From Desulfobacterales bacterium (GTDB taxonomy: Bacteria; Desulfobacterota; Desulfobacteria; Desulfobacterales; C00003060), in assembly GCA_013375375.1 (NCBI GenBank), contig JABXJX010000009.1, forward strand, positions 1-41,636: 41,636 bases of DNA. The letters run 5' to 3'. The notes under the pieces were generated by a model. It made no database searches. It was given only the letters and a program-made list of their open reading frames with translations, and was not told where the DNA came from. This document shows, piece by piece, positions 1-41,636 of this stretch. The position numbers and the translations under genes are program-made. Each line of letters opens with the position of its first letter. Within the stretch, counting starts at the first letter, position 1.

Positions 1-126
1 TGGGTCATCCGAACCCACAAAGACGACACTTGCGTCTATTCGGTTCGACTCAGAGGCATCGATAATAGCCTGAAGATTGGTCCCGCCTCCTGAGAGCAGG
101 ACACCGATGCGGATCTTGTGAGCCAT
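1..126 (-). CDS. purN: Phosphoribosylglycinamide formyltransferase, N-terminal part (runs off window start)
   Basis: Reverse complement of 1-126 translates [42 protein letters not shown], the typical PurN N-terminus. Confidence 0.88.
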
Positions 127-230
127 AAATGTGTGACTACCAAGGGGCTTTGAACCTGTCAATAAGAATACAGTCTCGACGGGCTTATTTTTATCTTGAC
201 TTTGAATCTATTTGAATCTATAGTTTTTTC

Positions 231-884
231 ATGCAAAGTCACAGACTTGCACGTCTTCTGCAAATCATCGTCGAGGTTAGGGCGCAGCCTGACAACCCCC
301 CCGATCGAATCGCAAAGGCCTTTGGGATATCTACCAGACAATTCTACTATGACCGAGATCAACTTGCCCAAATGGGATTTCGGTTTTCACGTGAAAAAGG
401 CCGGTTCACTATCCTTAGAGATCCTGTGGTCACCATTGGGAATCTCCCGCTCAGTGAACTCCTGGCCCTTGTCCTGGCTACTCGCCATTTGTTTGCCACA
501 AGAGATTTTTCAGTCGTGCGGCGTGCGCTTACAGGGCTTTACAACATTATTGATCGGTTACCCGAGTCCCGGAAACAGCTTTTGAGGTCGGTCATACAGG
601 GTGTTATTATCAATGACGGCTTTGGTTGCAGGCCTGACGTCTTCGAAGACATCGTGCGCGCGGTTGACGAAAAGAGGCGTATCCTGGTGCACTTTAGGCG
701 TGCCGCTACAGGGAGCCGAACCGCGCTTGACCCGTTTGCGCTCTGTTTTAAGAAGTCCAAACTCTTTTTGGATGCCTATGCAGTCGAAAGAAAGAGACGA
801 AGACAATATAGACTGGGAACCATAGATAAAATTGTATTTACCCCGTTTTACAGGCCGGAATATTCTGGGAAGGAAGGAACTTAG
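231..884 (+). CDS. HTH/WYL-domain-like transcriptional regulator
   Basis: 217-aa ORF; N-terminal HTH-like region (IAKAFGISTRQFYYDRDQLAQMGF) and C-terminal WYL-like layout. Confidence 0.65.
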   Translation: MQSHRLARLLQIIVEVRAQPDNPPDRIAKAFGISTRQFYYDRDQLAQMGFRFSREKGRFTILRDPVVTIGNLPLSELLALVLATRHLFATRDFSVVRRALTGLYNIIDRLPESRKQLLRSVIQGVIINDGFGCRPDVFEDIVRAVDEKRRILVHFRRAATGSRTALDPFALCFKKSKLFLDAYAVERKRRRQYRLGTIDKIVFTPFYRPEYSGKEGT

Positions 885-945
885 GGGCTTCGCCCCAACT
901 CAGCAGTCTTTGCGCCTGGTGAACTATTAACTAAAAGGGAAATAA

Positions 946-1476
946 ATGGGACTTCAAAAAGGCCTCATCCAAGTCTATACCGGCGACGGGAAAGGAAAGA
1001 CTACGGCTGCGCTTGGTTTGGCTATGCGTGCCGTGGGCCGCGGGTTGAGAGTGGTGATGATCCAGTTTTTAAAAGGGGACCGCGAAACAGGTGAGCTAAA
1101 CATAGCCCGGCGCCTCTCTCCGAAATTCATCATCAAACCCATGGGAAGGGACGGCTTTGTGGATCGGTCTAACTCTGATCCCGGGGATATAGACCTGGCG
1201 CAGACAGCCCTAAAAGAGGCCCGGAAAATATTTGATAATAAGGCGTGCGATTTACTCATTTTGGATGAGGTCAATGTAGCTGTTTCGCTGGGGCTTGTTG
1301 ACGAAGATGTGGTCCTGAAACTTATGAATGACAAGCCTCACGACATGGAACTGGTTCTTACAGGGCGTGATGCCCCTGCATCATTCATAGACAAGGCTGA
1401 TCTGGTGACCACCATGGAATGCACAAAGCATTATTTCAGCCGGGGAGAGGCCGCGCGGGTTGGCATAGAGCTCTAA
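946..1476 (+). CDS. cobO: Cob(I)yrinic acid a,c-diamide adenosyltransferase (CobO/BtuR family)
   Basis: GLIQVYTGDGKGKTTAALGLAMRAVGRG Walker A, VVMIQFLKG and LLILDEVNVAVSLGLV are CobO family motifs. Confidence 0.88.
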   Translation: MGLQKGLIQVYTGDGKGKTTAALGLAMRAVGRGLRVVMIQFLKGDRETGELNIARRLSPKFIIKPMGRDGFVDRSNSDPGDIDLAQTALKEARKIFDNKACDLLILDEVNVAVSLGLVDEDVVLKLMNDKPHDMELVLTGRDAPASFIDKADLVTTMECTKHYFSRGEAARVGIEL

Positions 1477-1522
1477 GCAACAGTTACGAAACAGAATGCA
1501 TCGTTTAAGCGGGGGTGTACAA

Positions 1523-2893
1523 ATGGGCAACAGCATACTTGTCGTTGATGATGAGCCGGACTTTCTGGAGACCGCCAGGAGAGGGCTGGTTACTTCTGGT
1601 TTTAAAAATGTGCGACTGGAGAGCGACTCCAGAAAGGCGGCGGCCCTTTTTGAACAGGGAGGGGCCGTTGATATAGCCCTTATAGATATAACCATGCCCG
1701 GGATGAATGGCGTGGAACTGCTGGAGGCAATAAAGAGTTCCAGCCCGAGCACCGAATGCATCATGGTCACGGCAATAAACGAGGCCAAGGTAGCTGTCGA
1801 GAGCCTGAAAAAAGGGGCCTATGACTACTTGGTCAAGCCGATCTCCAGAGATGATCTGGTCCTGGCAATAAATCGCGCCCTGGAAAGGAAACGGCTGCTT
1901 GATATCCTTGACCTCAGTAAAAAGAAGTCCCTCCCCAAACTGAAACACGTGGAAGCATTTAAACCGATTGTAACCAGGTCTGCCGACATATTCAGGGTGT
2001 TGAAAGAGGCAGAACTCCATGCCGCGAGTAATGTCCATGTTCTGATTACGGGGGAGAGCGGGACCGGAAAGGAGCTCTTGGCCAGGGCCATCCATTCAGC
2101 CAGCCCCAGGGCAAGATTTCCCTTCACGCCCGTCAACATGGCCTCGGTCACGGGAAGTCTGTTTGATGCCGAATTTTTCGGGCATACCCGTGGTGCCTTT
2201 ACAGGTGCGGAAAAGGACCGTGTGGGTTACCTGGAACACACCGGCCAGGGGACCCTGTTTTTGGATGAAATCGGTACATTGCCGCTTGACCTCCAAGGGA
2301 AATTACTCCGGGTGTTGCAGGAAGGGGAATATATCAAGGTCGGGACGAGCAAGACACAAAAGGCAAATGTTCGTTTTATCGCGGCCACCAACGCAAATCT
2401 GGAACGGCTGATGGCCAAAGGGGAGTTTCGAAAGGATCTATACTACCGTCTCAAAGGGGCGTGGCTCCACCTGCCACCCCTCAGGGAAAGACAAGAGGAT
2501 ATCCCCCTGTTGATAGAAAAGTTCTTAGAAGAATTTTGTAATGCCGGCGGAAATAGAGACATTGAGAAAGAGGCTGTATCCATTCTAATGGATTACGACT
2601 ATCCTGGAAACATCAGGGAACTCAGGTCCATTGTGCAGTCGGCAGTGAACCTGGCCCAGGGGAAGCCCATGGCCGTCAATTTTTTCCCGGATCATTTGCG
2701 AAAGCGAAAGGCCACGTCAAGGCGTGACCTTCAGGCAGGTTTTGAACCCATCGTTTCCCTTGCAGAAGCGGAAAAGGCCCATATTCTCAGGGCCTACAAG
2801 GAGACGGGCAAAAACAAATCCAGGGCGGCCAAGCTCCTGGGAATCGGCCTGAATACACTTCGCAGGAAATTGGAGTCCTATGGAGCCGAGTAA
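1523..2893 (+). CDS. Sigma-54-dependent response regulator (NtrC family: REC-AAA-Fis HTH)
   Basis: ILVVDDEPDF receiver, GESGTGKELLARAIH Walker A, GAFTGA loop, C-terminal Fis-type HTH (NKSRAAKLLGIGLNTLRRKL). Start 1523 preferred over the ORF start 1496. Confidence 0.92.
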   Translation: MGNSILVVDDEPDFLETARRGLVTSGFKNVRLESDSRKAAALFEQGGAVDIALIDITMPGMNGVELLEAIKSSSPSTECIMVTAINEAKVAVESLKKGAYDYLVKPISRDDLVLAINRALERKRLLDILDLSKKKSLPKLKHVEAFKPIVTRSADIFRVLKEAELHAASNVHVLITGESGTGKELLARAIHSASPRARFPFTPVNMASVTGSLFDAEFFGHTRGAFTGAEKDRVGYLEHTGQGTLFLDEIGTLPLDLQGKLLRVLQEGEYIKVGTSKTQKANVRFIAATNANLERLMAKGEFRKDLYYRLKGAWLHLPPLRERQEDIPLLIEKFLEEFCNAGGNRDIEKEAVSILMDYDYPGNIRELRSIVQSAVNLAQGKPMAVNFFPDHLRKRKATSRRDLQAGFEPIVSLAEAEKAHILRAYKETGKNKSRAAKLLGIGLNTLRRKLESYGAE

Positions 2894-2987
2894 AGAATAG
2901 GTGAATCTCCCTCGGCTTGCTGCAGGGAGTTTCAATTAACGAAAAAGATATTAAGAGAAAGAGCCTTATCTTAAACAGGAGGTAACG

Positions 2988-4325
2988 TTGAAACAGCCAA
3001 ATTCTTCGACCTTAAAATCATGGATTGAGTTAAACCGACTCTTAAAGGAAAAAAAGAATTTAGAGGGATTGCTCCACGATAGAGTCACTGGCCTTCCAAC
3101 TATTCCACTTCTTTTTGCTGAAATTGAAAGGATACTGAAAGACCACAACCAGGTGGGCTTACTCTGCGTGGACGTTGTTAAGTACAGCAAAATCGAAGAA
3201 ATTTACGGCTATAAAATGTTTGACAAGGTAATGACAATGGTGGCCGATATCCTTGGGTCACTGCTTGGAGGATCACTCCGGGAAGCTGATATTATATCCC
3301 AGCTTATGATAAGCGGCAACACATTTGCCATCCTGCTTTCACCACCTCGCAAGAAGGGTGAACTTGGACAAGAGGACCTTTTAAGGATCAAAAAAAGGAT
3401 AAATTTAAAAATAACCAACGCCATTCGCGACTCTGTCGATTATGCGTTATTTCAAAAATTCGGCTGTTATGTAGGGAGTGCTATCCTCAATTATGACAAG
3501 GCCATCCGCCTTGAACGCCAACTTTACACTGCTATGGAGGAGGCACTCGAAGATTCGGCATCTGAACGAGATAAAGATGCTAAGAGAAGAATGGAGCAAC
3601 TTAAAAAGATAATTAAAGAAGAGGAGGTTTACACCCTCTTCCACCCAATAGTTAAGCTTCCGGGATATGAGATCATAGGATACGAAGCCTTAAGTAGGGG
3701 GCCGGGGCAAGGTGAATTCGAAAGACCGGACAAACTGTTCAAGGTTGCCTATCAAACTGAATTGCTTATCGAGCTTGATAGACTCTGTAGAAAAAAGGCT
3801 TTAACCGCCGCATCCGATATGAATCCCGAGCACATGCTTTTTTTGAATGTTGAGCCCGGCTCGGTAGACGATCCGGAACTAAGACAAATAGCAGCTTCTA
3901 CACTTTTGCTCGATTCCAACTTAACCCCTGATCGCATCGTTTTGGAGATTACAGAGCGCTCGGCCATAATGAATTTTTCGGCCTTTAGAAATGCCCTTGA
4001 ATACTTCCGGGCCTTGGGCTTTAAAATAGCAATCGACGATGGGGGGGCGGGCTATGCAACCCTTCAATCCATAATAGAACTAAAACCCGACTTCTTAAAG
4101 CTTGACATGTCCCTGATTCGAGACATAGACTCGGACAATGTAAAACAACAACTGGTAAAAGCCTTAAGAAGATTCAGCCAAGAAACGGACGTAAACATGA
4201 TAGCCGAAGGAATTGAAACCAAGGCCGAGCTAAAAACCTTGTTAAAGATGAACATAAATTTGGGCCAGGGATTCATCTTTGCGTATCCAAGCGAACCGTT
4301 TCCAAAAGTCAGAAGGGGGATATAA
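2988..4325 (+). CDS. Degenerate GGDEF - EAL domain protein (predicted c-di-GMP phosphodiesterase)
   Basis: GYEALSRGP, LEITERSA, IDDGGAGYATL and LKLDMSLI match EAL motifs; the GGDEF signature position reads SGNTF. Confidence 0.85.
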   Translation: MKQPNSSTLKSWIELNRLLKEKKNLEGLLHDRVTGLPTIPLLFAEIERILKDHNQVGLLCVDVVKYSKIEEIYGYKMFDKVMTMVADILGSLLGGSLREADIISQLMISGNTFAILLSPPRKKGELGQEDLLRIKKRINLKITNAIRDSVDYALFQKFGCYVGSAILNYDKAIRLERQLYTAMEEALEDSASERDKDAKRRMEQLKKIIKEEEVYTLFHPIVKLPGYEIIGYEALSRGPGQGEFERPDKLFKVAYQTELLIELDRLCRKKALTAASDMNPEHMLFLNVEPGSVDDPELRQIAASTLLLDSNLTPDRIVLEITERSAIMNFSAFRNALEYFRALGFKIAIDDGGAGYATLQSIIELKPDFLKLDMSLIRDIDSDNVKQQLVKALRRFSQETDVNMIAEGIETKAELKTLLKMNINLGQGFIFAYPSEPFPKVRRGI

Positions 4326-4500
4326 TCCGGTCTGTTGCCGCGTAGAATAATTGCTGCCGGGACGAAGATTAGCAGGGCGGAAATCTTCAAAATAGCATTT
4401 TTCCCTTGACATGAATTACATATAATATTATAATAAATTTATTAAAAGTATAGGTAAGTGTTATTTAATTATATTTAATATGCTAACATAAAGGTTGACT

Positions 4501-4698
4501 ATGGAAAATTACATTGTTTGCGAAAAAAGAGGGAACCAGCCCAGAATTCATGTGGAAATATGCCGGCATCGATGCAAAGATGCCGGGGCCTGCCGGGCCT
4601 TTCGAAACTATATGAACAACCTATCCGAGACGGTGATCGAGGGCGCTGACGCGGTTTCCTTGCAACAAACAGACACGGTTTCCACGAGGGCCGCTTAA
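4501..4698 (+). CDS. Small cysteine-containing protein, unknown function
   Basis: 65-aa ORF with Cys/His cluster VCEKRGNQPRIHVEICRHRCKDAGACRAF. Confidence 0.5.
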   Translation: MENYIVCEKRGNQPRIHVEICRHRCKDAGACRAFRNYMNNLSETVIEGADAVSLQQTDTVSTRAA

Positions 4699-4874
4699 TA
4701 CCTTCCAACCCGCACCCAAGAAGTCTTCCAGCCATTTTAATTCTTGACTAAAGGACGGAGAGTTTTTAAAAGTACATGTTTACGCCTTTCCTATTTTTGT
4801 GAGGGAAGTTGCCGGCCGGCGAGGTTCCCCCTGCCACATTTCTGCGGATACGACGGAGAAAGCAAGGCTTTTTG

Positions 4875-7304
4875 ATGAATATGTTGGATAGACAGGTCGA
4901 GGTCAAGATCGAAGATGAAATGAAGCGGTCCTATCTGGACTATGCCATGAGCGTAATCATCGGCCGCGCCCTGCCCGATGTTCGCGACGGCCTGAAGCCG
5001 GTTCATCGCCGGATTCTATATGCCATGCGCGAGCTTAAGAACGACTGGAACAAACCGTATAAGAAATCGGCTCGCATTGTGGGTGATGTGATCGGTAAAT
5101 ACCACCCACACGGTGACACAGCGGTTTACGATACCATCGTGCGTATGGCCCAGGATTTTTCTTTGCGTTATCCGCTGGTTGACGGTCAGGGAAATTTTGG
5201 CTCGGTTGACGGCGATGCGGCTGCTGCCATGCGGTATACCGAGATCAAGCTGATGCGTCTGGCACATGAGATGCTCGAAGACCTTGATAAGGAGACAGTT
5301 GATTTTACGCCCAACTATGATGAAACCCTGGCAGAACCTTCAGTGCTTCCGTCAAAGCTCCCGAACCTGTTGATAAACGGTTCTTCCGGAATCGCCGTAG
5401 GGATGGCAACCAACATCCCCCCTCACAATATCAGTGAAATAATTGATGCAGCGGTCGCTCTCATCGACAACCCGGAGATTTCCTGCGAAGAGCTGATGAC
5501 CTTTTTGCCGGGTCCTGATTTTCCCACCTCAGGCATCATTTACGGTCGCAAGGGTATTGAGAAGGCGTACAGTACGGGGCGCGGGATCATCAGGCTCAGA
5601 GCCCGGGTCATGGTCGAAAAGAACCCCAGAACCGGACGCGAGAGTATCATCGTGAACGAGATCCCTTATCAGGTGAACAAGGCGAGATTGATTGAAAAGG
5701 TCTCTGATCTGATCAGGGACAAACGGATCGAGTGGATTCAATATGTACGGGATGAATCAGACCGTGAAGGTATGCGGATCGTAATCGCTCTTAAAAAAGG
5801 CGCAAAGTCTGGCGTGATCATCAACCAGCTTTACACACATACCCAGATGGGATCCACATTTGGTATAATCCTGCTTGCCATAGTCGACAAGCAGCCTCAA
5901 ATCCTCCCCGTAAAAGATCTCATTGCCCACTTTGTAGAGCACCGAAAAGAGATCGTTGTTCGCCGCACGCGCTTTGACCTGGAAAAAGCAGAGGCCCGTG
6001 CCCATGTCTTGGAAGGGCTTAAGATAGCCCTGGATCATATTGATTCGGTTATTGATGTTATACGCTCTTCAAAGACACCGGCCGAGGCCAAGGAACGCCT
6101 CATTTCGCAGTTTGAACTGACCAAAATCCAGGCACAGGCCATTTTAGAGATGCGATTGCAGCGTTTGACCGGCTTAGAGCGCGACAAGATCGTAGAAGAA
6201 TACGAACAAACCATTCAGGCTATTGCCAGGTATCATGAAATCCTGGCCAGCGAGCGCTTGTTACTGAACATCATCAAGGAGGAGCTCGCTGAACTTAAAG
6301 AGCGATACGGGGACGAACGCCGTACCGAGATCGTCGATGAAACCGAGGAAATCAGCATAGAGGACATGATTGCTGAAGAGGACATGGTGGTCACGGTCTC
6401 ACATGCCGGTTACATCAAGCGCAATCCCATAACCCTGTACAACAGTCAGCGCCGAGGGGGTAAAGGGAAAACCGGCATGGCTACCAGAGAAGAAGACTTC
6501 GTGGATCGCCTGTTTGTGGCCTCCACCCATGACATATTCCTGTTTTTTACCAACCTTGGGCGTGTTTACTGGCGCAAGGTCTACGAACTGCCCCAGGCCG
6601 GACGGCTGGCACGAGGCAAAGCGATTGTTAACCTCCTTGCCCTTGGTAAGGGAGAAAAACTGGCTACCGTGCTCCCTGTGCGGTCGTTTGAGCCTGGGCA
6701 CGCCATTATCACGGCGACCAAAAACGGCATGGTGAAAAAGACAGACATTATGGCATACAGCCGCCCCAGGTCAGGTGGGATTGTTGCCTTGAATCTTGTT
6801 TCAGGCGACGAACTCATTGCAGCCCGCATTACAGACGGCACGCAGAATGTCTTCCTGGGATCCGGGCATGGGAAATCGATCCGGTTTCACGAATCGACCG
6901 TGCGGCTCATGGGCAGGGTTAGCCGGGGTGTTCGCGGCATGAACCTTGCCAAAGGCGATCATATAGTGGGCATGGAGGTACTCACCAACGGGAAGACCTT
7001 GATGACGGTAACCGAAAACGGGTACGGCAAGCGAACCTCCATCGACGAATATCCTGTGCGAAATCGTGGCGGCAAAGGCGTGATTACCATCAAGACCACG
7101 AAGCGAAACGGGATGGTGATCGGTATTATTCTGGTAACGGATGAGGAAGATATCATGCTGATGACTGATCGAGGAAAGATCATCCGGATGCCTGTAAAGG
7201 ACATCTCCGTCATTGGGCGAAACACGCAAGGGGTTCGGTTGATAGCCATGGAGCCCGGGGAGCGGGTGGTGAGTGCGGCCCGCCTGGCGGAAAAGGATGT
7301 ATGA
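4875..7304 (+). CDS. gyrA: DNA gyrase subunit A
   Basis: [67 protein letters not shown] and C-terminal beta-propeller repeats. Start 4875 ([16 protein letters not shown]) more likely than 4809. Confidence 0.97.
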
Positions 7305-7315
7305 GGGGGGCGGGT

Positions 7316-8323
7316 ATGAAAATTGGTGTGATCGGAGCCGGCGCATGGGGGACCGCGCTATCCAACCTGCTGGCCGAAAAAGGCTTTAAGGTCGATCTAT
7401 GGGTTTTTGAAGAAGAAGTCTGCGCAGACATACTCAACGAGCGGGAAAACAAGGTCTTTCTCCCGGGGGTTTCCCTTTCCGAAAACATTCGACCTTCAAA
7501 CGATCTTGATCATGTTGCTGCAAACAAAGAGATGTTGGTTCTTGTGGTCCCTTCACATGTATTTCGGTCCGTAGCCGTGAGGATGGTACACCACCCCACA
7601 GAAGAGGGCATCATCGTCACTGCCACGAAGGGAATAGAAAACGAGACTCACCTGACCGTATCAGGTATCTTGCAACAGCTTCTTCCCCCGAGACTTCAAA
7701 GCCGGATTGCGGTCCTCTCCGGCCCGAGTTTTGCCAAGGAGGTGGCGAAAAAGGTTCCAACGGCTGTTACCGTGGCGGCCTTTGATCTTGAGGCGGCAAA
7801 GGTCGTGCAGGGTGTTTTTGCCACCCAATATTTTCGTGTATATACCAGCCATGATGTGCGCGGTGTGGAAGTGGGCGGGGCACTGAAGAACGTGATTGCC
7901 GTTGCGGCAGGAATTTCAGACGGGCTTGGCCTTGGATATAACACCAGGGCGGCCCTCATCACCAGGGGTGTGACCGAGATACAGCGTTTGGGTACAAGGC
8001 TCGGTGCAAACCCACAAACCTTTATGGGCCTGGCGGGGATCGGTGATTTGGTTCTGACCTGCACCGGAAAGTTGAGCCGCAACTGGACTGTTGGTTACAA
8101 GATCGGACAAGGGATGAAGCTTGGGGTGATCCTCTCCGATATGCGCACGGTGGCCGAAGGTGTCAAGACCACAAAATCGGTTTACAATATGTCCCGAAAG
8201 ATAAGGGTGGAGATGCCTATCACGGAGCAGCTTTACCGTGTGTTGTACGAAGATCTTGATCCGAAACAGGCGCTTCAAACCCTCATGAGCAGAGACCTGA
8301 GATCTGAGATCGATGAGGAATGA
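7316..8323 (+). CDS. gpsA: Glycerol-3-phosphate dehydrogenase [NAD(P)+]
   Basis: MKIGVIGAGAWGTALSNLLAEKG, SGPSFAKEVAKKVPTAV, GGALKNVIAVAAGISDGLGLGYNTRAALITRG. Confidence 0.97.
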   Translation: MKIGVIGAGAWGTALSNLLAEKGFKVDLWVFEEEVCADILNERENKVFLPGVSLSENIRPSNDLDHVAANKEMLVLVVPSHVFRSVAVRMVHHPTEEGIIVTATKGIENETHLTVSGILQQLLPPRLQSRIAVLSGPSFAKEVAKKVPTAVTVAAFDLEAAKVVQGVFATQYFRVYTSHDVRGVEVGGALKNVIAVAAGISDGLGLGYNTRAALITRGVTEIQRLGTRLGANPQTFMGLAGIGDLVLTCTGKLSRNWTVGYKIGQGMKLGVILSDMRTVAEGVKTTKSVYNMSRKIRVEMPITEQLYRVLYEDLDPKQALQTLMSRDLRSEIDEE

Positions 8324-8364
8324 AGCTTAGGATTGATGATTTTTGATCGTCAATTTTCTTAAGG

Positions 8365-9108
8365 ATGCCTGCAAGGCTAATGCCTGAAGAAAAGAAACCT
8401 CACAAAAGTGCCGGCCATCGAAAGCGACTCAGGGAAAAATTCCTCGCCTCCGGGCTTGTCGGATTCCACGACTACGAGGTCATAGAGCTACTACTCACGC
8501 TTGGGACGCCCAGAAAGGACTGTAAAGACCAGGCCAAGGCGGCCTTGAAACGCTTTAAGACCTTGCAAGCGGTGATTGAAGCCCCGCCTGAACAACTCCA
8601 GGAGATTAAGGGGGTCGGTCCTAAAAATATCTTTGGGATCAAGTTCGTCCGGGCTGTTGCCGAGCGCTACCTTCAAAAGAAGCTGATCAAAAAGGATCCT
8701 ATCCGGTCTTCAAAGGAACTTTTCAGTTATCTCTACCACTCACTTCGAGACAAGAAACGTGAAATCTTCAAGGTCGTCTTCTTGGATGCCCAAAACAAGA
8801 TTATCGCCATCGAAGACCTTTTTGAGGGGACGCTCACTGCCAGCAGCGTTTACCCCAGGGAGGTAGTGCAGACCGCGCTCAGGTATCATGCTGCCGGCCT
8901 TTTCCTCATACACAACCACCCATCAGGAGAGCCGAGGCCTTCCCGTGAAGACAGGCTCATCACACGGGATCTGATCCATGCCTGCCGGGTCATGGAAATC
9001 ACGGTCCACGAGCACCTGATCATCGGAGACAACACCTATTTCAGTTTCGCGGATCACGGTTACATCGCCGAGATGAACCGCGAGTACGAGGCCCGTCGCG
9101 GGGCCTGA
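8365..9108 (+). CDS. radC: RadC family JAB-domain protein
   Basis: HRKRLREKF, helix-hairpin-helix-like IKGVGPKNIFGIK, LIHNHPSGEPRPSREDR JAB/MPN+ motif. Confidence 0.92.
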   Translation: MPARLMPEEKKPHKSAGHRKRLREKFLASGLVGFHDYEVIELLLTLGTPRKDCKDQAKAALKRFKTLQAVIEAPPEQLQEIKGVGPKNIFGIKFVRAVAERYLQKKLIKKDPIRSSKELFSYLYHSLRDKKREIFKVVFLDAQNKIIAIEDLFEGTLTASSVYPREVVQTALRYHAAGLFLIHNHPSGEPRPSREDRLITRDLIHACRVMEITVHEHLIIGDNTYFSFADHGYIAEMNREYEARRGA

Positions 9109-9160
9109 TTACAATAACCTTTTCCTTGACTCACAAGGTTCTTTTTCCTAAGTAAGTATC

Positions 9161-9694
9161 ATGAACTCCCCAGACGAAGACAGAATAATACAAAAATTAA
9201 TGGATTATCAAAGCCAAATCCGGGAGATGGATTACAGTGTAAAGCAATATCTCTCAGATAGGGAAAATAATCCGCACCCCCTCTATGAGGACTTGATTAA
9301 CGAAATCCGAAGATTTGAAAATGAGGCACATAAAATTCGCAACACTGAAATTGAATTACGGCTTGACAGTCTCATGTATTCGTTACTCGTACATGAACAG
9401 GATTGGAAGCGATGGTTTGATGAGGATGCCGCAGCGCCTCGCAAAGAACATTCGGAGAGTGCCGGCCGACAGGATGAGAAGAAAGCTAATATCTTGGTTG
9501 ACAAAGTTTATGCAATTGCAGAAAAAAAGTGGGCCGAGATGGGCGTAACAAATACTGAATCAAAAGAAGATCTGGCCGAAAGGATTTGTCCAATATATAT
9601 GAAGGCCCTACAAGAGGGGCAAGAAGTGGGTTTTGTTTACAACAAAAAAACACACAGGATTCAAATAAAAATTAAAAACGGCGATACTTTCTGA
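9161..9694 (+). CDS. Hypothetical protein
   Basis: 177-aa ORF with good start/stop placement; no motif recognised. Confidence 0.5.
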   Translation: MNSPDEDRIIQKLMDYQSQIREMDYSVKQYLSDRENNPHPLYEDLINEIRRFENEAHKIRNTEIELRLDSLMYSLLVHEQDWKRWFDEDAAAPRKEHSESAGRQDEKKANILVDKVYAIAEKKWAEMGVTNTESKEDLAERICPIYMKALQEGQEVGFVYNKKTHRIQIKIKNGDTF

Positions 9695-9857
9695 ATCTCT
9701 TTAAAGCTTACTGCCATGTTTAATTAACATCTAAAGCCTTCAGCTATGTTTATGATTTTCTTTACTGGTAGTAATATGTTTCTCGTCCGCTCACTTTGGC
9801 CTAATGCCTCATCTTAGATTATAATTCTGCAATACATAAGAACCGGATCGATAAAAA

Positions 9858-10166
9858 ATGAAATCCGCAATCCAAAATCCGCAATCCAAAACCAGCAAAC
9901 ATCCAGACTGCTTTGGCCGGCTTGACACGGTTTTTCCCGTGGACGAAGAGGGAATACGCACAAGCCCGCCCGAATGCATGAATTGTTCTTTTGTTAAGTC
10001 GTGCCTGCAGGCTGCCATGCGCAGCCCGGAAGGCCTCAAACTTCAGGAAGAAAAGGTGGACAGGGCCTATGAGTACGGCCTGATCGGAAAGCTCGACCGC
10101 TGGTCCAAAAAGAAGCTTATCCGTCGGGAGATAGAGGCCATGACATCGAAAAAAAAATCAAAATAG
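9858..10166 (+). CDS. Hypothetical small protein with Cys cluster
   Basis: PECMNCSFVKSCLQAA motif. The annotated N-terminus (MKSAIQNPQSKTSK) is encoded by a tandem repeat, so the start is doubtful. Confidence 0.45.
   Translation: MKSAIQNPQSKTSKHPDCFGRLDTVFPVDEEGIRTSPPECMNCSFVKSCLQAAMRSPEGLKLQEEKVDRAYEYGLIGKLDRWSKKKLIRREIEAMTSKKKSK
9861..9888 (+). repeat. Tandem 14-bp repeat AAATCCGCAATCCA x2, member of a dispersed family
   Basis: Perfect two-copy tandem; an inverted relative lies at 38227-38251. Confidence 0.75.
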
Positions 10167-10190
10167 AGGCTTCCAGTCCAATATCATACC

Positions 10191-10538
10191 TTATACTTTG
10201 CCCAGTTCTAACTCTATCTCGTCAAAAATGTCTTCCATCTTGTATAGAAGCTGGTCGACTTTTGCCAGGTGCCAGTCGGCGATTTGTTCTTCAATCTCTT
10301 CGTAGAGCCTGTGTAGTGATGATCTGTGGCGAAGAAGGATCTCTCTGAAGGGGGGATCACCTTCCAGTTGGTACAGGAGCTTGTCGAGTTTTCCTGCGAT
10401 TTTAAAAAACGAGGGATTCTCCTCCAGCCACGCCTCGTCCAGATAACCAAAGCGACGGGCGATTTCGGGGTAAGCCTTCCCTAAACCCTCCTTGTAATAA
10501 GGATTAATACTCACCTTTAATTGCATGTATTTGCTCAT
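10191..10538 (-). CDS. Hypothetical protein
   Basis: 115-aa ORF with charged helical composition; family unknown. Confidence 0.5.
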   Translation of the reverse strand: MSKYMQLKVSINPYYKEGLGKAYPEIARRFGYLDEAWLEENPSFFKIAGKLDKLLYQLEGDPPFREILLRHRSSLHRLYEEIEEQIADWHLAKVDQLLYKMEDIFDEIELELGKV

Positions 10539-10743
10539 GATTTATCCTCATCGGTTTGGGGTTCCTGATTGCTAATGAGAACCTTTTCTGCTCGACATTG
10601 GTTTGGGTACATGATGTCTTTTCCTCTAACGTCACCGAAATACCAGACCTGTTCTTTTAAGTCAAAGATCGAGATAGCCGGACGGGGCACGGAAATTAAT
10701 TGAATAGACAAAAGCTGTGTTTTTGCTATATTATAACAATATT

Positions 10744-11979
10744 ATGCCTTTCTTAATAAGAATAGCGACAAAGGCGCGGATAACTGTTGCATTGAGTTTC
10801 ATCATACTGGTTTGTGCAGTATGGTTGTTGCAGCCTGCAATCTCACCGGCCCGTCAGGAATCTTTCCCTTTAAACCGAATCTCTTCGCAGGATGCTTTGC
10901 TGGTAGCAGGCCCTGACGGCCGCATCATCTACTCCAAGAATGAAACCAAAAAGTGTGTCCCAGCCTCGACCCTGAAGATTCTATCGGCCCTTGCAGCTAT
11001 TCATCACATGGGAACAACTTACAGATTCAAGACTGAATTTTATCAGGGCCCTGACCAAAACCTGAAGGTAAAAGGGTATGGGGACCCACTCCTTATCTCC
11101 GAGGTGTGGCAAGAAATAGCACAAGCCCTTGCCCCGAAGCTCCGGGGCTTCAAGGATCTTGTCCTTGATGACACATATTTTGCGCACGACATCCGGATCC
11201 CCGGAGTCGGCCCCTCTACCAATCCCTACGATGCCCCTGTTGGGGCATTGTGTGCCAATTTTAGCACGGTTTTTTTCAGGCAGGATGACAGGGGCAGGAT
11301 TGTCTCGGCAGAACCCCAGACCCCCATGACCCCGTTTGCCCTTGAGAAGATCCGGTTGCTCGGTTTAAGTAAGGGGCGTTACACCTTTTTACAGGACGGG
11401 CGTGATGCCGCGCGGTATACCGGGGATCTGATGTTGCACTTCTTGAAGGAGATGGGCAAGGTTTGCCGGGGCGAGGTTCGCACGGGCGTGGTGGGTCCCG
11501 GAGACACGCTGGTTTACACCTATCATTCGATTTTTACACTGGAACAGGCCCTGGGAAAGGTCTTTAAGTTTTCGAACAATTTTATGGCTAATCAAATCCT
11601 GATCGCCCTTGGTGCCCACGTGCATGGCCCGCCCGGCACCCTGGCCAAAGGGGTAAGGGTACTTTCCGACTATGCCCGAGAGGTGATACACTTAAACAAT
11701 GTTGAGATTGCAGAGGGATCCGGGATCTCAAGAAAGAACCGGTTGTCAGCCCTTGATATGCTTGCTGTTTTGCAGCGCTTTGAGCCGTATCGGGATCTCC
11801 TTGTCCGCAAAGGCCGGGCCCATTACAAGAGCGGCACCCTAAAGGGTGTCAAGACGAGAGCCGGATACATCGAAGGCAGATCCGGCAAGCCGTACTATTT
11901 CGTCATCTTTCTAAACAGCTCGCACGCAGATATTGACTCTGTTTTCGACTGTGTTAAGAAAAGCATCGATAATGGATAA
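10744..11979 (+). CDS. dacB: D-alanyl-D-alanine carboxypeptidase/endopeptidase (PBP4/DacB family, S13-like)
   Basis: Signal/TM segment; CVPASTLKILSALAA (SxxK), KFSNNFMANQ (SxN), HYKSGTLKGVKTRAGY (KSGT). Confidence 0.85.
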   Translation: MPFLIRIATKARITVALSFIILVCAVWLLQPAISPARQESFPLNRISSQDALLVAGPDGRIIYSKNETKKCVPASTLKILSALAAIHHMGTTYRFKTEFYQGPDQNLKVKGYGDPLLISEVWQEIAQALAPKLRGFKDLVLDDTYFAHDIRIPGVGPSTNPYDAPVGALCANFSTVFFRQDDRGRIVSAEPQTPMTPFALEKIRLLGLSKGRYTFLQDGRDAARYTGDLMLHFLKEMGKVCRGEVRTGVVGPGDTLVYTYHSIFTLEQALGKVFKFSNNFMANQILIALGAHVHGPPGTLAKGVRVLSDYAREVIHLNNVEIAEGSGISRKNRLSALDMLAVLQRFEPYRDLLVRKGRAHYKSGTLKGVKTRAGYIEGRSGKPYYFVIFLNSSHADIDSVFDCVKKSIDNG

Positions 11980-12131
11980 AATCCTTGAGATGGACAATTT
12001 AACCAAATCCTTTGATGGCTTGGGCCCCGGCCATAGTGATTATTTCGTTGGGTTGAGACCAGGTTATGTGATAGAAGAATCTGTAAGAAAGCGCTCACAC
12101 TTGTTCCGTTCCGAAGATGAAAAGGGGAAAG

Positions 12132-13952
12132 ATGAAACTTGACGATCAGGGCTCCACGGGGGCATCCCCCTTTGATCCCGAACATCCCTACAAGCCGGGC
12201 CAAGAGCCTGCTACTGATGCCTGGTACACGACGTTTTTCATAGAAAATCACCTCGATTACTATGCCTATCCTAATCTTGTGGCTTCTCCGGAACAGGTCC
12301 GTTTTATGGTCTATACCGAGGGAGACGAGCGGTACTATCCGTGCACTGATCGCATGTTCGGCACACTCATGATGCGCCAAGATTCAGGATTTTTACAGGA
12401 AAAATATGAAAAGGTCCTACATAGGATGCTAGGTCTGATTGACCGGCAGATCGAGGATGAATGGGACAAAGCCTTTTTGAAATCTCTTTTAAAGACCAAG
12501 TACGAACACGAGACAAGGGATGGGTTGATAATCCCTTCCCGTCTGGAAAAGAGCCTTCTGAAAATCTACATTGATCGTACCCAGATAGAGGACCCGTATC
12601 AATACGAAAAGACACAGCGAAACAATCGGGCTTTTGAAGTGCTCAGCTCCGAGGTGTTCCAGAAGGCATTGAACCTTGTTGACGATGCCGTCCTCCTTTC
12701 CTCCCCTGTTAGCCTTAATAAGATCAAGGGGCGAGTGGACTACCTGAAACTACGGCGCCTCTTTGCCCTGTCTGTTGAAAGCGCGCTCTGGGAATCTGCT
12801 GAGCTCTTACAATACACCGCGGAGGATTACCTTAGGCTCTTCAACCGTCGTTTCACCGGAGATGGTATCGAGCCATTGTGGCAACTCTTAGGGATTCAAG
12901 GGGAAGAGAGTGCTTCACACGTACCGCAGTCTAAGAAAATCCTTTGGCTGGTCGATGAGACAGGCGGGGTGATGGTGGACCTGGTCATCATAAAATACCT
13001 GGCACAACTTGGCCACAAGATCATAGTTGCATTCAAAGGCGGCCCGTTGTTTACCAAGGCTGATTTTTATGATGCGCAGGAAGACGACATGCTTTGTCGG
13101 GAACTCGAACATGCCCTCTTGATCAAGGAAAAGGGCCTGGGCAAGAATGACTTGGTCAATATTTTTAAAAGCGATAAGAATATCATGGTTATCTCCGATG
13201 GTACACGTGAGAACCTCAACCTTCTGCTTGCCTCGACAACCTTTGCGCGGGCCTTCAAGGAGGTGGACGGAGTCATCTCCAAGGGGCCTGATCAAAGACG
13301 GCGTTTTTTTGATACCCACTTCCGGTTTACCCAAGACATTTACAGCGTCGCAAGAGATGAAGACGGCTCAACTTCAGTTTGGTACAAGGCCAGGCACCCT
13401 GCCGTGATAAAGTTCTCACACCAGGATCTCGAAAAGAAGGCACAAACAATCATCTCGCAGATGGAAGCAGCCAAAGAGAAAGGAATGACGGTCATATTTT
13501 ACAGCGGCATTATCGGTTCTATCCCTGGTAAGGTGACAATAGCCAAAAAGATCATGAAGACTTATACCCAGTACCTGAAAGACCAGACTGCCGGCACCTT
13601 CATTATCAATCCCTCAGAACATTATGAGCCGGGGATGGATGCCGATGACTTGATGTACATGTGGGAGATTGTTCAACAAAGCGGGTTGATCGACATATGG
13701 CGGTTCCAGGCTTATGATGATATTGTAAAAGCCTTTCAAATCATGAAGGCCAGGATTCCACCGGAATGGGTAGGCAAGGATGCCACATTCAGTACGGGTT
13801 GCACAAAGGAGATGGGGATTGCCGTTGAGGTTCAAAAAGAACACCCTGAAATGCAGATAATAGGGCCGTCGCAAGAAAAATTTCTAAGACGCGAGGAATA
13901 TGGCATAGGCAAGATGTACGACCGCCGGTTGAGCGAAGTTTGCTTACCGTAA
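12132..13952 (+). CDS. Large protein with DUF89/ARMT1-like C-terminal region
   Basis: ILWLVDETGGVMVDLVIIKYLAQLGHKIIVAFKGGPLFTKADFYDA resembles the DUF89 core (xLDNAGEIxFDxLLIxEL...GGP); VISKGPDQ follows. Start 12132 has AAGGGGAAAG upstream. Confidence 0.45.
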   Translation: MKLDDQGSTGASPFDPEHPYKPGQEPATDAWYTTFFIENHLDYYAYPNLVASPEQVRFMVYTEGDERYYPCTDRMFGTLMMRQDSGFLQEKYEKVLHRMLGLIDRQIEDEWDKAFLKSLLKTKYEHETRDGLIIPSRLEKSLLKIYIDRTQIEDPYQYEKTQRNNRAFEVLSSEVFQKALNLVDDAVLLSSPVSLNKIKGRVDYLKLRRLFALSVESALWESAELLQYTAEDYLRLFNRRFTGDGIEPLWQLLGIQGEESASHVPQSKKILWLVDETGGVMVDLVIIKYLAQLGHKIIVAFKGGPLFTKADFYDAQEDDMLCRELEHALLIKEKGLGKNDLVNIFKSDKNIMVISDGTRENLNLLLASTTFARAFKEVDGVISKGPDQRRRFFDTHFRFTQDIYSVARDEDGSTSVWYKARHPAVIKFSHQDLEKKAQTIISQMEAAKEKGMTVIFYSGIIGSIPGKVTIAKKIMKTYTQYLKDQTAGTFIINPSEHYEPGMDADDLMYMWEIVQQSGLIDIWRFQAYDDIVKAFQIMKARIPPEWVGKDATFSTGCTKEMGIAVEVQKEHPEMQIIGPSQEKFLRREEYGIGKMYDRRLSEVCLP

Positions 13953-13978
13953 AGCTCGTTACACCGCTTTCCTGTTTA

Positions 13979-14473
13979 TTAATACCCCCAGACCAGGGGT
14001 TTATATATCCACCCAGCATCACCGTCCGCGTGCCGGACCTTAAGCCACCTTTTCTTTCTTTTCAGAACCTTGAAGCTGACCCCCTTTTCGGCCTGGAATA
14101 AGACCTTAAAGCCCGTTCCCGGTCTTTCCCGAACATTAACTATATTACTTTTAACAATGACGGCGCGGATCTCCTTAAGGAGCCTCCGGTGAATCCAGCC
14201 TATGTCCCCTTCAAAATCGCGAACCCGGTACCAGTTTCCTGATTTCTTTATGATGTCAACCGGATAATACTTTCCAACCGACCAAAGGGTTTCATGATTC
14301 GTCCCAGGGCCTGAGCGCACATTAGCCTTGTCTACGGCAACACTGAGCCGTTTGGCGCTGGCGGTGCCGACCCACGCCATGAGTGTCAACAAGGTGAAGA
14401 TGAGGGCCTTTTTCATTAGCCTGTTCATGAGCTTAACAGAACCGCTTCGCAGGTTCCGGCCAGGGCGTCGCAA
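13979..14473 (-). CDS. SH3-domain (SH3b-like) secreted protein, two repeats
   Basis: Signal-like N-terminus, then two repeats: KANVRSGPGTNHETLWSVGKYYPVDIIKKSGNWYRVRDFEGDIGWIHRRLL and NIVNVRERPGTGFKVLFQAEKGVSFKVLKRKKRWLKVRHADGDAGWIYKPLV. Confidence 0.82.
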   Translation of the reverse strand: MRRPGRNLRSGSVKLMNRLMKKALIFTLLTLMAWVGTASAKRLSVAVDKANVRSGPGTNHETLWSVGKYYPVDIIKKSGNWYRVRDFEGDIGWIHRRLLKEIRAVIVKSNIVNVRERPGTGFKVLFQAEKGVSFKVLKRKKRWLKVRHADGDAGWIYKPLVWGY

Positions 14474-15096
14474 AACCGTCGGGCATCGTCCGCAGAACCG
14501 ACGATGGCACCGTAATGCATGGGGATCGCGAGCTTGGGCTTAATTATCTTAGCGGCTTCTATTGCCTCATCAGCGGTCATAACATAGGTCCCGGATACCG
14601 GGAGGAGCGCAATATCCACCTCAAGGGAACCCATTTCCGGTATCAGATCAGTATCGCCTGCATGGTAAATCCTCACGCCATCCACTGCCACGATAAACCC
14701 CAGCCAGCCGTTTTGTTTAGGATGAAAATTCTTGTTTGTGTTGTAAGCCGGAACAGCTTCGATCTCGATTCCCGAAACCGTGAGCTTGTCTCCGGGTCGC
14801 ACTACCCGCACATCTCCGGAAAGCTTCTTGGCCGAATCGGCCTCGGTCACGATCATTGTCGAATCCTTCCGAACCTTATTGATATCCTCTGGTGAGCAGT
14901 GATCATAGTGCTCATGGGTAACCAAGATAATATCTGCGGGCTCGCATTCCTTGACCTGAAAAGGGTCGATAACGATCGCTTTGCCGTTCCCCTTGATTAG
15001 AAACCCATCATGACCCAGCCAGGCGATGTTCTTAACAACATCGTTTACTCCCATAACCGGTTCCTCCCTTACTATAAAAACCGAGTTACACACCAT
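14425..15096 (-). CDS. MBL-fold metal-dependent hydrolase
   Basis: VTHEHYDHCSPEDI (HxHxDH-like), YHAGDTDLIPEM, IPMHYGAIVGSADDARRF. Start may be internal (MGVNDVVKNIAWLGHDGF). Confidence 0.85.
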   Translation of the reverse strand: MVCNSVFIVREEPVMGVNDVVKNIAWLGHDGFLIKGNGKAIVIDPFQVKECEPADIILVTHEHYDHCSPEDINKVRKDSTMIVTEADSAKKLSGDVRVVRPGDKLTVSGIEIEAVPAYNTNKNFHPKQNGWLGFIVAVDGVRIYHAGDTDLIPEMGSLEVDIALLPVSGTYVMTADEAIEAAKIIKPKLAIPMHYGAIVGSADDARRFCDALAGTCEAVLLSS

Positions 15097-15721
15097 AAAA
15101 CTTTACTGCCGGCAGTTCCACACAGGTCAGCTTGTTGCCGTAGACGGCACCGGTATCAATGCCGATCTTGTTGTCGAGGACCAGCGGCTCCCTGAAAGGC
15201 GTGTGGCCGAAGATTACGCGCCTTCCAAAATCAAAATCAGAATATATAAATTCCTCCCGTATCCAGAGTATATCTGATTCATCTTGTTTTTCAAGGGGTA
15301 CATTAGCCCTCATGCCCGCGTGGACAAAGATGTACTCGTTTGTCTCATAATATAGGCGCAGGTTGTCAAAGAAGTCGAGGTGCGCATCAGGTATAGGGCC
15401 GGCTCCGGCCAGTGGGCTTTCCTTCAAGTAACTATCGAGTGTTGCTTGCCCGCCGATTGTCAGAAAGTTGAAACGGTCGACTCCAGACAAGTAACGCTCG
15501 AGCATCAGTTCATGATTCCCCTTAAGAAAGACCACTCGACTTTGTTGCTTGGCCAGATTAATTAAATAGTCCACCACCTCCTTTGAGTGAGGGCCTCGAT
15601 CGATGTAGTCTCCTATGAACAGGAGCGTGTCTTTTTCCCGGTCAATGTCTATGACGTCCATCAAGGAGATTAACTTGTCGAGGCAGCCATGTATGTCGCC
15701 TACGGCAAAGATTTTTTCCAT
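15086..15721 (-). CDS. Calcineurin-like metallophosphoesterase (serine/threonine phosphatase-like)
   Basis: FAVGDIHGCLDKL, FIGDYIDRGPHSKEV, FLKGNHELMLE, VIFGHTPFREP. Confidence 0.92.
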   Translation of the reverse strand: MEKIFAVGDIHGCLDKLISLMDVIDIDREKDTLLFIGDYIDRGPHSKEVVDYLINLAKQQSRVVFLKGNHELMLERYLSGVDRFNFLTIGGQATLDSYLKESPLAGAGPIPDAHLDFFDNLRLYYETNEYIFVHAGMRANVPLEKQDESDILWIREEFIYSDFDFGRRVIFGHTPFREPLVLDNKIGIDTGAVYGNKLTCVELPAVKFYGV

Positions 15722-16662
15722 TACATCCAGTGAAGTACAAAGGCCCGTTTTCGCTCATCCAGCCGTGTTATTCCCTCTTCACGGGCTGCCTGAATCGCCT
15801 CCCGGTATTCTTCCTCGGTGATAGTGCGCCCCAGTGCCTGCATTTCAGAGGCCCGGCCGCACGGCCTGTACTGTGCCATGACATTTACATAGCTATTGGG
15901 AGAGATTTCTCCGGCCAGGAAACGCATGACCTGCCGGGTACCAGCCAGCCCCCCGGGAAGCACCAGGTGTCTGACCAGGAGGCCTCTCCGGGCAATCCCC
16001 TCCCCGTCCGTCACCAGATCCCCAACCTGGCGGTGCATTTCCTTGAATGCCTTCCCGGCCACTTCAGGATAATCCGGCGCCTCGCATAGCTGCTCGGCTA
16101 TCTTTGTATCCCAGAACTTGAAGTCGGGCATATAGATATCGAACACTCCTTCCAGGATTCTCAGGGTTTCAGGCCTGTCATAGCCGCCGGTGTTATAGAC
16201 CAGGGGTACACGCAGTCCAAGTTCAACAGCCCTGTCAACAGCATCTAAGATCTGCGGCACTACGTGAGATGGCGTCACAAAGTTGATGTTATGGCAGCCC
16301 CTGTCCTGAAGGAGCAGCATTGCATTGGCAAGCTCTTCCGAAGACCAGGGAACTCCTTCGCCTTCATGGCTGATGTCGTAGTTCTGGCAGAAGATGCACA
16401 GCAGGTTGCATCGGGCAAAGAATATAGTCCCCGAACCGTGGCTCCCGACCAGGGGGGCCTCCTCCCCAAAATGAGGGCTGTAGCTTGATACAATAGCGTG
16501 TTTGCCTGTCCGGCATATTCCCTTTTCATCTGAGAGCCGGTCTACTCCGCATCCCCTGGGACAAAGGGCGCAGGCCTTCAGGATTTTATAAGCCCGGGCG
16601 ACTTTCTCCTTCAGGAGTCCTTTGTTGTGGGTTTCTATATATGCAGGTTTAAAGGAAGCCAT
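15721..16662 (-). CDS. Radical SAM protein (pyruvate-formate-lyase-activating enzyme-like)
   Basis: CALCPRGCGVDR and FFARCNLLCIFCQNYDIS (CxxxCxxC), GGYDRPETLRILEGVFDIYMPDFKFWD. Confidence 0.88.
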   Translation of the reverse strand: MASFKPAYIETHNKGLLKEKVARAYKILKACALCPRGCGVDRLSDEKGICRTGKHAIVSSYSPHFGEEAPLVGSHGSGTIFFARCNLLCIFCQNYDISHEGEGVPWSSEELANAMLLLQDRGCHNINFVTPSHVVPQILDAVDRAVELGLRVPLVYNTGGYDRPETLRILEGVFDIYMPDFKFWDTKIAEQLCEAPDYPEVAGKAFKEMHRQVGDLVTDGEGIARRGLLVRHLVLPGGLAGTRQVMRFLAGEISPNSYVNVMAQYRPCGRASEMQALGRTITEEEYREAIQAAREEGITRLDERKRAFVLHWM

Positions 16663-16721
16663 AGCTTCCGAGCTATTTTCCGATTTTCAGTTTGAACTGC
16701 AAAAAAGTGGGCGCATTCCCT

Positions 16722-16737
16722 GCCCGCCCAGGCGGGC
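16722..16737. repeat. GC-rich palindrome GCCCGCC-CA-GGCGGGC
   Basis: Perfect 7-bp arms in the intergenic region between the divergent radical SAM gene and glgX. Confidence 0.6.
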
Positions 16738-16952
16738 TGCAGGGGCTTCAATGAAGAATTCTTATTAAATATCGGTTTCCATGTCAATCCATTATTACTG
16801 CCGGGACTTGTCCCTTTTTTCAAGGCACCCTACTGTTTACCGCAAACAATATTATGCTCTCGTTAGTATAAAGGCATAACAGGATGTTGATAGAGATTGA
16901 AAAGTCTGATATTGACCAATGACCAGTCCCGGGATAGAATCCTGGCAACCAA

Positions 16953-19088
16953 GTGCTACCTGTTATCTCAATGAGTTGCAGAAATTTGAAAACATGGAAC
17001 CGTCAACCCGGCCGGCCTCTCCCGCTAGGTGCAAGCATTACACCTGACGGGGTGAACTTCTCCGTTTTTTCCCGAAACGCTGAATCTGTCACGCTTGTCC
17101 TCTTTGAGAAAGCATCCCCAAAAGCCATAGCTGAAATTCCTCTAGATCCCGATATCAACAGGACAGGCGATATCTGGCACATTCACCTGATCGGTGCGAA
17201 TCGATCACTCAGGTACGCCTATCGAGCCGCCGGCCCGTTTGATCCCAAGGGGAAGGGACACCGGTTCAACAAGAAGAATATTCTTCTTGATCCCTATGCC
17301 CGGGCCTTGGAAGGAGGGGAGACTTGGGGAGGCCAAGCAAGCAAAAGGTTTCAGGCTGGCAAAGGTGCCTCATTTCAACGGCGCTGTTTGATTGTTGAGG
17401 ACGATTTTGACTGGGAAGGCGACAGGCCGCTGAATTTGCCTTTGAAAGACTGCGTCATTTATGAACTCCATGTACGGGGATATACGGTTCATGAATCTTC
17501 CGGGGTTACAAAGCGAGGCACCTACAAAGGTTTGATCGAAAAGATTCCTTACATAAAATCTTTGGGTGTCACAACTGTGGAATTAATGCCTGTCTTTGAA
17601 TTCAACGAGCTGGAAAACAAGCGGGTGAACCCAAAGACAGGGGAGAGGCTTAAAAACTTCTGGGGATACAGCACCATGGCATTCTTTGCGCCCAAGGCCT
17701 CTTATGCCTCGAATGGTTGGGACGGAAATCAGGTGAAAGAGTTTAAGGAGATGGTCAAGGCCTTTCACCGTGCGGGCCTGGAAGTAGTCATTGACGTTGT
17801 CTTCAATCACACGGCAGAGAGTAAGTCAAAGGGGCCGGTTATCAGCTTCCGCGGATTAGATAATTCAATTTATTACATCCTGGAACGGGAATCAAGGCGT
17901 TATCTGAATCTTTCAGGCTGCGGCAACACGGTCAACTGCAATCACCCTGTGGTTCAGGCATTCATCCTGGACTGCCTCAGGTACTGGGTCGTGGAGATGC
18001 ATGTGGACGGGTTTCGTTTTGACTTGGCCCCTATTCTGAGGAGGGATCACAAGGGCGGACTCCTCCCTGGTCCATCACTCATTGATGCCATAGAGCAGGA
18101 CCAAGTGCTTGCCCGAACAAAAATCATTGCAGAAGCATGGGATGCCAAAACTAATCAGGTTGGACATTTTCCAGGACGTTGGGCTGAGTGGAATTCACAT
18201 TACAGGGACGACGTCAGGCGTTTTGGCCGTGGAGACCGGGGCATGGTACCTGTGCTGGCTACACGCATCGGGGGCAGCTCTGATCTCTATCAGGCGAGCG
18301 GCCGCCGGCCGTTCAACAGCATCAACTACATAACCTGCCATGACGGCTTTACGCTCTATGACTTGGTATCGTACAACCACAAGCATAATGAGGAAAACGG
18401 TGAAGATAACAAGGACGGGAGCGACCAAAACTTTAGCTCAAACAGCGGAGTTGAAGGCCCCGTGGACAACAGCCTGGTGCATGCCATGCGGTTGCAACGG
18501 ATCAAGACCTTTGCAACCATTCTTATGGTATCCCATGGTGTGCCCATGATTCTGGCCGGAGACGAGTTTGGCCGGACCCAGCTGGGAAACAACAACCCGT
18601 ATTGCCAGGACAATGTGACGAGCTGGATCGACTGGCGGATAGCCGAAAAGAATGCCGGCCTGCTGAGATTTTTCCGGAAAATGATTGCCCTGAGAAACGG
18701 ACATCCTGTGTTTCGCAGGCCCCGTTTTTTGACCGGAGAGGACAGGAATGGAGATAAGTATCCTGACGTCAGCTGGCAAGGACTTGAACTTGGTAGGCCG
18801 GACTGGTCTGAAGATGCCGGAGTCCTTGCCTTTCTGTTGGACGGGTCAGAACTTGCCGGTGGCGAGAGAGATGATGATTTTTTTGTGATCCTGAATGGGG
18901 ACAGGGTAAAACACAGCTTTGAGATACCGCGGCCTCCAGGAGGCAGGAACTGGTTTCGCATCATAGATACCAGCAGGCCATCCCCGGAAGACATCTTGGA
19001 TAAGGATAAAGGGAAACCGGTGATCCTTGAAAGAAAATATTCCGTGCTTCCCATGGCTGCGGTGGTATTCATCTCAAGAAGGCATTGA
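16953..19088 (+). CDS. glgX: Glycogen debranching enzyme (GlgX/isoamylase family, GH13)
   Basis: GRPLPLGASITPDGVNFSVFSRNAESVTLVLF, VVIDVVFNHTAE, DGFRFDLAP, NYITCHDGFTLYDLVSYNHKHNEENGEDN, LAGDEFGRTQLGNNNPYCQDN. Confidence 0.93.
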   Translation: MLPVISMSCRNLKTWNRQPGRPLPLGASITPDGVNFSVFSRNAESVTLVLFEKASPKAIAEIPLDPDINRTGDIWHIHLIGANRSLRYAYRAAGPFDPKGKGHRFNKKNILLDPYARALEGGETWGGQASKRFQAGKGASFQRRCLIVEDDFDWEGDRPLNLPLKDCVIYELHVRGYTVHESSGVTKRGTYKGLIEKIPYIKSLGVTTVELMPVFEFNELENKRVNPKTGERLKNFWGYSTMAFFAPKASYASNGWDGNQVKEFKEMVKAFHRAGLEVVIDVVFNHTAESKSKGPVISFRGLDNSIYYILERESRRYLNLSGCGNTVNCNHPVVQAFILDCLRYWVVEMHVDGFRFDLAPILRRDHKGGLLPGPSLIDAIEQDQVLARTKIIAEAWDAKTNQVGHFPGRWAEWNSHYRDDVRRFGRGDRGMVPVLATRIGGSSDLYQASGRRPFNSINYITCHDGFTLYDLVSYNHKHNEENGEDNKDGSDQNFSSNSGVEGPVDNSLVHAMRLQRIKTFATILMVSHGVPMILAGDEFGRTQLGNNNPYCQDNVTSWIDWRIAEKNAGLLRFFRKMIALRNGHPVFRRPRFLTGEDRNGDKYPDVSWQGLELGRPDWSEDAGVLAFLLDGSELAGGERDDDFFVILNGDRVKHSFEIPRPPGGRNWFRIIDTSRPSPEDILDKDKGKPVILERKYSVLPMAAVVFISRRH

Positions 19089-19366
19089 ACCTGAATTATG
19101 CCAAGCAGGTTACTATTGCCAATCTTTTTGCCGAGGACGCAAGAGAGGGGCTTTCTGCATTCCTTGAGAAAAGAAAACCGGCCTGGAAAGGAAAATAGAC
19201 GCTCTGTAATAGGCTTTTGTTGCATGAATTATTTTTGCTCCACATAATATCAAAAGCGTGATATAGGGATTGCGACCAGCAAGCATTTCTGCATTATTTA
19301 ATGTAAATGGGCTGTTTGGGCAACAACCTGTAAGCAATAAAGTATTGCGAAAGAAAGATAATGGTC

Positions 19367-19504
19367 TCGTAAAAAGTCATCAAATGGACGGCACAGTAAA
19401 AAGCTTCAGATGCAAGGCGCGCGAATCTTGAGGAATGAGGTCCGCCTCAGGCGGATCGCAATGACGAAAGATGAAGCGCAACACCGCAGATGGACTTTTT
19501 ACGA
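19367..19504. mobile_element. MITE-like element with 12-bp perfect terminal inverted repeats
   Basis: TCGTAAAAAGTC (19367-19378) and GACTTTTTACGA (19493-19504); internal hairpin TCCGCC-TCA-GGCGGA (19441-19455). Confidence 0.6.
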
Positions 19505-19529
19505 AGCCGTCAAAGTGGAGGATGAAAAA

Positions 19530-20330
19530 ATGAGTATAGGTAAGGAAGTCCGTAAAGAACGAATCCTGAACAAGGAAACCGGCAAGACCGTAATTGTTCC
19601 AATGGACCACGGGGTGACAGTAGGTCCGATCAAGGGTCTGATCGATCTGCCCGGGACCGTGGACCTGGTAGCCAAGGGCGGGGCTAATGCCGTGGTCGAA
19701 CACGTGGGTATGGTCGGCCAGGGGCATCGCCGCTACGGGCGTGATATCGGGCTGATCGTCCATCTTTCCGGCTGCACCACTCTTTCCCCGGATCCTAACC
19801 GCAAGGTGCTGGTCTGTTCTGTGGAGCGCGCAGTTCGAGTTGGGGCGGATGCTGTAAGTATCCATGTCAACATCGGTGCCGAAAACGAGGGCGAAATGTT
19901 TGAAGCTTTCGGCGAAGTCTCGGAAGCCGCTGATTACTGGGGCGTGCCGCTTCTTGCTATGGTTTATCCCCGTGGTCCCAAGGTCGCCGACGAAAAAGAT
20001 GTTGAGAACGTAAAAATCGCGGCCCGGGTGGGCGCCGAGCTCGGGGCGGACATAGTCAAGGTTCCTTACACCGGGTCTCCCGAGACCTTCAAGGATGTGG
20101 TTGATGGATGTCCCATTCCCGTGGTAATAGCTGGCGGATCAAAGCTCTCTGATGAGGACACCTTAAAGATGGTTGAGGGTGCCGTGAATGCGGGGGCGGC
20201 AGGCCTATCAATGGGCCGCAATGCTTTTCAGCACAAGAATCCGGTGCGCTTGGTGTCTGCTGCGTGCGCCATTGTTCACGACGGTAAGAGCGCGAAAGAG
20301 GCAATGAAGATTCTCAAGGGTAAGGCGTAA
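19530..20330 (+). CDS. Archaeal-type class I aldolase family / 2-amino-3,7-dideoxy-D-threo-hept-6-ulosonate synthase (AroA')
   Basis: [80 protein letters not shown]; adjacent to DHQ synthase II. Start 19530 preceded by GGAGG. Confidence 0.85.
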
Positions 20331-20381
20331 GGCTAAGGGCGAGAGGAAGAACCCTTGGCCTTTAGCCCTTTGCCCTTAGCC
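20331..20381. repeat. Inverted repeat GGCTAAGGGC / GCCCTTAGCC between aroA' and aroB'
   Basis: Perfect 10-bp arms at 20331-20340 and 20372-20381. Confidence 0.6.
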
Positions 20382-20473
20382 AGTTCAAACTGTTTGAGAA
20401 AATAGTCAAAACTTTTTTGCAATAGATACGAATTTAATTTCTAAGAAGTTAATAAGGGGCATAGGAGTATATC

Positions 20474-21472
20474 ATGCCGAGGCTGTTTTGGGTTAATGCG
20501 AAGCCGTATAAAAAGAAATTAGTGACCACTGCGCTGGAAAGCGGGGCTGACGCCGTGATTGTTCCCCTGGGCCAGTCGAAAAAGGTCCATGAGCTCGGGC
20601 TTATCAAGACTGTGTCGCCGGACGGTGACTTGAAACTCGGTGAGGACGTGATCGAGATCGCTATTTCCTCTGAAAAAGACGAGGCCAAGGCGCTCAAGGT
20701 TGCGGCCGAGAAGCTGCTCCTGATCAAGACCAGCGACTGGAAGGTGATTCCGCTTGAAAACCTGATCGCCAAGAGGGGCAAGGGCCTGCTGGCCTGGGTG
20801 CGCAGTGCGGAAGAGGCCAAAGTCGCGTTAGAGATCATGGAGCGCGGGGTTGACGGGGTAGTTCTCGCTACAAGCGATCTTTCCGAGATCAAGCGAACGG
20901 CGGCCGTAGTCCGGGAACAGGGAGAGCGGCTCCATATAGTTCAGGCCACTATCAAATCAGTTCGGCCGCTGGGTATGGGAGACCGGGTCTGCGTTGATAC
21001 CATTACCAACATGAAGCCAGGACAGGGCATGCTCGTTGGAAACTCCAGTTCGGGCATGTTTCTGGCCTATGCCGAAAACGTTGAGACACCATATTGCGCC
21101 ACCCGTCCCTTTCGTGTAAATGCCGGGGCCGTCCACGCCTACATACGCGTACCGGACAGCAAGACCTCTTACTTGGCCGACTTGAGCATTGGTGACCCGG
21201 TTTTGATAGTAGACCACAAGGGGGGAACCGAGGTTGGCTTCGTGGGCCGGGCAAAGGTAGAAAAAAGGCCCATGATGCTGGTGGAAGCCGCCCATAAGGG
21301 CAAGCCATTGTCATTGGTCATGCAAAACGCTGAGACCATCAGGTTGACCAAGCCTGGAGGTGAGCCCGTCTCCATTACCCAACTGAAAGTCGGCGACCGA
21401 GTACTTGCCTACCTGGAGGAAGCCGGTAGGCATTTCGGGGTAAAGATCGAAGAGACAATAGTGGAAAAATAG
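20474..21472 (+). CDS. 3-dehydroquinate synthase II (AroB')
   Basis: KRGKGLLAWVRSAEEAKVALEIMERGVDGVVL, GMGDRVCVDTITNMKPGQGMLVGNSSSGMFLAYAENVETPYCATRPFRVNAGAVHAYIRVPDSKTSYLADL. Confidence 0.93.
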   Translation: MPRLFWVNAKPYKKKLVTTALESGADAVIVPLGQSKKVHELGLIKTVSPDGDLKLGEDVIEIAISSEKDEAKALKVAAEKLLLIKTSDWKVIPLENLIAKRGKGLLAWVRSAEEAKVALEIMERGVDGVVLATSDLSEIKRTAAVVREQGERLHIVQATIKSVRPLGMGDRVCVDTITNMKPGQGMLVGNSSSGMFLAYAENVETPYCATRPFRVNAGAVHAYIRVPDSKTSYLADLSIGDPVLIVDHKGGTEVGFVGRAKVEKRPMMLVEAAHKGKPLSLVMQNAETIRLTKPGGEPVSITQLKVGDRVLAYLEEAGRHFGVKIEETIVEK

Positions 21473-21476
21473 CCCC

Positions 21477-22331
21477 TCAGTCTATGACGAGGGCCCTCAG
21501 CCGCTCTAAGTTTATGTGGTTGTAGTCAACTGCTCCTTTTGCTTTCGGTGTCTCAAGGATCTTTGGAACGGCCTTGAAATATGGGTCGTTCATAATAAAT
21601 CGAAAAGCATCAATTCCAATTGCCCCCTCCCCGATGTGCTCGTGTCGATCGACGCGGCTGCCAAGCTCTTTTTTGGCGTCATTTAGGTGGATCACACAGA
21701 GCCGCTCAAGGCCAAAGGCTCTGTCAACGGCCTTCATGGTCTTTTGGTAGTCCGTTGTTGTCCGCAAATCATAGCCTGCTGCAAATACGTGACATGTGTC
21801 AAAACAAAATCCGATCTTCTCTTTGGCCTTTACCATATCTGAGATAGCGGCCAACTGCTCAAAGGTGTAACCCAAATTCGACCCCTGGCCTGCCGTGGTT
21901 TCAAGGAGAAGCCGAGAGGTCGCGCCGGGAACACGGTCAAATACTCTGTTGATTCCTTCTGCAATCCGGCGCAAGCCATTATCTTCACCCATTCCCATGT
22001 GGGCGCCCGGATGCATGATAACATAGGGTATCGTGAGCCGAGATGAACGTAAAAGCTCCTGCTCAAGGGCTTTTATGGATTGCTCATATTTATGGGGTTC
22101 GGGCGAGGCCAGGTTGATCAGATAGGCTGTGTGTGAGCAGATCGACCTGATGTCGGTTTGCTCTCTTGCTGCGTTAAACAGCTCAATATCCTGGTCGGTC
22201 AGGGTTCTCTCGTTCCAGGTATTGGCGTTCTTCGTGAAAATCTGCAAAGAGGTGCAGCCATAACCATGGGCGGTAAAAAGGGCTTTATGCAGACCGCCTG
22301 CTATGGAGAAATGGGCGCCTATGAGAATCAT
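21477..22331 (-). CDS. nfo: Endonuclease IV
   Basis: MILIGAHFSIAGGLHKAL, VIMHPGAHMGMGEDNGLRRIAEGIN, IGFCFDTCHVFAAGYDL, VIHLNDAKKELGSRVDRHEHIGEGAIG. Start 22331 preferred over ORF start 22544. Confidence 0.93.
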   Translation of the reverse strand: MILIGAHFSIAGGLHKALFTAHGYGCTSLQIFTKNANTWNERTLTDQDIELFNAAREQTDIRSICSHTAYLINLASPEPHKYEQSIKALEQELLRSSRLTIPYVIMHPGAHMGMGEDNGLRRIAEGINRVFDRVPGATSRLLLETTAGQGSNLGYTFEQLAAISDMVKAKEKIGFCFDTCHVFAAGYDLRTTTDYQKTMKAVDRAFGLERLCVIHLNDAKKELGSRVDRHEHIGEGAIGIDAFRFIMNDPYFKAVPKILETPKAKGAVDYNHINLERLRALVID

Positions 22332-22365
22332 CTGATCGTTGTGATTATCTCTTTTTGTTTGCAAC

Positions 22366-22554
22366 ATGCTTGCGTTTTTGGCAAAAAAGGTACCCTCGCA
22401 GTTCATGCAAAAAGGCCCGGGCAACAATGATAATACACAACCCGTTAAGATCCCTGTCAAGGATGTTATCGATCTGCATACCTTTTTTCCCAAAGAGATC
22501 CCCTGCCTGCTGAAAGAGTATCCGAATGCCTGCAGGGAGGCCAAGATTTACTGA
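22366..22554 (+). pseudogene. Truncated Smr-domain-like remnant
   Basis: VKIPVKDVIDLHTFFPKEIPCLLKEYPNACREAKIY* resembles the start of an Smr domain (DLHTFxPxEIxxLLxxYLxACRxxGI) and stops before the HGKGTG core. Confidence 0.55.
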
Positions 22555-22630
22555 CGAAAAATTGCTTTACTAATGGGCATTGATATAATATTCGTTTAAG
22601 GTCAATTTTTTATCGTAAGAATATATAAAG

Positions 22631-23377
22631 ATGACAATAGGTTCTGAGCAGGACATGAAATCTTCCAAAAGGCATCAGGAACTCATTTCAGCCGAACGGT
22701 TGAAGGCCGCTGAAAGGCTGGCGAGCGAGATTGCCCACGAATTGAATACCCCTCTTGGCGGGATCTTGATGTACAGCCATCTTATCTTGGACGATATGCC
22801 GGAAGACGATCCGTGCCGGGAGAATATAGTTAAGATCAACAAGCTGGCACATCGATGTAAAATCATCGTGCAGGGCCTTCTCGATTTTTCAAAGCACGAA
22901 AGCCTTCAGATGGGCTCGGTTGACGTAAACCGGGCTCTGCGTGGTGTCATAGGGTTCATGGAGGATCATGTGCTGTTTAAAGGGATTTCCATTCAAACCC
23001 ATCTCGATCCGGCCCTTCCTATGGTTACGGCTAATGAAAACAAACTTGAACAACTTTTTATAAACCTGATTCTCAACGCTGGAGAATCGATGGAAGGCGA
23101 TGGTACCCTTGCCCTACGTACCGGGTTTGAGCCAGATGCGAACCAGGTGAGGATCGAGTGCTCAGATACGGGCAACGGGATTGCCGACGAACACAAGGAA
23201 AGGATTTTCGAGCCCTTCTTTACCACCAAGAGACGTAGCAAAGGGACCGGACTCGGCCTGTCGATCAGTCATGGTATTGTGGATCTGCACGGCGGGACCA
23301 TTGCCGCTGAGAGTAATGGAGGACAGGGTTCCACGTTTATCATCTTTCTCCCTGTAGCCGAAGAGGGTGTTGATTGA
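22631..23377 (+). CDS. Sensor histidine kinase without obvious sensor domain (HisKA/HATPase)
   Basis: IAHELNTPLGGILMYSHL H-box, NKLEQLFINLILNAGESM N-box, DTGNGI, EPFFTTKRRSKGTGLGLSISHGIV. Confidence 0.92.
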   Translation: MTIGSEQDMKSSKRHQELISAERLKAAERLASEIAHELNTPLGGILMYSHLILDDMPEDDPCRENIVKINKLAHRCKIIVQGLLDFSKHESLQMGSVDVNRALRGVIGFMEDHVLFKGISIQTHLDPALPMVTANENKLEQLFINLILNAGESMEGDGTLALRTGFEPDANQVRIECSDTGNGIADEHKERIFEPFFTTKRRSKGTGLGLSISHGIVDLHGGTIAAESNGGQGSTFIIFLPVAEEGVD

Positions 23378-24732
23378 TGAAAACCAGTTGCAACATTTTG
23401 GTCGTCGACGATGATGCATTCATGCGGGATGCCTGCCACCAGACCCTTAACCGACATGGTCACAGCGTAACCCTGGCGAAAAGCGGCGGCGAGGGTCTGG
23501 AATTGCTTAAAAGGTGGTCATTCGATCTTATCCTTCTTGATCTTAAGATGCCGGATAGAGACGGTTTGACTGTCTTGCCTAAGATCAAGGAAAGGGATCC
23601 AGAAGCGATTGTGGTCATCATTACCGGATACGGCACGATTAAGACCGCTGTTCAGGCTATCAAGCTCGGCGCTTTGGACTTTATTGCCAAACCGTTTACT
23701 CCGGACGAACTCCTTATACTGGTGAGGCGGGCGCTGAAGAACCGCCAGCTCACCATCGAGAACCTTTATCTCAAACAAAGCCTCAAGCAGGATACGCCCA
23801 GTACCGATATTATCAGTTGTAGCGATACCATGGCGAAGGTAAAGGATATGATCGCGATGGTAGGACCGACCGACAGCACGGTTCTGATACAGGGTGAAAG
23901 CGGTACAGGCAAAGGGCTTGTGGCCCGCAAAATCCATGAAAAGAGTCAGCGGCGGGAACACCCTTTTATATCAGTGGATTGTGGCTCTCTGGTCAAGACT
24001 TTGTTTGAAAGCGAACTCTTTGGTCATGTGAAAGGCGCATTTACAGGGGCAGACACCACACAGCACGGCAAGTTTGAGATGGCACACGGCGGGACCCTGT
24101 TCTTTGATGAGATATCCAACATCAATCTGGAGATCCAGGCCAAGCTTCTCAAGGCCGTGGAAGAAAAGTGCATATCCAAGGTTGGTGACCACAAGGTCAT
24201 AAAGGTGGATGTCCGTATCATATCGGCTACAAACCGTAATCTTCAAAAGACTGCAGCCGAAGGACTCTTTCGTGAAGACCTGTTCTTTCGGCTTAACGTG
24301 GTCTCCATTCACCTTCCCCCCCTGAGGGAGCGCAAAGAAGATATCCCACTGCTGACCAATCATTTTTTAGACAGGTTTAGCCGGAAACAGGGGAAGCCGA
24401 TTGACGGCATTTCCTCAAATGCCATGAAGGCCCTAACAGAATACAGTTGGCCCGGCAACGTCAGGGAATTGGAAAATACCATGGAGCGACTGGTGGTCTT
24501 TGCACGTGGTAATGCCATTACCACACAGGACCTTGTTTATTCGAATACAGTCTTGTCAAACGTGCTTGCGAGAGAACCGATTCGTTTGGAGGAAATGGAA
24601 CGCCTGCACATTATGAAGGTACTTCGGCGCACGGATGGGAACAAGAGCCGGGCCGCTCAATTGCTCGGTATTGACCGAAAGACACTCAGGACCAAGATAA
24701 AAAAATATCAGATCTCAGAGGCTGTTGCATAG
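23374..24732 (+). CDS. Sigma-54-dependent response regulator (NtrC family)
   Basis: ILVVDDDAFMRD, GESGTGKGLVARKIHEKS, ELFGHVKGAFTGA, GNKSRAAQLLGIDRKTLRTKIKKY; overlaps the kinase gene by 4 nt. Confidence 0.93.
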   Translation: MMKTSCNILVVDDDAFMRDACHQTLNRHGHSVTLAKSGGEGLELLKRWSFDLILLDLKMPDRDGLTVLPKIKERDPEAIVVIITGYGTIKTAVQAIKLGALDFIAKPFTPDELLILVRRALKNRQLTIENLYLKQSLKQDTPSTDIISCSDTMAKVKDMIAMVGPTDSTVLIQGESGTGKGLVARKIHEKSQRREHPFISVDCGSLVKTLFESELFGHVKGAFTGADTTQHGKFEMAHGGTLFFDEISNINLEIQAKLLKAVEEKCISKVGDHKVIKVDVRIISATNRNLQKTAAEGLFREDLFFRLNVVSIHLPPLRERKEDIPLLTNHFLDRFSRKQGKPIDGISSNAMKALTEYSWPGNVRELENTMERLVVFARGNAITTQDLVYSNTVLSNVLAREPIRLEEMERLHIMKVLRRTDGNKSRAAQLLGIDRKTLRTKIKKYQISEAVA

Positions 24733-24780
24733 GGAGTGTCGTTAGTCATTTGTCGCTCGTCAACTTGTTACCCTCTTTAT

Positions 24781-24810
24781 TACCCTTTTTTAAGGGTATT
24801 ACCCCTTTTT
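24781..24810 (+). terminator. Candidate intrinsic terminator after the NtrC-type gene
   Basis: Hairpin TACCCTT-TTTT-AAGGGTA (24781-24798) followed by a short T-rich tail (ACCCCTTTTT). Confidence 0.45.
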
Positions 24811-24940
24811 CGCCAGACCGCCCCGTCCCACCCCAAAAATGCCAACATTCCATGGGCATCTCGGATTTCACGCTAACATGAGTCAAGAGCAGACTTGACC
24901 CCATGCCGCCTAATTTTTTGTTGACAATAACCCAAATATG

Positions 24941-24972
24941 GAGTTGACTAACAACTCAACATGTATTATGCT
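24941..24972 (+). promoter_or_regulatory. Sigma-70-like promoter with overlapping dyad operator upstream of the XRE gene
   Basis: TTGACT (24944-24949), 17-bp spacer, TATGCT (24967-24972); dyad GAGTTG-ACTAA-CAACTC (24941-24957) covers the -35; GGAGG RBS before ATG 24995. Confidence 0.6.
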
Positions 24973-24994
24973 TTAAAAGCGGAGGTAAAAAACA

Positions 24995-25345
24995 ATGACA
25001 AATTCATTCGGTAACGCACTTCGTGAATGTCGGCGAGCGGCCAAACTTAGTCAGAGAGAGCTGGCAAATCGGATCGGGTTGGACTTTTCATATATAAGCA
25101 AGATTGAGAATGGACGACTCCCTCCCCCATCGGCTGACACCATCGTAGAAATTTGTCGCGTATTAGAGATCGAGCCGGAAGAACTTCTTGCCCTCACTGG
25201 CAAAATTCCATCTAAAGTCAGGGAAATTGTTAGCAGCAGCAAGACCGCCCAAGAGTTCCTAAGCGAGGCACAACGAATGGGCCTTACTGACGATGAGTGG
25301 ACAACAATGGTTAAATCGCTACGAAAACTCAGAGGACACGACTGA
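24995..25345 (+). CDS. XRE-family HTH transcriptional regulator
   Basis: FGNALRECRRAAKLSQRELANRIGLDFSYISKIENGRLPPPSADTIVEICRVLEI. Confidence 0.9.
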   Translation: MTNSFGNALRECRRAAKLSQRELANRIGLDFSYISKIENGRLPPPSADTIVEICRVLEIEPEELLALTGKIPSKVREIVSSSKTAQEFLSEAQRMGLTDDEWTTMVKSLRKLRGHD

Positions 25346-26319
25346 TGAATGTGGCCAAGACATATCAAACGTCGTTATTTGAAGACAAGCCACAGCATGT
25401 TTCTGTACGAGAGGCTATCCAAAATATAACCTGGTCTCACAGTCGGCGCTCAACATTGGAACAGTGTGCCCGACGTTATTACTATCACTACTTTGGCGCA
25501 AACAAACGCACAGCAAAAAGGGAGCTGGCAAAAGAAACGCTCCATTTTCTCAAAAACAGGGTACAGAACCGTTATATGCTCGCTGGTTCTGCGCTCCACA
25601 TAGTGGTAAAAACCTACTTCGATAAAGCACAATTGGGTGATCTGTGGGACGTGGATCGTCTAATAGGCTTTGCTCGGAAAATCTTCCGAGAAAGCTGGTC
25701 ATACTCTCAAGCCCATCCAGATGGCAAAGTCACTCCAAACCAGAAGTACCCACCAATCTTGCTCCAAGAATACTATTACGAGCATCCCGAGGCGGAAGAC
25801 CTTTGTGCCGCCGAGGAAAACCGTCTTGTTAACGCCCTGCATTCCTTTGCAACAAATGATTTATACGATCAATTCCGGGTGGCTGGTTCTGCACCCGCCG
25901 CATTGGTTGAACGCAAGATTAAATTAGGGGACTTTCCTTGCAAGGTTGCGGGCAAAATTGATCTTGCTTACCAAGCAAATGCTGGAGTTTCTGTTGTGGA
26001 CTGGAAGTTAGGGCTTGGGGACGGAACGGGTGATGATAGCTTACAGCTAGGAGTTTATGCAGTGTGGGCGACTGACCATTTCAAGTGCGCCCCAGACGCA
26101 ATACGCGTGTGCAAAGTGCATTTATCATCCAATGAAACGGCTGATTTTAGAATCAATACTCAGGTACTTGCTTCTGTGCGTGCCCGTATAATCCAAGATG
26201 CAGAGCGAATGGTAGCGCTAGAAGAATACGGCAAGGAAGCTATAGTTGAGGCGTTTACTCGCTGTGAGAAGCCTTCTATATGCAACCTGTGTGTATTTAG
26301 GAGAGTTTGCTATGATTGA
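25345..26319 (+). CDS. Cas4/RecB-like PD-(D/E)XK nuclease with predicted Fe-S cluster
   Basis: N-terminal LEQCARRYYYHYF, GKIDLAY, VVDWKLG, LQLGVYAVW (QxxxY), C-terminal CEKPSICNLCVFRRVCYD. Confidence 0.82.
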   Translation: MNVAKTYQTSLFEDKPQHVSVREAIQNITWSHSRRSTLEQCARRYYYHYFGANKRTAKRELAKETLHFLKNRVQNRYMLAGSALHIVVKTYFDKAQLGDLWDVDRLIGFARKIFRESWSYSQAHPDGKVTPNQKYPPILLQEYYYEHPEAEDLCAAEENRLVNALHSFATNDLYDQFRVAGSAPAALVERKIKLGDFPCKVAGKIDLAYQANAGVSVVDWKLGLGDGTGDDSLQLGVYAVWATDHFKCAPDAIRVCKVHLSSNETADFRINTQVLASVRARIIQDAERMVALEEYGKEAIVEAFTRCEKPSICNLCVFRRVCYD

Positions 26320-27898
26320 AACGAACATTCGAATTGTCTATCCAGGTAAGGGTTTATACGTGTCAGTCAAGGATGCTGAAGTGAAAGGATCTGACCTTTC
26401 GGTTGATCTGCTTGAGCGGGCATGTGGTAGGTTACGCTACCAACAGGGGCTTGCTTCAATTCTGTGCCCTGGTCCGCCAGCAAGTCTGCTGGTAGCGACT
26501 TCGCGTCCTATTCCAACCATGCTAATGGAGGACGAGGACTGGGAACTGGAAATATCAGATGCCGGCCGGAATGCGTGGCGTCTAACGCTATCCGATCAGA
26601 AAGGGGAGACCTTCTTGCCTTTGCTGATAGAGCGGGCGCTCATGGCAAAACTTGCACGTCACACCAAGTTTTGGACACTTGATAGCCCGCGTAACTGGTA
26701 TGAACCTGAGCCTTTCTGCATTGAAAGGGGCATCTCTGTCTATCGGCGGTATCGCATAGCCGGTCTGCCGTTGGGTGATCAGGGTATTGGCATTGCTGTG
26801 GACGTGGGCACAGCTTTTTTCACTGTCGATACCCTCGCTTACTTCTTTGACCCAGATGTCTCCCGCATGGAACAACAGCAACGTGAGAGACTATTCGACA
26901 AATTGACAAATCGACAAAGAGGGCAAAAAGGTACGCTTCTGTATGATAACAGCAAATCGCAAGTGAAATGCTATTTCGAGTCAGCCCCTCCTGGCATTAC
27001 CTGTGCAACTACCGGAATAATTCGGGCGAAGGGACACAGCTATGACTCTCTGTATGATTATTATAAAGCCGTATATCCCAAGTTGAAAGTTAATAAGGAT
27101 GCACAGGCTGTGAGCGTCTCTTTCAGCAACATACGCAAGCCGCAATGGGTGGCTGCCCAGCAAGTGCGCGTCCGTGTGATGAACGACTCATTGCCAAGAG
27201 AACTCAGCTCGATTGACAAAATCAAACCCAATATGCGGCGCGAGCTATTACAAGGGTTTTGGGCGAAGCTTGGGTCACGCCCGTTTGGGCCAGGTTTCCC
27301 CAGTCTATACCGAGGATTTTGGCGTCCTAAGACAGAGCGCGTTCGTCAGTTTTCAATTCCCGACCTAACCTTTGGCCGAGATAAGGTCCTGTCCGCACCG
27401 TCAACACCCTCAGCGAAAGCTTATCGGAGTAATTATATGCAGCGCTTGGAGTATCTGGAAGAAATCGGTTGTTACTATGTACCGCCAGACATGCCACGTA
27501 CTTTGCATTTTGCCTATCCTAACAACCTCGATGGAAAGATATGTGAGCAATTTGCTAGTGATCTGACTCAAGCTGTCCGCACCTGGACTGCGTGGGCGGG
27601 GTGTTCGGTTCAAGCTGCTCAGCCGATTGGATACGACTCGGTCTCCAGTGGCATCGAAAAACTCAGGACTGCAGAACGCGACGGCATTGCGGTATTCGTT
27701 CTAAGTGCTGAGCCTACTGCATATCACGAGGTTGCTTTCCAGCTTGAACGCTGGCGTGTCAAACGAATTACCGAGCATTCTCTCCAGGAGCATTACCAAT
27801 ATCTCAAAGAAGGCTACTGGAGTAAGAAAAAAAAGGCACTGGACTTAGCTTCGGGTAAGAGACGCTGGGAAGACTTTGTTAAACAGAATGCGCTATGA
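26312..27898 (+). CDS. Prokaryotic Argonaute, N/PAZ/MID part (ORF ends at in-frame TGA)
   Basis: 528-aa ORF; PAZ-like region (GHSYDSLYDYYKAVYPKLKV...VRVRVMNDSLP) and MID-like region (DGIAVFVLSAEPTAYHEVAFQLERWRVKRIT). Start 26312 overlaps the nuclease stop by 8 nt. Confidence 0.72.
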   Translation: MIETNIRIVYPGKGLYVSVKDAEVKGSDLSVDLLERACGRLRYQQGLASILCPGPPASLLVATSRPIPTMLMEDEDWELEISDAGRNAWRLTLSDQKGETFLPLLIERALMAKLARHTKFWTLDSPRNWYEPEPFCIERGISVYRRYRIAGLPLGDQGIGIAVDVGTAFFTVDTLAYFFDPDVSRMEQQQRERLFDKLTNRQRGQKGTLLYDNSKSQVKCYFESAPPGITCATTGIIRAKGHSYDSLYDYYKAVYPKLKVNKDAQAVSVSFSNIRKPQWVAAQQVRVRVMNDSLPRELSSIDKIKPNMRRELLQGFWAKLGSRPFGPGFPSLYRGFWRPKTERVRQFSIPDLTFGRDKVLSAPSTPSAKAYRSNYMQRLEYLEEIGCYYVPPDMPRTLHFAYPNNLDGKICEQFASDLTQAVRTWTAWAGCSVQAAQPIGYDSVSSGIEKLRTAERDGIAVFVLSAEPTAYHEVAFQLERWRVKRITEHSLQEHYQYLKEGYWSKKKKALDLASGKRRWEDFVKQNAL

Positions 27899-27901
27899 GT
27901 T

Positions 27902-28636
27902 TTGCAGCTCCTGGATGCGGTTCCGTTTAGGTTTGATCAGGCAGGTCCATACGAAGCGCAGTTGATTATTGATGTGGGATATGATCGCCGCCACTCGGCA
28001 CTTTCCTTGCTTATTTCGCGTGACAGGGATAAGAAACCAGACTTCTGTATTGTTTCTGATATTCAGGTTAAGGCTGACCATCAGCATGAATTTATTAACC
28101 CTAAAGTATTAACTGATCACATTGTGAGGCTTTTCAAGAAAATCTTGCGTCGCCATAGCGTTCCAATAGAGTCGTTGTTGGTGTTACGCGACGGTCAATT
28201 CTGTGGCCAAGAACGTCAAGGGATTGATAATGCAGTGGCATCTTTGATCGATAAGAAGAAGTTTGCGAGAGAAATCCGGGTTGACGTGGCAGATTTCCGT
28301 AAAGACAGCCTAAAGGCGGTACGTCTTTGGGAGGTAAATGAGAACACAGGTACTGCTGAAAATCCTCTGGATGGTAGAGCGGTACAGTTGAATGACAAAA
28401 TGGTAGTGGTGACCTCAACCGGCGCTGCTACATTGCATCAGGGGACAGCACAACCTTTTATGATTGTTGGAAACGGTGGCTGTTCTCGTCTTATTGACGC
28501 AGCTCAAGCCACCTTTGCCGGGTCTCAGCTTAACTGGTCTAGTCCCAGAGTGGCTCAACGGCTACCATTGAATGCCAAACGCGCAGATGAAGAGCTCAAA
28601 GCACGTGCTGACCAAGAGATAAAACGGTTCCGGTAA
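27902..28636 (+). CDS. Prokaryotic Argonaute, PIWI part (same frame as 26312-27898, directly after TGA-GTT)
   Basis: LIIDVGYDRRHSALSLLI, LLVLRDGQFCGQE (RDG), QLNWSSPRVAQRLPLNAKRADEELK are PIWI-type motifs; only a TTG is available as start, with no evident ribosome-binding site. Confidence 0.8.
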   Translation: MQLLDAVPFRFDQAGPYEAQLIIDVGYDRRHSALSLLISRDRDKKPDFCIVSDIQVKADHQHEFINPKVLTDHIVRLFKKILRRHSVPIESLLVLRDGQFCGQERQGIDNAVASLIDKKKFAREIRVDVADFRKDSLKAVRLWEVNENTGTAENPLDGRAVQLNDKMVVVTSTGAATLHQGTAQPFMIVGNGGCSRLIDAAQATFAGSQLNWSSPRVAQRLPLNAKRADEELKARADQEIKRFR

Positions 28637-28664
28637 CCCCTCTTGTCAGAAAGGAACGGTTCTA

Positions 28665-29111
28665 ATGAAGAATGACTGGATGACCACATCGAGTTTTGAG
28701 CGCATGCATGAGGTGATCTCTGCCATTAATGTGCTATCTATTCACGCAAAACTTGTGAAAGCCAAAGTGATAGACCCGACTGATCAAGCCGATATTCAAC
28801 GGGCTAGGGATCGTCTGTTAACTTTTCTGGGTCGCTTTCAAGTCCTAATCCAAAATGCTGAACAAGGTGGTGCCACCGTTGTCGGTGCTGATCCACGGTT
28901 GGGCGAGCTGGCCCTGCGATTTCTATCTCACAAACGGCGTTTATCGCATCGAACACCTCTATATGAGATGTCCTTTGATAGACTGAGGGAACTGATTAAA
29001 GTGGATAATTCGGAAAGCTTACCCGATCTTATATCATGTCTAAGGGACCTGCGTTCGCTGGTGGAGCAGCACGCTTATGCTGATGTAGTCGATCTTCTCG
29101 GAGACGTGTAG
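28665..29111 (+). CDS. Unknown helical protein in the Argonaute operon
   Basis: 148-aa ORF 28 nt after the PIWI stop, with AGAAAGGA upstream of ATG. Confidence 0.65.
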   Translation: MKNDWMTTSSFERMHEVISAINVLSIHAKLVKAKVIDPTDQADIQRARDRLLTFLGRFQVLIQNAEQGGATVVGADPRLGELALRFLSHKRRLSHRTPLYEMSFDRLRELIKVDNSESLPDLISCLRDLRSLVEQHAYADVVDLLGDV

Positions 29112-29113
29112 AG

Positions 29114-30322
29114 ATGCAAGACCTTTTGATGCGACGCAATCAGGAACTTATTCACAATATTGAGGTGCTGCTCGATTCCATAGATAAGGTGCAAATCCCT
29201 GAGGAGCTTCAGCCCTACAAGAAATATGTTGTACAAATGTGTAAAACGCTCCAAGGACATATCAATCGAAATATTGCCCACCTACGATTAGACCAAATAG
29301 ACATTTTGGACGATGTGCTTAGTAACACAAAGCAAGTCACTCAATATGTCCGTCTTTTGAGCTCGCGCCTGTCCACCCCACTTCTGCGTGCTTCGTCGTC
29401 CGACCGGCTTTCTCTCTACATCATCGGGTGGTTGCACAAAGAGCATCCTCAGACGGCGAATTATCCACCAGCCTTTGTTGACGGAGGCTGCTCAGTCTTT
29501 CCGTTTGAGTTATCACCTGTCTATTTTTTCCCGTCGGCTGAACAGCGAGGGCTTTTATATCAGCCTTTACTCTTTCATGAATTCGGTCATTTTCTCTACG
29601 TTCGCCATAAGCCTGAGATGGATGATCTAGTATCCGAACTCCGGCAGGACGTTACTGATTTACTCGTGCCTGTCTCACAGCGGAATGATCGCTATGCGGA
29701 AGAACAGGCGGAAAAGCGCCAAGTAATTGCGGATACATGGTATATCTGGGCTCAGGAATTATTCTGTGACGCGGTGGGCTTTGAGATAGGTGGTCCCAGT
29801 TTTCTATATGCTTTTTCTTCATTCGTCGGAGGGTTGCATCAAGGAGATTTTTCCCGTCAGCCAAAAGACTTGCGGCTGAGTGACCACCCAGTTACTTGGC
29901 TGCGTGTACGCTTTCTGGCAGAGTGGGCGGCAACTTCCGGTTTTGCTGACTTAGCAAAAGCTATAGAAGAAGAATGGAGCATGGTTGCCCAGATTATCGG
30001 CGCAGTGGAAGATTATCATGGCTTTTACCATGAAACATTATCGAAGGCGATCAAGGATACCATCCAGGACATGCTAACAGAAGCCTCACCCCGAAAACAC
30101 ACTGATTCTGAAGCAACCGCTGGTGGCTGGAGTCCAACCTCCGACTCGCCTGTGCGTTTGCTCAATTGGGCTTGGCAGATTTACACAAATGACTATGAGC
30201 AGTACCCTACTTGGGAAGCCGAACAGATAGAATTACTTATCTCTAATGCAACTTACAACCTCCAAAATGGAGAACAGTCAGAAAACGACAAAGGGGTCTT
30301 GTCATTGAAAACATTTGCATGA
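29114..30322 (+). CDS. HExxH zinc-metallopeptidase-like protein in the Argonaute operon
   Basis: PLLFHEFGHFLYVRH (HExxH) and downstream WAQELFCDAVGFEIGG (candidate third-ligand ExxxD); 2-nt gap after the previous stop. Confidence 0.7.
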   Translation: MQDLLMRRNQELIHNIEVLLDSIDKVQIPEELQPYKKYVVQMCKTLQGHINRNIAHLRLDQIDILDDVLSNTKQVTQYVRLLSSRLSTPLLRASSSDRLSLYIIGWLHKEHPQTANYPPAFVDGGCSVFPFELSPVYFFPSAEQRGLLYQPLLFHEFGHFLYVRHKPEMDDLVSELRQDVTDLLVPVSQRNDRYAEEQAEKRQVIADTWYIWAQELFCDAVGFEIGGPSFLYAFSSFVGGLHQGDFSRQPKDLRLSDHPVTWLRVRFLAEWAATSGFADLAKAIEEEWSMVAQIIGAVEDYHGFYHETLSKAIKDTIQDMLTEASPRKHTDSEATAGGWSPTSDSPVRLLNWAWQIYTNDYEQYPTWEAEQIELLISNATYNLQNGEQSENDKGVLSLKTFA

Positions 30323-30400
30323 TGTTGCCTAATGCAGGATCCTTCCTCTATTACTTCAACGCACACTTGATAAGCGTCGCATTCAGCTTCCTCACTTCAT

Positions 30401-31114
30401 CTACCCCAACTGCCACGTCGGCTCGTCCTCAAAGTGGATATTGTTCACCTGGAGCCAATGCACAGGATCAAACTCGGGCCTGCTTGCGTACGCCCTTGTG
30501 AGTCCCACACTCAATACCACTGCCACATTGCTCTGTAATCGTTTCACGAGGTGCTGAACAAGGGCCTCATTGGGGGTGACGTGATCATCGCCGTACAGGC
30601 GTATATCCGTCACGCCACAGTCGGGATAGAAATCGCTATCATTGAATTGCAAGCGAATCTGACTCGGCCTATCTGACCTCTTTCGAATGTAAAGCATCGG
30701 ACGTCCCCGCGGTACAACGCATCCAAGGGAAGCCGACCCCTTGCCAACCTCAACAGCGTAAGACTCGCTGCCCACTGCCGTTAGATCATCCCCAAAAACA
30801 TCCCTTAATCTCGGCTTAGCGATCTGGGTAAGGAGGCTCCAGAATTTTCCTGCCTTAAGCGTCCCGATGGTCCTTGCTCTGGATAGATCAACGACATGAT
30901 CTTCGACTTCGGGCCTCCTTTGGAGAGATCTGGGTGTGCCGAGATCCACAACGACACGCATGTCAAACGGACCATTATTGCGGACCAGGAGATTTGTACT
31001 CAGCCTCCCCGCTACGGACACTGGCCTCACATGGTGTCCAGTATCCATATCGACGCCTGCGACACACATATAGCCCCGCTGCATCCGGGTTAGATGATTA
31101 ACGACGATCCTCAT
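30401..31114 (-). CDS. Hypothetical protein, possibly dual-OB nucleic-acid-binding type
   Basis: 237-aa ORF MRIVVNHLTRMQRGYMCVAGVDMDTGHHVRPV...; beta-rich and next to DUF488 genes. Family call tentative. Confidence 0.4.
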   Translation of the reverse strand: MRIVVNHLTRMQRGYMCVAGVDMDTGHHVRPVSVAGRLSTNLLVRNNGPFDMRVVVDLGTPRSLQRRPEVEDHVVDLSRARTIGTLKAGKFWSLLTQIAKPRLRDVFGDDLTAVGSESYAVEVGKGSASLGCVVPRGRPMLYIRKRSDRPSQIRLQFNDSDFYPDCGVTDIRLYGDDHVTPNEALVQHLVKRLQSNVAVVLSVGLTRAYASRPEFDPVHWLQVNNIHFEDEPTWQLG

Positions 31115-31123
31115 GCGGCTTTT

Positions 31124-31561
31124 CTACAGGTGGACTATCTTTATATTCCCCCACTTGTCTTTGAGGTACTCCGAAACCAAGCGTCTATGGCAATGATCTG
31201 CCGTCGGCTCGCTGCAAAGGAGAACAGCCGGGACTTCAAACAGTGCCTTGTCAACTTTTTCTTCAATCCTGCGTTCTGCCATCAGTGCCATGAAACGTCT
31301 CTCGTAATCCTGCCAGGTTATTTTCTTATTCTTGTAGTCGTCGAGGATATCATTGGTGGGGGCAAGTATGGACATATGGATATATTCCGCGGCGCACAGT
31401 TCCTGGAGAAAGAAGGAGAGATCATCTCGCTTGGTGAAACCCGCGAGCTGGGAAGAGTTGTTCAGTCTCACATCTATGAGACGCTTGATTCCGGCCTTTT
31501 TCAATGCGCTGAAGAACTGTCGAGCTTTTTTCTTGGCAAAACCGATTGTGTAGACTTCCAC
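31124..31561 (-). CDS. DUF488 family protein (copy 1)
   Basis: VYTIGFAKKKARQFFSALKKAGIKRLIDVRLNNSSQLAGFTKRDDL and LLCSEPTADHCHRRLVSEYL. Confidence 0.85.
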   Translation of the reverse strand: MEVYTIGFAKKKARQFFSALKKAGIKRLIDVRLNNSSQLAGFTKRDDLSFFLQELCAAEYIHMSILAPTNDILDDYKNKKITWQDYERRFMALMAERRIEEKVDKALFEVPAVLLCSEPTADHCHRRLVSEYLKDKWGNIKIVHL

Positions 31562-32121
31562 TCGGGGACCTCCTCCTTGGGCTCGAAAAAGCTTAGTTGA
31601 GCCTGCTCACCCTTGCTCTGGTATGCCTCCTGGGCAAGTTCGTCTTCATCTTGAACCGTGCCATCTCCACGAATGTGCCGAACACTTACTCCTCGCTTCG
31701 CGAGCACCCGACCGACAAGAAGCTGGCGATGGCAATTTGCAGGGTTTTCTTCACTGCACATCACAGCCACGCGATAGTTCTTGATTCCTTTTATCAGGCG
31801 ATCAATGCCTTCAAGAAACAACGGAGATTCAGCAATCCGCGAATACAAAACAAACCCTTGGTTGTCGTAAAATTTCGAGCCCTGTGGCCTTCCGCCAAGC
31901 TCCCTTCCCAGAAATAAATACTTAATGCCACTTGCTTTAAGTGCCTTCTCAAACCCCCCCTTGTTAAATTGGGGTGAGAACCGCGAAAACGGCTTGGAAC
32001 GTACGTCAACGAGCACTTCAATCTTGTGGGATTGTAGTAGATTGATGAACACCTCCAACGAATGGTTGGAATGACCAACAGTGAATATGGTGAGTTTTCC
32101 TTGTAACTGGTTGTCGTTCAT
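31501..32121 (-). CDS. DUF488 family protein (copy 2)
   Basis: IFTVGHSNHSLEVFINLLQSHKIEVLVDVRSKPFSRFSPQFNKGG and VMCSEENPANCHRQLLVGRVL; 3' end overlaps copy 1 start. Confidence 0.9.
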   Translation of the reverse strand: MNDNQLQGKLTIFTVGHSNHSLEVFINLLQSHKIEVLVDVRSKPFSRFSPQFNKGGFEKALKASGIKYLFLGRELGGRPQGSKFYDNQGFVLYSRIAESPLFLEGIDRLIKGIKNYRVAVMCSEENPANCHRQLLVGRVLAKRGVSVRHIRGDGTVQDEDELAQEAYQSKGEQAQLSFFEPKEEVPEWKSTQSVLPRKKLDSSSAH

Positions 32122-32132
32122 GTCAGCTCATC

Positions 32133-32234
32133 TCAGAATCCAAGCCTTGCTGCGACGTCTTCGTAATGCAGAGGTTCCCCGTAGAGCTCTTCCAGTTCAG
32201 AGAAAGGGGTCGCTCTGCAATTTTTCTTGGTTTC
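32133..32234 (-). pseudogene. Possible C-terminal gene remnant upstream of the DUF488 genes
   Basis: Open frame ETKKNCRATPFSELEELYGEPLHYEDVAARLGF* closed upstream by TAA. Confidence 0.25.
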
Positions 32235-32363
32235 TTACCGCTATAGCTGTGGCACAAATACAGCTTGACCTGTCGAGCCAGTTTTTCATCTCAGGACAGT
32301 TTTGTCAAATGTGTAGGTACTGACACCTTTCTTTCCCAAACGGAGCTATAGAGGAGGGCTAAC

Positions 32364-35135
32364 TTATTTCGAGTGTTTCCTAATTACTCCCTCAATATCG
32401 CTCGGGTGAAAAGATACATCTGCATTCCACTTTCCAAAGCCACCGTGTGAATTGACGGCATTCACCCATTCTTTCAGATATGCCCTTTTTGTTCTATTCC
32501 GTGCATTATCTTGTCCCTTCGTTTCCAGAATCAAATGCTGGCCATTTGTCAGTTTGATGATGAAGTCTGGGTAATATTTCCTTATTACGCCTTGATAATT
32601 GTAGAGTATGGTAAAGCCCAAATGGTCATTTTTTACATAGGATTTTACCAGCGGACTCTTATCAAAAGCATAGGCCTCCGATGCTTCCCATGTGCTATCA
32701 AACACAACATGATTTATATGTGATTTTTGTGCCCACTCGCACGGTTTACTGGTATCCCATGTCCTCATCTGCCATGTTGATCGAATAGGATTTTCCGAAT
32801 CAAAGACCGGCACCAATTCTTCAGTGTTCTCCGCCCTGATTAAGTCCCATATATGCTGAACAATCTTATTCATGTTCAGCAGAATAAGAACTCGCCGTTT
32901 CCATTCTTCAAGACCGAACAAGTCGTTTCTAATGACAATCTTGTTAGAATTTACAAAGCCTTGGATAAGTCTTACAAGCTGAGCAAGAAGATATTCCTTT
33001 GTCCCCTTCCAGTTAGGCTTTTCATTATTGTAAATCTGGGAGGCAATCTTGAATATTATGGTTTGCAGCCTGTTCTCTTCCGCAATCCGCTTCAGATCGA
33101 TTTCAGAAATAACTGTTGGATTTGGTTTGCCCGCAATAATTGCTGCCAGTTCGGCATGTGTAATGCTGTCATAAGGATCAAGCTCAATTGGCGCAACCTT
33201 GTCATAATCAAGAGCAAGTCGGGTTCTATAAACGTGTTCTATACGGATGATATTGGGCCATGATATTTTGTGTTCCTGCTTTTCCTTTACCGGCTCAATC
33301 GTAGTTTTAGGCTTAGGTGGTGGAGGTGCGACCTCGTCTCCGCCCTCGTGTGGCAGGAAAGTAAATGGCACACCGAAAATATTAACATACTCGGGCTCGT
33401 ATAGCCCGCCGTCACCCACATCATAGCATGTCCTTCTTAATCCGCGGCCAACAACCTGTTCGCACAAAAGCTGGCTGGAAAAAGCTCTGAGTCCCATAAT
33501 ATGTGTGACTGTCTTGGCATCCCATCCTTCAGAAAGCATTCCAACAGAAACCACATTTTGAATCTGCTCTCCTACCTCGCCAATCTTACCCACAGTATCC
33601 ACCTGTCTGCGCAGCAGTTCAGCCTGTTCTTTTTTGGTAAGCTTTTTCTCAGCCTTGTCTGTCCAATCGACAGAAATGCTTTCTGCTTCTTCCTCTGCCT
33701 TCTTCAAAACCTTGCTGTCTATTTGTAGCGTCTTTTCTGAATCACAGAGCTCAGGAATCAAAACCTGATTATGCTCAAAGGCATAATTGATCCGTGCGGA
33801 TGTCTCTGTCCTGTTTGCCACCGTGATCATCACAGGCGGAACCTTATGGCCGGTCTTTTCCCAATTCTCTTTGGTTACGAGCCAGTCTTTGCCCAGCAGG
33901 TAATAAGCATTAGTGACCAAGTCTGGCAAGGGCTCACTCTCCTTAGCCCTTCTGTTTATGTCATCTTTAACCTCATCGTCCATATAGATGTGGTAAAGTC
34001 GTGGCTTGAGTTCTCTCGTCATTCTACTGTCGTCTCTTATCACTACCCGCGGCGTTTTGACCAATCCTGACTCAATAGCATCATTCAGTCCAAAATCGCT
34101 GACAATCCAACCGAAAAGTGCCTCTTCGGTGCTCTTCTTACCTGATGGTGCAATGGGAGTGGCCGACATGTCAAAGCTGCGCACGATGCCTCTGCTTCTG
34201 TGTATTCGGTCTAATCCGCTCACCCACACCGTAGCTTGCTCTATTTCTTCCTTTTTGACTCCCTTTACCTTACTTTCGGCAGGAACTCTCCAGGCATGGT
34301 GTGCCTCATCATTTATCACAACGATATTTCTGGCGTTTGCCATATCGCCAAGCACTTCCCGGACATAGGCCTCATCGCTTTTTGGGCCACGTTTATCTAC
34401 GGTTTTCTTTTTAGCAATTTGCTCTTCAGATTCCCAGGAAAGTGCATGCCAGTTTTGAATTAGCACCTTCCCCTGTCGCAGTTTATCCATCAGGGCTGGG
34501 GGAACAACATTGAACTCTTCGTAATAATTGTTCGGATCATTGGGATTGAGCACAGACAAACGGCTTTTGACTGTCAGGCCGGGAGCAACTACCAGCACAT
34601 TCTTTGAAAAACGCGTATCCTTGATATTGGCCACCTTATTGAGTACCTGCCAGGCTATTAGCATCGACATTACCACTGTCTTGCCAGAGCCCGTGGCCAT
34701 CTTGCAACACCAGCGAACAAAGTCTCCCCCATCTGACGGTATTTCTACCCCCACCCTGTCTGAGTCTGGCGCTTCAGTAAGCCAGATAAGGGTTTCAATA
34801 GCCTCGAGCTGGCAGAAGAAAAAACGACTGTCTTTTCGCTCTTCCAGGTCACGCCAGTGATTGAGAAGGCGCTTGGTAATTCCCGTAACACCGGAATAGT
34901 TGTTCTCCTGCCATTCTTTCACACGCGGTCTGATCTTGTTGACAAGTTCTATGGGCACAAATATTCCTGGATCGTCAAAAGCCCTGGAGCCAGGTGTTGC
35001 AATTACATATCCGGCGGGCCTTCGACCGTCAGCCTTTGAAAAGGTGCGGCTTTCGCGGTTATACAACCAATACTTTGTGGGTTCTTCAAACGGCGGATTT
35101 ATGATGAGCCTGTCTATTGTAGTTCTCTTTTTCAT
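32364..35135 (-). CDS. Type III-like restriction endonuclease subunit (SF2 helicase + PD-(D/E)XK)
   Basis: WCCKMATGSGKTVVMSMLIAWQ Walker A, INDEAHHAW (DEAH-like box), QVVGRGLRR (motif VI), C-terminal YYPDFIIKLTNGQHLILETKGQDN (PD...ExK). Confidence 0.88.
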   Translation of the reverse strand: MKKRTTIDRLIINPPFEEPTKYWLYNRESRTFSKADGRRPAGYVIATPGSRAFDDPGIFVPIELVNKIRPRVKEWQENNYSGVTGITKRLLNHWRDLEERKDSRFFFCQLEAIETLIWLTEAPDSDRVGVEIPSDGGDFVRWCCKMATGSGKTVVMSMLIAWQVLNKVANIKDTRFSKNVLVVAPGLTVKSRLSVLNPNDPNNYYEEFNVVPPALMDKLRQGKVLIQNWHALSWESEEQIAKKKTVDKRGPKSDEAYVREVLGDMANARNIVVINDEAHHAWRVPAESKVKGVKKEEIEQATVWVSGLDRIHRSRGIVRSFDMSATPIAPSGKKSTEEALFGWIVSDFGLNDAIESGLVKTPRVVIRDDSRMTRELKPRLYHIYMDDEVKDDINRRAKESEPLPDLVTNAYYLLGKDWLVTKENWEKTGHKVPPVMITVANRTETSARINYAFEHNQVLIPELCDSEKTLQIDSKVLKKAEEEAESISVDWTDKAEKKLTKKEQAELLRRQVDTVGKIGEVGEQIQNVVSVGMLSEGWDAKTVTHIMGLRAFSSQLLCEQVVGRGLRRTCYDVGDGGLYEPEYVNIFGVPFTFLPHEGGDEVAPPPPKPKTTIEPVKEKQEHKISWPNIIRIEHVYRTRLALDYDKVAPIELDPYDSITHAELAAIIAGKPNPTVISEIDLKRIAEENRLQTIIFKIASQIYNNEKPNWKGTKEYLLAQLVRLIQGFVNSNKIVIRNDLFGLEEWKRRVLILLNMNKIVQHIWDLIRAENTEELVPVFDSENPIRSTWQMRTWDTSKPCEWAQKSHINHVVFDSTWEASEAYAFDKSPLVKSYVKNDHLGFTILYNYQGVIRKYYPDFIIKLTNGQHLILETKGQDNARNRTKRAYLKEWVNAVNSHGGFGKWNADVSFHPSDIEGVIRKHSK

Positions 35136-35136
35136 A

Positions 35137-38013
35137 TCACAACCTCATAATCTTCAGGCTCTCAATTCCACGGTCGTCAATGATTTTAACTGCAATTTGC
35201 TTTGACATCTCAAAAGGCAGACTGACTGTTCCCCGGTATGCCTCGATTCTTTCTTCATCAATTTGTGCCTTCAGGTTTCGCGCCAATTTGTTCCAACCCT
35301 CTTTTGCGCCTGCCAGGGGGAAGAAAACCTGTGAAGGGAAAAGGCTCCTTCCGTCATAGTCCGTGTCGAGCATCCACATGGCAATGTTATTCTTGCCACC
35401 AGATTCCACATTGCCGATTTTGGTGTTGTAATAGTCAAAGCCTAGCACCTCGACCTGTAGCTTACCCTTGTGCTCGCCCTTCTTGATGTCCAACACCCTT
35501 ACATCCGGCTGACCTACAAGCCAGAAGCTCTCATTGCTTAAGCGCTTCTTTTTTAAATCATCTGTGAGAAGATCGGCGTTCATCTGCACCTTTAGAAACT
35601 TCATACCGGCAGTTTCCGGTGGCATCTCGTCAATATCCTTGGCTGCCTCATCATCAAACTGGAAGGCAACAAAAAGCAGTATGTGCGGATTAAAAGGCCG
35701 TGCTTCCTGCCAGGCTTCCTCGACCTGGCGTTGCTCCAAGGGTGCATGTTCCGGGCCGAAAGAGATCAAAACCTTTTCAGGCTTCCAGATAGGAACGGCC
35801 TCTGCAACTGTGTCAGCACCAGCATCGCTTCTCTTGGTTTCTGCTTCAGCGTGCAAATAACGTGTTCCTGCAAGAGGTTCAACCCGCGAAAACATAATCC
35901 GCTGTCCCGCTTTCCCACGGATGCCTGTTTTTAGAAGCTCCTGTCGCCATTCGTCCTGTCGCAAGGTCTCTCCAGAGCGGGTTACACTTTCGTCCCCGAC
36001 CTCTTTGTCCTCCGCAATTTCTTCAAAGGACTTTGCAACCGGCGCAGGCACAGCCTCAACAGTAAACGGCCCGGTGATGTGTTTTCTCTTCTTGTCAACA
36101 AGCGGCTGGTCATAAAGGGTTTCTTCTTTGGGTGGTTCATTGTTGGCAATGGATTTGAGGGTGATGTGCGGCACTGTCTTGTATTTGAAGCCGCTTCCAA
36201 CCCCTTCGTCAGGATGTGCCAGCTCATAGTAATCATAGATGGCAGTCATGAGCCTCTGTTTCGCCAAGGTAAGGGCCACTCTGGATGTATCGCAGGTGAT
36301 CCATCGTCTGCCCCACTGCTCGGCAACATAGGCGATAGTGCCACTTCCGCAGGTGGGGTCAAGGACAAGATCACCAGGGTCTGTAGCCATAAGAAGACAA
36401 CGCTGAATTACCTTGTTTGATGTCTGAACAACATACTGAATATCAGTTGCACCATGCGTATCATTCCATAAATTATGCAGGGGCTGCACAGGAAAATCAT
36501 CGTGATATTGCACGAAACAAGGGAGATTGCCGGGTGCCGTGATGCGCCCTACTTGGACTAAACGGCTCATCCCTTCTTTGTGCGTTCTCCAGCTCTTTCT
36601 TCCACATTTGAAAGTGCGGCCTTCAAACTCAAAATCATACATGCACGTCGGGGTATAGCCCGAGGAAGAGAGGGAACTCGTAAAAAAGACTCGAGCATCT
36701 TTGGGTAAATTCCTCGGATTTCTTTTTTCATCCAGCGTCATTTTTCGACGCGTTCCATCTGAAAGCTCAACCCATGTATACCCAGTTCCTTCACCAATTG
36801 GCTTTCCCTCAAATAGCTCTCTATACTTAATATTTCGCACATCTTTTGCATACCAAAGAATATAATCGGACACGCCGGCTAGCCCTGAGCTTCCGAGCGG
36901 CAGGGTTTTCTTGAATGTTATAAGGCTAAAAAAGTTCTCCGACCCAAAAACCTCGCCGAGCAACTCCCTAACATGATGTATGTTCTCGTCTCCGATTTGC
37001 ACCAAGCAGCTTCCGCTATTATGTAGAAGCTCTCGCGCTAGCATTAGCCGGTCGCGCAGATAAGTCAAATAGGAATGAATCCCCAGTTCCCAGGTGTCCC
37101 TGAAAGCCTTTATCATCTCTGGTTCGGCAGTCAGATCTTCATCTTTTCCGTCCTTGACATCCCGCTTGTTCACAAATGGCTGAAAGTTAGAGCCGTACTT
37201 GATGCCATACGGCGGATCAATATAGACCATCTGTACCTTGCCGCCCATGCCTTCCTTTTCCAGCAAAGAATTCATCACAAGCAGGCTGTCTCCTGCAATC
37301 AAACGGTTTGTCCAACCCTCTTTGTGCTTGTAGAATTCAATTGCCTGTCTGAGCGGTCTTTCAAACTGTTCAAAAAGAGAAGCCTGGACAGGGCCTTTTT
37401 CTTCTTTCTTGACAGTCTCAATTATTCTTTTTGGATCGATCCGCTCGTGGACATGCAATGAGACGGTGTCTACCTCAAGGCTTGTGTGTTCCGCCTTTCC
37501 GGCCCACTGAAGCTGAGGGTCAAGATGCGGGTCGTATTCATATTTGTTCTTCTTAGACTGTAGCGGATCGGTCTTGGGATTCACAAGCCCTACAGGGGGG
37601 TTGTTCAGCCGCTCTTTGTCCTTGTGCTCATATTGTTCAATCGGCTTTTGACCCTTGCTTCTTGTCGCCATGCCCACATCCTTTCCTGTCTTGCCGGTTT
37701 TTTGCTTTGCACGTTTACTGTTTGCCTGTTTTGCCTTGGTTCTTTTCCTGCTGGTGTTTCCCAAAATAGCCCTTATCAAATCATGTTTTTTATGAGACTC
37801 TGCTGTAAGTTCAAACGCATGCAAGATTTCCTTTAATTCCGAAACTCTCAAAAAATCAAGAATTTGCTCTAAAGTGAGGCTCCTGATCTTCATCAAGGCG
37901 TCAACAATATCCGCCTTTTTATTCACAGAAGGCCCAGAAACCTCGAAATACCTACAGATGTCAACAAGCCCTTTTTTTGTAAGGCATTCCAGCACTTTTC
38001 TTTTGGTAATCAT
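35137..38013 (-). CDS. Type III-like adenine-specific DNA methyltransferase (Mod) with N-terminal SAP-like repeats
   Basis: MVYIDPPYGIKYGSNF (DPPY), DLVLDPTCGSGTIAYVAEQWGRRWITCDTSRVA (motif I-like). Adjacent to Res. Confidence 0.88.
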   Translation of the reverse strand: MITKRKVLECLTKKGLVDICRYFEVSGPSVNKKADIVDALMKIRSLTLEQILDFLRVSELKEILHAFELTAESHKKHDLIRAILGNTSRKRTKAKQANSKRAKQKTGKTGKDVGMATRSKGQKPIEQYEHKDKERLNNPPVGLVNPKTDPLQSKKNKYEYDPHLDPQLQWAGKAEHTSLEVDTVSLHVHERIDPKRIIETVKKEEKGPVQASLFEQFERPLRQAIEFYKHKEGWTNRLIAGDSLLVMNSLLEKEGMGGKVQMVYIDPPYGIKYGSNFQPFVNKRDVKDGKDEDLTAEPEMIKAFRDTWELGIHSYLTYLRDRLMLARELLHNSGSCLVQIGDENIHHVRELLGEVFGSENFFSLITFKKTLPLGSSGLAGVSDYILWYAKDVRNIKYRELFEGKPIGEGTGYTWVELSDGTRRKMTLDEKRNPRNLPKDARVFFTSSLSSSGYTPTCMYDFEFEGRTFKCGRKSWRTHKEGMSRLVQVGRITAPGNLPCFVQYHDDFPVQPLHNLWNDTHGATDIQYVVQTSNKVIQRCLLMATDPGDLVLDPTCGSGTIAYVAEQWGRRWITCDTSRVALTLAKQRLMTAIYDYYELAHPDEGVGSGFKYKTVPHITLKSIANNEPPKEETLYDQPLVDKKRKHITGPFTVEAVPAPVAKSFEEIAEDKEVGDESVTRSGETLRQDEWRQELLKTGIRGKAGQRIMFSRVEPLAGTRYLHAEAETKRSDAGADTVAEAVPIWKPEKVLISFGPEHAPLEQRQVEEAWQEARPFNPHILLFVAFQFDDEAAKDIDEMPPETAGMKFLKVQMNADLLTDDLKKKRLSNESFWLVGQPDVRVLDIKKGEHKGKLQVEVLGFDYYNTKIGNVESGGKNNIAMWMLDTDYDGRSLFPSQVFFPLAGAKEGWNKLARNLKAQIDEERIEAYRGTVSLPFEMSKQIAVKIIDDRGIESLKIMRL

Positions 38014-38061
38014 AGGCCAAAAAACCGAAAACAGGGGGTCGCGTCTACACTCTTGACAAAT

Positions 38062-38079
38062 GTGGTAATCGTGGTAATC
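38062..38079. repeat. Tandem 9-bp direct repeat GTGGTAATC x2 upstream of mod
   Basis: GTGGTAATC at 38062-38070 and 38071-38079. Confidence 0.5.
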
Positions 38080-38226
38080 GGGGCTTGCCCTTTAAGTTGC
38101 CCTGTTTCTTAATGATTTAGGACGATTTTTTATCAGGAATAAGCGCTAAAGTAAAGGCTTAAGCCCCTATTCACTGTTGCATTTGCCTGTATTGTAAAAC
38201 AGCACTGTGACAGATAAGGCCATAGC

Positions 38227-38251
38227 GATTTTGGACTGCGGATTGCGAATT
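38227..38251 (-). repeat. Dispersed repeat copy (reverse complement AATTCGCAATCCGCAGTCCAAAATC)
   Basis: Resembles the tandem repeat at 9861-9888; both overlap ORFs reading ...I(Q/R)NPQSK.... Confidence 0.6.
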
Positions 38252-38300
38252 AATGAAGGAGTCTGATGGGGGGTAGGGCAGGGAGGCCTTGCATATTTGG

Positions 38301-38756
38301 TTAACCGCCAGACTCCTTGTTCAAAGCCAATCGAATACAAGACAACAATTCCCCAGGCGTCAAGACTTCTAATCGTGCGGTGTCGTGAGGCCAATAATCC
38401 TTGACGTTAAAGGTAACGAGAAATTGCGCTTTTGTCTCAAATGCCGATGCCAGTATGGAAACATCTTTCTTGTGGGCCTGGTTTGAGACAAGAGACAGTG
38501 AAGCTTTGTCGGGCTGGGTTGTCGTGATCGACACACACCTTTCAACGATGTTCTCAAAAGGGGCAATAGCGCCGGGCAGTTTCTTTGCAAGGTTTCTTCG
38601 GCATTCCTCCAACACCCGGACAGAAACATAACCCTTAATAAGACCCAACTCAGCCAACTGAAGGAGGGCAAAGGAGGCGCCGCCGGCAGAAGCGCTTCCG
38701 GCAATCATGACGTCTGAGTCGAAGAAAACGGGTACTGGGAAATTGAGATCCTTCAC
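38301..38756 (-). CDS. PIN-domain toxin-like protein
   Basis: VPVFFDSDVMIAGSA, AHKKDVSILASAFETKAQFLVTFNVKDY; next to an AbrB-type antitoxin gene. Confidence 0.75.
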   Translation of the reverse strand: MKDLNFPVPVFFDSDVMIAGSASAGGASFALLQLAELGLIKGYVSVRVLEECRRNLAKKLPGAIAPFENIVERCVSITTTQPDKASLSLVSNQAHKKDVSILASAFETKAQFLVTFNVKDYWPHDTARLEVLTPGELLSCIRLALNKESGG

Positions 38757-38758
38757 CC

Positions 38759-39022
38759 CTATTCCACGTCCGTTCCGTATTTCGCACGCTGCTCTGCCAC
38801 GCCGGCAATCAGTTCTTCGGTTGAGACACCGTGTTTTTGCCTCAAATGCTCAATTTCTTGCGCAAGCTTTGGCAGCAAGGAACGCTTCGGACTTAGAAAC
38901 ACACCTTCTCCGAGGTCTATTAGGGTCAGAGGGTCTCCTTCCTCCAGACGATATTTCTCCCGTATTGTCACTGGGAGTGTTATGGTCCCGCGCTTTCGGA
39001 GCTGGATTGTCGTGGTATTCAT
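38759..39022 (-). CDS. AbrB/SpoVT-type antitoxin
   Basis: TIQLRKRGTITLPVTIREKYRLEEGDPLTLIDLGEGVFLSP. Confidence 0.88.
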   Translation of the reverse strand: MNTTTIQLRKRGTITLPVTIREKYRLEEGDPLTLIDLGEGVFLSPKRSLLPKLAQEIEHLRQKHGVSTEELIAGVAEQRAKYGTDVE

Positions 39023-39098
39023 GCTGATTCTCCGTATTTCAGATTATCCACCTGATCATAGCGATTCTATCTGCCGTTGTCAAGCTTCGGTTTTCCAA

Positions 39099-40289
39099 TC
39101 AGGCCCTTATCAGGGTAAACTCTACGATCTCGGGTTTGCAAAAAATCCTGCTCGGCGCGATAATGGTACCAATACCGCGGCTGACGTACATGCGCGCCTC
39201 GGAATCTTTGTCCGATTCATAAAGGCCGTGGGTGTAAGTGACAAAGAGTCTTGCAAGTGAAAAACCCCTTTCCCCCACCCCGGGAATAATTACCTGTCCT
39301 CCATGGGTATGACCAGCCAGGGTTAGCTGAACGTTCCAATCCTTGGATACCCTGAATATCCCCGGCCTGTGAGAAAGAAGCAAATTGAATTGATTTGGAT
39401 CAGCAAGCCGGAAAACAGTCCTTAAGTCTTTGAAACGCGCATCAGTTGCCCAGCCTGAGACAGGGTCATCAACCCCTATGATATTCAACAACCCCTCCAG
39501 TCCCTTCCCGGCGTTACGGCTGTGACTTAGCATGGATATGTGAGTCTTTGAAAAGCCTTCCCTTACACTTTCGATCCCCGTGTAGTAATCGTGGTTTCCA
39601 TACACGCCGAATACCCCGGCGTTTGCCTTGAGATCGTTGAGTAACTGGACGCAACCGTCCACATAGGCCGGGTTGTTGTTGACATAGTCACCTGTAAGCA
39701 CGATCAAATCCGGTTTAAGGGCATTTGCCGTGGAGATTGTCCTGGCAATCGATTCAAAGGATATGAATGGGCCGGCATGAATGTCTGTGATTTGCACAAT
39801 CCTGAATCCGCAGAGATCAGGATGAAGCCCCTTGTATGATAGGGCTATCCTGGATATTTCGAGGAGCTTGTTTTCATGATAGGTGCCGTAGGCGAGTACG
39901 CCAAAAGAAGTTCCAACCAGTGTCCTTGCAGCATTTCCGACGAAATCTCGCTTAGACTTGTCAAATCCGGGCCCCGGTTTGAGCAACCGGAACATCGATC
40001 TTGCAAGTAAAACGATTAGAAAGAGTACGCCGGAAAAGGCCGATGCGACCATGAAGACGGCATAGATAGATACGATAAGCTCCCGGTGCCACCAGGGAAG
40101 TTGATCCATGATGTGGTCTGTTCTCAAGTACAAAAACGGAATAGTGTTTATGCCGAGGGTAACAAAAGAGGCGATGATGCGCCTTGCCGTGGCGGAAAGT
40201 CCTTTGGGAAGCATGTAACGGATGAGTGTGTACTGAAAGGCTGCAACAGCGAGAAATGAAGATATTACAATGGCAAAAAAGGAGCTCAT
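39099..40289 (-). CDS. Membrane-anchored metallophosphoesterase (YkuE-like)
   Basis: N-terminal TM helices; IVQITDIHAGPFIS, VLTGDYVNNNPAYVDG, GVYGNHDYYTGIE, LTLAGHTHGGQVIIPG. Confidence 0.9.
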   Translation of the reverse strand: MSSFFAIVISSFLAVAAFQYTLIRYMLPKGLSATARRIIASFVTLGINTIPFLYLRTDHIMDQLPWWHRELIVSIYAVFMVASAFSGVLFLIVLLARSMFRLLKPGPGFDKSKRDFVGNAARTLVGTSFGVLAYGTYHENKLLEISRIALSYKGLHPDLCGFRIVQITDIHAGPFISFESIARTISTANALKPDLIVLTGDYVNNNPAYVDGCVQLLNDLKANAGVFGVYGNHDYYTGIESVREGFSKTHISMLSHSRNAGKGLEGLLNIIGVDDPVSGWATDARFKDLRTVFRLADPNQFNLLLSHRPGIFRVSKDWNVQLTLAGHTHGGQVIIPGVGERGFSLARLFVTYTHGLYESDKDSEARMYVSRGIGTIIAPSRIFCKPEIVEFTLIRA

Positions 40290-40711
40290 GGGCGGTTAAT
40301 TAATATTGCAGAGATATTTGCCGGCTGTCAAGGGGCACAAGAAAGCCGGGTGCGATCGTTCGAGCTTCAAATTTTGCTGGAAAACGCAACCGTTATATGG
40401 TATGGGGCCACAAAGTGAAGCCTTGGTTGCGCTTGACGGCTTTAAAACATCCAATATGTATGTGCCCATTATTATGGGGGTACCCCTGCTGTATCGGGGT
40501 ATTTTGAATCGCTACTGGGGCAAAATTCCCCGCCAGGCGCATTGCCGACACAAACTGGATATATTTTGAATTTTAAAATTAGCTATAATATCCGGATGTT
40601 ACAATGTTCTTTGCCAAGAGGATTCTTTCGGCCACAGTTGGCACAAAATTGGTATTAAGATATTCACCTACACCAAGCGATTGTAGGGTTTGCACCAACC
40701 GAAAGTCAACT

Positions 40712-41134
40712 ATGTCCCTCACAGGCAAAGGCGAAGTCATACTGATTATCGATGACGAAGAATGCATTAGAGATTCTTGTTGTCAGGTATTGACCAAAGC
40801 AGGGTATCGCGTGGAAACGGCCATCAACGGAGAAGCAGGCCTGGCCAAGGTCAGAGAAATATGTCCCAACATCGTGTTGCTGGATCTTGATATGCCCGGC
40901 ACCTCTGGTTTTGAGGTCATGGATCGATTGAATGAGATCAGCCCGGGGATCATCAAGGTCGTGGTGACAGGAAACACTGCTGTCGATTTGGAAAAAGAAG
41001 TTATCCGAAAAGGCCGGGCCCTGAGCTACCTTGCCAAGCCTTTTTCACCGGAACAGCTAAAGCAAGTTGTCCGAGGGGCGCTGGACAGTAAGGGAGTAGG
41101 CAATAGGGAGTATGCAGAGAAGAGCGGCTGTTAA
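40712..41134 (+). CDS. Single-domain response regulator (receiver)
   Basis: EVILIIDDEECIRDSCCQVL, NIVLLDLDMPGTSGFEVMDRL, VVTGN, YLAKPFSPEQL. Start 40712 preferred over 40604. Confidence 0.88.
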   Translation: MSLTGKGEVILIIDDEECIRDSCCQVLTKAGYRVETAINGEAGLAKVREICPNIVLLDLDMPGTSGFEVMDRLNEISPGIIKVVVTGNTAVDLEKEVIRKGRALSYLAKPFSPEQLKQVVRGALDSKGVGNREYAEKSGC

Positions 41135-41195
41135 AAGGCTCATAATTTCACTAAGGTGTAGGATTTTCTATACATAAAAGCAAAGGAGGATTCCC

Positions 41196-41636
41196 ATGGC
41201 TCTTGATCCAACCAAGTACAAGGACTGGCAGATTTCTGAAGATGCGGAAAAAAGCATGCCCATGCCGGATGAGTGGAGGGAAAAGCTGGGCCTTGAAAAA
41301 GAAGAGGTCCTTCCCATGGGGAGGCTGGCAAAGCTTGACTTCCTTAAAATCATTGACCGCCTGAAAGACAAGCCCGATGGAAAGTATATAGAAGTTACCG
41401 CCATCACCCCCACGCCATTAGGCGAAGGAAAGAGCACTACTTCATGCGGCCTTATGGAAGGCCTTGGCAAGCGCGGCGTAAACGTCGGCGGCGCCCTCAG
41501 GCAGCCTTCAGGCGGCCCTACCATGAATATCAAGGGCACTGCGGCCGGAGGCGGCATATCCCTGCTTATTCCCATGACCGAGTTTTCCCTGGGGCTTACC
41601 GGCGACATCAATGACATCATGAACGCCCACAATCTC
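41196..41636 (+). CDS. fhs: Formate-tetrahydrofolate ligase, N-terminal part (runs off window end)
   Basis: [22 protein letters not shown]...[28 protein letters not shown]...[20 protein letters not shown]; preceded by AAGGAGG. Missing from the ORF track because it is truncated. Confidence 0.92.

Follow-up and report, generated by a model that had tools for sequence, protein, structure and literature searches.

The stretch of DNA analysed here (the window; 41,636 nucleotides, positions 1 to 41,636 of contig JABXJX010000009.1 in assembly GCA_013375375.1, from a Desulfobacterales bacterium) carries a five-gene operon encoding, in this order, an HTH regulator, a Cas4-like PD-(D/E)XK nuclease, an Argonaute, a small protein and a protein with an HExxH motif (Table 1). 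The whole Argonaute frame (26312-28636, 774-775 codons) contains a single internal TGA. From the ATG at 26312, 528 sense codons lead up to this stop at 27896-27898, after which the open frame resumes with GTT at 27899 and runs for 245 codons to a TAA at 28634-28636. Both coordinates and frame agree with the original prediction, which had described an ORF at 26312-27898 ending in TGA and a same-frame continuation to the TAA, 775 codons in all.

Table 1. Features of the Argonaute operon (positions in the window)
Feature	Coordinates	Strand	Basis
HTH (Xre-type) regulator, first operon gene	24995..25345	+	Pfam HTH_31 5.8e-16
PD-(D/E)XK Cas4-like nuclease	25345..26319	+	PF12705 5.3e-14; PADLOC Aga_Cas4-like_Nuc 2.8e-17
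5' part of Argonaute gene (N to MID), closed by in-frame TGA	26312..27898	+	ORF; PADLOC pAgo_II 117-415; Shine-Dalgarno -7.6 kcal/mol
Premature TGA, codon 529	27896..27898	+	Residues of the relatives in this column: D, S, N, N, G, E, A, G
3' part of Argonaute gene (PIWI; D554, E593, D627, D759, K756)	27899..28636	+	PADLOC pAgo_II 581-767, 1.1e-24
Small conserved operon protein, 148 aa	28665..29111	+	27% identity to Poribacteria gene in same place
402-aa protein, HExxH...ExxxD	29114..30322	+	Putative gluzincin-type metallopeptidase, by motif only

The Shine-Dalgarno energies of the five operon genes range from -5.8 to -10.9 kcal/mol. The nearest relative of the locus is found in a Candidatus Poribacteria MAG (JAJDTR010000062.1, L017), with the same five genes in the same order and an Argonaute that is 40% identical. 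The HTH regulator shares 55% identity with the first gene of that operon, while the nuclease and the HExxH protein share 39% and 40%, respectively, with their counterparts. Based on alignments, the nuclease keeps the catalytic residues D206...D219-W-K221 as well as the CxxC...C cluster residues. The small protein is present in every complete operon read (118-157 aa across loci). The HExxH protein spans 376-412 aa across loci, and its residues H155, E156, H159, E215 and D219 are invariant (7/7, with a shift of one Asp column, and 4/4). Neither of these two proteins had a match in Pfam or the PDB, and the model of the HExxH protein (moderate, pLDDT 71) matched no solved fold. The main text of PMC9360449 names as operon genes the nuclease, an HTH protein (PliAgo group) and a sigma factor (PnyAgo group), and the two downstream genes appear not to be discussed in it. 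Conserved and little discussed, the small and HExxH partners may be needed for the function of the system.

In the operon genes tested (25345-30322) the third-position GC is 0.44-0.49, versus approximately 0.60 in the flanking gyrA and sigma-54 regulator genes, which suggests that the Argonaute island was acquired. Downstream, all on the minus strand, lie a Dual-OB (DuOB) protein followed by two overlapping DUF488 proteins (30401-32121), adjoining a complete type III-like restriction pair (32364-38013) that consists of a BPTD_3080-family restriction endonuclease (1094.6 bits) and a type III methyltransferase. A toxin-antitoxin-like pair of a PIN-domain and a MazE-like protein is located at 38301-39022, also on the minus strand.

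Identity of the Argonaute and its relatives

The two halves of the interrupted gene match the PADLOC model pAgo_II (PDLC02382) at positions 117-415 and 581-767, and the joined frame matches it at 2.9e-31. The joined frame also aligns end to end with the Poribacteria Argonaute (764 aa; 303/776 identities, E 7e-179). Since the halves follow each other along a single pAgo profile and the joined frame spans an intact Argonaute from end to end, a chance adjacency of two unrelated pieces is ruled out. When the window protein was combined with three relatives into a profile, this matched the Argonaute of PDB entries 7r8f-7r8k (789 aa) at 6.5e-160, over positions 1-792. This chain, labelled only "Argonaute" in the PDB, was taken to be PliAgo, given that its length and its residues D563, E592, D626, D762 and K759 fit those published for PliAgo (PMC9360449). 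In the kinship test against PliAgo and RslAgo the one-to-one identity is 16-24%. By alignment columns the DEDD catalytic tetrad is kept (D554, E593, D627 and D759, with the codon of the first Asp at 27971-27973), and so is the conserved Lys of guide-binding type, K756, three residues before the last Asp (K759 in PliAgo). The Lys that the PliAgo group carries two residues past the first Asp (K565) is absent, with a Gly in both the window and the Poribacteria protein (IDVG vs IDVK). Judged from its sequence, the read-through protein belongs to the long prokaryotic Argonautes of the D-R kind, a class that, according to PMC9360449, uses DNA guides to cut RNA and whose first group is defined by PliAgo and RslAgo.

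The same gene order is found on plasmids of Rhizobium sp. L51/94, Runella slithyformis, a cyanobacterium, Emticicia and Spirosoma, with no HTH gene listed for the cyanobacterial locus and with a sigma factor replacing the HTH in Emticicia and Spirosoma. It also occurs in Gemmatimonadaceae and Poribacteria MAGs, whose loci were found by a profile scan of genome contigs. Protein-pattern searches of the genome contigs, of viral contigs and of a phage collection found nothing, and no other genome in the samples of the genus, order, class and phylum carries the locus. A candidate from the same genus (G643) was rejected, as it holds a distant pAgo and not the operon of this family.

A tree of nine sequences joins the window protein to the Poribacteria protein with full support, on a long stem of 2.1 changes per column, and this pair falls outside the groups holding RslAgo and the sigma-factor-linked proteins. 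The exact position of the pair is unsure with the distant row G136, which has a very long branch; without it the pair stands apart in both halves of the protein. The two proteins would therefore make up a third deep lineage of the D-R pAgo class, distinct from the PliAgo and PnyAgo groups, and through them the locus may reveal an apparently unsampled part of these rare DNA-guided RNA-cutting Argonautes.

Readings of the in-frame TGA

In each of the eight relatives read (Poribacteria and seven others) the Argonaute is a single frame through the site of the TGA. The alignment of homologues that had been proposed as a check shows a sense residue in 8/8 (D, S, N, N, G, E, A, G), in a column that is variable and never holds Cys. 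In the Poribacteria gene, one unbroken frame of 764 codons (L017:4171-6465), an Asp stands where the window has its TGA; comparing AL-stop-VLQ with ALDVLQ, one codon differs and the frame is equal on both sides. The TGA sits 25 residues ahead of the first catalytic Asp, in the helix directly before PIWI strand 1. This helix was assigned by family alignment and not from a structure model: the AlphaFold model of the read-through protein (pLDDT 40) is unusable and no structural claim made here uses it. The original prediction that the stop lies in the helix before PIWI thus holds, with the refinement that the TGA stands at the MID/PIWI junction and yet falls within a conserved helix. Two further explanations were rejected: a double frameshift around an A8 run, since conserved residues keep the frame both before and after it, and an alternative genetic code, given that ordinary contig genes terminate at TGA or TAA and, read with table 11, match family models at full length.

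An evolved two-subunit Argonaute, divided between MID and PIWI, would require the downstream half to be translated on its own. Natural split long-B pAgos are known (AfAgo, PMC10954474), although there the cut separates N-L1-L2 from MID-PIWI, whereas the cut in the window falls inside the helix preceding PIWI. As the original prediction had it, the PIWI half offers TTG starts only, with no clear ribosome-binding site. The sole in-frame starts before the catalytic Asp are TTG 27902, with an anti-Shine-Dalgarno energy of -0.3 kcal/mol, and TTG 27962, with a weak site (-3.7 kcal/mol) that is too far upstream; the next start with a Shine-Dalgarno sequence, GTG 27974, lies past the codon of the catalytic Asp. 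An ATG overlapping the stop (ATGA, 27895-27898) is in another frame, which closes after 11 codons. All relatives are single chains, and in none of the eight does the Argonaute occur as two ORFs with their own start sites. Considering the lack of a plausible start and the position of the known split before MID, a natural division of the protein is very improbable, and the earlier argument against an evolved split, in favour of a nonsense mutation, read-through or assembly error, is borne out by the single frames of 8/8 relatives and by a PIWI half without ribosome-binding site or strong start.

The TGA could also be an error of the metagenome consensus (a miscall or mixed strains), the Argonaute of the organism being intact. 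The genome is a draft MAG of 197 contigs with 87% completeness, in which an error of base calling or strain mixing would look identical to a real nonsense codon; one changed codon is enough to explain the interruption, and the rest of the gene and of the operon is intact. However, the contig genes tested include no further broken one: 9/10 of these (including gyrA, gpsA, radC, glgX and the type III Res) match their family models almost from end to end, and the tenth, the methyltransferase, for which there is no full-length NCBIfam model, matches the PADLOC type III methyltransferase. These near-full-length matches indicate that the consensus looks good and that TGA is an ordinary stop here. 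In addition, the TGA is outside any homopolymer; the A8 run lies approximately 60 bases before it, and the reading frame is correct both ahead of and behind that run. A sequence error is thus unlikely.

The PIWI half behaves as a gene under constraint. The ratio of downstream to upstream identity between the window and its nearest relative is 1.20, compared with 0.97-1.33 in four intact pairs, and the branch of the PIWI half (0.59) is not longer than that of its intact sister (0.73). Codon usage favours the right frame in both parts (0.136 per codon in the PIWI half versus 0.116 in the upstream half). Approximately 4.4% of random substitutions would make a stop and a second stop is absent in 773 codons, so that neutral drift since inactivation would be less than about 3% per site (P 0.048 at 3%). 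These comparisons support a PIWI half that was constrained until recently and, if the gene is inactive, a recent inactivation. An ancient pseudogene was rejected, as there is no second stop and the PIWI half has not drifted. Nevertheless, the constraint is equally expected under continued synthesis of the full-length protein by read-through.

Read-through could take two forms. If UGA were a selenocysteine codon, the genome would be equipped for it, as it has a tRNA-Sec(UCA) (74.6 bits), selB (372 bits, cut-off 242) and a formate dehydrogenase with an in-frame TGA. The latter (L035, G000:C119; TGA at 1768-1770 of the locus) is an observation of its own, by which the genome appears to make selenoproteins. 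An 8-bp hairpin with the loop CGGUUC begins 14 nt past the first base of the Argonaute UGA. However, this hairpin is at chance level (an equally good one follows 3.9% of the TGAs in the window, or 1.2% when the loop must contain GG), overall folding after the Argonaute TGA is weaker than in shuffles (z +1.3), and the site matches no Rfam SECIS family even at E 10, whereas the formate dehydrogenase site matches SECIS_3 (28.7 bits, E 1.7e-4, below the gathering score). Cys is absent at the TGA column in all relatives, including the one at 40% identity, and selenocysteine insertion has a very slim chance of being the explanation. Alternatively, a near-cognate tRNA (e.g., tRNA-Trp) might read the UGA at a useful frequency, so that full-length Argonaute would be made in small and perhaps regulated amounts. 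The tolerance of the position for many residues and the constraint on the PIWI half would fit; on the other side, the tRNA-Trp found carries an ordinary CCA anticodon, a UGA with G as its next base is not in the leakiest of contexts, the relatives all lack a stop at this site, and TGA terminates ordinary genes of the contig. We regard this form as improbable. Taken together, a UGA recoded in either way, with the Argonaute made in small amounts or only under certain conditions, is quite improbable; to our knowledge, it would be the first Argonaute known to be controlled by stop-codon recoding.

Real nonsense mutations are common in defence genes. The locus is probably a D-R-type Argonaute operon, otherwise intact, that has recently gained one nonsense codon (TGA, codon 529), a reading favoured by three properties of the PIWI half: it lacks a usable start and ribosome-binding site, its constraint matches that seen in intact pairs, and no further stop interrupts it. 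Ordinary translation would then end after MID and yield a 528-residue fragment without PIWI, for which neither seating of the guide by the C-terminus nor cleavage of RNA would be possible. In this strain the operon would have little or no activity, full-length protein arising at most in traces by background read-through of the UGA. Under this nonsense mutation, the stop in one draft genome would be an ordinary instance of a switched-off defence gene, and the case illustrates how a recent inactivation can be told from recoding or a natural split.

Comparison with known Argonaute systems

With the D-R pAgos (PliAgo and RslAgo, as described in PMC9360449, and the 7r8f-7r8k chain), the window protein shares the long Argonaute, the DEDD tetrad and the Lys before the last Asp, and its operon shares the upstream Cas4-like PD-(D/E)XK nuclease and the HTH regulator described there. 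The plasmid locus of Runella slithyformis, the species of RslAgo, has the same gene order as the window. Unlike the members of the PliAgo/RslAgo group, the window Argonaute is interrupted by a TGA, is without the second Lys and stands on a separate deep branch. The BPAN systems of long-B pAgo and nuclease (PMC10620215) likewise combine a long pAgo with a PD-(D/E)XK nuclease partner, but their pAgos are catalytically inactive, whereas the window Argonaute keeps the DEDD residues. As for the stop itself, a published precedent is the AfAgo operon of Archaeoglobus fulgidus (AfAgo/AfAgo-N; PMC10954474), where, as in the window, a premature stop interrupts a pAgo operon; there the stop is found in one strain and a related strain has the longer gene. 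It differs in that the lesion is a 2-bp deletion in a separate N-L1-L2 gene and that the natural split lies before MID, not between MID and PIWI.
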